Shown: piece by piece, positions 1 through 64,000 of the stretch
Numbering within the stretch: position 1 is the stretch's first letter
How the letters are laid out: each line of letters opens with the position of its first letter
Source: Ochrobactrum sp. BTU1
GTDB taxonomy: Bacteria > Pseudomonadota > Alphaproteobacteria > Rhizobiales > Rhizobiaceae
Assembly: GCA_018798825.1 (NCBI GenBank)
Contig: CP076357.1
Span: 1-64,000 of the forward strand
Reading direction: 5' to 3'
DNA length: 64,000 nt
Notes under the pieces: model-generated
What the model was told of the DNA's origin: nothing
The model's database searches: none
Seen by the model: the letters and a program-made list of their open reading frames with translations, nothing else
Translations under genes and position numbers: made by a program

Positions 1-34
1 GTTCACACACCCGATTGACTCATGCTGACAATCG

Positions 35-49
35 GAACAAATAGGGAAC
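35..49 (+). promoter_or_regulatory. LexA (SOS) box upstream of imuA
   Basis: The sequence reads GAAC, seven bases, GAAC. This is the direct-repeat LexA operator of alphaproteobacteria (GAACN7GAAC, equivalent to GTTCN7GTTC on the other strand). It lies 51 bases before the imuA start codon, where LexA would block the promoter. It predicts DNA-damage induction of the whole imuA-imuB-dnaE2 cassette. Confidence 0.85.
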
Positions 50-100
50 TTATCAGCTTTAACGAGCGCTGCAAACCCCAGAAAGGGAGCCGTTTTTGGA

Positions 101-862
101 ATGCCTCAGATCGCCGCAAATCCTGTTATCGCCGAATTGCGGACACGCATTGAGCGGCTTGAAGGCGGACAAGGTCGTGTGCGTCAGGTTTTGCCGTTTG
201 GCCTTGCGGAAATCGACGCCAAATTGCCAGGTGGTGGATTGGCATTGGGAAATTTGCATGAGGTGGCTGGCGGCGGCAATGGTGCTGTTGATGGGGCTGC
301 GGCAGCCCTTTTTACGGCCGGCATCGCAGCGCGAACCAAGGGTAAAATCCTTTGGTTGGTAACGCGGAGCGATTTGTTCATGCCAGCGATCGCCCAAGCT
401 GGGCTTCATCCTGACCGGATGGTGCATCTTGAAGCGGGCGACGAAAAGGCTCTTCTTTCATGTTTTGAAGAAGGCCTGCGTCATGGTGGGCTTGGTGCGG
501 TGGTTGCAGAAACTGCGCGCCTGTCAATGACGGCGTCACGTCGACTGCAATTGGCTGCCGAGAACGGAGGAACGATCGGGATTGCATTGCGCCGCTGGCG
601 ACGGCAGTCGGAAGCTGGAGATTTCGGACAACCAACGGCCAGTGTCACACGTTGGCGCGTCTCCGTCCTCCCCTCCGCACCTTTGCCAGTTCCCGGTCTC
701 GACCGTGCGCGCTGGCTTGTTGAACTTATTCGCTGTCGCGCAGGCGAGAGTGCTGATTTTGAAGTGGAAGCTTGCGATGAACAGGGTCGTATCGCTCTTC
801 CTTCCCAGGTGGTCTACGGATCGCCTGAGAAGGAACTCGGGCGCCGTTTCGCTTCGCGTTGA
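101..862 (+). CDS. imuA: ImuA, RecA-like mutagenesis accessory protein
   Basis: The 253-residue protein has the RecA/SulA-like core typical of ImuA. ImuA is the first member of the SOS mutasome that assists ImuB and DnaE2 in translesion synthesis. The P-loop region (about residues 55-70) is glycine rich but lacks a proper GKT/GKS, so ATP binding by the usual motif is doubtful. The ATG at 101 is preceded by a GGGAG ribosome site at 85-89. The 3' end overlaps imuB by 86 bases, and a LexA box lies upstream. Identification rests on the cassette order imuA-imuB-dnaE2 as well as on sequence character. Confidence 0.85.
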   Translation: MPQIAANPVIAELRTRIERLEGGQGRVRQVLPFGLAEIDAKLPGGGLALGNLHEVAGGGNGAVDGAAAALFTAGIAARTKGKILWLVTRSDLFMPAIAQAGLHPDRMVHLEAGDEKALLSCFEEGLRHGGLGAVVAETARLSMTASRRLQLAAENGGTIGIALRRWRRQSEAGDFGQPTASVTRWRVSVLPSAPLPVPGLDRARWLVELIRCRAGESADFEVEACDEQGRIALPSQVVYGSPEKELGRRFASR

Positions 863-2300
863 ACCGCCGCTGGTTCTTATCGGCCGCGATGGACGTCGTC
901 GTGTTGTAACTGCCCTTGACCGGCAAGCCGAGGCATTGGGATTGCGTATTGGCATGCTGCTCACCAAGGCGCAGGCGCTGGTTCCTGGACTATCTGTCAT
1001 TGACGATAATCCGCGTGCTGATGCAGAAGGACTGCAAAAGCTTGCACAATGGGCGCTGCAGCGTATTTCCCCTATCGTCATGGCGGACCCACCCGATGGA
1101 TTGGTCATCGACACGACCGGAGCCGACCATCTTTTGGGTGGGGAGGCCGCTATGCTCAACGCAATTATTGATCGCTTCGCAGCGTCCGGCATCCAAACGC
1201 GAGGAGCTGTTGCGGACACGTGGGGGGTCGCCCATGCCGCAGCGCGGTTTGACCCGCAATCGCCGAAAATCATTCCGATTGACGGCGGTCAAGCCTATCT
1301 TGCGCCATTGCCGATAGCAGCTTTGCGCTTGCAATCGCCGATAATTGCAGACCTTCGTGCATTAGGGTTTGAAAGCGTCGGTGATTTGCTAAGCACCCCA
1401 CGGGCACCATTGACCCTTCGCTTTGGTCCTGAGGTTGCACGTCGCATCGATCAAGCTTTGGGTCATTTAGCGGAACCAATTGCACCAACGCGCCTTAACG
1501 AAATCATCGAAGCGCGAAAGGTCTTTGCTGAACCAATCGGAGCGGCCGAAACGATTATCCGCTATATGGATAAACTTGCAGCAGACCTTTGCAAAATATT
1601 GGAGGAAAAAGGTTTAGGCACACGTCGCCTTGATCTGTTGGTGCATCGTGTCGACAACAGCCGACAGGCTATTCGTGTCGGCATGGCGCAACCTGTCCGC
1701 GATGCGAAGCGACTGACACGACTTCTTTCAGATAAGATCGGAACCATTGATCCCGGTTTCGGGATCGAAATCATGGAGCTTGCGGCTGTCATCGTCGAAC
1801 CGCTCAACGGCAAGCAAAACATTGCTGCGCTGGTCGACGAGCCGCAACATGACATCGGCAATCTTGTCGATTTGCTGGCAAATCGGGTCGGCGAAAATCG
1901 CCTTTGCCGCTTCACTCCAGTGCAAAGCGATGTCCCGGAGCGCTCTGTGTCGAAAGTAGCCCCGCTTGCTCCTGAAACCGGGGCAACCTGGAGAAATGAC
2001 TGGCCGCGGCCGTCACGCCTCTTGCCACGACCGGAACCCATCGAAACCATGGCGCTTCTGCCTGACAATCCACCCGTGTGGTTTACCTGGCGCGGGGTTC
2101 GACGGCGGGTACGTCATGCAGACGGCCCTGAGCGCATTCGGGGTGAATGGTGGAAAAGAGACGCAGAAATGGCGACGGTGCGGGATTATTTCCGCGTCGA
2201 AGATGAAGCAGGGGAGCGCTACTGGATCTTTCGTTCAGGCGATGGGGAGCGAAGTGACAGCGGTAGTCAGTTATGGTTCTTGCATGGGATATTTGGATGA
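777..2300 (+). CDS. imuB: ImuB, catalytically inactive Y-family polymerase homologue
   Basis: The 507-residue protein begins [12 protein letters not shown], the usual ImuB N-terminus. It has the palm, fingers and little-finger layout of Y-family DNA polymerases, but members of this family lack the catalytic acidic residues. ImuB acts as the hub that joins ImuA, the beta clamp and DnaE2 at lesions. I chose the ATG at 777 because family members start there. The frame is open back to 582, but that extension lies inside imuA. The stop codon overlaps the dnaE2 start as ATGA at 2297-2300, which indicates translational coupling. Confidence 0.88.
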
Positions 2301-5300
2301 GCCCCATACAATATGCCGAATTGCAGACAACCAGCCATTTTTCTTTTTTATGCGGTGCCAGCAGCTGCGAGGAGCTATTCGCTCAGGCGGCGTTGATGGG
2401 AATAAAGGCACTAGGAATTGTTGATCGCAACTCGCTGGCGGGGATCGTACGCGCGCATCGCGCGGCACAAGATACAGGCATACGTCTGGTTGTGGGATGC
2501 AGGCTGGACCTTAAAGATGCTACGTCACTTTTGATCTATCCGATGGATCGTGCAGCCTATGCGCGGCTGTGCCGTCTTCTTTCTTTGGGAAAAAAGCGGG
2601 CGGGCAAAGGAAAATGCGACCTCGATTGGACGGATATTGAAGCCTATAGCGAGGGATTGATAGCGGTTCTACTACCCGATGCACCCGACGCTACATGTGC
2701 GATGCGCTTAAGGCGCGTAAATGAGATTTTTGAAGACCGCGCTTATATGGCGCTCACATTGCGGCGACGTCCCAACGACCAATTGCGTCTGTGGCGGTTG
2801 GCAGCGCTCGCAGCCGCAGCAAAAGTTTCTGCCGTAGTGACCAATGACGTCTTGTTTCACGAACCTTCGCGCCAACTTATGCAGGATGTGGTCACAGCTA
2901 TTCGTCACAATACCACTGTCGATGAACTGGGCTATCGGCGCGAGCGTTTTTCTGACCGCTATCTTAAGCCTCCCGAAGAGATGCACCGATTGTTTTCTCG
3001 CTATCCGGAGGCTTTAGCGAAGACTTTGGAAATTACCGAGCGCTGCAAGTTTTCGCTCGACGAACTCACGTATCAATATCCTGAAGAACGAATTTTTCCT
3101 GAACTCTCGCCACTTGAGGCGCTCGAAAAACTGACGTGGGAGGGCGCAGCCGAGCGTTATCCTGAGGGGCTGCCGGAAAAAGTCCGGGATAGTCTTTTAC
3201 ACGAATTGCGATTGATTAAAAAACTCGATTACGCGCCTTATTTTCTGACGGTCAATTCGATTGTTCGCTTCGCCCGCTCCAAAGGAATTCTGTGCCAGGG
3301 CAGAGGCTCGGCGGCAAATAGTTCGGTTTGTTATGTTCTTGGCGTTACCGGCATCGATCCAGATCGCAACGATCTGTTGTTTGAACGCTTTGTTTCAGAA
3401 GAAAGGCGGGAACCGCCTGATATCGACGTCGATTTTGAGCACGAACGGCGTGAAGAAGTCATCCAATGGATTTATGAAACCTACGGGCGGGACCGTGCAG
3501 CACTTTGTTCAACCGTAATTCGTTATCGCGCAAAGGGTGCACTTCGGGATGTCGGTAAGGCGCTGGGCTTACCGGAGGATTTAACGAAGTCTCTTTCTTC
3601 GCAGGTTTGGGGATGGTCGGAGGGTGTGGAAGCGAGACACGCGGAAGGCCTCAATCTAAATCTTTGCGACCGTCGTCTGCGGCTCGCCTTAGAACTTTCA
3701 AATCAGCTTGTCGGCACGCCGCGTCATCTTTCCCAACATCCTGGCGGGTTCGTGCTCACCCGGGACCGGCTTGATGAACTTGTTCCCATCGAACCCGCGG
3801 CCATGGAAGACCGCGCGGTGATCGAGTGGGACAAGGACGACATTGATGTTTTAAAGTTTATGAAAGTCGATGTATTGGCGCTTGGCATGCTGTCTTGCAT
3901 GCGTCGAGCATTCGATCTGCTTGCTCAATACAAGGACATCAGGCTCGAGCTCGCCTCTATTCCTTCCGAGGATCCTCGCACCTACGCGATGATAAGACGG
4001 GCCGATACGCTCGGGACGTTTCAGATTGAATCCCGGGCCCAGATGGCAATGTTACCGCGCATGAAGCCGCGTACTTTCTATGATTTGGTGATTGAGGTCG
4101 CGATTGTGCGCCCAGGTCCGATCCAGGGGGACATGGTCCATCCCTATCTTAAGCGTCGCGAAGGCAAGGAAGAGATTGTCTATCCGCGACCTGAGTTGGA
4201 GGCCGTCCTGGGCAAGACGTTAGGCGTGCCTTTGTTTCAAGAACAAGCCATGCGCGTTGCGATTGAATGCGCGGGGTTCTCGGCGGGTGAAGCTGATATG
4301 TTGCGTCGCGCAATGGCGACATTCAAGCACACTGGCGGTGTATCGAAATTCGGAGAAAAGCTGATCGAAGGCATGGTGGCCAACGGCTATGAGCGTGACT
4401 TTGCGACAAAAACTTTCAAGCAACTTGAGGGTTTTGGCTCATATGGCTTTCCTGAAAGCCATGCGGCGAGTTTCGCATTGATCGCTTACGCAAGTAGCTG
4501 GATCAAATGTTGGCATCCTGACGTTTTCTGCGCTGCACTTTTAAACGCGCAACCGATGGGATTTTACGCACCAGCCCAAATTGTCCGCGATGCACAAGCG
4601 CACGGCGTTGAGATTCGTCCCGTTTGCATCAACGCTTCGCGATGGGACACGACACTTGAACCTATTAATGGCGACGAAAGCAGATTTGCAGTCCGTCTGG
4701 GACTGCGCATGGTCAAGGGTTTAGGGAACGCGCAGGCCGCTCGACTGATAGCTTCTCGCGGCGATACCCCTTATGCATCAGTCGATGATTTATGGCGTCG
4801 GGCAGAAATTCCAGCATCTGCATTAAATGACTTGGCAGAAGCGGATGCATTCAGACCATCGCTTGGCCTTCAAAGACGTGACGTTATCTGGGCGATGAAG
4901 GCGCTTAGGGACGAGCCTTTGCCATTGTTTTCAGCGGCAGCTGCCCGTGAGCGCGTCATCGTTACCGAACAAGTTGAACCGGCGGTGCCTTTACGACCAA
5001 TGACAGCTGGAAGTGAGGTTGTGGCGGACTATTCTCATGTCGGGCTTACATTACGTCAGCATCCCTTAGCCTTTCTCCGGTCAGATCTGACGCGTCGACG
5101 CGTATCCACCTGCGCGAGTGCCAATGCGATGCGGGATCGGAGCCCAGTGAAAGTTGCAGGTCTGGTTTTAGTGCGGCAGAGGCCGGGATCGGCCAAGGGC
5201 GTGATGTTTATTACAATCGAGGATGAAACAGGTGTCGCCAATCTCGTCGTATGGACAAAAGTGTTTGAAAAATACCGGAGTGCGGTGCTCGGTGGTGGAA

Positions 5301-5557
5301 TGATCGGCATAAAAGGGCGCGTTCAACGTGAAGGTGACGTCATTCATATAGTCGCGCATCATATAACGGATCTTTCATCCGAACTCGCTGGCATCGGCAA
5401 CCGGGAAACTGCATTTCCTTTGCCTCATGGAAGAGGCGACGAGTTTCATCATGGCTCGCCTGCGCCCGACCCGCGTGGGATGCCAAAGCCACGCGATATG
5501 CCTGATCCTTATCTTCATCTCGATCAAATCAAGGTTAAAACCCGTGATTTTCGCTAA
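2297..5557 (+). CDS. dnaE2: Error-prone DNA polymerase DnaE2
   Basis: The 1086-residue C-family polymerase has the domain order of DnaE2. An N-terminal PHP domain begins with [12 protein letters not shown]. The polymerase core carries the PDIDVDF catalytic acidic motif near residue 373 and a third aspartate in [10 protein letters not shown] near residue 523. Tandem HhH and OB-fold regions follow towards the C-terminus. It extends past lesions as the polymerase of the ImuA-ImuB-DnaE2 mutasome. The ATG at 2297 overlaps the imuB stop; an earlier in-frame ATG at 2273 is less likely. LexA control is expected from the box at 35-49. Confidence 0.93.
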
Positions 5558-5674
5558 ATAGCCGATGCCGAGTTTGTCCTGAATGACTTTTCCCGTGCCT
5601 GCCTTTTTGACCAGGTCGAAGAAGACACTGAAGATTCAAAGGGGTTGAAGGTCCAAAGAAGTTAATATTGCCAT

Positions 5675-5712
5675 TTTAGCCGACCAAGCCTGGTGAAAGT
5701 ACGTCGGCTAAA
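5675..5712. other. Inverted repeat between dnaE2 and the beta-lactamase gene
   Basis: TTTAGCCGAC (5675-5684) and its exact complement GTCGGCTAAA (5703-5712) flank an 18-base loop in the 248-base gap between the convergent dnaE2 and beta-lactamase genes. It could be a bidirectional terminator, although no clear T run follows. The rest of the gap shows no gene. Confidence 0.35.
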
Positions 5713-5805
5713 TCCAATTTTGCTAATATCTGGCTCTGTGCTGGTTCCAAAACCCGCTTTGAGTTCCTCCACCCCGCTACTCGACACACGGGGGCACTTT
5801 CCGGC

Positions 5806-6951
5806 TTACTGTTTCAGCAATGCTTGAATAAGCGAATAGGTCGCTTCAATGCGCGCTTCGTTCGGATAGTTTTTATTCGCGAGCACCACAATACCAAGTT
5901 TCTCACTTGGGATTGCAGCGATATAGCCGCCAAATCCATTCGTTGAGCCGGTTTTGTTGATGAGGACTTGTCTTTGTGCTGGCAGGGACGGTGTTATTTT
6001 TTGTACCGGCTGGGGTTTCATAATGAAATCATAGCCGTTTCCTGCAAGCATATCCTTGATATTCACCGGCCATGGATATTGTTCAAGGATCATGGCTTGA
6101 GTAAAGAAATCTGTCTTGAACTGCCCTTGCTGGGTCCGCTCAACGGCAGCTTTTATTTCAGCCGAGGTTTCGCCCTCACCCAGCTCTATATCGAGAAGCT
6201 TGAGCATGTCCCGAGCGCTCGACTTGACCCCATAGGCTTCCGCATCCAAAACACCGGGCGAAACTCTGATGGGTGCATCCGTTTTGCGATCATAGCCATA
6301 TGCATAAAGCGGCATCTTTTCGTCAGGCACATTAATCCAGGTATTGGTGAGGCCAAGGGCAGGAAATAGCACCGTTTGGGCGGCCTTTGGGTAGTTGCTA
6401 CCCATTGCCTTTCCAGAAATATAACCGAGCATTCCAATGCTGATGTTGGAATAACTGCGCGCACCAGGATGCGAGGGTTGCCAATCCTTGAGCCAATTTA
6501 TCAAACCTTCCACGTTTTCAACGCTATCTGGAACCTGCAAAGGCAGTCCGCCGGAATGGTGCGTGGCAAGATCCATCAAGGTGAGATTATTACCGATTGA
6601 ACAGGCGTCTTCACAAAGATGATGGGCAAGTGTGTCGTTGAGATTGAGCTTTCCGTGTTGTTCAGCCAGAGCCGCGAGTGTCACTGTAAAGACTTTGCTT
6701 ATCGAACCGAGTTCGAAAAGCGTATCGGGCGTTACCGGGCGATTATCTGCTCGCGACGCAAGACCTGCCGTATAAAACTCATGAACACCATTGCGGGTAA
6801 CGCCGACAACCAAACCCGGTATTTTATAATTCTCAATGACTGGAGAAAAAGCTTTTTGAGCATATGCGCTGAAATCGCCGGCGACAGCCATTGAGGGGCA
6901 GAGAACTGATATCAGCGCAAGCGCTTTGAGTAATTGTGGCCGCCCATTCAT
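5806..6951 (-). CDS. Class C (AmpC-type) beta-lactamase
   Basis: The 381-residue periplasmic serine hydrolase inactivates beta-lactams. An N-terminal signal peptide probably ends near AVA-GDF (about residue 25). All three class C motifs are present: S83-I-S-K with the acylated serine, Y167-S-N, and K333-T-G in NKTGSTNGFGGY. Length matches AmpC enzymes. No ampR regulator is adjacent, so inducibility cannot be read here. It lies 180 bases downstream of the M20 amidohydrolase on the same strand. A broader serine-hydrolase role (penicillin-binding protein or esterase) is less likely given the intact motifs. Confidence 0.93.
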   Translation of the reverse strand: MNGRPQLLKALALISVLCPSMAVAGDFSAYAQKAFSPVIENYKIPGLVVGVTRNGVHEFYTAGLASRADNRPVTPDTLFELGSISKVFTVTLAALAEQHGKLNLNDTLAHHLCEDACSIGNNLTLMDLATHHSGGLPLQVPDSVENVEGLINWLKDWQPSHPGARSYSNISIGMLGYISGKAMGSNYPKAAQTVLFPALGLTNTWINVPDEKMPLYAYGYDRKTDAPIRVSPGVLDAEAYGVKSSARDMLKLLDIELGEGETSAEIKAAVERTQQGQFKTDFFTQAMILEQYPWPVNIKDMLAGNGYDFIMKPQPVQKITPSLPAQRQVLINKTGSTNGFGGYIAAIPSEKLGIVVLANKNYPNEARIEATYSLIQALLKQ

Positions 6952-7130
6952 TGATTTGCTCCATTAATTCGCAGTTTTCAAATACCGATCTCGGTACTGC
7001 ATTTGATGGGGCGAAGTTAAGGCAACCAAGGCCGTCTTTTGGTCAGGATGGATTAACGACCGTGCAGAATTATAAAAATTGCCGCACGGCCAACCCTCTT
7101 GTCTTATTTTTTTCCGAGATTCTCTTGCCT

Positions 7131-8555
7131 TTATCCGCGAGACATATTCAAGGGCGGCATGACATCTGGACCCAGTGGCGAAACATATGGTGTTCTCGCA
7201 GTATGTTCAGCCAGCGCTGCTTTCGCATTTTCCAACAATTGTGGATCGACAATAGCGTTGAGACCCGTCGCAGCCATTGCCTTTGCAGCATGAACCATTG
7301 CTTTATGAGCAGCTGGCGACTTGCCTTGTGCAACGATCTGCCAGGTATGAAACGGTGTGCCGATAGCAACCGTTGGAGCGTGGACCTGCACTGTTGGGAC
7401 AACCCAGCTCACATCACCGATATCGGTCGACCCGATAAACGGCTTCCGATTGGTATTTTCAGGGGTTAGGAAGTTTGCGAGCGGCTCCTCGGTGATTGGC
7501 ATGCCAATCGCCTTGTAAACGGAGGCTATATCTTTTTCAGAGAATGTTTTACGAATTTCACGGGCAAAAGCGCGATCCTGCTCATCAAAATCGGGAGCAC
7601 CCAATTCATCCATGGCTGTATAGAGCGCATGTTCGAGCGGCTTATTGTCAAGCGTGTTGGATACCGCACTTACGATGCTCATCTCAACCGTCGTCTCGGT
7701 CATCATCGCTGCCCCCTGTGCAATTTTATGCACACGGTGAACAAGATCATGCATATCTTGCAGTTCCATCGCGCGAATTGAATAACGAACCCGAGCATGA
7801 GCCTGAACAACATTGGGCGCGATGCCGCCTGCATCCAAAATTGCAGAGTGAACACGCGCGTCAGATGGCATATGTTCACGCATGTAATTCACACCAACGC
7901 TCATTAGTTCGAGAGCATCAAGTGCACTGCGCCCCAAATGAGGAGCGGCGGCTGCATGAGCTGCACGGCCTTTGAACGTGAAGTCCGCACGCGTATTGGC
8001 AAGAGAAAGCGCCGGAGCGACTTCCCAAAAACTGTAGGGATGCCATGAAATGGCAATGTCGACGTCGTCGAATGCTCCGGCGCGAACCATGAACGTCTTC
8101 GCCGCGCCCCCCTCTTCGGCCGGACAACCATAATAGCGCACCCGTCCAGCAATGCCTTTTTCGGCCAGGTAATTCTTGAGCGCAATTGCAGCGAGCATCG
8201 CACCTGATCCAAGGAGATTATGCCCACAACCGTGGCCATTTCCGCCCTCGTGCAATGGTTTGTGCTCGGCCTGACCCGCCTCTTGGCTCAGACCTGGGAG
8301 CGCATCAAACTCGCCTAAAAATGCAATAACAGGTCCGCCCTCTCCCGCCTCACCAATAACAGAGGTTGGGATATCCGCTATCGCTTCAGTGACGCGGAAG
8401 CCGTGATGCAAGAGTTCAGCCTTATGTTCAGCGACTGAGCGAAACTCTGTATAACAAACTTCAGGCATGCCCCAAACGCGATCGCTGAGCTCAATAAGCC
8501 GTTCTTTTTCAGCATCGACTTTTTGCCAGAGGTCTTTTCGATTATTTGCATTCAT
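7131..8555 (-). CDS. M20 family amidohydrolase (AbgB-like)
   Basis: The 474-residue metal-dependent amidohydrolase resembles AbgB, the p-aminobenzoyl-glutamate hydrolase subunit, and related aminoacylases. The metal-binding signature HGCGHN lies near residue 108, followed by a PAEEGGA motif; a dimerisation domain sits in the middle. I chose the ATG at 8555, which has GGAA eight bases upstream; a TTG at 8567 in the same frame is the alternative. It follows the alpha/beta hydrolase gene closely and sits at the end of a peptide importer operon. It may therefore release amino acids from imported acylated or amide-linked substrates (inference). Confidence 0.85.
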   Translation of the reverse strand: MNANNRKDLWQKVDAEKERLIELSDRVWGMPEVCYTEFRSVAEHKAELLHHGFRVTEAIADIPTSVIGEAGEGGPVIAFLGEFDALPGLSQEAGQAEHKPLHEGGNGHGCGHNLLGSGAMLAAIALKNYLAEKGIAGRVRYYGCPAEEGGAAKTFMVRAGAFDDVDIAISWHPYSFWEVAPALSLANTRADFTFKGRAAHAAAAPHLGRSALDALELMSVGVNYMREHMPSDARVHSAILDAGGIAPNVVQAHARVRYSIRAMELQDMHDLVHRVHKIAQGAAMMTETTVEMSIVSAVSNTLDNKPLEHALYTAMDELGAPDFDEQDRAFAREIRKTFSEKDIASVYKAIGMPITEEPLANFLTPENTNRKPFIGSTDIGDVSWVVPTVQVHAPTVAIGTPFHTWQIVAQGKSPAAHKAMVHAAKAMAATGLNAIVDPQLLENAKAALAEHTARTPYVSPLGPDVMPPLNMSRG

Positions 8556-8576
8556 AGCATTTTCCAATTTCTGCTT

Positions 8577-9449
8577 TTAGAGCTGTGCCGCATCATCAAA
8601 CACAAGTTCGGAGGCCGGGGGAATCCTGTTTTCAAACCAGAACGCGGCAGCTGCACGAGACATAGCAGCGCCGTCATGGCCAACACCTTCTATGTCTATC
8701 AGCTTCCATTCGAAAGGTAGACCACGCTTTCTTGCCTGTTCCAGCGCATAGGCATAGAAAAAATGTGCGCGCTTAAAACGTGATGGGCCTTGTGCCAGCG
8801 CTTCGGGCTGAGAAGGAAGGTTCGGATCGTCTTCGGCGATATCCTGATCGCCCGCAAATATGTGCATTGGATAGGCGAACCAGCGGGCAAGCTGTTCCTC
8901 AGACAAACCAATGGCTCCCATGCCTTCTGGAAAGCGCCGCTCCATATCCGGCAAGGTATACCAGCCCGGATTTGCAGCTATGACAGCACAGAAAGGATAA
9001 GTTGGCTGTGTGGCGAGCAGCCGATGCGCAAATTGCCCACCGGCCGAATGCCCATAAAGGTAGGGACGTTCTTGGGTAGTGACCCCGGACGCCTTCAAGG
9101 CAGCAAACACGCGCGCGGGAACCCCGTATAGCCATTCTTGAGGCTCACGAACATTTCCCGACTGATCTAATACGAGACCGTTATTATAACTTTCAGCCAT
9201 CGGGAATGCGGCATCAGAGAAGGTTGGTGCAGCAATTAACAGCCCGTGTTTTTCAGCTGCTGGTATCCAGAAATCCCGATACTCATCACCGTTACGCAGC
9301 ATTCCATGCTGTACAATCACCACAGGACTGTTCGGCTTATGGTGCGCTGGTCGGTAGAAGTTTACCTCCAAAGGGCGGTCAGGGTGAAACCCGTCGAGGA
9401 AAGGCAATACACTTGCCCCGGTTACTGGATTAAGCGACGAGGTAATCAT
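8577..9449 (-). CDS. Alpha/beta hydrolase (PHB depolymerase/esterase type)
   Basis: The 290-residue hydrolase carries the nucleophile elbow GHSAGG near residue 131 and the oxyanion-region motif VVIVQHGMLRNGDEY near the N-terminus, as in LpqC/poly(3-hydroxybutyrate) depolymerase-like esterases. No signal peptide is evident. The ATG at 9449 overlaps the stop codon of the upstream ATPase gene (ATGA), so it is translated as part of the importer operon; an upstream GTG or TTG start would lie inside that ATPase gene. Substrate is unknown; operon position suggests it acts on the imported compound. Confidence 0.75.
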   Translation of the reverse strand: MITSSLNPVTGASVLPFLDGFHPDRPLEVNFYRPAHHKPNSPVVIVQHGMLRNGDEYRDFWIPAAEKHGLLIAAPTFSDAAFPMAESYNNGLVLDQSGNVREPQEWLYGVPARVFAALKASGVTTQERPYLYGHSAGGQFAHRLLATQPTYPFCAVIAANPGWYTLPDMERRFPEGMGAIGLSEEQLARWFAYPMHIFAGDQDIAEDDPNLPSQPEALAQGPSRFKRAHFFYAYALEQARKRGLPFEWKLIDIEGVGHDGAAMSRAAAAFWFENRIPPASELVFDDAAQL

Positions 9450-10450
9450 TGATACTCCAGATTGTGCAAATGGCACGCCACACTCTGACAAGAGGCGATT
9501 TCTTTCAACTCGGGACGATGATCACGGCACACAGCCATGGCTTGTGGACATCGAGGATGGAACGGACAGCCCTTTGGTGGCGCCAGCGGCGAAGGCAGAT
9601 CCCCCTTCAACGGTTCGAAATTGCGCTTGCGGCGTTTGACGGAGGGGCTCGCATTCAGCAACGCAGCGCTATAGGGATGGGCCGGATTTGCAAATATATC
9701 GGCCGCTGCGCCGATCTCGACAATACGGCCCAGATACATGATCGCAATGCGATCACTTATATGCCGAACCACCCCAAGATCGTGACTGACAAACAGGTAT
9801 GTCAATCCGTATCGCTCCTTCAAATCCATGAAGAGATTGATGACCTGGGCCTGGATGGATACGTCAAGGGCTGAGACCGGTTCGTCGCAAACCAGAAAAT
9901 CCGGCTTAACGGCTAGTGCGCGCGCTATGCCGATACGCTGACGTTGCCCTCCGGAAAACTGATGGGGATAGCGGTCACGATAAGCGACATCTAGACCTAC
10001 TTCCTCCAAAGCGCGATCAACGATGCCTGAGATTTGGCTTTTCGGCGCTAGCTTGTGAACCTTCAGTGCTTCGGCAACAATATCGTGAACCTTCATTCTA
10101 GGATCAAGTGAAGCGAAAGGATCCTGAAAAATCATCTGTACTTTAAGCAGGAAATCCAGCTTTTCGCGGTTGCGCAAGTCGCGGACGTTTCTATGCTTGT
10201 AGAGAACATCTCCGGCCGTTGGTTTATGAATGCCGGTCGCCATGCGTGCCAATGTGGATTTACCACAGCCCGATTCCCCAACCAGACCAAGAACCTCGCC
10301 TTGCCTCACACTGAGATCAACACCGTCGACGGCGCGCAGGAGCCGATTGGGTTGCTTTTTTCCAGCAAGGCTGAGGATCTTTTCAGCCGTTGTCGCTCTG
10401 GATTCAAAATATTTGCTGACGCTTTTCATCTCGAACAAAATATCGTTCAC
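9446..10450 (-). CDS. Peptide-type ABC transporter ATPase (DppF/OppF-like)
   Basis: The 334-residue cytoplasmic ATPase energises the importer encoded upstream. Walker A is GESGCGKST, the signature is [10 protein letters not shown], and Walker B is [12 protein letters not shown]. The C-terminal oligopeptide-transporter extension has the CPFHPRCP cysteine motif typical of this family. Start and stop overlap its neighbours (10447-10450 and 9446-9449), so it is part of a tightly coupled operon with the partner ATPase and the alpha/beta hydrolase. Confidence 0.92.
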
Positions 10451-11427
10451 GAGATCACCTCCAGCGCTGCAACCGGATTATGGCATCGAAAGCTATGATC
10501 ACCCAATTTCTGTTTTTCCGGATAAGTCGTTACGCAAATCTCGATTGCCCGCTCACACCGCGTTCGGAATGGGCATCCGGACGGGCGCGCATCAATGCGG
10601 GGAGCATTTCCGTTGATTTGATGAAGACGTTCGCCTGGCTGAACCATCCCGGTCGAAGAACGAAGCAGACCAAGCGTGTAAGGATGCATCGGTTTATCGA
10701 GCACATCATCCACCAACCCGCTTTCAACAATCTGTCCGGCGTACATGACCGCGACCCGATCAGCCAATTCTGCAACAACGGCCAGGTCGTGTGTAATCCA
10801 CAAAACAGCGGTTCCAGTTTGACGCACAAGCTTTTGTACTTCGTAAAGGATCTGGCTCTGTATAGTAACGTCCAACGCGGTTGTCGGCTCATCAGCGATG
10901 ATAAGATCAGGACTATTGAGCAACGCGATCGCAATAGCCACGCGCTGACGCATTCCTCCTGAAAACTCGTGCGGATATTGTTTAAGCCGTGCTTCAGGCG
11001 ATGAAATCCCAACTCTTGTTAGGGCATCGATGGCTTCTCTGCGCGCGTCTTCACGGCTAGAGTTGCGATGCTCAAAAATTGCCTCAAGCATCTGCTCCCC
11101 GATTGTTAAAACCGGGTTGAGGGTGGAAAGCGGATCCTGAAAGATCATGGCAATGCGGTCGCCACGCAGTGAACGCAACTCTTCGTCGGAAGCTGCGCAG
11201 AGATCAGCGCCATTGAAAAGTATCTTGCCTTCTACAATCTCTCCAGGTGCATCAATCAGTTGAACGATGGAAAAGCCTGTGACCGATTTTCCAGACCCGG
11301 ATTCGCCTACCAGACAAAGGATTTCGCCGCGCTCGACGGTGAGATCAACACCGTCTACCGCTGACCAAGCGCCGCCAAGCAAGTGAAAGACTGTCCGCAG
11401 TCCCTGGATATCTAAAAGTGCCGTCAT
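10447..11427 (-). CDS. Peptide-type ABC transporter ATPase (DppD/OppD-like)
   Basis: The 326-residue ATPase has Walker [10 protein letters not shown], signature [10 protein letters not shown] and Walker [13 protein letters not shown]. The C-terminal CPFRTRCE cysteine motif is that of oligopeptide ATPases. The ATG at 11427 overlaps the preceding permease stop (ATGA). The frame remains open for a further 129 codons upstream, but that extension is a shadow of the permease gene. It forms a heterodimer with the adjacent DppF-like subunit. Confidence 0.92.
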
Positions 11428-12326
11428 GTGTTGGCCCTCACATTGAAGCTGCGGCGAACGCGATCCCCGATGAAGTTTAGCGAAATGATCAACAGAACGA
11501 GGGCAATCCCAGGAAACACGGCAATCCAATATTCGCCAGAGAGCAAATATTCGAAGCCATTGGCGATCAAGAGTCCAAGCGAGGGTTGGGTGACAGGGAC
11601 CCCAACGCCGAGAAAAGACAGGGTGGCTTCGAGGGTTATGGCGCCTGCAATGCTGATCGTGGACATGACAAGCACGGAACCGACCGAATTGGGAAGCAAA
11701 TGCGCGAGCATGATATGGCGCGTTGGAAGGCCGAAATTGACGGCGGCCTCTATATATTCCTTGCGCCTTTCTACCATGGCGGAGGCGCGCATCAGACGGG
11801 CATATTGCGCCCACTGAACAACGATAATGGCGAAAATCACCTTATCTACTCCGCGACCAACGGAGGCTAGAAGCACAAGAGCGACAAGGATCGATGGGAA
11901 CCCGAGCATGAAGTCGACCAGACGCATGATGATTGTGTCGACGAAACCACCAATCTGGGCTGCAAACAATCCTGCCGTCACGCCGATAATCATTGCGCCT
12001 AGCGTAGACAAGAGGCCAACCAGCAAGCTTGTACGAAGTCCGTAAAGGATCGCACTGACCATGTCGCGCCCTTGCGCGTCCGTGCCTAACCAGTAGTTCA
12101 TACCAGCCATGCTTGATGAACCCGGCGGCAAGCGGTTGTCCATCACACTTAACGAAGAAAGATCATAGGGGTCCTGGGGTGCGATAAATGGGGCGAGGAT
12201 CGCGAGAACAACAAGGCACCCAAGCAGTATGGCTGCGCCACGCATGGTAGGCTTGCTGCGAATGCGCTTGAGCACCTTTTTTCTCAACGGCGTGTTGGCA
12301 AATTGAGGAATGGTCGGTTTGGTCAT
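11424..12326 (-). CDS. Peptide-type ABC transporter permease (DppC-like)
   Basis: The 300-residue inner-membrane permease has the DppC/OppC layout. A cytoplasmic N-terminus is followed by one membrane segment (AAILLGCLVVLAILAPFIA), a periplasmic stretch with the GTDAQGRD motif, and then five further segments. An EAA-type loop, EAAVNFGLPTRHIMLAHLLP, contacts the ATPases. It overlaps both neighbouring genes by four bases. It forms the translocation pore together with the DppB-like subunit. Confidence 0.92.
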   Translation of the reverse strand: MTKPTIPQFANTPLRKKVLKRIRSKPTMRGAAILLGCLVVLAILAPFIAPQDPYDLSSLSVMDNRLPPGSSSMAGMNYWLGTDAQGRDMVSAILYGLRTSLLVGLLSTLGAMIIGVTAGLFAAQIGGFVDTIIMRLVDFMLGFPSILVALVLLASVGRGVDKVIFAIIVVQWAQYARLMRASAMVERRKEYIEAAVNFGLPTRHIMLAHLLPNSVGSVLVMSTISIAGAITLEATLSFLGVGVPVTQPSLGLLIANGFEYLLSGEYWIAVFPGIALVLLIISLNFIGDRVRRSFNVRANT

Positions 12327-13300
12327 ACCATTTCTCCCGAAAGCTTCACTCTTGGATCGAGGGCCGCGTAGAGCACGTCTACAAGGAAGTTGACGCCAAC
12401 AAAAAGCAGGGTTGCAAGCATGACGTAAGCAACGACAACCGGGCGATCGAGGTGATAAATGCTATCGATCAGGAGTTTACCCATTCCGGGCCACGAGAAT
12501 ACGGTCTCAGTAATGGTAGAGAAAGCCACCAGGCTTCCGAACTCAATCCCTGCGACAGTAATAACGGGGATCAGGATATTGCGCATGATATGGCGGAAAA
12601 CGATACGCTTGTGGCGGACACCCTTGGCTCTGGCGAATTTGACATAGTCCTGCGTTGTCGCCTCCGTTGCGCCAGCAGCAACCAGGCGCACCAGCAAGGC
12701 GGATGTCGGAATTGCAAGATTAAGTACTGGCAAAGCGAGGTGGCGCAGACCATCAAGGGTAAACAGGCTGGTCTGAAACCCGAGAATATCGACGGTCTCC
12801 CCCCTACCCGCGGTTGGAAGCCAACCAAGAACAACGCTGAATAACAGGATCAGCATCATCCCTTTCCAAAAGCTTGGAAGGGAGAAGCCGATGACAGTAC
12901 CGGCCATAACCAGACGCGAGAAACGGCTTTCGGTATTAAGGCCAGCATAAAGGCCTAGCGGTACGCTCACAATTGTCGCGCAGCTCATTGAAAGAAACAC
13001 CAGCTCCAATGTGGCCGGAAGCCTTCCCAGTATTAGAGAGACAACCGGCACTCCATGGACAAAGGACGTCCCAAGATCGCCTTTCAGTGCGTTGCCCAGA
13101 AAGGTGAAATATTGCTGCCAGACCGGCAGGTCTAACCCCAGTCTTTTGATCAGTGCCAGCCTTTCAGCGGCACTGACCTGTGGTGGAACAAGAAGCTCAA
13201 TCGGATCCCCAATGCCGTAAATGGCAAAGAAAACGGCAACCGAAACGGCGAGCAGCACCAGAGCGCTTTGGATCAAGCGCTGCAAAGCATATGCAGTCAT
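12323..13300 (-). CDS. Peptide-type ABC transporter permease (DppB-like)
   Basis: The 325-residue permease has the DppB/OppB layout: a first membrane segment at the very N-terminus, a periplasmic domain, then five segments and the loop motif FARAKGVRHKRIVFRHIMRN. I use the ATG at 13300; a GTG directly before it is possible. It follows the solute-binding protein gene by about 35 bases and overlaps the next permease by ATGA. Confidence 0.92.
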   Translation of the reverse strand: MTAYALQRLIQSALVLLAVSVAVFFAIYGIGDPIELLVPPQVSAAERLALIKRLGLDLPVWQQYFTFLGNALKGDLGTSFVHGVPVVSLILGRLPATLELVFLSMSCATIVSVPLGLYAGLNTESRFSRLVMAGTVIGFSLPSFWKGMMLILLFSVVLGWLPTAGRGETVDILGFQTSLFTLDGLRHLALPVLNLAIPTSALLVRLVAAGATEATTQDYVKFARAKGVRHKRIVFRHIMRNILIPVITVAGIEFGSLVAFSTITETVFSWPGMGKLLIDSIYHLDRPVVVAYVMLATLLFVGVNFLVDVLYAALDPRVKLSGEMV

Positions 13301-13334
13301 CACATTTTACCCGAATGATGCTTGTCGAAGATAA

Positions 13335-14945
13335 CTACTTCGCAGGCTTTGCGGACATAGCGAGTGTGAATTGGTCCGACCGGCCCGTGAAACTGATATC
13401 CGCTTTGTGCGCCCAGATCCCGCTTTCAAAATGCAATGGAATGAATGCGTAATCCTTGAGCACCTCGGTGGTTGCTTGCTGTAACAAGGCGGAGCGCTTG
13501 TCATCGTCCATAGTTTCTACCGCTTCATAAATCAGCTTGTCGAAGGCCGGATTTTTATAACCGCCGTAGTTGGAGCCACCCATTGTTCCAGCTTCATTGG
13601 GGGATGCAGGCCACTGACGCAGGAATGACGAGGCCTCGCCGCTGGTCGATGCCCATCCACCGATGGCGACGCTTAATTCTTTCTTCGAACGACGCGGAAA
13701 ATAAAGAGCCCGTGTCATTGCATCCACATCGGCTTTAATGCCGATCTGTGTCAGATACTGCGCGACGGCTTGCGTAATCTGGCTGTCATTGATGTAACGA
13801 TCATTGGTCGTTGAAAGGGTGAGCTGAAATCCATCCGGGTAACCGGCTTCAGCGAGTAGCTTTTTAGCCGCCGCCGGATCATAACGAAGCTCCGGCGCCT
13901 CAGGCAGAGTACCGAACATACCCTTCGGCAAAAATTCATTTGCCTGCTCCGCAGCACCGTCCATCAAGCGAGCGATAATTGCTTTGCGATCAATCGCAAG
14001 AGAGATGGCTTCACGTACACGAACGTCCTGCAGCGGGTTTTTTCCATCAGCGGATTTGACAAACGGGCTTTGATCGCGACCGACATCGAGCTGGTAGTAG
14101 ATTACACGGGTTGTCGGAGTGACTTCTGCAACAAAACGCTTGTCATCCTTGATCCGGGTCAAGTCACGCGCAGCCGGGTTCTCAACGAGATCGTAATCAC
14201 CGGCAAGCAGGCCCGCTAGTCGCGTTCCAGCATTGGGTACAGGAATAAAGCGGACAGCTTCCCAAGGTTCTTTTTCACCCCAGTATTTATCATTGCGCTC
14301 GAGTTCGATAACCGAGCCCTTCACATAATTCTTGAACTTATACGGTCCAGTTCCGATCGCTTTCTTGCCATCGTTAAAATCGCCCACAACGGGCCATGTT
14401 CCTGTGACGCCGCAATTCTTAGCTGGATCGAACGTAATCTTATCATGCGCCACGATCGAAGAACTTAAGATTCCAACTGTTCCCATAAAGGTCGCAAGCA
14501 ATGGCTCTGGAACCTTTGTCGTGATGATCAGGGTTTTGGCATCGGGTGCCTCAACGGAAGAAAAATTCGCTGTAATGTCAGCAAATGAACCTGAAACGGC
14601 AGTCTCGTTCTTCAACGTCCGGCAGAAAGTGAAAACCACATCATCGGCGGTGAACGGCGTTCCATCAGAGAACGTCACGCCTTCCCGAAGCTTGAAGGTC
14701 CATTTGTTTTTACCATCATTCTCCCAGGATTCAGCAAGGGCCGGATGCAATTTCTGCTTCTCGTCCTGCCGTGTCAGGCTATCGAATATATGCGCTGCCA
14801 GGGCATTATTCGGCGTGAGATCATGGTAATGCGGGTCGACGGCAGTCGCTTCTGATGAAAGCGCAACCTTAAGAGTCTGAGCATTTACTGCGCCGCCCAG
14901 AACTGTGGTCGCAAAAAGGCTAGCTATCACGAGCGTTTTGTACAT
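13335..14945 (-). CDS. Family 5 extracellular solute-binding protein
   Basis: The 536-residue periplasmic binding protein (SBP family 5, as in DppA/OppA/NikA) captures the substrate for the importer. A signal peptide MYKTLVIASLFATTVLGG...NA precedes the mature TLKVALSSEATAVDPHYHD. I chose the ATG at 14945 because it starts the signal peptide and has AAGGGAAC upstream; an earlier TTG/alternative start would add 17 residues. It is the first gene of the operon and is transcribed divergently from the RpiR regulator at 15044. Substrate could be a di- or oligopeptide or a related amide; not decidable here. Confidence 0.92.
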   Translation of the reverse strand: MYKTLVIASLFATTVLGGAVNAQTLKVALSSEATAVDPHYHDLTPNNALAAHIFDSLTRQDEKQKLHPALAESWENDGKNKWTFKLREGVTFSDGTPFTADDVVFTFCRTLKNETAVSGSFADITANFSSVEAPDAKTLIITTKVPEPLLATFMGTVGILSSSIVAHDKITFDPAKNCGVTGTWPVVGDFNDGKKAIGTGPYKFKNYVKGSVIELERNDKYWGEKEPWEAVRFIPVPNAGTRLAGLLAGDYDLVENPAARDLTRIKDDKRFVAEVTPTTRVIYYQLDVGRDQSPFVKSADGKNPLQDVRVREAISLAIDRKAIIARLMDGAAEQANEFLPKGMFGTLPEAPELRYDPAAAKKLLAEAGYPDGFQLTLSTTNDRYINDSQITQAVAQYLTQIGIKADVDAMTRALYFPRRSKKELSVAIGGWASTSGEASSFLRQWPASPNEAGTMGGSNYGGYKNPAFDKLIYEAVETMDDDKRSALLQQATTEVLKDYAFIPLHFESGIWAHKADISFTGRSDQFTLAMSAKPAK

Positions 14946-15043
14946 AATTATATCGTTCCCTTGGAATATACATCTTTTTGATGTGATTATTTTCATTTTT
15001 AGATTATATGAAAATTTCTAGACGTCAACGACGGAAATGATCA

Positions 15044-15907
15044 ATGGCCGCTACCTTGAGTCCCAAGTCTGAATTCGCACAGCGGATGGCAGAGGTTTAC
15101 CCGTCTCTGAGCAAGTCACATCAGAAGATCGCGGACTTTGTATTGGCGCGACCTCTCGACGTTGTGGCTATGTCCATAGAAGGCGTTGCCGAGGCAAGCG
15201 GTAGCTCGACTGCTACAATTACCCGATTTGTCAGAACCGTTGGATATAGTGGATTTAGCGAATTCCGGGAAAGGATTGTTTCTGATTTCCAGACAGTCCC
15301 GGGCCATCAGCAAACCACTGATGGAGAAGGCCTCGGCTCTGATGGGAGGAGTTCGACGTTACACCGGCAACTCATTGATAGCGTGGATAAAATTAAGGAT
15401 GCGATCTCAAATATCGACCGTGCGAGTGCTGACGATTTTATTCACTCGCTCCTTCAGGCAAGTCGAATTGTTATTCTAGGAACCGGCGCCAGCCACTATG
15501 CTGCGGCCTATTTGGAGGAAGGGTTGGCGCTTTACACCGAGAAAAGCGTCACCAACGCACTTCTTCGTGGTGCGAGTTCTTACGCGAGCAATGTAATCAA
15601 CGCTATTGGCCGGAACGATGTGGTGATAGCGATATCGATGCCGCGATACTCGCAGAGCACACTGGAACTGACAAAATCTGCCCGGTCAAAAAACGCGAAA
15701 ATTTTGGTTATAACCGATAGCCCGACATCACCGCTCGCCTCTCTTGCAGATATCGTCCTTTATGCAACCGCGAAAAGTGAATTTTTACCAAACTCACCAT
15801 CTGCAATCTTTGCTCTGTCCGAAGCAATTGTCGCAACTGTTGCCGAGCAGCGTCCTGATATCGTCGAATCCCTCCGTAAGATACCACCGCCAAACATAGT
15901 CCGTTGA
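15044..15907 (+). CDS. RpiR/MurR family transcriptional regulator
   Basis: The 287-residue regulator has an N-terminal RpiR helix-turn-helix (about residues 5-80, with SIEGVAEASGSSTATITRFVRTVGYSGFSEFR) and a C-terminal SIS domain that normally binds a phosphosugar. The SIS core GTGASHYAA...AISMPRYSQSTLELTKSARSK is clear. It is divergent from the binding-protein gene with a 98-base AT-rich intergenic region between them, so it most likely controls the importer and hydrolase operon. The effector is unknown, possibly an amino sugar or peptidoglycan fragment (inference). Confidence 0.88.
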   Translation: MAATLSPKSEFAQRMAEVYPSLSKSHQKIADFVLARPLDVVAMSIEGVAEASGSSTATITRFVRTVGYSGFSEFRERIVSDFQTVPGHQQTTDGEGLGSDGRSSTLHRQLIDSVDKIKDAISNIDRASADDFIHSLLQASRIVILGTGASHYAAAYLEEGLALYTEKSVTNALLRGASSYASNVINAIGRNDVVIAISMPRYSQSTLELTKSARSKNAKILVITDSPTSPLASLADIVLYATAKSEFLPNSPSAIFALSEAIVATVAEQRPDIVESLRKIPPPNIVR

Positions 15908-15976
15908 GCGTCTGGCGCTCGTAAGCATCAGAATTAATGAGTTACGGCTCAAAACGATGTCACGAGATGTCGTGAC
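15906..15976. terminator. Two stem-loops between convergent rpiR and murB
   Basis: GAGCG/CGCTC (15906-15920) overlaps the rpiR stop, and GTCACGA-GATG-TCGTGAC (15959-15976) follows. Both lie in the 143-base gap between two convergent genes and may end transcription from either side. Neither has a strong T run, so termination is inferred from position. Confidence 0.4.
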
Positions 15977-16050
15977 GGCGGTTACGCGATAGGGTCGCGC
16001 ATCGTCGCAAAGGCAATAGGGTGAAGAGCGGATTGCGGATTGCGCAAGAC

Positions 16051-17034
16051 TTAAAAGGTCAAAGGTTCCTGGATTAAGCTTACACCGAACCGCTCATAAA
16101 CCGTTGTTTGAACCAATTTCGCAAGCGATGAGACATTTTCAAAGGTGGCGTCACCATGGTTCACCAGAATAAGGGCATGATGTTCGTACACCGATGCACC
16201 CCCAATCCTTTTACCTTTTAGTCCGCAAGCATCGATTAACCATGCAGCAGAGAGTTTCACGCGACCATCGCTTTGCAAGTGACGGGGCGAGCCTTCAATA
16301 CCGTTAGCAAATTCCGGTTCAACCACCGGGTTATGAAAGAAAGAACCGGCATTGCCCAGGATTTCCCAGTCGGGCAGTTTACTGGCTCTGATCGACAAGA
16401 CCCGGTCCATGACCGCGTTCGCATCCGCAAAAGTTTCTCCGTTTAGCCCCTGATAGGTCAGCACCGGGCGCCATTTTTTTGGAAGAGCAAAGGTCACATC
16501 GAGGACGATATAGCGGTTTGTCTCTTTAAAAATGCTGTTTCGGTAGGAAAAGCGGCATTCTTCGCGCGAAAGCGTGACAATCTCGCCTCGTTTAACATCA
16601 TAGGCGGTAAGTGCATGCAATCGATTAGCCAGCTCTAACCCATAAGCACCAATATTTTGTACTGGCGCTGCTCCCACTGTTCCTGGGATTCCCGCAAGAT
16701 TTTCAAGTCCGCTGAAACCTTGCTTGATCGTCCACACCACAAATTGCGGCCAATCTTCTCCGGCAGAGGCCTTTATGAAGTGATGATTTGCATCCGAGCC
16801 TATTAAATTTCGACCCAAAATGTTCATGAGGCCGACAAAAGCTGAGATTTTCGGTCGAAGTATAAGATTGCTGCCGGTACCAATCAAATAAAACGGCAAG
16901 CCTTGCTGATGAGCGAAATTTGCGAGTTGGATGGCGTCTTCTTGCGTGTTCAACGTCTTTGCAAATTGTGCAACCGACGAAAGTCCGAAGGTATTGTGAC
17001 TTTCTAGCGCATAATTCGTCTCAAAAAGCTGCAT
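16051..17034 (-). CDS. murB: UDP-N-acetylenolpyruvoylglucosamine reductase, type I MurB
   Basis: The 327-residue FAD enzyme reduces UDP-GlcNAc-enolpyruvate to UDP-MurNAc in peptidoglycan precursor synthesis. FAD-binding residues lie in LIGTGSNLIL and GLENLAGIPGTVGAAPVQNIGAYG. The catalytic serine lies in GNAGSFFHNPVV. The YGLEL loop and the YRNSIFK motif are those of the E. coli-type (type I) enzyme rather than the shorter type II enzyme of alphaproteobacterial dcw clusters. It may therefore be an additional MurB. The gene starts at an ATG at 17034 and lies 16 bases after the globin gene on the same strand. Confidence 0.88.
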   Translation of the reverse strand: MQLFETNYALESHNTFGLSSVAQFAKTLNTQEDAIQLANFAHQQGLPFYLIGTGSNLILRPKISAFVGLMNILGRNLIGSDANHHFIKASAGEDWPQFVVWTIKQGFSGLENLAGIPGTVGAAPVQNIGAYGLELANRLHALTAYDVKRGEIVTLSREECRFSYRNSIFKETNRYIVLDVTFALPKKWRPVLTYQGLNGETFADANAVMDRVLSIRASKLPDWEILGNAGSFFHNPVVEPEFANGIEGSPRHLQSDGRVKLSAAWLIDACGLKGKRIGGASVYEHHALILVNHGDATFENVSSLAKLVQTTVYERFGVSLIQEPLTF

Positions 17035-17050
17035 CAGGCCTTCCAGTCAA

Positions 17051-17524
17051 TCAAGTCTTAAGGTCGAATATTTCGGGTTCCAACGGACGCAGATACACGA
17101 GATCCTCTGATCTGTGCATACGAATATTCATTCGAAACGCATTCGCGATGCGTTGTGCTCGCTCCATGAACAAATTGGCGATCTCAGGCGAGCAAAGCTC
17201 CAACACTGTAAAACGAAAAATGCCAAGCCAGCGCCTGAAGTGTGCATCAGAAATTTCTGGAAGAGCAATGTGTTTGGGCAAGGGCCTGCCCTTGTACCAG
17301 CCGCTTCCAAGAAGGAGCGAGCTCCAAAAATCTGCAATTATATTCAGATGGTTTTGCCACTGCGCATCCGATATTGCGCTCTTGAAAACGGGGCCTATCA
17401 GCGCATCCTCACGTGCCAAGGCATAAAAGCGATCGACAACCATGCGGATCGTCGCTTCATCGAGCGCTTCGTGAGACAAAGCACGCTTATTTGTTGGACC
17501 TATCTGTGAGGGGCCGGAACTCAT
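17051..17524 (-). CDS. Group III truncated haemoglobin
   Basis: The 157-residue protein matches group III truncated globins. The MVVDRFYALAREDALIGPVF stretch forms helices B-C-E, HLNIIADFWSSLLL holds the expected proximal-side region, and the family's short length is respected. Roles proposed for this class are nitric oxide or peroxide handling and electron transfer. The ATG at 17524 overlaps the stop of the upstream regulator (ATGA); the longer open frame upstream lies inside that regulator gene. Co-translation with a redox regulator supports a stress role. Confidence 0.82.
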   Translation of the reverse strand: MSSGPSQIGPTNKRALSHEALDEATIRMVVDRFYALAREDALIGPVFKSAISDAQWQNHLNIIADFWSSLLLGSGWYKGRPLPKHIALPEISDAHFRRWLGIFRFTVLELCSPEIANLFMERAQRIANAFRMNIRMHRSEDLVYLRPLEPEIFDLKT

Positions 17525-18186
17525 GCGCTCATGTCCTTGATCAGGTAGGTACAGCGACGTCCTCCCTGAACGATGTGCTCGACGCGGTCGACGATGGTAT
17601 TTTCGCCCAGTACTGACCTGAAAACCTGTAGCTCGGCACGACAGAATCCCTGACATGAGGCTGCAGCAGCGCAGATCGGGCAATGGTTTTCGATGAGTGC
17701 TAAGAAGCCGTCAGGCGTCTCTTCGACTTGCGCCATATATCCTTCGCTTGATCGCAACGCTGCCAATGCGACAACACGCTCTTTCAGATCGTCAAGGCCG
17801 CTCATTGCTTGTTCATACGCTTTTCGCGTCTCCTCTTCCCTCTTCAAAATTATGCTGTCGAGCGCATCTTCACCGAGAGAACTGCGCAGAATATCAAGCA
17901 GTTGTACCGTTAACGCTGCATGCGTATCGGGGAACCTAGCTTGCGCGGCAGGCGTCAGTTCCCACATTTGCGTGGGCCGCCCGACACCTGCCGAGATGTT
18001 CCGGGCGGCAACCAATCCTTCCTCTGCAAGCTTCGCTAATTGCTGGCGCGCGGCCTCTCCCGTTGTTCCAAGCTTCTTGCCCAGTGCTGCAGCCGTCAGA
18101 CCGCCATGCATCTTAAGCTGCATCAGAATACGTTCCGCAGGGTTGCGCGGCGACCAGTTGCTATTTTCCAAGTTCGAGCTTGACAT
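17521..18186 (-). CDS. HTH regulator with a probable Fe-S cluster (SufR-like)
   Basis: The 221-residue regulator has an N-terminal winged helix-turn-helix (AERILMQLKMHGGLTAAALG...EAARQQLAKLAEEGLV). Its C-terminal domain has the cysteine pattern CPIC-x5-CQGFC followed by GRRC, as in the SufR family, where cysteines hold an iron-sulfur cluster that senses redox or iron status. It is divergent from sodB with about 90 bases between them, and is coupled to a truncated globin. I chose the ATG at 18186 with AGGGA just upstream; a TTG at 18207 is an alternative. Control of sodB is inferred from position. Confidence 0.75.
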   Translation of the reverse strand: MSSSNLENSNWSPRNPAERILMQLKMHGGLTAAALGKKLGTTGEAARQQLAKLAEEGLVAARNISAGVGRPTQMWELTPAAQARFPDTHAALTVQLLDILRSSLGEDALDSIILKREEETRKAYEQAMSGLDDLKERVVALAALRSSEGYMAQVEETPDGFLALIENHCPICAAAASCQGFCRAELQVFRSVLGENTIVDRVEHIVQGGRRCTYLIKDMSA

Positions 18187-18275
18187 ATTCCCTACAATGT
18201 TTTTCAAAGCTTCTGCTTGTTTAATTATCGCTTGCGCTCATAAAACGCAAGATCAACTTCAATTGGAGCTTCTCC

Positions 18276-18878
18276 ATGACTTTTGAACTGCCCTCCTTAT
18301 CCTATTCAACTTCTGCGCTGGCAGGCGGCGGAATGAGCCAAGAAACGCTAGAACTGCATCACGGCAAACACCACCAGGCATATGTGACCGCGCTTAACGG
18401 GTTTGTCGAGAAGAACGATGATCTGAAGGGTAAGTCACTCGAAGAGATCATCCTGATGTCACATGGGCAGACTTCGCTTGCAGCAGTTTTCAACAATGCC
18501 GGCCAACATTGGAACCATATTCATTTCTGGAATGCACTTTCACCGGAAGGTGGAAAAATTCCAGGTCGGTTGGCAGCCAAGATTGATGAGGACTTTGGTT
18601 CATTTGGCGCCTTCAAAGAGGCTTTCAAAGCCAAGGCAGTAGGGCAGTTCGGCTCGGGTTGGGCCTGGCTCGTTCTGTCCTCAGCAGGCAAGCTCGCGGT
18701 CACGAATACCCCTAATGGCTCCAACCCGATCGCAACCGGGGAAGGCAAGCCACTGCTTGGTCTCGATGTCTGGGAGCACAGCTACTACGTCGACTTCCGC
18801 AACCGTCGCCCGGATTATGTCAGCAATTTCCTCGATAAGCTTGCCAATTACGAATTTGCCGAGAGCAACCTCGACTAG
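18276..18878 (+). CDS. sodB: Fe superoxide dismutase
   Basis: The 200-residue cytoplasmic enzyme dismutates superoxide. All metal ligand motifs are present: ELHHGKHHQAYV, QHWNHIHFW, and DVWEHSYY. The glutamine in FNNAGQHWNH and the GSGWAWLV region point to the iron form. The ATG at 18276 is preceded by a GGAG ribosome site. It is divergent from the Fe-S type regulator, a common arrangement for oxidative stress control. Confidence 0.95.
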   Translation: MTFELPSLSYSTSALAGGGMSQETLELHHGKHHQAYVTALNGFVEKNDDLKGKSLEEIILMSHGQTSLAAVFNNAGQHWNHIHFWNALSPEGGKIPGRLAAKIDEDFGSFGAFKEAFKAKAVGQFGSGWAWLVLSSAGKLAVTNTPNGSNPIATGEGKPLLGLDVWEHSYYVDFRNRRPDYVSNFLDKLANYEFAESNLD

Positions 18879-18889
18879 CAAAAAGGTTC

Positions 18890-18916
18890 GCCGCCCTTCG
18901 CCCGTCGTTGGGCGGC
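18890..18916 (+). terminator. Stem-loop between sodB and fdxA
   Basis: GCCGCCC and its complement GGGCGGC enclose a 13-base loop just after the sodB stop. No T run follows, so it may stabilise the sodB mRNA or attenuate read-through into fdxA rather than end transcription fully. Confidence 0.4.
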
Positions 18917-18944
18917 ATCCTAAAACCATAATCCAGGATCAGAA

Positions 18945-19283
18945 ATGACCTATATTGTCACCGAAGAATGTATCGCCTGCAAACACATGGATTGCGTTGA
19001 AGTCTGTCCTGTGGATTGCTTTTACGAAGGCGAGAACATGCTCGTCATTCACCCGGACGAGTGTATTGATTGCGGCGTCTGCGAACCCGAATGCCCGATC
19101 GACGCAATCAAACCCGACACTGAGCCAGGAATGGAATTCTGGCTTGAGCTCAATACAAAATATTCCGAATTGTGGCCCAACATTATTTCTATTGGCCAGC
19201 CGCCTGCGAATGCAGCCCAGATGCATGGTGTTGCCGATAAGTTTCGCGATCTCTTTTCTGAAAAGCCAGGGAAGGGTTCATGA
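18945..19283 (+). CDS. fdxA: 7Fe ferredoxin FdxA
   Basis: The 112-residue ferredoxin carries one [3Fe-4S] and one [4Fe-4S] cluster. The cysteines C9, C12, C17, C21 and C25 and the second motif [12 protein letters not shown] (C40, C43, C46, C50) fit the FdxA type, with the long C-terminal extension of that family. It shuttles electrons in the cytoplasm. Its stop overlaps the next gene's start (ATGATGA), so it is co-translated with a flavin reductase. Confidence 0.92.
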
Positions 19284-19822
19284 TGACGGCATTCAATCAA
19301 TTTGAATTTCCGCAGAAATTCGCGCTGCAATCACCGTTGCGACCACTGGTGGGAAAAAGCTTGTTCCGGGATGGAATGGCGGCTGCGGCATCGACCGTCT
19401 GTGTGGTGACAACACGGCTGGGCGTTGAAAAGATTGGCCGCACTGTTACATCCGTCATGTCGCTATCAGCGGAACCCCCTACCCTTCTCATTTCGATAGA
19501 TGTCAGTAGCCGGGTCGTCGATCACGTCTTGAGGACTGAAGGGTTCTCGATTGCGCTCCTTGCACAGGGACAACAGCCGATTGCAGACGCTTTCGCAGGA
19601 CACACGGCGTTAGAACGGCGGTTCGACAACGGTCAATGGTCCGCATGGAAGTCTGGCCACCCTCGGTTAAATGGCGCTTTGGCAGTTATGGATTGTACCT
19701 TGCTGGGCTCGATAGAAACACAGTCTCATGTGCTGTTTGCTGGTGGCGTGGTTGATATTGATCTTGATCAGCAACGCACCCCTCTCGTCTGGCAGCAGCG
19801 TCAATATCGATCGGTCACATGA
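19280..19822 (+). CDS. Flavin reductase-like, FMN-binding protein
   Basis: The 180-residue protein belongs to the flavin reductase (RutF/DIM6) family: [19 protein letters not shown] near the start, then the FMN-site stretch [22 protein letters not shown] and the [12 protein letters not shown] strand near the C-terminus. It probably supplies reduced flavin or reduces a flavin cofactor. Two adjacent ATGs (19280, 19283) are possible starts, both overlapping the fdxA stop. It sits between a ferredoxin and a ferredoxin reductase, so it likely takes part in the same electron path. Confidence 0.8.
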
Positions 19823-19861
19823 CCGGTTCTGGGATGCCCTCTCCCGTTTCCGTATATCAGC

Positions 19862-20695
19862 ATGAGTAAGAACATGAGTTTTCAAACAGCGCCCTTAGAC
19901 ATTGCTTCCTCGTCATTTCCGATCCCATCTGGCGTGCTAGTTGAGACCGTCCTGTCAGTCACCCACTACACCAATCGACTGTTTTCATTCACAACCACCC
20001 GAGAGCCAACCTTCCGCTTTCGATCGGGTGAGTTTGCAATGATCGGGCTTCCAAATTCTACAAAGCCGATATTCCGTGCCTACTCGATTGCGAGCCCTGC
20101 ATGGGAAGAGAAACTTGAGTTCTTTTCGATTAAAGTCGAAGACGGTCCGCTCACGCAGCACCTCCAAAAGCTTAGCGCTGGTGACAGCCTCCTCATTCGC
20201 CCCAAAACGACGGGCACCCTCGTCCTTGACGCATTATTGCCCGGCCGCAGGCTTTGGATGCTTTCGACTGGAACAGGGATAGCTCCTTTTGCCAGTGTGA
20301 TCCAAGACCCACAAACTTATGAAACCTTCGACCAGGTCATTCTCGTTCAATGTTGCCGCATGGCAGCAGAACTCGATTACGGATTTGATCTGATGGCAAG
20401 GATGAAAAGCAATCCAGCGATTAGAGAATTCACAGAGGGGCATTTTTCGTTCTATCCGACAGTCACTCAAGATGAATTTCGGCGGCAGGGCCGAATAACG
20501 CAGAAAATTGCGGATGGAAGTCTGTTCGACGATCTAAATCTTCCTCAGTTCTGCAAAGAGCAAGACCGCATCATGATTTGCGGCTCGATAGCGATGACAC
20601 GTGATTTGAAAACCATTGTAGAAAGCTTAGGTTTCGAGGAGGGATCGAACAACGCGCCAGCTCACTTCGTTATTGAAAGAGCATTTGTCAGCTAA
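19862..20695 (+). CDS. fpr: Ferredoxin-NADP reductase
   Basis: The 277-residue flavoprotein transfers electrons between NADPH and ferredoxin or flavodoxin. The FAD motif RAYSIAS and the NADP-site sequence LSTGTGIAPFASVI are present, and the ending VIERAFVS is typical of bacterial subclass I reductases. The start at 19862 has a second ATG five codons on. With sodB, fdxA and the flavin reductase it forms a same-strand redox cluster; the reductase could keep FdxA reduced during stress. Confidence 0.9.
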   Translation: MSKNMSFQTAPLDIASSSFPIPSGVLVETVLSVTHYTNRLFSFTTTREPTFRFRSGEFAMIGLPNSTKPIFRAYSIASPAWEEKLEFFSIKVEDGPLTQHLQKLSAGDSLLIRPKTTGTLVLDALLPGRRLWMLSTGTGIAPFASVIQDPQTYETFDQVILVQCCRMAAELDYGFDLMARMKSNPAIREFTEGHFSFYPTVTQDEFRRQGRITQKIADGSLFDDLNLPQFCKEQDRIMICGSIAMTRDLKTIVESLGFEEGSNNAPAHFVIERAFVS

Positions 20696-21456
20696 AACAC
20701 ACCCTGATATTCAGCCGACAATTGCTCCAAACGTTCTCCGTGTAACTCTCAACGCGGTGGAGGCGAGGGAAGCTAGACCCCACTCCAAAAAACTGAGATT
20801 TTCTTTTCCTACCAGTCGTTTCTGGTGCAACCGTATACCAAGTACCGCCGTAGTCGCACCATCAGACCATTGGAGCTGTAGAAAGCTATGGAGAATAAGC
20901 TCGACCTCCTGCGCGGATTTGTCAGCCGTACTTTTTATTGATTTATGATGACTATTCAATCCGTTAGCCGATTTCACAAGGTTCGTCCGCTCGCCGCTTT
21001 TAATCTCATTCTATAGACATTGGGTGTAAACGAGATAAAGATCGAAACAAATCAAAGAATCGATCCAGCCAATTTCGTGCTTTACTTAATACCAAGAAGG
21101 TTCGCGAACGTTACATTGGAACGTTTCCGCTTAGATTAAAATGCCTTCGAATTGCTGAGCAACAGCTAAGGCTTAAAGGCGGTTACAATCAATAAGGTCA
21201 CAAGAAAAAGCTTATAAATACTAGCGGTTTTTTCTTTTGAATCACATTTATTGACTTCATAAACTCCGAGTTAATCCACGATGGGTTTGCAAGAAGAAAT
21301 AATACAATCGCCTAACAGACATTCAGTTTTAGCGTTAACCTTTTGTTAACCTTAAATTCCTTGCAGCTCAGCCAGAATCGGAATTATAGTTGCGAAAATT
21401 TGAATGCCTGACGCTTTTTTGCGAAAGTGTCACTAGCTAGGACCTTAGTTCACCAA
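20696..21456. promoter_or_regulatory. Intergenic region upstream of repABC
   Basis: About 760 bases with no credible gene, becoming AT rich towards repA. It holds a perfect 10-base palindrome GTTCGCGAAC at about 21100 and two GTTAAC sites near 21334-21350 just before repA. This is where repABC promoters and partition sites normally lie. The palindrome is shorter than the 16-base parS consensus known for repABC replicons, so a centromere role is only a guess. Confidence 0.4.
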
Positions 21457-22647
21457 ATGAACGAACACAATGCGACCCGTTTTGACCACGAAATCGCCAG
21501 CCAGGGCTCAAAAATCTCTGGCGCGCTCAACATGTTGCGCACACAACAATACCCGCCGGACGCCAGAAAGACACTTCGAAAGTTTCAACTGCCGGAGGTT
21601 GCAGATCTTATTGGCGTGACGCAGTCGCATTTAAGACAGCTACATAGCGAAGGCAAAGGCCCTGAAATCGAGGTGGTTTCAGGCCGCCGCTACTACACGG
21701 CAGAGCAAATGCTCGAACTGCGTGGTTATCTTGAAGAAAACAAAAAATCCGACAAGCGGGTTTATCTACCACGTCGCAAAGAAGGCGAGCCGCTGCAGGT
21801 CCTCTCTGTCGTCAATTTCAAAGGCGGCTCAGGCAAGACAACCACTTCAGCCCATCTCGCGCAATATCTTGCTCTGACTGGACATCGTGTTCTGGCGATC
21901 GACCTCGATCCACAAGCGTCGCTGACTTCGCTGTTTGGCATTCAGCCAGAGCTCGACGAGATTGCATCGCTCTACGAAGCTTTGCGCTTTGATGATGAGA
22001 AAAAGCCGATCGCCGAGATTGTTCAATCAACCAATATCCCTAATCTCGATATCGTTCCGGCAAATTTGCTGTTACAGGAATATGAATACGACGTTCCGCT
22101 TGCGATCTCCGGGCGCAAAGGCGAAGAGGGACGCTTGTTCCATCTGCGTATCGTCAATGCCCTTAAAGAGATTGAAGACAAATACGATGTTGTTGTCATC
22201 GACTGCCCACCGCAGCTCGGATATCTCACCATTACAGCATTGATGGCTTCGACTGGAATTCTGATCACCATTCACCCACAGATGCTCGACATCATGTCGA
22301 TGTCCCAATTCTTGCAAATGCTAGGCGGCATCATGACTTCTGTTGCAGATGCTGGCGCTGAAATTAAAGTTAAATGGTTCCGCTATCTTATCACGCGGTT
22401 TGAACCCACCGATATCCCGCAAGCTCAGATGGTCGGATTTATGCAGTCGATGTTCACGCAGAACATGTTGAAAAACCATGTGCTCAAATCAACGGCAATT
22501 TCAGACGCATCAATCAAGAAACAGACGCTCTACGAAGTGGAGAAGGGCGACTTCGTGCGTTCAACTTATGAACGGGCAATGGAAAGCCTCAATGCCTCAA
22601 ACGGCGAAGTGGCAGAACTGATCCATCAGACGTGGGGGCGAAAATGA
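21457..22647 (+). CDS. repA: RepA partition ATPase (ParA family)
   Basis: The 396-residue ParA-type ATPase drives segregation of the replicon and represses its own operon. An N-terminal HTH/MerR-like region (PEVADLIGVTQSHLRQLHSEGKGPEIEVVSGRRYYT) precedes the deviant Walker A FKGGSGKTTTS and the DLDPQASL motif. I use the ATG at 21457 (MNEHNATRFD); a GTG at 21427 would add ten residues and cannot be excluded. repB follows after 81 bases. Confidence 0.93.
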   Translation: MNEHNATRFDHEIASQGSKISGALNMLRTQQYPPDARKTLRKFQLPEVADLIGVTQSHLRQLHSEGKGPEIEVVSGRRYYTAEQMLELRGYLEENKKSDKRVYLPRRKEGEPLQVLSVVNFKGGSGKTTTSAHLAQYLALTGHRVLAIDLDPQASLTSLFGIQPELDEIASLYEALRFDDEKKPIAEIVQSTNIPNLDIVPANLLLQEYEYDVPLAISGRKGEEGRLFHLRIVNALKEIEDKYDVVVIDCPPQLGYLTITALMASTGILITIHPQMLDIMSMSQFLQMLGGIMTSVADAGAEIKVKWFRYLITRFEPTDIPQAQMVGFMQSMFTQNMLKNHVLKSTAISDASIKKQTLYEVEKGDFVRSTYERAMESLNASNGEVAELIHQTWGRK

Positions 22648-22728
22648 GTTTTTTGTCAGCCGTTTTTTCAGACGTTTTCCATCGAAATTTCAGTCAGTTA
22701 AACGAAATGAGCCGGAAGGATAATTTCG

Positions 22729-23727
22729 ATGTCGCGTAAGAATCCCTTCGCCAGTCTCGATCTTTCGTCCATCAACAGTGATGCGCCGGCCGCAAAAAGC
22801 GGTTACGGCATGACAGGAGCTGCCAAAACAGTAGTTCGGTCCATTGAGGAGATGGCTGAAAACACCAAACGCCTTATGGACGGAGAAACGATTGTTGAAA
22901 TCGATCCGCAGCTCCTGGATGTTTCCTTTGCATCCGATCGCTTATCGGAAGACGATGCTGAACTGATTGCGCTTCGAGATGCCATCAATGAGCATGGACA
23001 GGCGACCCCGATATTGGTCCGCCCTAATCCGCATAACAGCGAACGTTACATGGTTGTGTTCGGGCATCGTCGCGCTCGGGTAGCCCTTGATCTGGGGATA
23101 AGGGTAAAGGCCGTCGTCAAGAAGCTTGATGACCAGGCCTCGGCGATCGCACAGGGTCAGGAAAATTCGGCACGTTCAAATCTGTCTTTTATCGAGCGTG
23201 CGTACTTCGCTCAGAACCTGATCTCTAATGGCATGACCAAAGAAGTGGTCAAATCCGCACTTGGTATCGATGACGCACTTTTATCAAAGATGCTGAGCGT
23301 CATAGAGGCAGTGCCATCAAAGATGTTGATGGCACTAGGGGCGACAAAGAAGATTGGCCGCGACAAGTGGCTTTCGCTTCGTCAGATCATTCTCAACCCT
23401 GCACATCTTAGCGTAGCCCTTGAAAGGCTTGCCTCGGACGGCTTCATGGCTTTGCCGGAAGACGAGAGATTTGATGCGCTTCACGACTATCTGAAGAAGT
23501 ATAGCACGCGCTCAGCAGCCAAGACGCCAGCAAAGAAGGCAGCGGCTGAAAAGACTTGGTCATCAGTCGATAAGGCTGTTCACGTGTCGATGAAACACAA
23601 GCCGAAGAGTGTGGCAATTGAACTGTCAAGTTCGGATGCGAAGCCGTTCAGTGACTGGCTCTCAGGCAACCTAGAGCGGTTCTACAACGAGTACAAACAG
23701 ACAAACACTGAGAACATTGGAGAATAA
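22729..23727 (+). CDS. repB: RepB partition protein (ParB family)
   Basis: The 332-residue ParB-type protein binds the replicon's centromere and stimulates RepA. The ParB nuclease-like core VFGHRRARVALDLG and the QENSARSNLSFIERAYFAQNL helix-turn-helix lead-in are clear. A basic, alanine-lysine linker (SAAKTPAKKAAAEK) precedes the C-terminal dimerisation region. GGAAGGA upstream of the ATG is a good ribosome site. Confidence 0.93.
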   Translation: MSRKNPFASLDLSSINSDAPAAKSGYGMTGAAKTVVRSIEEMAENTKRLMDGETIVEIDPQLLDVSFASDRLSEDDAELIALRDAINEHGQATPILVRPNPHNSERYMVVFGHRRARVALDLGIRVKAVVKKLDDQASAIAQGQENSARSNLSFIERAYFAQNLISNGMTKEVVKSALGIDDALLSKMLSVIEAVPSKMLMALGATKKIGRDKWLSLRQIILNPAHLSVALERLASDGFMALPEDERFDALHDYLKKYSTRSAAKTPAKKAAAEKTWSSVDKAVHVSMKHKPKSVAIELSSSDAKPFSDWLSGNLERFYNEYKQTNTENIGE

Positions 23728-23729
23728 CA

Positions 23730-23862
23730 GCAAAAGAAAAAGGCCCCCGATAACGTTGCCGTCATGGAAGCCTTCCTCAAGTTTGGTCGCTTAGAGAATC
23801 GCATTTCCATGAATCACTGTCAAGAGCATTAGGCGTCAATTTGGCGGGCAGATTTCTTTTGC
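23730..23862 (-). ncRNA. Probable antisense ctRNA (incA) region between repB and repC
   Basis: In repABC replicons this interval normally encodes a small antisense RNA that limits RepC synthesis. Two nested inverted repeats are visible: GCAAAAGAAA (23730-23739) with TTTCTTTTGC (23853-23862), and CATGGAA (23763-23769) with TTCCATG (23805-23811). The outer right arm lies just before the repC ribosome site, so pairing could hide it. I did not find a convincing terminator for the antisense RNA; its exact ends are unknown. Confidence 0.5.
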
Positions 23863-23882
23863 CTTATGAAAGGTGAAGGGAA

Positions 23883-25070
23883 ATGCACATTCAGGAGAAT
23901 GTAACGTCCACATTTCGTGGGCGAGGGATGTCGTTTGTCCAATTGAAAGGTTTAGCTGCAAGTAAATTGACAGGAACCTCAGTCAATAGATGGGCGATCT
24001 ATAAGCAGCTTTGCATCGCCAAATCGGTCTTTGGCCTCAATGATCGCTGCCTTGCGGTGCTCAGCGCACTGCTTTCGTTTTATCCCGAGAATGATATCGG
24101 CTCAAAGTCAGGATTGGTGGTGTTTCCCTCCAACCGGCAATTGGCATTGCGCGCGCATGGTATGCCTGAATCTACGCTCCGCAGACACGTGGCCTCTCTC
24201 ATTGAGGCGGGTTTGATCCTGCGCCGCGACAGTCCGAACGGCAAACGTTATGCCTATAAAACGCAAGCAGGTGAGATCGAAGAGGCTTTCGGCTTCTCAG
24301 TAGCTCCTTTGCTCGAACGCGCGTCCGAAATCGCAGCGGCGGCTGAACGCATTCAGGCGGACATTAAACTTCTCAAGAGAACGCGCGAACGTATTACACT
24401 CAAACGCAGGGACATAACGCAGTTGTTCGATACCCTCGATATCGAAAGCAAACGCGATCAATATCGCGAACTGCACGATAAATTTCGCACAATCGTCGAG
24501 GCAATTCCCCGTCGCGCATCAATCGAAGAACTTACAGCTATTCTGACGAGACTTTCCGCTTTGAGCGAAGAATTACTTAACTCTATGAATTTGTTGGATG
24601 ATGTCGAGGAAATGAGCGCCAATCATGCCCAAAATGAGCGGCACCATAATGAATCACATCCTGAATTCTATAGAGAAGATCAAAAAGAAAATTCTTTTGA
24701 TTTGAAAGATAACCGACCAGCGCCTTCGCATTCTCTAAAGCCCCGTATCGATGTCACGATTGATATGGTTTTACGAAGCTGCCCCGATATCAACTGCTAT
24801 TCATCAGTACCAATTCGGTCTTGGCGTGACCTTGAGGACGCAACTGCTGTCGTTGCTCGCTTCCTTGGAATAGCACCATCAGCCTATACGGACGCCATAA
24901 CCTGCCTCGGTCATGAATACACTGCAGCAGTCGTTGCCTGGATATTGCAGTGCAGTAGTAAAATCCGTTGCGCAGGCGCATATCTGCGCTCTTTGGTCGA
25001 GAAAGCCAGAACAGGGCAGTTCTCCATATCGCAATTACTGTTGGAGCAATCCACACATTCATCTGTTTAA
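23883..25070 (+). CDS. repC: RepC replication initiator
   Basis: The 395-residue initiator is the essential replication protein of repABC replicons. It has the N-terminal winged-helix region (NRWAIYKQLCIAKSVFGLNDRCLAVLSALLSFYP...SGLVVFPSNRQLALRAHGMPESTLRRHVASLIEAGLI) and the conserved C-terminal domain ending in AGAYLRSLVEKARTGQFS. An AT-rich patch lies inside the gene at about 24640-24720, where the origin is usually found. The ATG at 23883 follows a GGTGAAGGG ribosome site. Confidence 0.95.
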   Translation: MHIQENVTSTFRGRGMSFVQLKGLAASKLTGTSVNRWAIYKQLCIAKSVFGLNDRCLAVLSALLSFYPENDIGSKSGLVVFPSNRQLALRAHGMPESTLRRHVASLIEAGLILRRDSPNGKRYAYKTQAGEIEEAFGFSVAPLLERASEIAAAAERIQADIKLLKRTRERITLKRRDITQLFDTLDIESKRDQYRELHDKFRTIVEAIPRRASIEELTAILTRLSALSEELLNSMNLLDDVEEMSANHAQNERHHNESHPEFYREDQKENSFDLKDNRPAPSHSLKPRIDVTIDMVLRSCPDINCYSSVPIRSWRDLEDATAVVARFLGIAPSAYTDAITCLGHEYTAAVVAWILQCSSKIRCAGAYLRSLVEKARTGQFSISQLLLEQSTHSSV

Positions 25071-26026
25071 GAAAGAGGGCCAGATACGCTAAGAGACTAA
25101 TGCCGTCCATCGCATTGTTCGTTTCCCATGAAAGCCAAGGTGTCTATCCCAGCGTATTTAGAGAAGAGGGGAGGGCGGACGCTGCGTGCATATATCTTTG
25201 GGGCAAACGTTTCGCCCAGTTTTCTTACGTTCCTCATCTTGGCCCTGAAACAATTGGCCTCCTTTGGCGTGCCTGTACTTTTTTCGTTTCTTGCGCCCCG
25301 CCACGTGCGGTACCATTCTATTAACCATCATTTTGAAAAAAAAAGAGATCGGCCGGGTAAATCAAGTTAAAGGTGGCTTTGCTTGTGTTACAGCGACCAA
25401 CCAAAACCGATTAATTTAGGGAGCAAGGAAGAGGAATAGCACGGGTCGTTCAACGAGTTCGTCAGGCGCAACAAAGCGGCGCATTTTTGCTTTCCACGAA
25501 GCGAATCTATCACTGATTTCAGTTCTCCAGCAATAATTACTTTGATCCCGCAAAAAATGAGGAGCCAATATCCCTTTATCTAAGCTGGTGTAATCCGGAT
25601 GGTAGGGAATCTTGCGAAAGTTCCCAGCTGGGAACAAATCGCATCAATCATCGGTTCCGAGACGAATTGACGAAATACTCTCCGTTAAGTCCTGCTACCG
25701 GATTGTGTAAGTAAACTAGTCGAAGATTTATATCGAAGTCGTTTGATCGAGTTGCGGCAACTTCGTTGCGTGACAGTTCCACGCCATCTACTCAAGTTTA
25801 GTCAAGCGGGCAGGGCATTGGAATCCGCACGAAAGCCTCTGTCTCTTTCGTTTCTACATTATCTCAATAAATCAGTTGGCTTAAACGTAAATGCCACGTG
25901 CTGGCTGTAAACGCTCTGCCAATTTGAGTTCAGTCCCCTCGGTTCTCGACAAGCAAGTGTAAGATTGCTTTATAATGGGATTTTGCCGGCAGTTTGAAAT
26001 TGAAACCGTCAAAAATTAGGTTTTGG
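25071..26026. other. Gene-poor region between repC and second ParB
   Basis: About 950 bases without a gene I can support. Short open frames on both strands (for example 73 codons on the minus strand at 25416-25637) have no recognisable domain, and their starts lack good ribosome sites. The region may be old decayed sequence. Confidence 0.4.
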
Positions 26027-27052
26027 ATGCTGGCCATGAAACGCGAGAATTCTAGAGATATGTCTGTAGTGGTTACGGGGAAGCAAACTTTTGGCGCGGA
26101 AGCGAACCCCGATCATCCGCGTTCTCCAACATTACCGGTCACAATGCTTGCTCCCAAAACACAACAGACGCTGGACCGGCGTGATGTGGGGGAGGGCTTG
26201 TCTCCCGATAGTGAAGTGATTGTCGAAATTGAGGTTGATGCAATCTCGCCCTCTCACATTCGCGATCGTTTCGATGAAACCTACGATCAGGACGCTATTG
26301 CTGAAATAACCCAGTCAATCAAATTGCGTGGGCAGTTGGTTCCCGGTCTTGTTCGCCCCATTCCGGGCCATTCTGATCGTTTTCAAATTGTTTATGGGCG
26401 TCGTCGGCTTGCCGCCGTTAAGCTGCTCGGCGTTCCGTTCAAGGCGGCCGTACGAGCCTTATCGGACGAAGAGGCCGTTATAATACAAGGCGAAGAAAAT
26501 TCGGCACGCGAGGATTTATCATTTATTGAGAAGTGCCTTTTTGCCGTTGAACAACAGATGAGTGGCTATAAGAGAGAAACGATTTGCGCATCGCTCTCAA
26601 CTGGAAAGTCTCATGTTTCTGAGATGATTAAGATTGGGACGTTGATCGACAGGGAAGTCCTATTTGCCATTGGCAAGGCACCGGGTATCGGGAGAGGAAG
26701 ATGGGCGGCGCTGTGCCGTCTCTGGCAATCCAAAGGAGACATCAGCAGTTTCAGATCGATCTTCGATAACGCGCAATTTAAGGCGTTGAGTTCGGACCAG
26801 AGGTTTGCACTGATACTTCAGCACCTCGGTGAAACTGCGGTCAAATCAAGAAACAAATTTCAAACAACAGGGAAGAATTCGACACAAAGCCGATGGGCGG
26901 CATTCGATCAGAGCGTCGACGTTTCCATTAAAAAAACCATGACACAAGCCGTTCTTTCGATGGAAACCGCCGAAGGTGTGAGGTTTGCAGACTATATAGC
27001 TGACCGTCTTGACGAGCTTTACGATGGATTCAGAAAGCGTGAGAGAAACTGA
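26027..27052 (+). CDS. Orphan RepB/ParB paralogue
   Basis: The 341-residue protein is a second RepB/ParB-like protein. The core FQIVYGRRRLAAVKLLGVPFKAAVRAL and the QGEENSAREDLSFIEKCLFAVEQQM helix region parallel those of RepB, as does the C-terminal SVDVSIKKTMTQAVLSMETAEGVRFADYI. It has no repA partner nearby. I chose the ATG at 26027, with AGG six bases upstream; a TTG at 25994 and an ATG at 26036 are alternatives. It may be a relic of another repABC replicon or an accessory centromere-binding factor. Confidence 0.8.
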   Translation: MLAMKRENSRDMSVVVTGKQTFGAEANPDHPRSPTLPVTMLAPKTQQTLDRRDVGEGLSPDSEVIVEIEVDAISPSHIRDRFDETYDQDAIAEITQSIKLRGQLVPGLVRPIPGHSDRFQIVYGRRRLAAVKLLGVPFKAAVRALSDEEAVIIQGEENSAREDLSFIEKCLFAVEQQMSGYKRETICASLSTGKSHVSEMIKIGTLIDREVLFAIGKAPGIGRGRWAALCRLWQSKGDISSFRSIFDNAQFKALSSDQRFALILQHLGETAVKSRNKFQTTGKNSTQSRWAAFDQSVDVSIKKTMTQAVLSMETAEGVRFADYIADRLDELYDGFRKRERN

Positions 27053-27101
27053 TGCAAATATTGTCTGTGTGGTTTGGCTCTCATAATGGATTGAAGGCGC
27101 G

Positions 27102-28046
27102 ATGAGGGTCGAAAATGATGAGGTAAAAGGTGTTTCTTTTTCACCCATATTCGAAAGAGTAGAACTGGAGAAAATACTCAACCAAGCAGAGCCTCAACGC
27201 AAACGCGCTCTGTCCAGTAGCATCTGTTTGTCCGTGGTTCTCGGTCTAATAGTCTCACAGTGTAGTCTTTTTGACATAGCGGTTATTGGTCCTTATGTGG
27301 CGTTTATCGTCTTCAGCACATTAATATGGAACTTATCAAATTCGATATGGCGGCGGTTTGCTTCAAGGCTCGTGGTTCCGCTGGTTGGACATTCCTACGG
27401 ACAGACGAGCTTTCTGAGTGGATGGGAAGCTTTTGATCTTGAAGACTGGCTTAAGGATAATCTGGGCACGAGCAAATCCCGATCGAACACCTGGCAGACG
27501 CAAGGAATTTATCGCGGAACGGACTATCGCTTGATCGAACAATCAGTTCGTCAGCCTCGCTTGGATAGTAGCCGTGCAGCTGAGCCGCCGTGCTATCATT
27601 ACCTTATCGAGATTTCTGTACCGGTTCGCTTCACGGGTCGTGTTGATCTAATCCGCCGCACAGGAACGAGCGACTTTCTCGACAGTTTTACAAAACACTT
27701 TCCGCGTTCCTCGCGTCAGGTCACTTCAGGTAATGCCCAGTTTGACCAGACCTTCAAAATTTATGTCGACGACAACAACGACGTCTCGACGCTCCTAAGT
27801 CCTATAATCATACGTGGCTTGTTATCGATCACTAGGGGAAACGCCTCTCCTAAACTAAAAGCCTGGTTTGAAAATGGGCGGTTTAATCTGGAATACCCAC
27901 TTGAGAAGGAGACGTTCCGGAACATATCGCTTCTGACGCCGATGGCAGCGTTGAGTGGTCCTGCTGAAACAATTTGCTGGAATATCACAATAGCACAACG
28001 CTTGATTGATTGTTTCAAAGGCGAATACGATGGGCCTCTTCTCTGA
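27102..28046 (+). CDS. Membrane protein, DUF3137-like
   Basis: The 314-residue protein has two adjacent hydrophobic segments (about residues 38-75: SSICLSVVLGLIVSQCSLFDIAVIGPYVAFIVFSTLIW, cited in part) followed by a long soluble domain. The arrangement and the GIYRGTDYRLIEQSVRQP / YLIEISVPVRFTGRVDLI stretches resemble DUF3137 proteins, whose function is unknown. It lies 49 bases after the orphan ParB gene and could be in the same transcript. Confidence 0.55.
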   Translation: MRVENDEVKGVSFSPIFERVELEKILNQAEPQRKRALSSSICLSVVLGLIVSQCSLFDIAVIGPYVAFIVFSTLIWNLSNSIWRRFASRLVVPLVGHSYGQTSFLSGWEAFDLEDWLKDNLGTSKSRSNTWQTQGIYRGTDYRLIEQSVRQPRLDSSRAAEPPCYHYLIEISVPVRFTGRVDLIRRTGTSDFLDSFTKHFPRSSRQVTSGNAQFDQTFKIYVDDNNDVSTLLSPIIIRGLLSITRGNASPKLKAWFENGRFNLEYPLEKETFRNISLLTPMAALSGPAETICWNITIAQRLIDCFKGEYDGPLL

Positions 28047-28262
28047 TGAATATATCAAGAAACTGGCTTTTTTACAAAGTATATGTGATCTTCACGATAT
28101 CACGTAGAGGATATACGAAATAGGGATATAGTATATAATCGTATGATATTTAAACTTCGATAACTTATACTTATGGGAGGTTAGAAGCCAACATGGTTAA
28201 TGTCGCGGTAACGATACTTATGAGATGATTCAATTTAATATGGTAGAAATTTATCCGTTATT

Positions 28263-29378
28263 TCAATCATTAACGGACTTCCAGTTCAGTGCGTAGCGCG
28301 TAAACCGCAACTGGCCGCTGCGCGTCAGAACGCCTTTGTCGACCATATCCTGCAGATCGCGGGTGGCTGTGGCACGCGAGGCTTTTGTAATGGCCAGATA
28401 ATTGTCGGCGCTTAAGCCCCCAACAAAGCCATCGGGCCCAGCTTCAAATAACCGCGCCACAACCTTTTCTTGGCGTGGATTGAACTCACCCCGAAACCGG
28501 TCATAAAAATGCGCTTTGGCGATATAGAAGCGCACCCGGTGCAGGGTGAGCTGTTGCGCTGCCAGCACGGTTTGCCCAAACCACACCAGCCATTCTGTCA
28601 CATCAAGTGCGCGCTGATGCTGTTCCAGTTGCGCGTAATATGCTTTGCGGTTCTGCTCGATAGCAAAACTCAATAGGATCAGACTGGGCTGGCCCAGCGA
28701 TTGCGCAAGCGCCTTTTCGGCCAGTGCGCGACCAAGGCGCCCATTGCCGTCTTCAAAGGGATGAATGCTTTCAAACCAGATATGGCTGAGTGCAGCCCTG
28801 GTCAGGGCGGGGAGGGGAGACTCGCCATTGGGTGCCGTCTCATTGAACCAGGCACTGAAACGGTTCATTTCGCCCGGCACCTGTTCTGAAGGTGGCGCTT
28901 CAAAATGAATCGTCGGACGGTCCAGATTTCCGGAGACGATCTGCATGGCGTCAGTATGCGTTCGATAAGCACCGACGGTTTCCAGATGTCGGTTGCCTGT
29001 CATTAGCATGACATGCCAGCGAAACAGGGTGGCGTCGTCAAGCTGTGCCGCATAGGTTCCATACACATCGACCATCATTTCTGCGATGCCGTGTTCACGC
29101 GGTTGCACCGAGCGCCGGTCGGTTGTCAGGCCCAACTGCCGTCGCAGCGATGACTGCACACTGAGCCGGTCCAGGGTCTCGCCCTCAATGGCACTCGTTT
29201 TGATCGCTTCATCACTCAACAATTCAATGCGTAAAAGATCGCGCTGTTCCGGATTGATATGGCGCACAGCACCAATCACTTCGCCAGAGGATAGCAGGAA
29301 TTGCTTCTCTAGTACTTGCAGCGGCGCAGCGTCATAGCGAAAATTCGGCCAGTTCGACTGCGTCCAGTTCCAGGTCAT
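28263..29378 (-). CDS. Fic family protein (self-inhibited AMPylase type)
   Basis: The 371-residue protein has the Fic core motif HPFEDGNGRLGR near residues 205-216, which transfers a nucleotide (usually AMP) to a hydroxyl side chain of a target protein. The inhibitory helix motif TSAIEG (residues 61-66) matches the S/T-xxx-E-G/N pattern, so activity is expected to be restrained in cis. A C-terminal winged-helix region follows. I chose the ATG at 29378; a TTG two codons upstream is possible. No antitoxin partner is visible, consistent with a self-inhibited class. Confidence 0.85.
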   Translation of the reverse strand: MTWNWTQSNWPNFRYDAAPLQVLEKQFLLSSGEVIGAVRHINPEQRDLLRIELLSDEAIKTSAIEGETLDRLSVQSSLRRQLGLTTDRRSVQPREHGIAEMMVDVYGTYAAQLDDATLFRWHVMLMTGNRHLETVGAYRTHTDAMQIVSGNLDRPTIHFEAPPSEQVPGEMNRFSAWFNETAPNGESPLPALTRAALSHIWFESIHPFEDGNGRLGRALAEKALAQSLGQPSLILLSFAIEQNRKAYYAQLEQHQRALDVTEWLVWFGQTVLAAQQLTLHRVRFYIAKAHFYDRFRGEFNPRQEKVVARLFEAGPDGFVGGLSADNYLAITKASRATATRDLQDMVDKGVLTRSGQLRFTRYALNWKSVND

Positions 29379-29467
29379 GAGCAATAGGATCCTCTTCTAT
29401 AGCTCATAATATCAGATAATATGATTAATAGAAATAGCTCTTATCGCTTAACGTTATAGGCATAGGA

Positions 29468-29496
29468 ATGACCGCTTTGCGCTTTGAAGCGGTCAT
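29468..29496. terminator. Stem-loop between fic and the monooxygenase relic
   Basis: ATGACCGCTT and its exact complement AAGCGGTCAT enclose a nine-base loop in the intergenic region between two divergent genes. It does not fit either gene's 3' end, so it may be the remains of a terminator from a lost gene. Confidence 0.35.
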
Positions 29497-29650
29497 AAGC
29501 TTGCATTGTCTCACAGGCTAACATACAGGTATATCCGTCGCGAAAAACGACCGCCGTCCCAAGGCCGTCGAAGATAAGTCCGCCACGCCCATCGTCGTGG
29601 CTGTACCAGCGTCTCCCGAAGCAACAAATGCAAATCAGAGGAGCGTTGAC

Positions 29651-30780
29651 ATGCGCAATCCCATCACGATCATTGGAGCGGGTTTGGCTGGCCTTACCCT
29701 AGCACGCATTCTACATCTTCATGGAATTCCAGCGACCATCTACGAAGCCGAGAGTTCTGCGGGCTCACGGAAACAGGGCGGATTGCTGGATATCCATGCC
29801 TATAATGGCCAGCTCGCCCTAAAGGCCACCGAACTTCATGAAAAATTCCTGAGTCTTGTCCGTCCTGGCGAAGATGCGAAGCGTGTTGTTGATAAGAACG
29901 GTGTGATCCTATTCGATCATCCCGGCGGCGGACTGGCAAATCGTCCCGAAATCGACAGGGGCGATCTTCGCAACATGCTGATCAGTTCTATTCCTTCAGA
30001 TGCCATCAGATGGGGCCACAAGGTAACTTCGATAGTTCCTCTTGGAGGCGGCCGCTTTGAGGTCACGTTCGCTAACGGATCGACCACCGCAACCGACCTG
30101 CTCGTCGGTGCGGATGGCGCATGGTCCAAGGTTCGCCCGCTTCTGTCTGATGCAGCGCCGATCTATTCGGGTACTTCCTTCATAGAAACACTGCTGTTCG
30201 ATGGCGGTACTCGCCACAAGGTAAGCGCGGACGCGATTGGCAACGGCACATTGATGGCGGTTTCGCCTGGCCAGGGCATCTTGCACACCGTTACGCAAAC
30301 GGGACGCTTCATACATATGTGGCTTTGAACAGATCGGAGGAATAGACGCGTTCCATAGACTTCAGCGATCCAAAGGCTGGCTTGGCCCAGATCGCGGGGC
30401 AATTCGAAGGATGGGCTGATCCGCTTACCGCACTTATCACCGATGGTGAAACCGCTCCTTTGCTTCGCCCGATCTATGCCTTGCCAGTGGAACATCGATG
30501 GGACCGGGTTCCGGGCGTGACCCTACTTGGAGATGCTGCGCATCTGATGTCACCCTTCGCGGGCGAAGGTGCGAATCTCGCCCTTTATGATGGTTCCGAA
30601 CTGGCCAGAGGGCTCGTGTCGTCATCTGACAATCTGGAGTTTGCCCTGTCGGAATACGAGAGACACCTTTTTCCAAGAAGCATCGAAATTGCCGTGCAGA
30701 GCGCACGGAACTTGAGCCAATTCTTTGGTGAGGATGCTCCCGAAAGTGTGGTCCGCCTCTTCAGGAAGCATCTTGAATAG
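29651..30780 (+). pseudogene. Tet(X)-like FAD-dependent monooxygenase, inactivated
   Basis: The reading frame encodes an FAD monooxygenase of the Tet(X)-like group: [17 protein letters not shown] binds FAD near the start, [14 protein letters not shown] is in the middle, and GVTLLGDAAHLMSPFAGEGANLAL is in the 3' part. The first part stops after GRFIHMWL at about 30328. The homologous sequence continues in another frame ([10 protein letters not shown]), then meets a TAG at 30343-30345 and goes on as SIDFSDPKAGLAQI to 30780. So one frameshift near 30312 and one nonsense codon, probably replacing tryptophan, break the gene. The ATG at 29651 has AGGAG upstream. The intact ancestor would be about 375 residues. 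Confidence 0.85.
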
Positions 30781-30942
30781 AGGTGTTGTTCTCGCCAAGG
30801 ATGTCTGCTCCGACCTCTTAGCTGTCTGTCGGTAATGCGCCCCCATTTCAGTCATTAGAGCATCCTCCACACCTTCCTAAAGGCTGCCACTGCACTCCAG
30901 TGGATTATTTTCTGTGCACGGTGATTGCGCTTTCTGGACATA

Positions 30943-33900
30943 ATGTTGAGGATGCACGAAGCTCTCATCTCTAGGGAGGGCGACGTGACAACTGACAAAC
31001 AAGGTGTACTACGTGAAATCCATCTTCTCACGACAGATGTTCTGCTTTCGGAGCTAGTGAACGGATGTGAGGTCTCCTTGGGCGGAGAGAAGCGACTTGG
31101 AATCGCTTCACCAGATGCCAGGGCGATGCTCGATTGGTACCGTCGAAACCCCAAAAAATGGGCTGCGAACCTGAACGGCGACGACGTGGAGGTTCTCATA
31201 GATCTAGTTGGCTCGGAGCCGCCAAGCGTCGCTCCGGCTGCTGGAGCAAGTAATGCCCCTTCGGGAAGTCGATTGCGGCTCCTCAAACTTAGAGCTCATC
31301 GTTTCGCTGGCTTGCACGTCTACGGAAAAGCAAGCGAACCGCCTGAGATCTTTGAGTTCGAGCCAGAAAAACCTATCACGCTGTTAGAGGGTGCAAACGG
31401 CTCGGGCAAAACCTCCATAGCTAATGCGATCGTCTGGTGCCTGACGGGTCACCTGATCCGATCTCAACGGGCCCCTGAGCAAGGTCCAGTAGAATTTCTC
31501 TGCGAGATCTCGCATGCGAATGGATCGTCTACCAAACATCCGATGTCGGCAATCACGCCGCTTCCTCACGCGTACAGTGATTTGCCCGTTGATGGCGCAC
31601 CGATTTCGGCAGATAGCTGGGTTGAACTGACCTTCTGTGACGCCCACAGCAATCCGTTGCCTCCTGTTTTGCGGCGGCAGGAGCGAACACCTCGGGGGAA
31701 AATAGTCGAAGTCGTACCAGACTTCGCAGGTATCGACCTCGACCCAATCGCCTGGCGGATCGCCACGACGATGCCAGCATTGTTGCCATACCTTTCCGTT
31801 GGATCGACATCGCAACTCGGGGAGGCGGTGGCCAGACTGACGGGGCTTGCTGATCTTGTCGATCTGGCCAAGCACTCGGACAAGGTCTCGGATCGTATCA
31901 CCACAAGGACCTTGACAGAACAGAACTCGAAACTGGAGCAAGCCGCTCAGCAGTATCTGGAACAATCTAGCGACCTGCTGGCCATCGTCAATGAACATTC
32001 AGACATGGCCATCGAATGTGGGCTGCCAGTTGTTGAGGCGGCAGACGCGAAGGACAAGTTGGACGCGATATCTAACGGTTTTGCAGACCTCAAGGCGGCC
32101 CGCTTGGCCGGTGCGCGCGAGGTGCTCGACGAGACGTTCGATCCTGAGGACAAGCAGTCGCGCGATGGTCTCGAACGAAGCGTGCGGCCTGCGATTGAGC
32201 AGGTGAAACAATTATTCCGGTTGCCCGCCATAGTTCGCTTGCTCTCCCTCAAGCTCGACAAAGAGCAGACTGCGAAAGTGGCAGAGCTCGTCGGCGCGGT
32301 TGAAACCGAGGCGGCAACCTTGGCTGAACTCGTTAGCAGTCCGGATCTGGCACGCCGTGCACAGCTGTATGCGCGCGTGTCGGGATGGATGCACGATCAT
32401 GATGAGGCCTACGGGGGCAAGTGTCCGATCTGCATTCGATCACTCGAGGGCACTATCGACCCTGTCACCGGTCGTGAAGTGACCGATCATTTGACCGAAG
32501 CAGCTAAAGATCGCGACATCATTGCGCGAACCGTAGCTGAATGGTCGACCTTTTGGCTTGGTAGATTGCTTCGCGAACTGCCGGAGAGTTTCAGCAAAGA
32601 AGCTCGGCGAGACTTGCCGTCCTCGCCAGTAGATCTAATGCGCGAGGGTTTCCTAAAAGAGCTGTTCGAAACCGAGTCGATGTCAGGGACACTTGCTGGA
32701 TTGTCCACCGATGCGGTTGCACTGTTCAACAAGCACGCAGTGGTGCTCTCCGACTTCAACGAACCTGTTGACTTCAAATTTCCAGAGCAGCTTTCCGCTG
32801 CAAATGCGCTGGAACAAATGGTTGCAAGGATCAACCGTGCAGTCGCATTTACCGAGTGGATGGAGACGAACTCTGCCCAGCTTCGAAAGCTCTCTCTCAT
32901 TTATCAAAAAGGTGAAGACGGATCAGAAGATGCTGACCGCGCCATTTCTAAACGCCTCACGGCGCTGTTGGCGATTGTGGAGGGCGCAACCCCACTAAAT
33001 AGTGCGATCGATCTCGTCGGCCGAATGCTACGCTATAAAGGAGAGCATACTCGAGCAAAAACTCGCATTGAAGCTTGTGGTAAGGCTAAGGAAGCCCTCG
33101 CGATTATCGCGCCACTTGGCGGGCTCGCGCAGACGCAGGTGGATGCGCTTAGAACCAAGCTTCACAAGCGTTCGGAGCACTGGCGGAAGGAAATGTTCCG
33201 CAATGCCACGGAGTTTGCCCCAGAGCTTACGAGTACGGGAATGGATGCCAAGGGCATTCTGGAGCTGAGGGTCGGGCGGCAGGGAGTGGACGCGCCTGCC
33301 CAGCACATTTCGAACGCTTCAGCTCTACGAGGCGCCTTGCTTGGCTTCTTCCTTGCCTTCCGCGAGCATGTTCTGGCAAAGCGTGGTGGGTTGGAAACTC
33401 TGGTCCTGGATGACCCCCAGGAGTTACTCGACAACGACAATAGAGAGCGGCTCGCCCGAGGGCTCAGCAAGCTCGCCAGAAGCGGGGCGCAGCTACTGGT
33501 GACGACCCATGATCGCAAGTTCGCTCGCTCGGTAGTTGGAGAGAACAGGGCCGACGATGTCGTCTCGCATGTGTCCGTTCACCCTGTTAACGCGGTGCGC
33601 CCGACGCTGAGACTGTCTCCAGCCATAGAGGAGGTCGATCGCAAGCGGGAGGAGTTTTTCAAGAACCCTGATGACGCCATTCTGGCGCAGGACTACGCCT
33701 CGGCATTGAGAGTCTTCCTCGAAGGGAGACTGGGGGATATCTTCGATGAATTTACTCATCCGGCATACTCATCCGGTACCAAAGCTCTGACGCTGTTCCC
33801 TTTGCTAGATAAGCTCAAAGGGCTTGTCGCCGACGGCGAGGGAGAGTTGTTCACGAGTGCTACCCTGAAGCGTTTCGCCGATAATTCGGCGCTCGCCTCC

Positions 33901-34890
33901 GGAGCTGAAGCGCGCAGGGTGCTCAATAATTCTCACCACGACAAAGCTTCTATCAGTTATATGGACGTCAAGAACGTCGCGTCGCAATTCGCTCAATTGC
34001 GTAGCAGCATCGAAGATGTCCATCAGCAGTTCCGATATCATCGCTGGCGAGAGCCGCTCGCTCCTGACACACCTGCTGACAACGTCGTTGGGCTGAAGCC
34101 GATGACGCGATTGGACTTTGCAGTTCCTCTTTGCCCTGACATTGCTGCCTTCGCGGGCAAGCTGTCTGACGCCGGTTCTCAAGATGTGGCAGAGGAACAG
34201 TTGATTGGAGAGTGGTTTGATTCCAAGTCGTTGTACTTCATCCGGGGAGAAACCCTCGGCTTTGCAATTCCGTCTGGTTCTGTCGCGATTGTGGAGTCAG
34301 AGCCCTATCCGGGGCGGGATCAGAATCTAGTTATCGCTCGTCCGAAGGGACAGATTCTCGCACGACGTCTTATACGCGCGACGGGATCGACTGGTCTATC
34401 CCTCGCCGCCCAGATGCCCGATCCTAGGCAATCGCGGAAGAGCCTTATATTTGACGACAGCAAGGTGAAACTGCACCGCATCGTAGGAGCGATCTTCAGC
34501 ACCATGCCACCGCCTAAAGGAGGCGATGAAGCAACTGAGATCGCAGACGTGCCAGAACTGTCAAGGATCACGATCGCTTATCGGGTAAAGGAAGAAAGTG
34601 CAGTGCCGTTGGCGCTTCCTGGTCAGATCGTACTGGGTGGTGACGAACTAAATGCGTCTGATCTGGACGCATGGGAAGGACATCTGGTTGCCGTGTCGCT
34701 CAACACAGGCGTCAACGTCTTCAAGCGTATTGGTGCAAGGCTAACTGGTCGGTTCCGCCATCTTCGACAGTTCGAGACGATCGGGGGACTTGGGTCTTCT
34801 GTGCTCATCGCCACTGAACAGCTGGACGACACGCCGGACGTCCCGGTAATGATGTCGGCTAGAAAAGTCATTGGCGTACTTTATGACTAA
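30943..34890 (+). CDS. Large Rad50-like AAA ATPase with C-terminal S24/LexA-like domain
   Basis: This protein of about 1315 residues is an SMC/Rad50-type ATPase. Walker A GANGSGKTS lies near residue 150, a CPIC zinc-hook-like motif near residue 493 between long helical stretches, and Walker B LVLDDPQELLDN near residue 820 with TTHD after it. The region after that has an LNNSHHD motif. Near residues 1095-1200 a LexA/S24-like fold is suggested by LGFAIPSGSVAIVE, GQILARRLI and HRIVGAIF. The catalytic serine and lysine positions appear replaced, so autocleavage is unlikely. The start is uncertain (ATG 30943 or 30952, TTG 30925). It heads the defence island and precedes a GIY-YIG-like gene. I do not recognise the system. 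Confidence 0.75.
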   Translation: MLRMHEALISREGDVTTDKQGVLREIHLLTTDVLLSELVNGCEVSLGGEKRLGIASPDARAMLDWYRRNPKKWAANLNGDDVEVLIDLVGSEPPSVAPAAGASNAPSGSRLRLLKLRAHRFAGLHVYGKASEPPEIFEFEPEKPITLLEGANGSGKTSIANAIVWCLTGHLIRSQRAPEQGPVEFLCEISHANGSSTKHPMSAITPLPHAYSDLPVDGAPISADSWVELTFCDAHSNPLPPVLRRQERTPRGKIVEVVPDFAGIDLDPIAWRIATTMPALLPYLSVGSTSQLGEAVARLTGLADLVDLAKHSDKVSDRITTRTLTEQNSKLEQAAQQYLEQSSDLLAIVNEHSDMAIECGLPVVEAADAKDKLDAISNGFADLKAARLAGAREVLDETFDPEDKQSRDGLERSVRPAIEQVKQLFRLPAIVRLLSLKLDKEQTAKVAELVGAVETEAATLAELVSSPDLARRAQLYARVSGWMHDHDEAYGGKCPICIRSLEGTIDPVTGREVTDHLTEAAKDRDIIARTVAEWSTFWLGRLLRELPESFSKEARRDLPSSPVDLMREGFLKELFETESMSGTLAGLSTDAVALFNKHAVVLSDFNEPVDFKFPEQLSAANALEQMVARINRAVAFTEWMETNSAQLRKLSLIYQKGEDGSEDADRAISKRLTALLAIVEGATPLNSAIDLVGRMLRYKGEHTRAKTRIEACGKAKEALAIIAPLGGLAQTQVDALRTKLHKRSEHWRKEMFRNATEFAPELTSTGMDAKGILELRVGRQGVDAPAQHISNASALRGALLGFFLAFREHVLAKRGGLETLVLDDPQELLDNDNRERLARGLSKLARSGAQLLVTTHDRKFARSVVGENRADDVVSHVSVHPVNAVRPTLRLSPAIEEVDRKREEFFKNPDDAILAQDYASALRVFLEGRLGDIFDEFTHPAYSSGTKALTLFPLLDKLKGLVADGEGELFTSATLKRFADNSALASGAEARRVLNNSHHDKASISYMDVKNVASQFAQLRSSIEDVHQQFRYHRWREPLAPDTPADNVVGLKPMTRLDFAVPLCPDIAAFAGKLSDAGSQDVAEEQLIGEWFDSKSLYFIRGETLGFAIPSGSVAIVESEPYPGRDQNLVIARPKGQILARRLIRATGSTGLSLAAQMPDPRQSRKSLIFDDSKVKLHRIVGAIFSTMPPPKGGDEATEIADVPELSRITIAYRVKEESAVPLALPGQIVLGGDELNASDLDAWEGHLVAVSLNTGVNVFKRIGARLTGRFRHLRQFETIGGLGSSVLIATEQLDDTPDVPVMMSARKVIGVLYD

Positions 34891-35192
34891 GGCTAATGAT
34901 ACAATTCAACCCTCAGGGCTCACATTATTGCGCACTACCTGTGACCATTGGCACTTAGTGTGGTATGAGCAGAACAAATCGTCTTCGGACGATATCAGAC
35001 GGTTTCGACGCTCTTCCGCCACACGGTTCTTACGATGACAAGGGCGTAAATTTGCGGTCGACAGACGAGAACTTATCTTGGAACCAAGCTTTTACGGCCG
35101 GGTCAGGTTGGCTTCGCGCTGCTATGGATTCCTGGTTATTCAGCGAATGAGCATACTCTATTGATGTTTGATGTTCTTGGAGGTGGCGTGGC

Positions 35193-35387
35193 ATGTCCGA
35201 AAGCCGGTCGACAGCTGTAGACCCCGTGAGGGCCAATCTTAGGATCTCAGTCAATGGTAGGGGCCTCTGGTTTTCGCGAAGGAAAATTGGCCCTTTAGAT
35301 TTCGGAGATACCGTGTTTACCTGCCGAGCCTCAGGACGCCCTATGACTTGCTTTGTACTGGCGTGCGAAAGTAATATCTCCATATGA
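35193..35387 (+). CDS. Small hypothetical protein coupled to the GIY-YIG-like gene
   Basis: The 64-residue ORF has a strong GGAGG ribosome site at 35179-35183, and its stop overlaps the ATG of the next gene (ATGA at 35384-35387). These two signs favour a real, translationally coupled gene. The product is basic with several cysteines and has no domain I recognise. It could be a small regulator or antitoxin-like partner, but that is speculation. The 300 bases before it contain only a doubtful 61-codon ORF at 34965-35150. Confidence 0.5.
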   Translation: MSESRSTAVDPVRANLRISVNGRGLWFSRRKIGPLDFGDTVFTCRASGRPMTCFVLACESNISI

Positions 35388-36334
35388 CTGAGAATCAATC
35401 CGATAACAAACTAAAGCGCGATCTTGCCGAGCTGTTAGGGGCTAAGCGATTCGACATCGAACACGCCCTAAGCATGTATGCTGCAAGCTTTGTGCTGATG
35501 CCTGCTTTCGCAATTTACGAGAAAGAGGTCGTCGCGACGTACAAGTCGCAACTCGAGAATTGTCACATCTATGTTATTGGTACAACGCCGGCGATAGAAG
35601 CCGTTGATCAACGACTCGATGACGGGCGACTTGTCATTGGTATGTTCGTTGCCGGCAAGCGTCATGAGCTTACTTGGCCAATGCCTGATGGTGTAGAGAT
35701 GGTCGAAACCGAGCGAGGTTGGTTCATCAAAAACGGTGACGGCTACTGGGCACCCTCTGACGACGAGATTGCGGAACGGTTGAACAATGAACATGATGCG
35801 ATCCGTTTCGATGTTCTCTATATCGGTCAGGCTTATGGCACAGATGGGTCCCGCAATGCTCTGGACCGGCTATTAAAGCACGAGACCCTACAACGTATTG
35901 CGATCAAGGGGGTGCCTGCCGATCGTCGGCTCATGCTTCTCATGCTAGCGATCGAGTCGGGCACCCGCATGATCACTTTCGTGAATCCTTGGGCCGACAA
36001 CACGGAGGACGGGGGCAACCGCATCTCCGCGGGCTTAGATAAACTATTCGGGACCTCAGAAGCCGAGCGCGTAACCCTCTTCGAAGCGTCCCTGATCCGG
36101 CACTTTCAGCCGCCATTCAATAAGGAGTTTAAGGATAGCTTTCCGTCTACCAATCTAAAGGTTTTAGCAGACTGCTACGACAAAGATTTCTCCGCTTTGA
36201 TCTCGGAGATCTGCATCGATGAACTCCCATTCAAAATGTTATCGGACGCCGTTGCGCCCTCGCAGTATCACACTGCAAAGATCGACCTTCACCAGGACGA
36301 GGCACGTCAGGTGTTCTTCGGAAGGGAAGAATAG
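35384..36334 (+). CDS. GIY-YIG-like nuclease domain protein
   Basis: The 316-residue protein has a C-terminal half that matches the GIY-YIG pattern: DVLYIGQAYG (near residue 142), then an arginine and histidine in SRNALDRLLKHETLQ, and the late motif EASLIRHFQPPFNKEF (near residue 232) with the metal-binding glutamate and the closing asparagine. The canonical first GIY strand is not obvious. The N-terminal 140 residues are unfamiliar. It is coupled to the small ORF at 35193 and follows the large Rad50-like ATPase, so it is a likely nuclease effector of one defence system. The pairing is inference. Confidence 0.65.
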   Translation: MTENQSDNKLKRDLAELLGAKRFDIEHALSMYAASFVLMPAFAIYEKEVVATYKSQLENCHIYVIGTTPAIEAVDQRLDDGRLVIGMFVAGKRHELTWPMPDGVEMVETERGWFIKNGDGYWAPSDDEIAERLNNEHDAIRFDVLYIGQAYGTDGSRNALDRLLKHETLQRIAIKGVPADRRLMLLMLAIESGTRMITFVNPWADNTEDGGNRISAGLDKLFGTSEAERVTLFEASLIRHFQPPFNKEFKDSFPSTNLKVLADCYDKDFSALISEICIDELPFKMLSDAVAPSQYHTAKIDLHQDEARQVFFGREE

Positions 36335-37089
36335 CTTCGCTAAGGTCGTTAGTAACGTGAACTTTCAGGATATTGCGCGATGGGTTTTAAGGCGAACGTT
36401 TGTGCCGCAAACGGAGGCTATTCAGCCGATATTGCAACCCAGAGCTGGCCCAAGTAAATGAAATCGCGAGCATGATTCTGAAAACCGACAGTCCGCTCCC
36501 GGCCCCATTGCGGTCGTAGAAGCTCCGCAGGATTCACTCCTGACTGGTAATCTGGAATGGCCGAAGCGTGTGCGTTCTTAACTTCGAATCCAAAACCGAA
36601 ACCCGTCCACGAAATCTGCTAAAATTACATCGATTATGATCCGGTCTGAGACAGCAGACCGTCTGCAACTTTAGAATGCAGAAGGCGCGGATGGCTGATA
36701 ACTATATTGATACTCTGGATGGCCACCGTTTCATCTCCGACGGGTCGCCATTGCAATGTGGAGTGAAGTCGCTGGCCTGAAATATGCTCATAACAGCGTC
36801 TTAGGCCAAAGTACGCCCGAGGTCAGCTGAACACAGGAGTGCTGTTTTGAAGGAAGGATGGGCCATCGCAGGCTGGGCTGACCGATAACGCGAGTGAACC
36901 CGGCTTCGCGTCCTAAGTGGTTGGCGAAATTGCAGCCATTTTAATGTTTGGCGGCCTTGTCGATCAATTTGGCATTACGACGCTTTTCGTCTCCCACGAA
37001 GACATTCTCCGCAGTTTCAGATCGCCGATTGAAATTGGCAGGTCGAAGCAGACAAGCTGGATGTTGCTGCACGGTGCTAGCGTGTTTAG
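36335..37089. other. Gene-poor spacer in the defence island
   Basis: About 750 bases between the GIY-YIG-like gene and the NACHT gene. Short frames exist but none has a recognisable domain or good ribosome site. It holds CAGTCCGC near 36490 and GCGGTCGT near 36513, an imperfect inverted repeat around CCCCATTG. The spacer may mark a junction between separately acquired defence modules. Confidence 0.35.
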
Positions 37090-40000
37090 ATGCCATCTCC
37101 AATCACTGAAAGATCGATTCCTGTGCCAAGTTCCGCGTCCAAATCAGAAAACTCTCGGAAACAAAAGCGAAATGCTCCTGACAGCAAGCGGCGCGTTGCG
37201 GGAGGGGCCGCGACAGGGGGCGGAGTCAATTTTCAGGCGGCTGTAACAGCCATTGCGTACGTATATATGGTGCGCGGGCGGCCACTCAAATGGCTCGACG
37301 GGCTCTATGACGATATTCCTGTCTCTGTAGACGCAGAGACCGGTAGGGGCGGCGATGATATTCAACTCGTCCTGAAAGGAGGCAGCCGATGCGATGTGCA
37401 GGTCAAGCGAGGATTGCAGCGTGGCGACGATCTTTGGGATCCCTTGCTGGCGATGGGGAGGGCGATCGCCGAAGGTGAGATCGAATTTGGGGTTCTTGCG
37501 GTTTCTACCAGCAGCAGCGGCACTATTCGCGAGGAACTGGCGAATGCCATTTTCAGGATTGGTGATGGCCGTACCGACGATCTTCCGGAAATCGCTGTAG
37601 CATTCCTCGAAAAGCTCGACACTGCTGGTTTGAGTCGATCGGTCTGCAAGACTTTGCGCATTGTTACGCTCTCGGCAGCCACGCATGATGGAGCATCAAT
37701 TGCTGCCGCACGGGCTGAACTCGGGCATGTCTGTCGCGCCGGGTCGATAGATGCCGCTTGGAACGAGCTATATTGTGATGGAATGGAGTTGATTGACCGT
37801 CGCGGCCGCCGCGAACTTTCATCAATCGTGCAGCTTCTCAGAGTGGACAAGATTGAATTGATCGATGGAGTCCGATCGCCTGCCGGGTTGCTCTCAACTC
37901 TAGCGGATTGGACAATCAGGACGAATGCGAGTTTCTCGATTTTCGGAGTGAAGAAGCCGCTTCGGCTCAGCGAGGCCTGGATACCGCTGCAGGCAATCGT
38001 TCGTGAAGAACAGTCAGTCCCTTCCGATCCGATGGCTGCTCTCCACGCCTATCAGGCTTGGCACAGTCGAGAATACGCCCGCGATACTAAAAGCATAGAT
38101 CCTGAGACGCTCGGCCGGTTCGCCAAACTTGCTGTCTTGGTGGCAGGGCCAGGCATGGGAAAAACTACGCTATTGAGGAGGATCGCTCAGGCCTATGCGA
38201 AGGATGGCATTCCGGTTCTCAATGTCAGGCTCACTTCAGTCGCTGCGCGCATGCAGAGCGGCGAAACCTTCGAGGAAGCAGTTTTCACGCTTGGCTTGTC
38301 CGGAAGTAAAATATCGGCCGAAGCGGCAAGAGACGCTGATATCCGGAATTGGGTGCTCCTCTGTGACGGTCTTGACGAAACGGGAACTGCCCAAGTTCAG
38401 ATTGCATCTTCTGCGGAGCGTTTTGCGGTGGGTCATCCGGATTGCCGGGTCATCGTAACGACGCGGCCGGTCGGATACCATGCTAGCGATCTAGGTGCTT
38501 GGCGTCACTATGACATCGTACCAATAGATCGGTCAGTCGCCCAGCAACACTTGACAAGACTCCTACGCGAGATTGGAACACAAGGACCGAGACCTCTTGA
38601 TGACCCGGAGGACATCGCCAGAGCCGAGTTGGAAGAGGATGCTGTCGCGGCAACGATATTGCGCTCGCCGCTCCTATTGTCCCTCGGCGCCTCGCTGATC
38701 GCGCGAGGCGGCTCGCTGAGCTTAAGCCGAAACCGGCTCTACGAACAGCTCTTTGGGCTTGTAGATGAAGCGCCGAATTCGAGGACACCCGAGCCGCCAG
38801 CACAATCGTTCGTACTTCGTAGGTTTCTCGACATCCTCGGATGGCAGATCTCTTCTAACCCTATTGCATCGGTCAACATTGTTGTCGGTAATTGCGCAAA
38901 GATCCTTGAAGAAGAACTTGGAGTGAAGCCGCTCGCAGCTCAGGCCGAGGCGCAGTCTTATCTGCGCTATTGGCAGGATGTAGGACTTATCGAGCGCGTT
39001 GGCCTGCAAGGTGTGGAGACCCTTACCTTTATCCACAAAACGTTCGGTGAGTTCGCAGCAGCGCGCTTTCTAGTAGCGCTGCCATTAACTGAAAGAGTGG
39101 CTACTTTATCGTCGATCCGCATTGAGGATAGCTGGGAGGAAGTGCTGAATTTTGCGGCAATGCGTGGTCTAGCCGGAGACGTCTGTATGCTACTGATGGA
39201 GGGCATTACGTTTGATGGCCCCGGAATTGCTTCGATAGTTCGATGCCTCGAGATTTGTGGTGAAGTAGAGTTTGCACCAAGCGAGAAGGTCCGTCACGCG
39301 ATCCTTGATTACGCGTTCGAGGTGATAATGTCGCCGCGCCGGGAGAGGGCGGCCGAAGTCGGTATAGCAATGATTGCTTACGCGCAGCGCTTTCCTGACG
39401 AAGTGGCGGTACGCTGCACGAACTTAACTTCTCAGCCCCAGTCTTGGACGCGTTTGGCTGCCTGGACCGCCTTGGTTGCGGCCGGACCGCATTATCTTGA
39501 GGTAGATCGTCTGCGGATGATCATTCGCGACGAAGCTTCGCTTGCCGTGTCTGAAAAGCGGACGAGGCATAGTGACCGCGTGGCATATGGGCCCGCCAAA
39601 GAGTGTGATCTAGCCCGAAGCTTCGTGCTTAATGGCGCACGGCTGTTGCTGGAACACTATCCAGGACCGGCGACCGACGACGTCGTGGTCGCAGCAATGC
39701 AAACCAAGGGTCTTGGGAGCATTGCCTTTCTTCGGCGAGCTTCGCGATTGCTAAAAGAGTTTGGAAAGTCGATTGATATTTGGCCGGAACTGACGAAGAA
39801 TTCCCTGAACCAGTTCAGGCTGTCGGCCGAATTCCTCGACGCACAGCGCAAGGCGCTCTCCGCACAACTCGATGCTATTGACGGTGGCGTGGGAACAGTA
39901 GAGGTCCAACCGGCCGTAAGGCCCAAACTGCTGAATCTGAGTGCGCTCTTTCTTGTGACTAACTACATGGAACTGCCACTCGACGACGTCTGGAATTGGG

Positions 40001-41115
40001 AGGCTCCTTTCGATCCAGCCCCCGTCCGCGAGACGTTGCGCGCTGCGATCGAAGTGTCGGGGATTCCACGCGATATCCTCGAGTATGAGGTTCGTATGGC
40101 ACGCAATGCCATTCTGGAAGGCGATGCGTCTTTCAATTTCTTCGCCCTCATCACTGACGTAGATTTGGGACCTGTAGACTGGAAACGCGCTTCAGCCTGT
40201 GAACCGGATCTCAACAAAATAGAAGCTGCGCTCTATCATCCTTCTTCATGGGTAATCGAAATAGCCGCAACTCTACTGGAGTCGCTTGCGGACAGGGCTA
40301 TGTTGCAGAAAATAACGAGCCGAGCAATCGGAGGCGGACGTGGCGATACGTTGTGGGCCGCGGCAGGACTGGCCGTTGACTTGGACAAAGCGGAAATGGT
40401 TTCGGCCATCTACGACCGCCTGTGCGAAGATCTGTCATACGGTTGCGATCACCTGCTGCTCGCGCTGCCCGACCTGGCAGCCCCCATGGATGTTCGCCTG
40501 GTCGTAGCCCTTGAAGCAGCGTTTCTTCACGGCACTCTTGAGACAGCCACTGCGGCAGGCAAACTGGCTGTGCGATATGCTTCACCAGATGTCCTGGAAC
40601 TGCTCCCAATTCTTGACAGAGCTGCCGAGCATTGGAAGATTAAAGAGAAACCTTACCCGAAAAATGGTGGTGTTGTGCCTGGCAGTCCGCGTGCGGCTAT
40701 CGCCGAAGCGCGAGCCCTCATCCAGGCACCTACCTACGAAAATCTGAAAAACTACCTGACGGACTCGCGTTCGGATATGCGTGAGCTTGGCTCAAAGAAC
40801 TTGGTCACCTGCCTTTCCCGACAGCCGCAATTGGCGTTAAGCTTTCTCGCGGACATCGAAGAGGGCGCAGTGTCTGCAGATATTCTCGACAAGGCGTTGA
40901 CGAGCGGTGTCGCCTGGAAGGCGGAATCTATCTCAAAGGTGAACGACTTTCTTAATTCCTCAACAAAGTCGCTACGGTTTGCGGCTATGGCTGTCTTGTG
41001 CCGGGAATACTGCGAGCCGGACTTCATTCTAAGTGAAGCAACACGGATGACAGAGGATCCTGATTGGCAGATCAAGGAGCGAGCCTACCGCATTCTCGAT
41101 CTGTTGCAAATCTGA
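37090..41115 (+). CDS. STAND defence protein: PD-(D/E)XK-like nuclease, NACHT NTPase, helical repeats
   Basis: The 1341-residue protein has three parts. The N-terminus (about residues 45-230) resembles Cap4/Mrr-type nucleases: GGGVNFQAAVTAIAYVYMV, then GGDDIQL and CDVQVKRG, the last giving a D...QxK active-site pattern. A NACHT domain follows, with Walker A AGPGMGKTT near residue 352 and Walker B LLCDGLDETG near residue 421, and a TTRPVGY sensor stretch. From about residue 600 to the end it is alpha-helical and repeat-like (HEAT/ARM-like), the usual sensor arm. The architecture is that of antiphage STAND NLR-like proteins, in which a phage protein triggers oligomerisation and nuclease activation. 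The trigger is unknown. Confidence 0.8.
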   Translation: MPSPITERSIPVPSSASKSENSRKQKRNAPDSKRRVAGGAATGGGVNFQAAVTAIAYVYMVRGRPLKWLDGLYDDIPVSVDAETGRGGDDIQLVLKGGSRCDVQVKRGLQRGDDLWDPLLAMGRAIAEGEIEFGVLAVSTSSSGTIREELANAIFRIGDGRTDDLPEIAVAFLEKLDTAGLSRSVCKTLRIVTLSAATHDGASIAAARAELGHVCRAGSIDAAWNELYCDGMELIDRRGRRELSSIVQLLRVDKIELIDGVRSPAGLLSTLADWTIRTNASFSIFGVKKPLRLSEAWIPLQAIVREEQSVPSDPMAALHAYQAWHSREYARDTKSIDPETLGRFAKLAVLVAGPGMGKTTLLRRIAQAYAKDGIPVLNVRLTSVAARMQSGETFEEAVFTLGLSGSKISAEAARDADIRNWVLLCDGLDETGTAQVQIASSAERFAVGHPDCRVIVTTRPVGYHASDLGAWRHYDIVPIDRSVAQQHLTRLLREIGTQGPRPLDDPEDIARAELEEDAVAATILRSPLLLSLGASLIARGGSLSLSRNRLYEQLFGLVDEAPNSRTPEPPAQSFVLRRFLDILGWQISSNPIASVNIVVGNCAKILEEELGVKPLAAQAEAQSYLRYWQDVGLIERVGLQGVETLTFIHKTFGEFAAARFLVALPLTERVATLSSIRIEDSWEEVLNFAAMRGLAGDVCMLLMEGITFDGPGIASIVRCLEICGEVEFAPSEKVRHAILDYAFEVIMSPRRERAAEVGIAMIAYAQRFPDEVAVRCTNLTSQPQSWTRLAAWTALVAAGPHYLEVDRLRMIIRDEASLAVSEKRTRHSDRVAYGPAKECDLARSFVLNGARLLLEHYPGPATDDVVVAAMQTKGLGSIAFLRRASRLLKEFGKSIDIWPELTKNSLNQFRLSAEFLDAQRKALSAQLDAIDGGVGTVEVQPAVRPKLLNLSALFLVTNYMELPLDDVWNWEAPFDPAPVRETLRAAIEVSGIPRDILEYEVRMARNAILEGDASFNFFALITDVDLGPVDWKRASACEPDLNKIEAALYHPSSWVIEIAATLLESLADRAMLQKITSRAIGGGRGDTLWAAAGLAVDLDKAEMVSAIYDRLCEDLSYGCDHLLLALPDLAAPMDVRLVVALEAAFLHGTLETATAAGKLAVRYASPDVLELLPILDRAAEHWKIKEKPYPKNGGVVPGSPRAAIAEARALIQAPTYENLKNYLTDSRSDMRELGSKNLVTCLSRQPQLALSFLADIEEGAVSADILDKALTSGVAWKAESISKVNDFLNSSTKSLRFAAMAVLCREYCEPDFILSEATRMTEDPDWQIKERAYRILDLLQI

Positions 41116-42238
41116 GCCCCGGTGCATTTGTGCCGCCCGGATATATTTTGTCGGTCGAGGACATTGTTATGGATATCCAGCGGGTTAGTTTTATACACAA
41201 TGGGCCGCGGGTTCTAAATTCTTCAAGGCGAGGGGCCATATTGCTGTTGATGGGAGATAGCGGCAAGAATCTTGACTGGCTACCTAGATAAGAGGACGCC
41301 GGTGGACGTTTGGCTTGATGCGGTTCATTTGTTCTTGATTTCGAATCAGAAACAAGCTCCCAGACACCAAATTTTCCCCGTTTTACAGCAATTGGGCGCA
41401 TCCAGCCGTTGCCCCGGCTTTCTTCCCCGACAGGCAGTTGGGCGCTGTATATACAATCCGGCGTGAATACTGTGCCATCGGCCGCGCCGTCAGCAATATC
41501 ATTCGGCGGAGGGCAAAGAGATTACGACGATGAACAGTACTTACGTGGTCTCGATCACTCGAATTAAGGTCGCGAACGTGCGTACAGCCGTTTCCCGTTG
41601 GTAGTTCGTTTTTGTCTGCTATGGGGTGGGGAGCGGACTGACAGCTTTCGAGCAACTATGCTGGGAAGCTGCCCTTCACGCGCTAACCAAGCTTCGGCAG
41701 CTTCGCGCCTACTTATCGGTCATCAAAGCCGCTGTCGTCACGAAATAAAGCAGACATAGCTGTGGTCACGACGGACGCCGACGAGGGGGCAACATGCCGC
41801 GTCGCTTGGGGGAACCGCGCAGGGCAAGTCCCTTCAGCATGCGCGTTCCGTGACCTTGACTTCCAGGAATTGCCTCCAAGGTGCAGTTCCAGCGGCTTGC
41901 ATTGATACTGACTGGGGACCTCAACGCCGTGCGCGGCATCGCCGGCAATCTGGCCAAGCATGTAGAACCCCATCGGCTGGGAGTTTCACAATGCGGTGCG
42001 GAGTATCCGGGAAATGGCATTTCTCGACAGGCAATCTTGCTATTCGAATGCACTGCCACAGTGGAGGCCGCTACCGCTGCGATGTTTACCAGCAAGTATG
42101 CTAACGTACAGGTTTCTAACCATTTTCCCATCTGATCGCAGCATCAGTCTGCGAACCAAAGGGGTTATCGGGCATGTATTGCGCCACCACTTGAAGTTGG
42201 CTATGAAGGTCATTCATGTAACCTAATTGGGGCTATTA
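41116..42238. other. Gene-poor spacer before the Gabija-like operon
   Basis: About 1.1 kb without a gene I can support. Overlapping frames of 84 to 121 codons at 41713-42135 on both strands suggest decayed coding sequence, but no domain could be recognised in any of them. The end of the spacer has TTGGGG at 42227-42232, which serves as ribosome site for the next gene. Confidence 0.4.
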
Positions 42239-44227
42239 GTGTTCCTCGAGAGCCTTACAATCCGTAATTTCCGTTGCTACGGCGATGTATCCACGAAACT
42301 TTCGCTGAAGGCCGGGACCAATGCCTTCGTGGGCAATAACGGTGCCGGGAAGACCGCTGCTCTCGAAGCCCTGAAGCGGTTGTTTTCTTCTGCGGCTGTG
42401 GATCGCCAAATCAAACGTTCCGACGTGCACTTCGGCCTGGGCGAAGATGCGGTGGGGCTTCAGGAGCGGGAAATCGTGATCGATGCAATTTTCGGCTTCG
42501 AGGAAAGCGAGGGGGTTTCCGCAGTCTTCAACGACTTATTTTTCAATGCGGCCGACCAGTCCCTAAAGGTCCGCATCCTGCTAGAGGGCCTGTATGTACG
42601 CTCCGAGTCTCTCGAAGATAACATTGAAGTCAAGATATACTCGGTAAACACTACGGACGCCGTGCCATTCGGACCTGACGATGAACGGAAGACACCGCTA
42701 AGAGGACGCCCGACGCAATATGCTGAAGTCATATACATTCCCGCGCACCGGGACTCTCGAGGTGTAAGTCAGTATGCGCTGAAGAACGTCCTTCAGCGCC
42801 TTGAATGGTCTGCGGATTGGACAGAGGCCACGAAGGAAAAGTCATTAGAGTTCGCCAAGGAACTTGAGCAAAATCTAAATGGCACGGATGCGGTCACCGA
42901 AGTGACAACGAGGCTCCATGGCTTCTGGTCCGCGTTGCACGACGGGCACTACGATGCTTCGCCTAAAATTAGCGTTGTAGCGGTGGAATTTGAAAAGCTA
43001 ATCCGGGAGCTGACCCTCAAATTCGATAAGTCGCCGGGCGGGGGCATGCGTCAGCTCGGTGAGTTGAGTGAGGGGCAGATGTCGCTCCTCTACTTCGCCT
43101 TGTCGGCAACGCTGCATAATCTCGTATGGGAGATGCAGAAGTCGCTACCCAATCCTCTGAAGGGGTTCAAGGCAGCCGACTTTGCTCACCCGCCTCTCAC
43201 GATTTTCGCGTTAGAAGAGCCTGAAAACCACCTATCTCCATTCTATCTGCCTCGGTTGATGAAACTGTTAGATACGCTGAATTCAAGCGGTTCAGCGCAG
43301 TCTATCGTCACAAGCCATGCGACGAGTATTTTGTCCCGCGTAAATCCGCGCCACGTCTTATACTTCCGGAACTGCCCGTCGACGCTGTGCTCGTCGGCGA
43401 TGTCCCTGCCGCTGCCGCCCGCGAAGTCCGAGGAAGACAAATTCATCCAACAGGTGATTTTGGCGAATCCCGAAATATACTTCGCCAAGCTCGTCATTAT
43501 TGGTGAAGGCGACACGGAGCGCATTGTAATTCCCAAGATGGCCGAAGCTCTAGGCACAAGCCTTGATCCTTCCTTCATCGCCTATGTCTCGATCGGTGGC
43601 CGGCATGCGCAACATTTGTGGCGTCTGCTAAACGGGCTTTCTATTCCGCATATCACACTATTAGACTTGGATTTCGGAAGACATGGCGGCGGAATGGGCC
43701 GGATCAAGAACGCGGTGCAGTGGCTCACCAATCTTGGCCCAGCATTTGTTCCTAAGCTCGTTGGAGGCACTAATGCCGTGGCTGCCGCACTGCCTGATAA
43801 CACCGTGCTCACTGGGAAATTTGTCCCTTGGACGCACTGGTTGAGAACCAGAAACATCTACTACTCGTCGCCCCTTGACCTCGACATGATGATGCTGAAG
43901 TCTTTCCCAAAGGCTTATCAACCTAATGTGGCGTTCGACGCCACAAAGGCGACGTCAAAGACGGTGAAGACGAAATTGAAAAAGTCGGTGTTCGGTGACA
44001 AGGGAAAGGGGAACACTGAACTGAAAAAGGCTAAGCTCTCCTTCACTGACGAAGACCTTTATAACTACAAATCCTTGTTCAAGTCTGCCTCGAAACCCGG
44101 GTCGCATCTCACTGCATTCGGAAAGCTCGACAACGAGACACTGGGTCGGGACTGCCCGGAACCGCTGAAGGCACTTATCCAGCGCGCACAGAAATTAATC
44201 GCACCTCCGCAGAACGAGGAACTATAG
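42239..44227 (+). CDS. OLD-family ATPase-TOPRIM nuclease (GajA-like)
   Basis: The protein of about 662 residues has an ABC-type ATPase half (LESLTIRNFRCYGD, Walker A GNNGAGKT near residue 31, Walker B FALEEPENHLSP near residue 325, then TSHATSIL) and a TOPRIM half (IIGEGDTER near residue 420, LLDLDFGRH near residue 475). This is the OLD/GajA layout: a DNA endonuclease whose ATPase domain senses nucleotides. I chose the GTG at 42239, six bases after a GGGG ribosome site; a TTG at 42227 is the alternative. It is two bases from the helicase gene, as in Gabija. It is longer than the usual GajA of just under 600 residues. Confidence 0.82.
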   Translation: MFLESLTIRNFRCYGDVSTKLSLKAGTNAFVGNNGAGKTAALEALKRLFSSAAVDRQIKRSDVHFGLGEDAVGLQEREIVIDAIFGFEESEGVSAVFNDLFFNAADQSLKVRILLEGLYVRSESLEDNIEVKIYSVNTTDAVPFGPDDERKTPLRGRPTQYAEVIYIPAHRDSRGVSQYALKNVLQRLEWSADWTEATKEKSLEFAKELEQNLNGTDAVTEVTTRLHGFWSALHDGHYDASPKISVVAVEFEKLIRELTLKFDKSPGGGMRQLGELSEGQMSLLYFALSATLHNLVWEMQKSLPNPLKGFKAADFAHPPLTIFALEEPENHLSPFYLPRLMKLLDTLNSSGSAQSIVTSHATSILSRVNPRHVLYFRNCPSTLCSSAMSLPLPPAKSEEDKFIQQVILANPEIYFAKLVIIGEGDTERIVIPKMAEALGTSLDPSFIAYVSIGGRHAQHLWRLLNGLSIPHITLLDLDFGRHGGGMGRIKNAVQWLTNLGPAFVPKLVGGTNAVAAALPDNTVLTGKFVPWTHWLRTRNIYYSSPLDLDMMMLKSFPKAYQPNVAFDATKATSKTVKTKLKKSVFGDKGKGNTELKKAKLSFTDEDLYNYKSLFKSASKPGSHLTAFGKLDNETLGRDCPEPLKALIQRAQKLIAPPQNEEL

Positions 44228-44229
44228 CG

Positions 44230-46083
44230 ATGTTCGTAAATCCCGAGCGCTGGAAGCCGTCGGCGGGCATCTCTCTTGAGGGTACGGCACTTGAGGTCGT
44301 GAAATCGCGTAAATCAATGTCAGTCCTCGCTGGGCCTGGCGCAGGCAAGACTGAGCTTCTGGCGCAGCGCGCCGCCTTCCTTCTCAATACGGGACTATGC
44401 CCTCCACCGAAGCGAATCCTCGCCATTGCCTTTAAAGTAGACGCAGCCCGCAATTTGCACGAACGCGTTCAGCAGCGATCGGACCAGGATACTTCGCGGC
44501 GGTTCGAGTCCCTGACGTTGCATGCCTTCGCCAAACGAACCCTCGATCAGTTCAGAGAGGCACTTGAGCCATCGTTGCGACCTTCCTCTGATTACAAGAT
44601 AATCTTTCCAAACAGAGATAGTTGGCTGGCCTTTCAAAGCGCGCATCGGGGCGACTATCCAGAACTCCAAGGTCTCAACGCCAATCAGATAGCCCGCATT
44701 GTCAGCGGGTTGCCCGACGCCCATGGCAATGATGGGAGCCCAGACGACGTAGTTCGTAGACTCTGGTGGAGTGAGTGCCTCACGAGCGTTCCCTCAGTAT
44801 TGTCGTTCGATATGGTAATGCATCTAGCTTCGCATATCGTCAGATCGCGGCCGATCATCCGGGATGCCATCGCGGCTACCTATACCCACGTCTTCCTGGA
44901 TGAGTTCCAGGACGTGACGGCTGATCAATACGACCTGGTTCGAACGATATTCCTGAAGAGCGCTACCGTTATTACGGCGGTAGGCGATACCAACCAGGCG
45001 ATTATGGGATGGGCAGGTGCTCGGCCCGGCATCTTTTCGAAGTTCGCGAACGACTTCTATGCTGAAAATCGGAAGCTTCAATTCAATTTCAGATCGAACG
45101 CCAGGATCGTCGCTCTCATAAATGATCTATCGTCCCTTTTCGCCGATGAAGACCCGGTTCCGACGGAAAGCGCACGCAGTGAAGAGGGATATCCTAGTGA
45201 TGCCGTCGAGGCGTGGCTGTTTCCGACCCGCGACGCAGAAGGGCAAGAGCTCGCTCGATTCGTGAAAGAGTCGTTGTCACAAAACCCAGCCCTGGCGGCA
45301 CATGATTTCGTAGTATTAACACGCCTTCGAGCAGACAATGTGGAAACGCGTCTTGCGCCATATTTCGCAGAGGAAGGTCTACGCCTACGCAACGACGCTA
45401 GAATGATCGGCCCGATTAGCATTCAAGACCTTGTAAAGGAGCCAGTATTCCAATTCCTGTCGGCTATTCTAAAAATGGTGCACGGTGTCAGGGAAGGAAG
45501 CCCCTTTCAAATCTCTCGTGACATGCTCGTCGGCTTGGAGGGCATTGACCTATCAACGGATAGAGGCACCGCCAGAAGTCTGCGTCTGGTTCAGGACCTC
45601 GTCGCTGACGCTGGTGCGTTCACGAGGGAAAAACATCCGGCAGACGCCTCGTTCGTCGAATTCACACACATTGTGCTTCCGGATGCACGCCGTGAGCAGT
45701 TCTGTCGCACATACAGGGATTACCAAAACCGCGAATACCTTGACTCGATTATCGAGGCATCGGCGGCTTTTTTCGCGGAATGCGGGGACGGCACACAGAC
45801 ATGGCGAACGTTCATTGAGAACGTCGCTGGCCACGGTGCAGTCAAAATAATGACCATCCACAAGTCAAAAGGTCTAGAATACCACACGGTTGTATTTACG
45901 GAATTCAATGACGACGCATTCTGGAACAACAATGACGACGTCAACGTGTTCTTCGTAGCGCTGTCGCGAGCACGAGAGCGGATACGCTTCTCTCTCACGC
46001 GAGATTCGCGCGGCCACAGGAACGTCGAGAAGTTTCTAAAGGCGCTTATTGATTCAGGCGTCGAATTCAGAGAGCGGGAATGA
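44230..46083 (+). CDS. UvrD-like superfamily 1 helicase (GajB-like)
   Basis: The 617-residue helicase has the SF1A motifs: Walker A LAGPGAGKTE near residue 34, TLHAFAKR, Walker B VFLDEFQD near residue 222, GDTNQAIMGWAGA, FNFRSNARI, MTIHKSKGLEYHTVVF, and FVALSRARERI near the end. Position directly after an OLD nuclease fits GajB of the Gabija antiphage system, which activates GajA after DNA unwinding or termini sensing. It is longer than the roughly 500 residues of many GajB proteins. Confidence 0.85.
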   Translation: MFVNPERWKPSAGISLEGTALEVVKSRKSMSVLAGPGAGKTELLAQRAAFLLNTGLCPPPKRILAIAFKVDAARNLHERVQQRSDQDTSRRFESLTLHAFAKRTLDQFREALEPSLRPSSDYKIIFPNRDSWLAFQSAHRGDYPELQGLNANQIARIVSGLPDAHGNDGSPDDVVRRLWWSECLTSVPSVLSFDMVMHLASHIVRSRPIIRDAIAATYTHVFLDEFQDVTADQYDLVRTIFLKSATVITAVGDTNQAIMGWAGARPGIFSKFANDFYAENRKLQFNFRSNARIVALINDLSSLFADEDPVPTESARSEEGYPSDAVEAWLFPTRDAEGQELARFVKESLSQNPALAAHDFVVLTRLRADNVETRLAPYFAEEGLRLRNDARMIGPISIQDLVKEPVFQFLSAILKMVHGVREGSPFQISRDMLVGLEGIDLSTDRGTARSLRLVQDLVADAGAFTREKHPADASFVEFTHIVLPDARREQFCRTYRDYQNREYLDSIIEASAAFFAECGDGTQTWRTFIENVAGHGAVKIMTIHKSKGLEYHTVVFTEFNDDAFWNNNDDVNVFFVALSRARERIRFSLTRDSRGHRNVEKFLKALIDSGVEFRERE

Positions 46084-46141
46084 GGTTTGTATCCAATTTT
46101 GATCGAAATTGATTTCCCAGAAATTCAATATGGAGCACTTG

Positions 46142-47998
46142 ATGATCGAGCAGGCAGTTCAATTTCAGCTTCCACAACCCTGGGCAGACCAAGTCTTTCG
46201 ACGAGAGCGAATTGGAACAATCAATTTTCTAGTTGGTCCTAACGGCAGTGGAAAGTCGCGGTTTGCGCGCGCTCTGAGAGATGCCCTCCCGAACACCCGC
46301 CTTCTAAGTACAGATCGCCTCGACATAGGTGCTGGTTTCCGCAACATTTTCGGCGACTATTTGGCCGCGGGGTTCCAAAAAAGCAATTTTCAGCAGTTTA
46401 AGCTGCACTCCGAAGTCGATGGTTGGGGCGGTGACGCATTCATTATACTCGAGGAACGTCCCGACATCCGAGTAAGGGTCGAAGCGACTCTATCAAGCCT
46501 TTTCAATCGTCAGATCACCATGGAATGGGATTCCGGCAATCTGCTTCCAAAGGTTTCTAACCGCGGTGCCGCGCCTTATCGTTTAGATCGCGACGAGTGC
46601 CACGGCATTCGTGAGCTCTTGGTCCTGCTCACGCAATTGTACAACGACCGGCACAGCTATCTGATCATCGACGAACCGGAACTAAATCTGCATCCCCAGT
46701 ATCAAGCCTTCTTCCTGCACGAAGTGAGAAAGGTCGCCGGCGCGCCGGCTCCTGGGTCGTCCCGCAAGGGCGTTTTCCTGGTAACCCATTCGCCTTTCAT
46801 AATAGACGTAAGGTCAATCGACGACCTGAAGTCCACAATTTCCTTTGCCTCGGACCATTCAATTCCGCGATCGCCCGAGCTTGACGATCCTCGTTTTTCC
46901 ACTCTGGTTTCACGTCTGAACGTCCACCACAAGCAGCTCTTCTTCTCCGACAACCCAATCTTCGTTGAAGGCATCCTCGACAGCCAGATGATCGAGGCGA
47001 TCCAAGAACGCCGGGGCTTTTCGATCGCGTCTGCAGGTAGCTGTCTGATCGACGTCGGTGGGTGCGAAGAGGTCAATAAGTATCTTATCTTCTGCAGGTC
47101 ATTGGGGAAGAAGGCCTTCTTCTTCTACGATCTCGACAGTCTCTTCCTTGGCAACTTGCGCCAATGCATCCGAGATGACGGTACGATGGTCGAATTCCTC
47201 GCTCAGCTTGGCTTAGGTCAAGATTTTAGCCGATTGTGCGGCGAACTGGATCGGCTGCTCACTAACGCAATTGCGACCATCAGCGCTGCGCAGGCGAATT
47301 CAGATCGCATCCGCGCGCTCCAAGACTATATCGATGGGCTCCGTGTCGATGGTCAACTCGTGAACAAGAACCTGGCGAAGGCCCGGGTCGCCGTAGCCAC
47401 AGAGCTTGCATGGGGCCGTGATGAGATCGAGCCCATTCTAACCCGCCCTGTCACGTTGGACATCAAGGGAAGGTTAGACAGAATTCTCGGACTGCTCCAC
47501 GAAGTCAACGTGTTCGTCCTGCCCGGGGGAGCACTAGAACACTACCTTCCATCATACCGAGGCCCCAGGTACAAACTGGAGGAATCCGCGAAGAGAAATG
47601 CAGTGGATGGAGAAATAGTCGAGCTAGCGACAGGCAATCATGACGGCGTGCTTTCTGAGCGCTATGGCGAATTGCACGCAAACATCTGCAAGCTCCCCGG
47701 AAAGCCGTCGGTGGATGTCGATACTGTCCTGAAGGCCTACCTCGCGGATTACATACATGAACTCCAAGGCGTCATCATCACTCCTCCCGAAAGGACGACC
47801 GAAGAAATCAACGCCCATTTTGCAAGGTCAGGTGTGGGGCTCGGAAAGCTCTTTCAGATATCGGCACTTGAGAGATTGGAAGATCGTCGGTTTCGTGCCG
47901 ACATAACGATTATGGGCGATGTCAATCGCATTATTCAGGTTTCGGATCAAACAAACGCCGGCATGAGGCAATTCGAAATGCCTAGAGCCGCAGAATAG
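46142..47998 (+). CDS. Second OLD-like ATPase with TOPRIM-like domain
   Basis: The 618-residue protein has an ATPase domain (FLVGPNGSGKSRFARAL near residue 31, LIIDEPELNLHPQYQ near residue 175, VTHSPFIID) and a C-terminal part with TOPRIM-like motifs (IFVEGILDSQMIEAI near residue 274 and FFFYDLDSLFLG near residue 329). The organisation is that of OLD-family nucleases, but the sequence is quite different from the GajA-like gene two places upstream. I chose the ATG at 46142 with GGAG six bases upstream; ATG 46130 and TTG 46109 are alternatives. It follows the helicase by 58 bases on the same strand and may be a third component. Confidence 0.7.
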   Translation: MIEQAVQFQLPQPWADQVFRRERIGTINFLVGPNGSGKSRFARALRDALPNTRLLSTDRLDIGAGFRNIFGDYLAAGFQKSNFQQFKLHSEVDGWGGDAFIILEERPDIRVRVEATLSSLFNRQITMEWDSGNLLPKVSNRGAAPYRLDRDECHGIRELLVLLTQLYNDRHSYLIIDEPELNLHPQYQAFFLHEVRKVAGAPAPGSSRKGVFLVTHSPFIIDVRSIDDLKSTISFASDHSIPRSPELDDPRFSTLVSRLNVHHKQLFFSDNPIFVEGILDSQMIEAIQERRGFSIASAGSCLIDVGGCEEVNKYLIFCRSLGKKAFFFYDLDSLFLGNLRQCIRDDGTMVEFLAQLGLGQDFSRLCGELDRLLTNAIATISAAQANSDRIRALQDYIDGLRVDGQLVNKNLAKARVAVATELAWGRDEIEPILTRPVTLDIKGRLDRILGLLHEVNVFVLPGGALEHYLPSYRGPRYKLEESAKRNAVDGEIVELATGNHDGVLSERYGELHANICKLPGKPSVDVDTVLKAYLADYIHELQGVIITPPERTTEEINAHFARSGVGLGKLFQISALERLEDRRFRADITIMGDVNRIIQVSDQTNAGMRQFEMPRAAE

Positions 47999-48369
47999 CT
48001 TTGACGGTAACTTACTCTTGTCTCATCGCCTTACAACCTCGACTTGGTCGGTCTAGGCGTGCGTTGACGCGACGCGAGCTGATCGACCGAAGGGGTCACC
48101 GCGCGCCCCTGCAGACGAGAAGGGTACTTTGGTCTGCATTGGTTCTGTTGCAGATGCGGCATTGGGTAGTGTGATATCCACTTACTGCCGGTTCCGGAAC
48201 TCGTCGGCTGGTACTTCGATGTCCGCTTTTGTGGAGGGCGCGCTCGCAGCGGACCGTGTGCTTTCGGCCCCATTGCTGCCATTAAACAAGGATGCAATTC
48301 TTTTACCGGAATTTAGGCAGCGGGTTCGCGCCGCTCTTGTTTAGCGGAGCGAACGTTTTTGCATATGCC
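47999..48369. other. Spacer between the defence island and the split rtcB
   Basis: About 370 bases without a supported gene. It contains a short plus-strand frame (from 48219) with no recognisable domain. It separates the convergent OLD-like gene and the rtcB 3' fragment. Confidence 0.4.
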
Positions 48370-48553
48370 TCATCCTATAACGGTAATGAGGGGTTTGATT
48401 TTTGCCACTTTTGTTACCATTCCCGCCTCGACCATCGGTTCGACCACGCAGTCTATCGACTTATAAGCGCCTGGCGCTTCTTCATTGAGGCGGGCATGAA
48501 TTTCGCCAAGGATGTCTTGCCTGCTTCGCAAAGTTGGACTTTGTGGATCGATC
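48370..48553 (-). pseudogene. rtcB: rtcB copy 1, 3' fragment split off by an IS66-family insertion
   Basis: Read on the minus strand, this fragment encodes the RtcB C-terminus: DPQSPTLRSRQDILGEIHAR..., then AYKSIDCVVEPMVEAG and VTKVAKIKPLITVIG, ending in a TGA at 48370-48372. It joins in frame to the 5' part at 54514-55777 when the IS and one copy of the 8-base duplication are removed, giving a 479-residue protein. The fragment alone has no start and cannot be functional. Confidence 0.93.
48546..48553. repeat. Left target-site duplication of the outer IS66 element
   Basis: GATCGATC directly abuts the left end of the element and is repeated at 54514-54521 beyond the right end. Eight bases is the usual duplication length of the IS66 family. 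Confidence 0.9.
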
Positions 48554-48573
48554 GTAGCCGTTGTTTCAGCGCC
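48554..48573 (+). repeat. Left terminal inverted repeat of the outer IS66 element
   Basis: GTAGCCGTTGTTTCAGCGCC matches the inverted right end GTAACCGGTGTTCTGACCCC at most of the first 13 positions and again at the end. The same left end recurs at 48831 for the inner copy. Confidence 0.85.
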
Positions 48574-48591
48574 ACAGCGTTCACACAGCGT

Positions 48592-48613
48592 CTAAATCTC
48601 TATTGAGATTTAG
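48592..48613 (-). terminator. Stem-loop after the acetyltransferase gene (outer copy)
   Basis: CTAAATCTC-TATT-GAGATTTAG is a perfect nine-pair stem lying just beyond the acetyltransferase stop codon on its strand. The inner copy has the same structure at 48869-48890. It may end transcription of the IS genes and limit read-through. Confidence 0.45.
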
Positions 48614-48621
48614 GTGTTTCT

Positions 48622-48830
48622 TCAGTTTGTAGTCCAACGTAATGTCATATCCCAACAATCCAAACCTGGTCCAAAGCCGTTGGGCGTAATTTTTGAGACC
48701 CTGAATCCTAGTCTCTCATAGAAACCAGCACTATGTTGGCTTGTTGAAAGCACTAGCTCGTCTATGTTTGGCAAATGTCGAGCTTGCTCTAACCTGGCTT
48801 TAAACAAGTAGGTGCCAAAGCCTTTTCGAT
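48622..48830 (-). pseudogene. Acetyltransferase of the outer IS, C-terminal fragment
   Basis: This is the 3' part of the GNAT gene of the outer element (KGFGTYLFKARLEQARHLP through GLDCWDMTLRWTTN). It is cut at the TTTTCGAT duplication where the inner copy inserted. The 5' part is at 51807-52076. Confidence 0.88.
48823..48830. repeat. Left target-site duplication of the inner IS66 element
   Basis: TTTTCGAT abuts the inner element's left end and recurs at 51807-51814 after its right end. The intact acetyltransferase gene of the inner copy shows the same octamer once, confirming it is host (outer IS) sequence duplicated on insertion. Confidence 0.9.
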
Positions 48831-48898
48831 GTAGCCGTTGTTTCAGCGCCACAGCGTTCACACAGCGTCTAAATCTCTATTGAGATTTAGGTGTTTCT

Positions 48899-49369
48899 TC
48901 AGTTTGTAGTCCAACGTAATGTCATATCCCAACAATCCAAACCTGGTCCAAAGCCGTTGGGCGTAATTTTTGAGACCCTGAATCCTAGTCTCTCATAGAA
49001 ACCAGCACTATGTTGGCTTGTTGAAAGCACTAGCTCGTCTATGTTTGGCAAATGTCGAGCTTGCTCTAACCTGGCTTTAAACAAGTAGGTGCCAAAGCCT
49101 TTTCGATGCATCTGTGAGCCTACCATTCCCCATGATAAAGAAGCTTGACGCTTTTTTGCATCGATAGTTAATCCACCACAAGCAATGATGTCTTCGCTAA
49201 GCGTGAGCACCATGTAAAAGCCTTCCACATCAGATTTTCCGAGCAGAAAGTCGCAAAACTCTTCGCGTTCTCCTGCTGCAAAGAAGGTCGGCACATTGCT
49301 ATCGAATATTGCCAGGCAGCCGTTAAAATCGCTGACAGTATAAGGTCGGGCAATCAAGTTCGTCATCAT
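48899..49369 (-). CDS. GNAT acetyltransferase, passenger gene of the IS66 element
   Basis: The 156-residue GNAT-family protein transfers an acetyl group from acetyl-CoA to an unknown amine. The fold is shown by MTNLIARPYTVSDFNGCLAIFD at the start, a middle beta-bulge region, a degenerate acetyl-CoA motif MHRKGFGTYLFKARLEQA, and the late strand HSAGFYERLGF. The ATG at 49369 overlaps the tnpC stop (ATGA). Both copies lie inside the terminal repeats, so it travels with the transposon. Whether it protects the host or regulates the element is unknown. Confidence 0.8.
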   Translation of the reverse strand: MMTNLIARPYTVSDFNGCLAIFDSNVPTFFAAGEREEFCDFLLGKSDVEGFYMVLTLSEDIIACGGLTIDAKKRQASLSWGMVGSQMHRKGFGTYLFKARLEQARHLPNIDELVLSTSQHSAGFYERLGFRVSKITPNGFGPGLDCWDMTLRWTTN

Positions 49370-50895
49370 GAGTAATTCCACGGCAGTAATTCATCAATTC
49401 GGCTCTGCTTATGGCCATTGACGATTGCAGTGAGCGTAGTGGTAAGCCATTTCTGCGGATCGACTGAATTGAGTTTGCACGTCTCAATCAGTGACGCGAT
49501 TGTAGCCCAATTATGAGCGCCTGCTTCATGACCTGCGAATAATGCATTTTTTCTGCTCAATGCAATTGGCCGGATTGTTCTTTCGACGCTGTTGTTATCC
49601 AGCTCGACGCGGCCGTCAGACAGGAACAGACACAAGCCATCCCAATATTTGGCGATGTATTTCAACGCTTCCCCCAACGGAGCTTTTGCCGACACGCGTG
49701 CGCGGTGATGCGCAAGCCATGTTTGCATATCGATGATCAGCGGCTTTGATTGTGTCTGACGAACCGCGCGCCGCGCTTCTGGATTGAGACCACGCAATTC
49801 AGCCTCAATCTTATAGAGTTCGCCGATTCGCTTTACACCCTCTTCAGCAATCGGGGACGAGCCTGTGCGCGTGATCTCAATAAGCTTGCGACGCGCATGA
49901 GCCCAGCAATAAGCCAATTCTATATTCGGACCAACACGATCTGGCGCGACCAACCGATTGTAGCCCGCATAGCCATCCACTTGCAGGATGCCGTTGAAGC
50001 CCTGCAATATCTGTTCGGCATATTGACCAGATCGTCCCGGAGCATAAGTGAAGGCGACACCGGGCGGTGCATTGCCACTCCATGGTCGGTCATCCCGCGC
50101 CAAAGCCCAAAAATATCCTGTTTTGGTCTTTCCTGATCCGGGTTCAAGAACCGGTGCACGCGTCTCATCCATGAAGAGTTTGTTCGATCGCTTCAGATCA
50201 GCAATGAGCGCATCAAAGACAGGGCGCAGCTCAAAGGCTGCCCGTCCCACCCAGTCAGCCAGTGTCGAGCGATCTATGTCGATGCCTTGACGGCCCATAA
50301 TCTGGGCCTGGCGATAAAGAGGAAGATGGTCGGCATATTTGGAAACCAGCACATGCGCGACTGTTGCTTCTGTCGGCAAGCCTGACGGGATCAGTCGCGC
50401 TGGAACGGGTGCTTGCACAACACCATCCGTACAGGCGCGGCATGCATATTTTGGACGATGCGTGACAATGACACGAAACTGCGCAGGGATCACATCCAGT
50501 CGTTCAGAAACATCTTCGCCAATGCAATGCAGACAACCACCGCAGGCGCAAATCAGACTATCCGGCTCGATGACTTCGTCAATGCGCGGCAGGTGCTTTG
50601 GCAAAGAACCGCGATTGATGGCACGTGGCCTTGATGCAGGCTTGGTGGAAGCGGTATCCGCTTCATCTTCTGCATGGATCGCCGCAATGGCAGTTTCCAG
50701 ATCTTCCAGGGCAAGATCAAACTGCTCAGGATTAATCTTCTCTGACTTGCGTCCAAAAGCGGCCTGTTTGAAGGCTGCAACCAGCTTCTCCAGCCGCGCA
50801 ATCCGATCATCCTTACGAAGGCCGAGCGCTGTTGCTGCAATCAGAAGCGCCTTCAACTCAGCAATATCATTGGGAAGATCAGTGGCATCCAGCAT
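49366..50895 (-). CDS. tnpC: IS66 TnpC transposase (inner copy)
   Basis: The 509-residue transposase has the N-terminal coiled-coil region, a zinc-finger-like segment (CACGGCLHC ... KYACRAC) and the DDE domain: the first aspartate in KLFMDETRAPVL, the second in QVDGYAGYN, and the glutamate in the ELDNNSVERTIRPIALSRKN region. It catalyses cutting and joining of the element. Its stop overlaps the acetyltransferase ATG. Confidence 0.95.
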   Translation of the reverse strand: MLDATDLPNDIAELKALLIAATALGLRKDDRIARLEKLVAAFKQAAFGRKSEKINPEQFDLALEDLETAIAAIHAEDEADTASTKPASRPRAINRGSLPKHLPRIDEVIEPDSLICACGGCLHCIGEDVSERLDVIPAQFRVIVTHRPKYACRACTDGVVQAPVPARLIPSGLPTEATVAHVLVSKYADHLPLYRQAQIMGRQGIDIDRSTLADWVGRAAFELRPVFDALIADLKRSNKLFMDETRAPVLEPGSGKTKTGYFWALARDDRPWSGNAPPGVAFTYAPGRSGQYAEQILQGFNGILQVDGYAGYNRLVAPDRVGPNIELAYCWAHARRKLIEITRTGSSPIAEEGVKRIGELYKIEAELRGLNPEARRAVRQTQSKPLIIDMQTWLAHHRARVSAKAPLGEALKYIAKYWDGLCLFLSDGRVELDNNSVERTIRPIALSRKNALFAGHEAGAHNWATIASLIETCKLNSVDPQKWLTTTLTAIVNGHKQSRIDELLPWNYS

Positions 50896-50985
50896 AGGCC
50901 GAACTTACCAAATCCGGTCTTGATATGCTTGATGATTATGCTGTCAGAGTCATCGTGCCGCAGCTATGAGACAGGTGCTCAATAG

Positions 50986-51339
50986 CTATTCAACCGTAAT
51001 CGGCGCTCTCACTTCCACTGCGCGCACGCGTCGCCAGTCAAGCCCTGCGAACAAAGCTTCAAACTGTGCGTGGTTCAACGACATCAGCCCATCTCGGATC
51101 TCTGGCCAGCTGAACGTATGAGCTTCCAAACGCTTATAGGCCAGAACCATACCTGTGCCATCCCAGTAGATCAGTTTTAGCCGATCGGCCTTGCGCGAGC
51201 GAAAGACAAATACAGTTCCCGTAAATGGATCCTTGCGCAGTTCGTTCTTCACCAACGCAGCAAGCCCGTCATGGCCTTTACGGAAATCGACAGGTTTTGT
51301 CGCCACGATGATCCGCACCCGATTGGCAGGGAAGATCAT
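50986..51339 (-). CDS. tnpB: IS66 TnpB (inner copy)
   Basis: The 117-residue IS66 accessory protein (Orf2 family) shows the conserved ATKPVDFRKGHDGLAALV, FVFRSRKADRLKLIYWDGTGMVL motifs. It is needed for transposition together with TnpA and TnpC, though its biochemical role is not settled. Its ATG overlaps the tnpA stop. Confidence 0.93.
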   Translation of the reverse strand: MIFPANRVRIIVATKPVDFRKGHDGLAALVKNELRKDPFTGTVFVFRSRKADRLKLIYWDGTGMVLAYKRLEAHTFSWPEIRDGLMSLNHAQFEALFAGLDWRRVRAVEVRAPITVE

Positions 51340-51722
51340 ATGAGAGCCGCAAGCGCGCTTGCAACAGCTGCAATCCGGGAAGCCGACGCACCTTCTTCCA
51401 GCCGAATGATCACGGCTCCGCTGAATATCTCAACGCGCGAAGCTGGTGTTGCCACCGGTTCAATTGCAGGCTCAGCTACTATGATTGCTGCAAATTCCGT
51501 ATCATCTTGGGGCGGAGGCAGCACAAGCTTGCCCTGACGTGCCAGCGTGCGCCATGAAGACAAGTAATTGGCACGCACGCCATGGCGATCGGCAACTTCC
51601 TGCACCGTCACGCCAGGGCGCAAGCTTTCCGAAACAATCCGGGCTTTTAAATCAGCTGGCCACTGACGATGGCTGTCACGCTCACTCTGATCCGTTGAGA
51701 GAAACTCCATTCGAGGCTCCAT
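51336..51722 (-). CDS. tnpA: IS66 TnpA (inner copy)
   Basis: The 128-residue protein has the IS66/IS3-type helix-turn-helix (WPADLKARIVSESLRPGVTVQEVADRHGV, cited in part) and an IS66 TnpA C-terminus. I chose the ATG at 51722, with CGGAG about nine bases upstream; a TTG at 51758 would extend it. It is the first gene of the element. Confidence 0.9.
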   Translation of the reverse strand: MEPRMEFLSTDQSERDSHRQWPADLKARIVSESLRPGVTVQEVADRHGVRANYLSSWRTLARQGKLVLPPPQDDTEFAAIIVAEPAIEPVATPASRVEIFSGAVIIRLEEGASASRIAAVASALAALI

Positions 51723-51806
51723 GGAGAAACTCCGTTCTGTCCATTCGCTAACTCTCAATGACAGAACACAAAATCAAAGAGAACGTGGGGTCAGAACACC
51801 GGTTAC

Positions 51807-51814
51807 TTTTCGAT
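51807..51814. repeat. Right target-site duplication of the inner IS66 element
   Basis: TTTTCGAT follows the inner element's GGTTAC end and matches 48823-48830. Confidence 0.9.
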
Positions 51815-52076
51815 GCATCTGTGAGCCTACCATTCCCCATGATAAAGAAGCTTGACGCTTTTTTGCATCGATAGTTAATCCACCACAAGCAATGATGTCT
51901 TCGCTAAGCGTGAGCACCATGTAAAAGCCTTCCACATCAGATTTTCCGAGCAGAAAGTCGCAAAACTCTTCGCGTTCTCCTGCTGCAAAGAAGGTCGGCA
52001 CATTGCTATCGAATATTGCCAGGCAGCCGTTAAAATCGCTGACAGTATAAGGTCGGGCAATCAAGTTCGTCATCAT
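51807..52076 (-). pseudogene. Acetyltransferase of the outer IS, N-terminal fragment
   Basis: The fragment encodes MTNLIARPYTVSDF up to GSQMHRK and then runs into the inner element's right end, where a few foreign codons follow before a stop. The missing C-terminal part is at 48622-48830. Start overlaps the outer tnpC stop as in the intact copy. Confidence 0.88.
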
Positions 52077-53602
52077 GAGTAATTCCACGGCAGTAATTCA
52101 TCAATTCGGCTCTGCTTATGGCCATTGACGATTGCAGTGAGCGTAGTGGTAAGCCATTTCTGCGGATCGACTGAATTGAGTTTGCACGTCTCAATCAGTG
52201 ACGCGATTGTAGCCCAATTATGAGCGCCTGCTTCATGACCTGCGAATAATGCATTTTTTCTGCTCAATGCAATTGGCCGGATTGTTCTTTCGACGCTGTT
52301 GTTATCCAGCTCGACGCGGCCGTCAGACAGGAACAGACACAAGCCATCCCAATATTTGGCGATGTATTTCAACGCTTCCCCCAACGGAGCTTTTGCCGAC
52401 ACGCGTGCGCGGTGATGCGCAAGCCATGTTTGCATATCGATGATCAGCGGCTTTGATTGTGTCTGACGAACCGCGCGCCGCGCTTCTGGATTGAGACCAC
52501 GCAATTCAGCCTCAATCTTATAGAGTTCGCCGATTCGCTTTACACCCTCTTCAGCAATCGGGGACGAGCCTGTGCGCGTGATCTCAATAAGCTTGCGACG
52601 CGCATGAGCCCAGCAATAAGCCAATTCTATATTCGGACCAACACGATCTGGCGCGACCAACCGATTGTAGCCCGCATAGCCATCCACTTGCAGGATGCCG
52701 TTGAAGCCCTGCAATATCTGTTCGGCATATTGACCAGATCGTCCCGGAGCATAAGTGAAGGCGACACCGGGCGGTGCATTGCCACTCCATGGTCGGTCAT
52801 CCCGCGCCAAAGCCCAAAAATATCCTGTTTTGGTCTTTCCTGATCCGGGTTCAAGAACCGGTGCACGCGTCTCATCCATGAAGAGTTTGTTCGATCGCTT
52901 CAGATCAGCAATGAGCGCATCAAAGACAGGGCGCAGCTCAAAGGCTGCCCGTCCCACCCAGTCAGCCAGTGTCGAGCGATCTATGTCGATGCCTTGACGG
53001 CCCATAATCTGGGCCTGGCGATAAAGAGGAAGATGGTCGGCATATTTGGAAACCAGCACATGCGCGACTGTTGCTTCTGTCGGCAAGCCTGACGGGATCA
53101 GTCGCGCTGGAACGGGTGCTTGCACAACACCATCCGTACAGGCGCGGCATGCATATTTTGGACGATGCGTGACAATGACACGAAACTGCGCAGGGATCAC
53201 ATCCAGTCGTTCAGAAACATCTTCGCCAATGCAATGCAGACAACCACCGCAGGCGCAAATCAGACTATCCGGCTCGATGACTTCGTCAATGCGCGGCAGG
53301 TGCTTTGGCAAAGAACCGCGATTGATGGCACGTGGCCTTGATGCAGGCTTGGTGGAAGCGGTATCCGCTTCATCTTCTGCATGGATCGCCGCAATGGCAG
53401 TTTCCAGATCTTCCAGGGCAAGATCAAACTGCTCAGGATTAATCTTCTCTGACTTGCGTCCAAAAGCGGCCTGTTTGAAGGCTGCAACCAGCTTCTCCAG
53501 CCGCGCAATCCGATCATCCTTACGAAGGCCGAGCGCTGTTGCTGCAATCAGAAGCGCCTTCAACTCAGCAATATCATTGGGAAGATCAGTGGCATCCAGC
53601 AT
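52073..53602 (-). CDS. tnpC: IS66 TnpC transposase (outer copy)
   Basis: Identical in protein sequence to the inner TnpC at 49366-50895, displaced by exactly 2707 bases. It has the same coiled coil, zinc-finger-like segment and DDE motifs. The outer element keeps both ends and all three transposition genes, so it may still be mobile as a composite. Confidence 0.95.
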   Translation of the reverse strand: MLDATDLPNDIAELKALLIAATALGLRKDDRIARLEKLVAAFKQAAFGRKSEKINPEQFDLALEDLETAIAAIHAEDEADTASTKPASRPRAINRGSLPKHLPRIDEVIEPDSLICACGGCLHCIGEDVSERLDVIPAQFRVIVTHRPKYACRACTDGVVQAPVPARLIPSGLPTEATVAHVLVSKYADHLPLYRQAQIMGRQGIDIDRSTLADWVGRAAFELRPVFDALIADLKRSNKLFMDETRAPVLEPGSGKTKTGYFWALARDDRPWSGNAPPGVAFTYAPGRSGQYAEQILQGFNGILQVDGYAGYNRLVAPDRVGPNIELAYCWAHARRKLIEITRTGSSPIAEEGVKRIGELYKIEAELRGLNPEARRAVRQTQSKPLIIDMQTWLAHHRARVSAKAPLGEALKYIAKYWDGLCLFLSDGRVELDNNSVERTIRPIALSRKNALFAGHEAGAHNWATIASLIETCKLNSVDPQKWLTTTLTAIVNGHKQSRIDELLPWNYS

Positions 53603-53692
53603 AGGCCGAACTTACCAAATCCGGTCTTGATATGCTTGATGATTATGCTGTCAGAGTCATCGTGCCGCAGCTATGAGACAGGTGCTCAATAG

Positions 53693-54046
53693 CTATTCAA
53701 CCGTAATCGGCGCTCTCACTTCCACTGCGCGCACGCGTCGCCAGTCAAGCCCTGCGAACAAAGCTTCAAACTGTGCGTGGTTCAACGACATCAGCCCATC
53801 TCGGATCTCTGGCCAGCTGAACGTATGAGCTTCCAAACGCTTATAGGCCAGAACCATACCTGTGCCATCCCAGTAGATCAGTTTTAGCCGATCGGCCTTG
53901 CGCGAGCGAAAGACAAATACAGTTCCCGTAAATGGATCCTTGCGCAGTTCGTTCTTCACCAACGCAGCAAGCCCGTCATGGCCTTTACGGAAATCGACAG
54001 GTTTTGTCGCCACGATGATCCGCACCCGATTGGCAGGGAAGATCAT
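53693..54046 (-). CDS. tnpB: IS66 TnpB (outer copy)
   Basis: A 117-residue IS66 Orf2-family protein identical to the inner copy, overlapping tnpA by four bases. Confidence 0.93.
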   Translation of the reverse strand: MIFPANRVRIIVATKPVDFRKGHDGLAALVKNELRKDPFTGTVFVFRSRKADRLKLIYWDGTGMVLAYKRLEAHTFSWPEIRDGLMSLNHAQFEALFAGLDWRRVRAVEVRAPITVE

Positions 54047-54429
54047 ATGAGAGCCGCAAGCGCGCTTGCAACAGCTGCAATCCGGGAAGCCGACGCACCT
54101 TCTTCCAGCCGAATGATCACGGCTCCGCTGAATATCTCAACGCGCGAAGCTGGTGTTGCCACCGGTTCAATTGCAGGCTCAGCTACTATGATTGCTGCAA
54201 ATTCCGTATCATCTTGGGGCGGAGGCAGCACAAGCTTGCCCTGACGTGCCAGCGTGCGCCATGAAGACAAGTAATTGGCACGCACGCCATGGCGATCGGC
54301 AACTTCCTGCACCGTCACGCCAGGGCGCAAGCTTTCCGAAACAATCCGGGCTTTTAAATCAGCTGGCCACTGACGATGGCTGTCACGCTCACTCTGATCC
54401 GTTGAGAGAAACTCCATTCGAGGCTCCAT
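54043..54429 (-). CDS. tnpA: IS66 TnpA (outer copy)
   Basis: A 128-residue helix-turn-helix protein identical to the inner copy. The start at 54429 corresponds to 51722 in the inner element. About 80 bases separate it from the right terminal repeat, so its promoter lies at that end. Confidence 0.9.
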   Translation of the reverse strand: MEPRMEFLSTDQSERDSHRQWPADLKARIVSESLRPGVTVQEVADRHGVRANYLSSWRTLARQGKLVLPPPQDDTEFAAIIVAEPAIEPVATPASRVEIFSGAVIIRLEEGASASRIAAVASALAALI

Positions 54430-54493
54430 GGAGAAACTCCGTTCTGTCCATTCGCTAACTCTCAATGACAGAACACAAAATCAAAGAGAACGT

Positions 54494-54513
54494 GGGGTCA
54501 GAACACCGGTTAC
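54494..54513 (-). repeat. Right terminal inverted repeat of the outer IS66 element
   Basis: Read inwards on the minus strand this end is GTAACCGGTGTTCTGACCCC, the partner of the left end at 48554. The inner copy's right end is identical and ends at 51806. Confidence 0.85.
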
Positions 54514-54521
54514 GATCGATC
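54514..54521. repeat. Right target-site duplication of the outer IS66 element
   Basis: GATCGATC directly after the element's right end, matching 48546-48553. It lies within the rtcB codons for Pro-Ile-Asp. Confidence 0.9.
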
Positions 54522-55777
54522 GGTCCCACCACACGCAAATCGTTGCTGGTATGCGCCCTCGACCGCGCTTCCTGCCGTGACAGTCTGCGTCCCGCTCCAT
54601 GTGCAGCCGATTCCAAAAAGCCGACTGCCCCGCATCCGGCGAGAAGCCATGTGCCGTCCCCCATTGATCCTGGAAGAATGACCGGCTCACCGAACCACTC
54701 ATACGGGCTGGCATCCATCGAACCGACACCTTTGGCTGGGCAAGCGCCCTTTCGGTGGCGCACGATTTCCCCACTTGCCCAGACGGTGTTGTGGGGAGCA
54801 TCATAAACAAGATGATGGCCTATTTCGTGTCCCAATGTGCGCGCTACGGCTTCTACGGCTGCCAGTTCGATAAAGAAACGGTTGGCAAACGCGGCGTTCA
54901 CAGCATTTGCGTGGCCATTCAAGTACCGTCGATAGAGTTGCGATTGCGTCTCTCGCGAGATGATCCGCCAGTCATCACCAACGTTCGAACCGAGCTTTGC
55001 TCTTTCCTTTGTGGCCGTACCTATTCGCTGTCCAAAGTCGAGAGAACCTGAATGAATGACAAGAACGACCGACCCAGCCTTTAGTCCGGCGACCCGGGCA
55101 AATGCGCCGTCGACAATATGATCGACGTAGCCCAGTTCAACAAAATGGTTTCCACCTCCGATGGTGCCGAGAATGGCATCGCGGCGGTGATCGCCATCAA
55201 TTTTAGCGTAGTCGGCGAAATCGGGATCGATATCTTCACATGAGAAGACGCCGTTGTCCGAATGGCGTTCGAGATCCGACCATGTTCGCCAAATATCGAG
55301 CTTCGAAAGAAGTCCCGTGCTTGACTTGCGAAGACAGTCTAGGAGGCCCGGCAGTCCATCGCGTAAAATTGCGTGCCGATCCATTCCAGTCAAAGCGATG
55401 TCTCTCCCGCCCTGGAAGAAGACATGTCGAAGGTGATGTTCGAGATCTGGTGTTGATAATTGATCCGCTGTGACGCCTTCAAGGACAATCATGCGCATCC
55501 CGCAGCCTATGTCGGAGCCGATCATATGCGGCAGTACAGCGCCTTCAATGTCCGCGATTACGCCGACTGGGACCGGCTTTCCAGGATGGAAGTCGGGAGT
55601 TGTTACGACAGCATGAAGCGAGGAATTCTTTCGAGCGAAGTCTTCCTGCGAGGGCAAAGCACTCGCAAGATCCGCAAGTGATCGCGCAAAGCTGCGTTCC
55701 GGTTCGTCGTGAGCTACGACCGACCGAATTTCATGACCAGCAAGGTTGCTGGTGCGACAGATGGGTATTGTGTTCAT
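54514..55777 (-). pseudogene. rtcB: rtcB copy 1, 5' part (RNA 3'-phosphate ligase), interrupted
   Basis: This encodes the first 421 residues of an RtcB RNA ligase, which joins 2',3'-cyclic phosphate or 3'-phosphate ends to 5'-OH ends using GTP and Mn. Core motifs are present: TPDFHPGK, GSDIGCGM with the metal cysteine, GTIGGGNHF, VIHSGSLDFG, HRKGACPA, GSMGDGTWLLAGCG and AAHGAGRRLSR with the guanylylated histidine. The frame runs into the IS66 end after VVGPID and stops after 19 foreign residues. The lost C-terminus is at 48370-48553. A truncated protein with the catalytic motifs could still be made, but the interrupted C-terminal part includes conserved core. The ATG at 55777 faces rtcB2 divergently. 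Confidence 0.92.
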
Positions 55778-56195
55778 TTTCTTCTCCGTGGGTGCCAGGG
55801 TTCAGCAGCCGCGGCAATACGGAGTGCTCGCGCATATCGCATGAGATGCAGAAAGAAACAAGCTTTTTGTATATGTGGGTCAAAGACAAGATTCGCTATG
55901 AAAACAGGTAGGCCGTTTAGTGATGCGGCATTACCACAATGAACTAAAAAATTAGGTTCTTTTGTTAAAGCGGGGCCATTCTCTGCAAAACATCCGGTTG
56001 ATTTCTTGCCATGGGCTTTGTATGAGCCGCCTATTCTACGGCCGACACGGCTTTATTTGGAAAAGGGAGCACGACGATGCAAAACATCATCCTTCGCCCC
56101 ATTGGGGTTTCAGCCTAGTTCAGTCTTTACTGACGGATGCTGATTGAACTGTTGGTTACGCCAGCAGACGATATCCCATATCCAGAGTTTATATC
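55778..56195. promoter_or_regulatory. Divergent promoter region between rtcB copies 1 and 2
   Basis: About 420 bases that must hold the promoters of both rtcB genes. AT-rich stretches occur near 55850-55980. No sigma-54 element of the TGGCAC-N5-TTGC type, as used for E. coli rtcBA, was found by eye. A short ORF with a strong ribosome site lies at 56077-56118. Confidence 0.4.
56077..56118 (+). CDS. Possible 13-residue leader peptide before rtcB2
   Basis: An ATG preceded by AGGGAG (56064-56069, seven bases away) opens a frame encoding MQNIILRPIGVSA. CCCC-ATT-GGGG within it can form a small hairpin. It lies 78 bases before rtcB2, whose own ribosome site is weak. It could be a translated leader that senses ribosome function, but it could equally be chance. 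Confidence 0.3.
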   Translation: MQNIILRPIGVSA

Positions 56196-57413
56196 ATGGG
56201 CATTCAAACTGGGAGCTACGGCTCCTTCAACGCCGGGGGACATTCTCCGGCAACTATTCGTCGTTTTTATTCCGAGCAAAGTTGGATTGAAGGTGAAGCC
56301 CTTCGACAGCTTGAAGAAATGTCACGTCTTGATGGAGCAAAGGCACTTGCTGCTTTTCCCGACTTGCATCCGGGAAAATACGGCGCAACAGGCGTTGCAC
56401 TTCTTTCTCATCGCCTTCATCCGCTATTGATCGGCAACGATATCGGTTGCGGGATGGCTTTATTCGAACTCGATTTGCCAGTGCGTAAGCTAAGCATCGA
56501 TAAGGCTGAACAGCGACTAAGAGAACTGGAGCACCAAAAAGTTAGCGATCCCGTGGAGGCGCTATCGGCTCACGGCCTTCCGCACGAACTCTTCGCGGAA
56601 ACCTTGGGAACCATTGGGGGCGGCAATCACTTTTGCGAATTGCTGGCTGTCGATCAGGTTTTCAGGTCATCATCGGAACAATTGATCGATGATCAATGTC
56701 TGTATCTTCTCGTTCATTCGGGTTCTCGCGGCGTTGGAGCTGCGGTGCTTACAGAGTTCCTTGCCACTAACGAAAAATCAAACGTTGGATTTGAGATAGA
56801 CGATCCTTTTGCTACGCGATGGATGGCGATGCATGATCAATGTGTCGCCTGGGCAGCACTGAACCGCCACTTGATTGCGGAACGCGCTGCACGAGCACTA
56901 CGGGCGGATTTTAGCCTCGTAGCAGACGTGCCGCATAATCTGGTGCGCGTTCGGTCCGAGGGGATTGTACACCACAAAGGTGCGGCAGTAGTTGAGAGCG
57001 GTGATCTCGTTCCTATTGCGGGATCGAGAGCAAGCCTCAGTTACATCGTGCGGGCTCGGAAAGAAGTGCATCAGTCTCTCGGCGCAGTTTCTCACGGAGC
57101 GGGGCGTAAATATGATCGGGCAAGCATGCACGGTCGTGTCGGCACTTCACGTTCACATCGAGAGCAATTAGCGCGCAACGATTGGGGTGGACGGGCAATC
57201 TGCGATGACCGCTCGCTCCTCATTGAAGAAGCCGCCTCCGCCTATAAGGACTGCGGCCAGGTTGTGACGGATCTGGAGGCGCATCAGCTGGTAGAACGTG
57301 TTGCAGCTATGCGTCCGCTTGTTACTTACAAGAAAGCTGTAGATCGACCGGGATATTCTCGCGAAAAATCTGACAAACGGAACAAGAGGGAGATGCGCAA
57401 TGAAAAGCGTTGA
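56196..57413 (+). CDS. rtcB2: RtcB2 RNA ligase paired with PrfH
   Basis: The 405-residue RtcB-family ligase has FPDLHPGKYGATG, GNDIGCGM, GTIGGGNHF, VHSGSRGVG, HHKGAA, PIAGSRASLSYIV and SHGAGRKYDR, so all catalytic motifs are present. It is shorter than the archaeal enzymes and belongs with the form coupled to PrfH, which has been shown to religate 16S rRNA cut in the decoding centre after PrfH frees the ribosome. The 3' end overlaps prfH by 14 bases. The C-terminus is very basic (REKSDKRNKREMRNEKR). Confidence 0.9.
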   Translation: MGIQTGSYGSFNAGGHSPATIRRFYSEQSWIEGEALRQLEEMSRLDGAKALAAFPDLHPGKYGATGVALLSHRLHPLLIGNDIGCGMALFELDLPVRKLSIDKAEQRLRELEHQKVSDPVEALSAHGLPHELFAETLGTIGGGNHFCELLAVDQVFRSSSEQLIDDQCLYLLVHSGSRGVGAAVLTEFLATNEKSNVGFEIDDPFATRWMAMHDQCVAWAALNRHLIAERAARALRADFSLVADVPHNLVRVRSEGIVHHKGAAVVESGDLVPIAGSRASLSYIVRARKEVHQSLGAVSHGAGRKYDRASMHGRVGTSRSHREQLARNDWGGRAICDDRSLLIEEAASAYKDCGQVVTDLEAHQLVERVAAMRPLVTYKKAVDRPGYSREKSDKRNKREMRNEKR

Positions 57414-58011
57414 TCTACTTATATCTTCGGGAAGCGGGCCTGCGGAATGCCGTATTGCAGTCGGACGCTTCATCGACATCCTTTCTAAAGAGGCACAAGA
57501 TCGCGCTTGCCTGTTCGACGTTACAGCAGAAATTGCGTCCGATAAGCATGGCCCTAAATCCGCTTTGGTGACTCTCGAGGGAGAAGTGGCTGACCAGATT
57601 GCGCAAGAATTTTGCGGAACAATAAGGTTGGTGTTCAAAAGCCCTGTTCGAGCGCAGCATAAGCGTCAGAACTGGTTCATATCAGTGAGCCGGATCGCGC
57701 GGCCAGGAATTGATGAGATCGTCATTGGGCCAAATGACGTTCGTTTTGAAACTTTGCGAGCTGGCGGGCCAGGGGGTCAGCACCAGAACACTACCGACAG
57801 TGCCGTACGTGTTGTCCATATTCCAACGGGTATCCAGTTAATCGCCCGCAATGAGCGATCTCAGCATCGAAACAAGGCAACGGCGCTAGAACGTCTTGGA
57901 ATGGTCCTGAAGCATCTCCAGGAGGACAAAATCGAAGAGGCCAAGGCCGCACGCCATCTTGAAAACCGCAACATCGAACGCGGAAATGAGGTGAAGATCT
58001 ACCGTTTCTGA
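57400..58011 (+). CDS. prfH: Peptide release factor homologue PrfH
   Basis: The 203-residue protein has the GGQ motif (GGPGGQHQNTTDSAVRVVH, GGQ at residues 125-127) and the basic tail of class I release factors, but lacks a codon-reading domain of normal type. PrfH releases peptides from ribosomes whose 16S rRNA has been cleaved in the decoding centre, allowing RtcB2 to repair the break. Overlap with rtcB2 shows co-translation. Confidence 0.92.
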   Translation: MKSVDLLISSGSGPAECRIAVGRFIDILSKEAQDRACLFDVTAEIASDKHGPKSALVTLEGEVADQIAQEFCGTIRLVFKSPVRAQHKRQNWFISVSRIARPGIDEIVIGPNDVRFETLRAGGPGGQHQNTTDSAVRVVHIPTGIQLIARNERSQHRNKATALERLGMVLKHLQEDKIEEAKAARHLENRNIERGNEVKIYRF

Positions 58012-58022
58012 TCGGTTTAAAA

Positions 58023-58048
58023 GAATGGCCCGCATATCCGGGCCGTTC
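58023..58048. terminator. Stem-loop after prfH
   Basis: GAATGGCCCG pairs with CGGGCCGTTC around a short loop, 11 bases after the prfH stop. The same stem, slightly longer, follows rtcB3 at 60754-60779, so this one seems to belong to the rtcB3-like relic next to it and may now terminate both strands. Confidence 0.6.
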
Positions 58049-58050
58049 TC

Positions 58051-58120
58051 TCATTTCAGGTTTGTGTGAGCGCTTTTCTTGTTACGCCAGGGTGCGTTCT
58101 GCGGCCTGCTGTGATGGTCA
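58051..58120 (-). pseudogene. Relic of an rtcB3 3' end
   Basis: On the minus strand this short stretch reads QNAPWRNKKSAHTNLK followed by a TGA at 58051-58053. It matches the rtcB3 C-terminus QKNAPWRNKKKRSQKPE and is followed by the same stem-loop. It is a fragment only; no rtcB sequence continues upstream of about 58120. It forms a direct repeat with 60754-60835 flanking the nucleotidyltransferase and CCA genes. Confidence 0.8.
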
Positions 58121-58273
58121 TCTAAAAGTGAGCCGGCTTCACATTTCGTTCTTCTGCGCCGGAGTAGAAAAATGAAACGAATTTACATGTTTCGAAGTGG
58201 ACGGCATCGATTGCGGCGCAATTCAAAAGGAGGCTATTCCGTGCTGCAATTAACAATCCACCAATTCAATATT

Positions 58274-59167
58274 CTAGACACGATGCCGTTCGAGAAGTGC
58301 CCGAATATCGTTGGCAAGATTGACAGCTTCGGGAACGAGGACAGTAGCTCCCTCAATTGTGCCGTAATGAGCCTCGAGGCATTGCAGTAGAAGTCGCTTA
58401 AGTGCCGTTTCATCCGGTGTCTGGGGCAGTTTTGACGCGAAGTATGTCGCTTCGAGCTGCCGCTCTTTGGTCTGGAACCACTCCTGAAGCTCGGTGAGTG
58501 CCCAGTCGCCACGACGAATTGACTTCAGTTGCTCCCGGTTGCGCTCAAGATCGAGGTCTTGTTCAATGAGAATTTGCTCGACTTCGTTGAGCAGTCGAAC
58601 CACATGGTAGGCAAACTTAAGATCGTACCCATGTTCTTCAATGGATCGAGCTCGGTGTAAATTGGAGGAGTTCGACTTTTTGGCGATCTTGGACATCTGC
58701 GCGTAGGCATAGCCTTTGAACTTCTGCCAGGCGCCTTTGTGAAGAAACGCTTTTCGGCTCTCACGCACAAGTTCACTGACCTGCGTCGAATGTGTGACGC
58801 ATCGTCGTGGCGTGAATAATGCATCGATCATGTTCGGATTGTTTTCCATACAGAGTTGGAAAAACTTCACAATTGAGAATACCGTAAAGTCGTAAGTACG
58901 ATCTTTTCCGTCACAATCGGGAACATGGTGTTGCTGCCATTGTTCAAATCGCTGGAGTTGTTGTCCAAAGCCGGGAATCTCACCTGCGAGATGGGGAAAA
59001 ACGTCTTCCTTGGGTGGAATGCAGAAGCCAACAAAATCAATATCCGATCCGCCAGACGAGACCCCATAAGCCTCGCTTCCTATAATGGTCAGGTATTGTA
59101 GATTGGAGGGAAGCCAACGCGGCGGCTGAATCGAGCCCTTTTCGTATAGTTTATCAATCAGCGTCAT
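58274..59167 (-). CDS. Pol-beta superfamily nucleotidyltransferase (YcgL/COG3541-like)
   Basis: The 297-residue protein has the nucleotidyltransferase signature GSEAYGVSSGGSDID (residues 30-44) with the metal-binding SDID, followed by FVGFCIPPKEDVF and the YDFTVFSIVKFFQL segment containing a third candidate carboxylate. Members of this family add nucleotides to RNA ends or small molecules; the substrate here is unknown. I chose the ATG at 59167 with CAGGGA upstream; a TTG 13 codons earlier is possible. It follows the CCA-adding enzyme gene by 80 bases, in the Ro60-RtcB3 gene array, suggesting RNA end processing. Confidence 0.8.
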   Translation of the reverse strand: MTLIDKLYEKGSIQPPRWLPSNLQYLTIIGSEAYGVSSGGSDIDFVGFCIPPKEDVFPHLAGEIPGFGQQLQRFEQWQQHHVPDCDGKDRTYDFTVFSIVKFFQLCMENNPNMIDALFTPRRCVTHSTQVSELVRESRKAFLHKGAWQKFKGYAYAQMSKIAKKSNSSNLHRARSIEEHGYDLKFAYHVVRLLNEVEQILIEQDLDLERNREQLKSIRRGDWALTELQEWFQTKERQLEATYFASKLPQTPDETALKRLLLQCLEAHYGTIEGATVLVPEAVNLANDIRALLERHRV

Positions 59168-59247
59168 GTGGTGGAATCCCTGCAAACTTGAAATCTTGGC
59201 ATTCAAATCGTGTTAGATGCCCGGCTATTTATTGGAAATTTGATAGA

Positions 59248-60519
59248 CTATCGGGCTATGATTGTTGTTTGTGCATTGCAATCGACTATCGCCGTTTTCA
59301 TGGCGCGTCTGGCAGCCGCTATTTGAATGTGACGCAGGCAATTTCGGACGGCGGGGACCGACATTTCCTTTATTTGATCAGGTGAATATCGATCACTGAT
59401 ACGCGCAAGGGCAACCTCCCCGATGATATGAGAAAAGCGCCAGCAAGCGAGATATGGTCCTCGGGGTGCCCCCGTAATCCGGCCGAAATGGTCAGCGGTG
59501 GCGACTGATGCGATGATTTGTGCATGTTTTCTGGCCTGTTGTGGTCCACCAAATGCCTCCACCAGATCAACAAATTTTTTGGCACTCATTTCGCTCGTGC
59601 GGTGAACATGGGTGTGAAAGCGGGCCGACAGAATACCAATCCTGCGTAGCTCGTTGGATAGCTTCAGCCTGTCCGCCAGCGCATTGACGGGACCAATGCC
59701 GAGTTCTTCATGTCCGAGATGCGATGGCAGTTTTTCGTCCGCCGTTAAAGCCTTGCCTAAATCGTGCACGAGCGCACCAAACGTGATCAAAGGATCCTCG
59801 AAACGGCAGGCAGCAGTATCGACCACCATCATTGTGTGAGCGAAAGCGTCCCCTTCCATGTGATGCTCGACAGGCTGAATTCTTCCCTTAAGGGCGGCCA
59901 ACTCGGGAAAAAATGTGGCGAGAGCACCAAAGCGGTCCAACTCCAGGAAGAATGTCGATGGTCTTTGGGTGGCAAGGGCTTTGTTGAACTCGAGGGCAAC
60001 CCGCTCCGGGGTAAGATGATCGAGTCTACCTGTCGCATGGATTTTTCGGCAGAGAGCGACAGTTTCCGGAGCAACAGAAAAGCCGAGTTTGGCCGCCAGT
60101 CTGGCGGCTCTCAGGACACGGACAGGATCGTTGCCAAAGGACTCGGATGTATGGCGCAAACGTTTGGATGCGATGTCATTCAAGCCGCCAAATGGATCGA
60201 TGATGCTGCCATCAGAATCCATGGCAATCGCATTGCAGGTAAAGTCTCGATTGAACAGATCATCGGCGATTGTAATCGAGGTATCAAACGATGCCGTAAG
60301 CTCCTGATTGTCCTGCACAGACTTACGCATGGTACGAGCCAGAGCGTATTCTTCATTTGTCTCAGGGTGAAGAAAGACGGGAAAGTCGGCGCCTACACTT
60401 TTGAAACCAGCAGCAAGCATGTCGTCCGGTGTTGCACCAACGACAACATAATCGCGGTCAGCCGGCTCGCGGGACATGAGCAGGTCGCGGACAGCGCCGC
60501 CTACGAGAAAAGTCTTCAT
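59248..60519 (-). CDS. cca: CCA-adding tRNA nucleotidyltransferase with HD domain (E. coli type)
   Basis: The 423-residue class II CCA enzyme begins MKTFLVGGAVRDLLM and has the catalytic DRDYVVVG (D-x-D) motif, the NRDFTCNAIAMD stretch and the RVLRAARLAAKLG helix. A C-terminal HD phosphohydrolase domain (HHMEGDAFAHTMMV, HDLGKAL) follows, as in E. coli. In that enzyme the HD domain removes 2',3'-cyclic phosphates. It would rebuild tRNA 3' ends after damage. I chose the ATG at 60519, just after AGGAAAG; an ATG ten codons upstream is weaker. As it sits among rtcB, Ro60 and nucleotidyltransferase genes it looks like a repair enzyme, not the housekeeping one (inference). Confidence 0.88.
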   Translation of the reverse strand: MKTFLVGGAVRDLLMSREPADRDYVVVGATPDDMLAAGFKSVGADFPVFLHPETNEEYALARTMRKSVQDNQELTASFDTSITIADDLFNRDFTCNAIAMDSDGSIIDPFGGLNDIASKRLRHTSESFGNDPVRVLRAARLAAKLGFSVAPETVALCRKIHATGRLDHLTPERVALEFNKALATQRPSTFFLELDRFGALATFFPELAALKGRIQPVEHHMEGDAFAHTMMVVDTAACRFEDPLITFGALVHDLGKALTADEKLPSHLGHEELGIGPVNALADRLKLSNELRRIGILSARFHTHVHRTSEMSAKKFVDLVEAFGGPQQARKHAQIIASVATADHFGRITGAPRGPYLACWRFSHIIGEVALARISDRYSPDQIKEMSVPAVRNCLRHIQIAAARRAMKTAIVDCNAQTTIIAR

Positions 60520-60753
60520 TTGCTTTCCTGCTGGGTGAAAGTCGGACATTTGGAAAGCTCCAGATCGAGGCAGATTGAAACCCTCGAGTTCTCTTCATTA
60601 AAGGGGATTGAAAATCTCTGCCCCATTTCCATTCACAAACTGCAGCGGCTTTAACCGAGTGCTACACAAACGCATATCATATAAAGGCTGCGTCATTTAT
60701 CTAATCTAACAAATGTTTCAGCCGTCGTATTTTAAGCGATACATCGATGGTGT

Positions 60754-60779
60754 GAATGGCCCGGATAACCGGGCCATTC
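60754..60779 (-). terminator. Stem-loop after rtcB3
   Basis: GAATGGCCCGG and CCGGGCCATTC form an 11-pair stem with a four-base loop three bases beyond the rtcB3 stop. No T run follows, so it may mark an RNA processing site within the array or a partial terminator before cca. Confidence 0.6.
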
Positions 60780-60782
60780 TAT

Positions 60783-62216
60783 CTATTCAGGCTTCTGTGA
60801 ACGCTTCTTTTTGTTACGCCACGGGGCATTCTTCTGCCAGTCGCCTGCCATGATCGAACCATAAGGTATGACCTCATCGACGATTTCGGCCAGTCCGTAT
60901 TCACCGATCTGCGCCTTGACCTGTGCGGCGTTCTTGTAAGCACCGGGCAATTCCGAAACATCAGCGTTACCACTGAAGAAACGAACATCAAGCCCGCTCG
61001 TTTCCTTTGCCAGGATATCGGCAATGTTGTTGGGGCTCAGTCCGCGTGAATCTGCTCCATATGCTGCTGCCAGCTGCCGCAGATGTGCGGTTCTGGAGAA
61101 GTTACGCCCGGCGCCGTGCGGCGAGAAGCCAAGACCGTGCGCAGCGTTCGAGCCCCGTACAATTAAGATCGGTTCCGCCATGTTGAGCGGAATGATCGTG
61201 AGGTCTGTTGCATCGTCCGCCCATCCGTCGAAGGCCGGTGTTGCGCCTTTGCCGTGATAGAAAAGGCCATCGGATTTCTGGAAAACAAAATTATGCTCGT
61301 TCCAGAAACGGTCAGCAACTTTCGCTCCTAGTTTCGCCACAGCCATGTCGTGAAGGGCGAAATGGTTCTCCTTTGTCCACTGACGGACAATCTGCAGCGC
61401 CTTCCAGTAATGTTCTCCTTCTTCGCTTTCGGCAGGAATCCATGCATTCTGCTTTAAGGTTTCGGGCGAGAGAATCTCGCGGAAGCGATTGGCGATCTTC
61501 ATACCGCGATCGTAAAGCCGTGCGCCGGGCGCCCGCGACCCATGATGGGTCACGAGAGCGGTTTCGCCGGTTGACTTCATTTGTCCGACGTAAGCAAAAT
61601 GATTACCGTCACCTTGTGTTGCAAAATGGTCGATAGCCACACTCACAATCTGATTCAGATAAGGGTTCGTATCGAAAGCGGACATAGTTGCATCGGATGG
61701 TTTAAGCTGAGCGCCGCGAGGACGTCCGCCCGGCCCGAAGTGCGTCACGGCATGAACGGCGTCGAGGAGTTCGTTCGGGGCGACCCCTGGCAGAATGGAG
61801 ATCGCCATCGAACAGCAAATATCGGCCGAGTGCATACCGGGGTGGATTGCTTCGGAGGCGACGACACCGCCGACTGGAATGGTTCCGATCGGTCCTGATG
61901 GACAGGCATCTGGCATGATCGCCGCCGCTCGGACACCCGGCGTGCGTGAGAGTTCACGCATGGTTGCGCGGACATTCTCGACGTTTGCCTGTTCTGCAGC
62001 ATTTTCAGCCCGGATATTCATGTGAATGTCGATATCACTTGCTCCCTTCAGCGGTAGTTTCGGAGCAGGTTGATACGCCATCGCCGCTGCAAGTGCTACC
62101 TCGCGCGAGCCGCCGTCACGCAGGACGTCATTTGCGGCATCGAGTGCCTCACGAAACCATCTACCCTGCAGTAAACCTGCATTGATCAGATCCTGGCCGC
62201 TGAGTGTCTTAATCAT
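60783..62216 (-). CDS. rtcB3: RtcB3 RNA ligase, Ro60-associated
   Basis: The 477-residue RtcB-family protein is a third, divergent paralogue. The motifs are MPDACPSGPIGTIPVGG, HPGMHSADICCSM, TQGDGNHFAYVG, THHGSRAPG, YHGKGATPAF, RGSNAAHGLG and PHGAGRNFSRT. The metal and guanylylation residues appear to be kept, but spacing differs from rtcB2. I chose the ATG at 62216 with AGGAAAG upstream; an upstream start ten codons earlier is weaker. It lies directly after the Y RNA-like genes and Ro60 on the same strand, the arrangement known from bacterial rsr-yrl-rtcB operons. It ends in a basic, lysine-rich tail. Confidence 0.9.
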   Translation of the reverse strand: MIKTLSGQDLINAGLLQGRWFREALDAANDVLRDGGSREVALAAAMAYQPAPKLPLKGASDIDIHMNIRAENAAEQANVENVRATMRELSRTPGVRAAAIMPDACPSGPIGTIPVGGVVASEAIHPGMHSADICCSMAISILPGVAPNELLDAVHAVTHFGPGGRPRGAQLKPSDATMSAFDTNPYLNQIVSVAIDHFATQGDGNHFAYVGQMKSTGETALVTHHGSRAPGARLYDRGMKIANRFREILSPETLKQNAWIPAESEEGEHYWKALQIVRQWTKENHFALHDMAVAKLGAKVADRFWNEHNFVFQKSDGLFYHGKGATPAFDGWADDATDLTIIPLNMAEPILIVRGSNAAHGLGFSPHGAGRNFSRTAHLRQLAAAYGADSRGLSPNNIADILAKETSGLDVRFFSGNADVSELPGAYKNAAQVKAQIGEYGLAEIVDEVIPYGSIMAGDWQKNAPWRNKKKRSQKPE

Positions 62217-62295
62217 TTTCTTTCCTGCTTTTGCAGTCCTTCTCAATTGTCACCGTTTCTAAGATTGATCCATCACCGAGGTGAGGGGCATGCCT

Positions 62296-62314
62296 TGCAT
62301 TTTGCGAAAATGCA
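62296..62314 (-). other. Stem-loop downstream of the third Y RNA
   Basis: TGCATTTT-CGC-AAAATGCA forms an eight-pair stem six bases after the last Y-like RNA on the minus strand. It could mark the 3' boundary of the RNA cluster or a processing site before rtcB3. Confidence 0.4.
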
Positions 62315-62319
62315 TTTGT

Positions 62320-62464
62320 GAAGACGGACAGCGGCGACAAGGATGGGCGAAACCAGGATGGCCCCGCTCGTGCCAGAGAGCGTGTTGCAAAGGAGGAGTC
62401 GAACCTGCCAGACCACCCAAAGATGTGCTGTAGTTCCACCCGGCATTCGCAACTGCCCGTCTTC
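62320..62464 (-). ncRNA. Y RNA-like RNA 3 (Yrl, tRNA mimic)
   Basis: The RNA of about 145 bases is closed by an 18-position stem: GAAGACGGGCAGTTGCGA (from 62464) pairs with TCGCCGCTGTCCGTCTTC (to 62320) at 16 positions. The 5' strand continues into CGAATGCC and then GGAACTACA, shared with RNAs 1 and 2. A T-arm GCAGG-TTCGACT-CCTCC with one mismatch lies at 62392-62408, a capped acceptor-like hairpin CGCTC-TCTGGCAC-GAGCG at 62365-62382, and a D-arm-like GGTTT loop follows. Order is T-arm, acceptor, D-arm, i.e. a permuted tRNA domain. Confidence 0.72.
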
Positions 62465-62465
62465 G

Positions 62466-62571
62466 ATCTGGCGACAAATTTTTGAGAAACCTCCTCTCTT
62501 GCGAGAGTGCAGAATTTGAATCTGCTCGCCTTGCGGCTTTACCAATGTAGTTCCTCAGGCATTCGCCAGAT
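62466..62571 (-). ncRNA. Y RNA-like RNA 2 (Yrl, tRNA mimic)
   Basis: The RNA of about 106 bases is closed by a perfect nine-pair stem ATCTGGCGA (from 62571) with TCGCCAGAT (to 62466). The 5' strand carries CGAATGCC and GGAACTACA. A perfect T-arm GCAGA-TTCAAAT-TCTGC is at 62509-62525. Next is a short acceptor hairpin CTCTC-GCAA-GAGAG (62494-62507) capped by a GNRA tetraloop, then a D-arm-like GAG-GAGGTTT-CTC, then the 3' strand beginning TTGTCG. Same permuted layout as RNA 1. Confidence 0.78.
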
Positions 62572-62582
62572 ATTTCAATTGT

Positions 62583-62716
62583 CTGCAACGACAAGTATTG
62601 GTGAAACGCCTGCTCTACCGCTGAGCTACGGGTCCATACAGAAGAAGAACCCGGCAGGATTCGAACCTGCGACCTGGAGAGTAACGATCTGTAGTTTCGA
62701 CCGGCATTCGTTGCAG
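62583..62716 (-). ncRNA. Y RNA-like RNA 1 (Yrl, tRNA mimic)
   Basis: The RNA of about 134 bases is closed by a perfect nine-pair stem CTGCAACGA (from 62716) with TCGTTGCAG (to 62583). After CGAATGCC and GAAACTACA comes a perfect T-arm GCAGG-TTCGAAT-CCTGC (62654-62670). The acceptor 3' strand CGGGTTC (62647-62653) then loops over 11 bases back to the 5' strand GGACCCG (62629-62635), followed by a perfect D-arm GCTC-AGCGGTA-GAGC (62612-62626). This is a circularly permuted tRNA fold with the anticodon arm replaced by the Ro-binding stem, as described for bacterial YrlA RNAs. Confidence 0.82.
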
Positions 62717-62719
62717 TTG

Positions 62720-62743
62720 CTCGCGCCGACCAATCGGCGCGAG
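62720..62743 (-). other. Stem-loop between Ro60 gene and Y RNA 1
   Basis: CTCGCGCCGA-TTGG-TCGGCGCGAG is a perfect ten-pair stem starting eight bases after the Ro60 stop codon and ending three bases before Y RNA 1. It may protect the mRNA 3' end or guide cleavage that frees the Y RNAs. Confidence 0.55.
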
Positions 62744-62751
62744 TATTCTCT

Positions 62752-64000
62752 TTATTGAAGCTCGATAGCTTCGATCTTTTGCAGCCAGGTCCCAGGACGG
62801 CTTTCGCCATTGGCAAAAGCTGCAATTACTTCGAAGACGGCATCAGAAAAGCCGCCTATATTGAGTACGTCGTTTCGACTTTCCGCCTGTGTCGTCTGGT
62901 ATGGCTGGATATCGAGACATACAAGCTTTGCAGCCGGATTGAGCCTTTTTATCCGTGCCCATTCCTGCATCTTTGTTGACGGGCTGCCATAATACGACTG
63001 CTCTACCCAGGACTGGTTGTCCGAGATGAACACCACCAGATCCACCCTTGCATGCTCATTGGCAAGCTTTGCCAGAGGTGCGGAGCAATTGGTGCCGCCA
63101 CCGCCGATCTTTGCGAGTTTCTCGGCATTGGTCATGACCGAGTCACGTCGGTTCAGACGAACGTCGACAACGTCATATTCGAACGGCATCACCCGGGCAT
63201 TCGGATTTCGCTGCAGGAACGCAGCACTCATCAGGCCAGCCACGTCGATGCAACGAACGACCGAGGTCGCACCCTTGCGATAGCCGGTGACGCTGGAGCC
63301 CATCGAACCAGAAACGTCCGGGCAAAGGACCACTCGGCCGTCAAGCACCGGCACATTGCCAAGAGCTGCGTCCATTGCCTGTTGAAGCGCATCGCGAACC
63401 TCTTCCGGTACCGCTTCCGACGCCGCTTTCCAAGTTGTCATCAGCTGATACGGAAAAACTCTGGCTTTGCGCACGGCTTCCGGGTCCGAAAGACGGCGGG
63501 CAATCTCCTTTGTCATTCCTTCGACTTCAAACACACCTTTGCGCGCAAACGTATTCAAATTCTGGCGAACCGCCTGCCAGCTTCCGTTGCGTGCGATCTC
63601 AACCCAATGCTCGCGTGTCAGTGGCAGCGAAGTCAGCAGCTGAAACGGAACGTCCGGCACTGGTTTCGATAGATCGCGCCGAAACTCTTGGAGAGCCTTC
63701 ACTTCTACCGGCAGCGCTGCGTAGTCGTATGGCTTGCCGATCATCCAGGCATAAAGCGCTTTGCGTTCTTCGTTTGCCGGTTTCGGATGGACCATTTTGA
63801 CGACGTCTGCCAGAGACGGATCACTACCGACCATGGCGTTGAGAAGCTGACGCGTGCTCGCCATCTCAAGCCATGCCTGCACCATCTTCTTTGGCCGCGT
63901 TCCAAGCGACTTGCGTCCCATTACGCCTGAGCGCATGACCTGTACGAAACCGCGCAGCATCTTGCCGCTCTTCACTGTTTGCGGGAATGCAGCAGCAAAT
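62752..64000 (-). CDS. rsr: Ro60/Rsr (TROVE and vWA domain) protein, 5' end outside window
   Basis: The visible 416 codons encode the C-terminal part of the TROVE ring (FVQVMRSGVMGRKSLGTRPK, then helical repeats such as PFQLLTSLPLTREHWVEIARN) and a complete von Willebrand A domain with the MIDAS motif DVSGSMGSS and the later GGGGTNCSAPL. Ro60 binds Y RNAs and the ends of misfolded or damaged RNAs. The frame is open to the window edge (FAAAFPQTVKSGKMLR), so the start lies beyond 64000. The three Y-like RNAs and rtcB3 follow on the same strand, forming an rsr-yrl-rtcB array. Confidence 0.93.
   Translation of the reverse strand, partial: FAAAFPQTVKSGKMLRGFVQVMRSGVMGRKSLGTRPKKMVQAWLEMASTRQLLNAMVGSDPSLADVVKMVHPKPANEERKALYAWMIGKPYDYAALPVEVKALQEFRRDLSKPVPDVPFQLLTSLPLTREHWVEIARNGSWQAVRQNLNTFARKGVFEVEGMTKEIARRLSDPEAVRKARVFPYQLMTTWKAASEAVPEEVRDALQQAMDAALGNVPVLDGRVVLCPDVSGSMGSSVTGYRKGATSVVRCIDVAGLMSAAFLQRNPNARVMPFEYDVVDVRLNRRDSVMTNAEKLAKIGGGGTNCSAPLAKLANEHARVDLVVFISDNQSWVEQSYYGSPSTKMQEWARIKRLNPAAKLVCLDIQPYQTTQAESRNDVLNIGGFSDAVFEVIAAFANGESRPGTWLQKIEAIELQ

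Follow-up and report, generated by a model that had tools for sequence, protein, structure and literature searches.

Between the gene of a Ro60-type protein and an rtcB gene in Ochrobactrum sp. BTU1 lies a short stretch that a sequence-only reading had taken for three tandem Y RNAs, each a permuted mimic of tRNA. What these RNAs are, how much of a tRNA each of them imitates, and whether several copies could give one Ro60 protein different partners are the questions raised by this locus. The one scaffold for which it is known how a bacterial Y RNA sets the function of Ro60 is the Deinococcus Y RNA with PNPase. The window analyzed here, 64,000 nucleotides in all, comprises the initial 64 kb of a contig of 840 kb carrying plasmid ctRNA_p42d and S-element Rfam matches at 23730-23885, which mark a repABC-type replication region. 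On the minus strand of the window, rsr (Ro60, 519 aa) is followed in turn by three structured RNAs, rtcB and the genes of a CCA-adding-type enzyme and RlaP, and an RtcR-like gene is divergent from rsr. The three elements, hereafter copies A, B and C in the direction of transcription, were recovered between rsr and rtcB with closing stems ending at the positions given in Table 1, which match the outer coordinates claimed for the array, 62320..62716.

Table 1. Predicted features of the Y RNA array and its flanking genes in the window.
Feature	Coordinates	Strand	Basis or remarks
rsr, Ro60/TROVE protein gene	62752..64000	-	519 aa; start codon lies outside, at contig base 64311
GC-rich hairpin, rsr stop to copy A	62718..62745	-	without a U-run on the operon strand; terminator-like on + only
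Candidate Y RNA copy A, full permuted tRNA mimic (T-arm, acceptor, D-arm)	62583..62716	-	Rfam YrlA, fold, covariation
Copy A T-arm, GCAGG-TTCGAAT-CCTGC	62654..62670	-	fold, feature scan
Copy A capped acceptor hairpin, CGGGTTC-11 nt-GGACCCG, 7 pairs	62629..62653	-	fold, covariation
Copy A D-arm, GCTC-AGCGGTA-GAGC	62612..62626	-	fold, feature scan
Candidate Y RNA copy B, T-arm and short acceptor-like hairpin, without D-arm	62466..62571	-	Rfam YrlA, fold, stem covariation
Copy B T-arm, GCAGA-TTCAAAT-TCTGC	62509..62525	-	fold, feature scan; perfect
Copy B hairpin, CTCTC-GCAA-GAGAG, 5 bp, acceptor position	62494..62507	-	fold, feature scan
Candidate Y RNA copy C, class C: long closing stem, T-arm, D-like hairpin, without separate acceptor	62320..62464	-	fold, covariation
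Copy C T-arm, GCAGG-TTCGACT-CCTCC, 4 of 5 pairs	62392..62408	-	feature scan
Copy C D-like hairpin, GCTC-TCTGGCAC-GAGC, extra C-G closing pair	62366..62381	-	nearly invariant
rtcB-family RNA ligase gene, next in operon	60783..62246	-	PF01139 94.9 bits, cut-off 27; likely ATG 62216

The setting of the array was assessed from its genes. In profile searches, the part of the rsr product inside the window scored 73.1 bits against vWA_Ro60, above the cut-off, and 22.5 bits against TROVE, just below the cut-off of 23; the product reached 88.2 bits against RNA-bind_Rsr, below the equivalog cut-off of 900, and aligned with the Rsr of PDB 2nvo over query residues 18-502 (E 1.4e-26). It has the make-up of a Ro60 ring protein with a vWA domain. 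The histidine of its H-x-K-P motif, aligned to that of Ro60 itself, was invariant in 17 of 17 cases and is presumably involved in Y RNA binding. The closest named Rsr relative is that of Brucella cytisi (91 percent). A sigma54-type box, TGGCACGCTTCTTGGA, is located 36 nt upstream of rsr; when a loosened pattern with at most one mismatch was applied to the best 80 of 569 loci, 73 of them had such a box 36-111 nt upstream of rsr, versus 10 of 1600 shuffled stretches. An RtcR-type match was divergent from rsr at 79 of 83 loci, and in many relatives the array was followed by an RtcB-type match. The name rtcR was given to the gene at L003:14521-16167 on account of its likeness (75 percent) to a gene annotated as rtcR in NZ_CP072868. 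Judged by sequence, that is by its divergent rtcR, predicted sigma54 promoter and rtcB, the operon is of the RtcR-controlled RNA-repair type.

The identity of the RNAs was then judged by models, folding and covariation. The Rfam model of YrlA (RF02553) matched copy A over its full length (64.7 bits, E 1.7e-14) and also copy B (45.2 bits, E 7.3e-9), with E values that refer to a 601-base search and scores below the cut-off of 69 bits, and copy C had no Rfam match at E ≤ 1. The covariance-model check proposed for a Y RNA identity thus spoke for copies A and B but not for copy C. A model of copy C orthologues, for its part, also detected copy A (43.6 bits) and copy B (40.8 bits), which argues that copy C belongs to the same set. 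The sequence CGAATGC...AACTAC was present without mismatch in the three copies, the core common to the array RNAs being CGAAUGC...AACUAC / UUGUCG, and all three are encoded beside rsr and share a basal stem of the Ro-binding type together with this core, as do bacterial Y RNAs in the broad sense. The basal stem is given as the Rsr-binding part of Y RNA in PMC8394870 and PMC4726728. ARAGORN called no tRNA in the window. Kinship with tmRNA was considered and rejected: RF00023 produced weak matches in the first elements of 3 relatives (17.7-26.1 bits, cut-off 47) and none at E ≤ 1 in positions 62200-62800 of the window.

Folding was more stable than that of any of 200 shuffles for copy B (z -4.26) and for copy C (z -4.08). 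For copy A, 12 of 200 shuffles were equally stable (z -1.70); its energy alone is unexceptional and the z-score gives no support by itself. For covariation, orthologues of each copy were drawn from 32 loci and thinned at 93 percent likeness. The alignments comprised 13 of 14 references for copy A, from which L034 was left out for a long insertion, 21 of 26 for copy B and 12 of 13 for copy C, divergent or short rows being left out. Both-sided changes were observed at 10 of 36 predicted pairs of copy A, three of them in its acceptor, and, taking the window's own folds as the structures, at 9 of 22 named pairs of copy B and 12 of 46 of copy C; for the latter two, 0 of 500 shuffles scored as high, and sliding the partner strand reduced the number of such pairs. 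The T-arm columns of copy B were poorly aligned, being paired in only 59.6% of cells, so that its covariation support comes from its two stem helices, and the D-like hairpin of copy C adds none because it is invariant in the 12-sequence set. As had been noted, the closing stems differ in sequence and yet each is complementary, and the both-sided changes among relatives bear out the conserved structure deduced from this. Combined, the position beside rsr, the shared core, the covarying stems and the YrlA matches of A and B make it very probable that the array RNAs are bacterial Y RNAs.

The claim that each copy contains a T-arm, a capped acceptor and a D-arm held for one of the three. Copy A was as described, with a perfect 5-bp T-arm, a 4-bp D-arm carrying GG and a 7-bp acceptor closed by an 11-nt loop, in the permuted order inside the closing stem that is typical of YrlA. 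Copy B, by contrast, has no D-arm and does not reach the 69 bits of YrlA; the slot that it occupies is variable among relatives, some of which have full mimics there. In copy C, which lacks a separate acceptor, a hairpin GCUC-UCUGGCAC-GAGC follows the T-arm by 9-10 nt, both lying within a further helix; its loop also carries GG, and with 1 mismatch allowed it was the sole match in the 5.88 Mb genome. Reading this hairpin as the capped acceptor was rejected in view of the GG in the loop, the D-arm type GCUC/GAGC stem and the distance to the T-arm. A 5-6 bp pairing that passed the acceptor filter in 15 of 47 class C elements was likewise discarded, since all 15 borrow bases from the D-like hairpin or from the strand that directly follows. 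An anticodon arm was seen in none of the three folds. As modelled, copy A is the only complete permuted tRNA mimic, and B and C are partial ones.

To place these copies among their relatives, a scan for the core motif and the stem was run on rsr loci of species genomes, of which 569 had been confirmed and the best 80 were used. In these 80, 339 elements were found, distributed as none in 3 loci, one in 2, two in 3, three in 16, four in 20, five in 19, six in 12, seven in 4 and eight in 1; these counts are lower bounds, as the scan goes no further than the first long ORF. Of the best 80 of 569 loci, 75 thus have between two and eight elements downstream of rsr, and arrays of putative Y RNAs are the rule at rsr loci, tandem copies being nothing unusual. 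Several elements are not required, since L090 (Ralstonia) has a single one. The contigs of L076 and L077 end just after rsr. The motif scan missed class C elements in L022, L038 and L096 that were found by the covariance model, and the model also detected elements upstream of rsr in L088 (four) and L094 (two). Those of L088, from Cardiobacterium hominis (L088:5175-5788), are spaced at 153-163 nt, which suggests recent duplication. The median gap between neighbouring elements was 14 nt, and 213 of 278 gaps did not exceed 30 nt.

A full mimic outside class C (T-arm, acceptor and D-arm) was present in 70 of the 77 loci with elements among the best 80 of 569; the number was lowered from 71 because the acceptors of class C are spurious. 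Features were also scored in a wider pool of 87 entries, made up of the 80 loci, the window, three genus relatives (one of which repeats L015) and three plasmid records. Its 362 elements comprised 119 with T-arm, acceptor and D-arm, 93 with T-arm and acceptor, 42 with T-arm and D-arm, 13 with a T-arm alone, 19 with a D-arm alone and 76 with none. Among 1810 mononucleotide shuffles the corresponding numbers were 0 for all three features, 3 for T-arm and acceptor, 5 for the T-arm alone and 236 for the D-arm alone, with any T-arm in 8. A T-arm call is therefore specific, unlike a D-only call: the D-arm detector by itself is loose, and D counts carry little weight where the T-arm is missing. The 315 elements outside class C comprised 106 with all three features, 92 with T-arm and acceptor, 12 with T-arm and D-arm, 13 with T-arm, 16 with D-arm only and 76 with none, and the 47 class C elements gave 30 with T-arm and D-arm, 13 with all three (the acceptor being spurious), 3 with D-arm only and 1 with T-arm and acceptor, which makes the T-plus-D make-up mainly a class C trait.

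Class C was delineated with R1, a covariance model built from 22 class C sequences and run over 82 sources; the window's copy C, one of the 22, scored 133 bits. Class C proper scored 116.7-147.7 bits; it was found in 42 of the best 80 of 569 loci, which hold 43 such elements, and also in the window and L096. Matches outside the class in these sources did not exceed 53 bits, except for a divergent relative in L078 (80.9). The hairpin GCUC-UCUGGCAC-GAGC was exact in 38 of 43 class C elements, other forms (2, 2 and 1) being each one letter off, and the T-loop TTCGACT was present in 42 of 43 model-found elements, a uniformity that arises partly by selection, given that class C was first chosen by its hairpin and that R1, built from such sequences, matches them by construction. 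Independent signs of the predicted class are the wide score gap and the constancy of hairpin and T-loop as read from model coordinates. Of 47 class C elements, 30 were third in their array, 9 second, 6 fourth and 2 fifth; the class usually occurs once per array, with two elements in L072. Class C elements of L095, L060, L030 and L062 were unmatched by Rfam YrlA at E ≤ 0.01, and in R. etli (L095) that search detected 2 of 5 motif-scan elements; Y RNA repertoires would thus be undercounted in model-based annotation, since Rfam YrlA misses whole classes. In R. etli, L095:7463-7716 holds two more Y RNA types missed by Rfam YrlA at E ≤ 0.01, one with T-arm and acceptor and one short and without a T-arm.

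Loci with class C encode Rsr proteins about 61-91 percent identical to that of the window. In a midpoint-rooted tree of 81 Rsr proteins, class C was confined to one supported clade of 50 (100/96). Seven members of the clade were without it: L076, where the contig ends; L078, whose divergent form scored 80.9 bits; and a supported group of five that consists of Bosea, Phreatobacter and kin (99/94), in which the absence is read as one putative loss. Taking the class C labels literally, 4 changes were needed on the tree (3 forced), versus a mean of 27.1 for shuffled labels, and a single change sufficed in 0 of 200 bootstrap trees. The L078 relative has the loop UCAGGCUU, with the GG and the paired stem kept and the flanking letters changed. 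This pattern agrees with a loop that would contact the T-loop as a D-loop does, and argues against both a sigma54 box and a fixed antisense target. Complementarity of 7-9 nt between the class C loop and the 530 region of 16S, using letters that we assumed for that region, was also rejected: no 16S was found in the genome, and the L078 loop would break the pairing. In the same tree, the Rsr of L059, from a record titled Mycobacterium sp. KBS0706, grouped tightly with that of Inquilinus (100/100), and either the label is wrong or the contig is foreign, probably.

These observations bear on the possibility that B and C are decaying duplicates of A without a role of their own, only the full tRNA mimic being functional. 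The missing D-arm of copy B and its variable slot would agree with decay, as would the 74 of 339 elements (best 80 of 569 loci) with none of the three scored features and the loss of class C in the group of five. Yet class C is the most constrained of the elements: in contrast to its hairpin and T-loop, the D-loop of first elements, compared over 40 loci with motif-scan class C, showed 9 forms in 39, the commonest in 24. Class C also spans the whole range of Rsr identity given above with stems that covary, and copy B retains a 5-bp T-arm, rare among the shuffles, together with covarying stems. Decay of B and C is on this evidence unlikely.

The elements are linked to rsr. At E ≤ 0.01, all 297 R1 matches (92 + 205) in the 82 sources were beside rsr on its strand. 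Among 149 genomes of the order, searched with stricter filters by which weak matches may be lost, R1 matches occurred in 12 and Rsr (E ≤ 1e-30) in 13; all 12 have Rsr, and the 136 other genomes had no R1 match. The 25 R1 matches listed in this order-wide search were all within 1.6 kb downstream of rsr and on the same strand. Class C proper (>100 bits) was found in this sample in the window's own genome and in G061 only; G067 (81.5 bits) and G071 (60.3) had lower scores and no 16-mer within 4 changes. Within the genus, a close Rsr was present in 4 of 35 genomes, own included, which indicates that the operon is sporadic there. In the genus relative G001 (G001:C3:602273-603794), rsr matched in four pieces followed by three Y RNA elements, as a result of sequencing error or decay.

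Compared with known systems, the array shares with YrlA (RF02553) the basal stem CGAAUGC...AACUAC / UUGUCG, the permuted T-arm, capped acceptor and D-arm, and the place beside rsr, copy A being typical in anatomy; it departs from YrlA in its sub-threshold scores or, for C, lack of a match, and in the reduced anatomy of B and C. The locus also resembles the rsr-yrlBA-rtcBA operon of Salmonella, where, according to PMC7790460 and PMC9879122, a divergent rtcR, a sigma54 promoter, rsr, Y RNAs and rtcB occur in the same order, but with two Y RNAs as opposed to three here. Unlike in Salmonella, rtcB is followed here by a CCA-adding-type enzyme and RlaP on the same strand; RtcA was not found among seven proteins scanned in the window. 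With the RYPER complex of Deinococcus (Rsr - Y RNA - PNPase) it has in common a Ro60-family ring protein with a Y RNA scaffold (PMC8394870, PMC8058203 and PMC4726728), PNPase being the known partner there; by contrast, several predicted Y RNA classes occur in one operon here. The literature, in its available portions, describes one or two Y RNAs per operon, and neither larger arrays nor the class C hairpin was found there. The new part is class C, rather than tandem copies as such. Several Y RNAs per species are very probably known already, since Chen et al. 2014 reportedly located probable Y RNAs close to Ro60 in more than 250 species, each of which had 1 or more tRNA-like Y RNAs.

The reading that we favour, and consider somewhat probable, is that three Rsr-bound Y RNAs derive from one RNA-repair operon transcript, their modules serving as alternative docking sites. 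RtcR and sigma54 would switch the operon on, as suggested by the conserved -24/-12 type box and the divergent rtcR; in Salmonella, induction occurs through damaged tRNA. A single transcript would run from rsr through three nearly abutting structured RNAs to rtcB. Excision of the Y RNAs from it is probable because no promoter was found inside the array (no sigma70-like site in 62200-62800), and one transcript cut into pieces would be the simplest reading of this and of the short gaps. Each RNA would bind Rsr through the same conserved basal stem and core, and would present outwards a different module: acceptor, T-arm and D-arm in A, T-arm and short hairpin in B, and in C the T-arm with the D-like hairpin, a tRNA elbow without acceptor. 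Such modules may link Rsr to different enzymes that recognise tRNA or degrade RNA, or may each affect the gating of the Rsr ring in another way; we give this docking mechanism an even chance. The suggestion of the sequence-only reading that several copies may give Ro60 different partners is plausible, as it fits the predicted split into full and partial mimics. What counts against the favoured reading is the variable slot of copy B, with a possible relaxation of constraint on that copy, along with the sub-threshold or missing Rfam matches and the ordinary folding energy of copy A.

The tRNA-like modules could instead serve as decoys, protecting tRNA from a nuclease induced by damage or from a tRNA enzyme. 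Hughes et al. 2020 (PMC7790460) suggested that YrlA acts as a competitive inhibitor, and the faithful T-loop, D-loop and acceptor of copy A in an RtcR-type operon would be in line with it; the same source has YrlA itself uncut by the nuclease, which is compatible with a decoy or another reading. Against decoys stand the anticodon arm, seen in no copy, and class C, which has no acceptor and is nevertheless the most conserved. We regard decoys as quite unlikely. It is improbable, too, that the elements act in cis for the processing or stability of the rsr-rtcB messenger and not as trans-acting RNAs. The short spacing without a sigma70-like promoter would be expected of cis elements, and a hairpin between the rsr stop and the first element, with differing sequences, was present in 13 of 14 loci examined (a count without shuffle control); but a Ro-binding-type core is repeated in every element, a cis role needs no tRNA-like arms, the matches of L088 and L094 are upstream of rsr, and such RNAs are bound by the Rsr of Deinococcus, Salmonella and M. 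smegmatis (PMC4726728). The class C hairpin contains CTGGCACG and has TGGCACG in common with the -24 box upstream of rsr. Its reading as a sigma54 promoter within the array, or as a site that acts in DNA and not as RNA, was rejected as very improbable, since the -12 part is mismatched (GGGCC or GGGAC versus TTGGA or TTGAA), the upstream half of the hairpin, the T-loop and the paired stems are conserved too, and in the divergent L078 form the box is gone while the hairpin, with its loop GG, is still there.

Beyond the docking of three Y RNAs on Rsr, we tentatively propose, with the balance tilted somewhat against it, that class C is a distinct, clade-specific Y RNA family, an elbow whose nearly invariant hairpin and T-loop would be read by one dedicated partner, protein or RNA, so that one Ro60 would be retargeted by the RNA toolkit of a single operon and arrays would be combinatorial scaffold sets. 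Arrays of full and partial mimics, with one class kept nearly letter for letter across rhizobial families, constitute a natural experiment in which the same protein and the same stem are combined with different modules.

The genes around the operon were also inspected. Downstream of rtcB, and in the same orientation, lie RlaP (PF10127) and a gene of the CCA-adding/poly(A) polymerase type (window 58274-60549, -). They were rejected as conserved partners of the array, with no match in the flanks of 83 other rsr loci; this search excluded the short loci of the genus relatives G001, G019 and G027, L015 being the same place as G027 with longer flanks. Further on, an RtcB-family gene is followed by prfH (TIGR03072 198.2 bits, above the cut-off) at window 56196-58011 (+), an RtcB-PrfH type pair near the rsr operon, and a further RtcB-family ORF lies at window 54455-55777 (-; PF01139 224.5 bits), which brings the RtcB-family genes to 3 within 8 kb. 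Beside this cluster, 3 ORFs at window 52073-54465 (-) resemble what we take to be an IS66-type insertion element.
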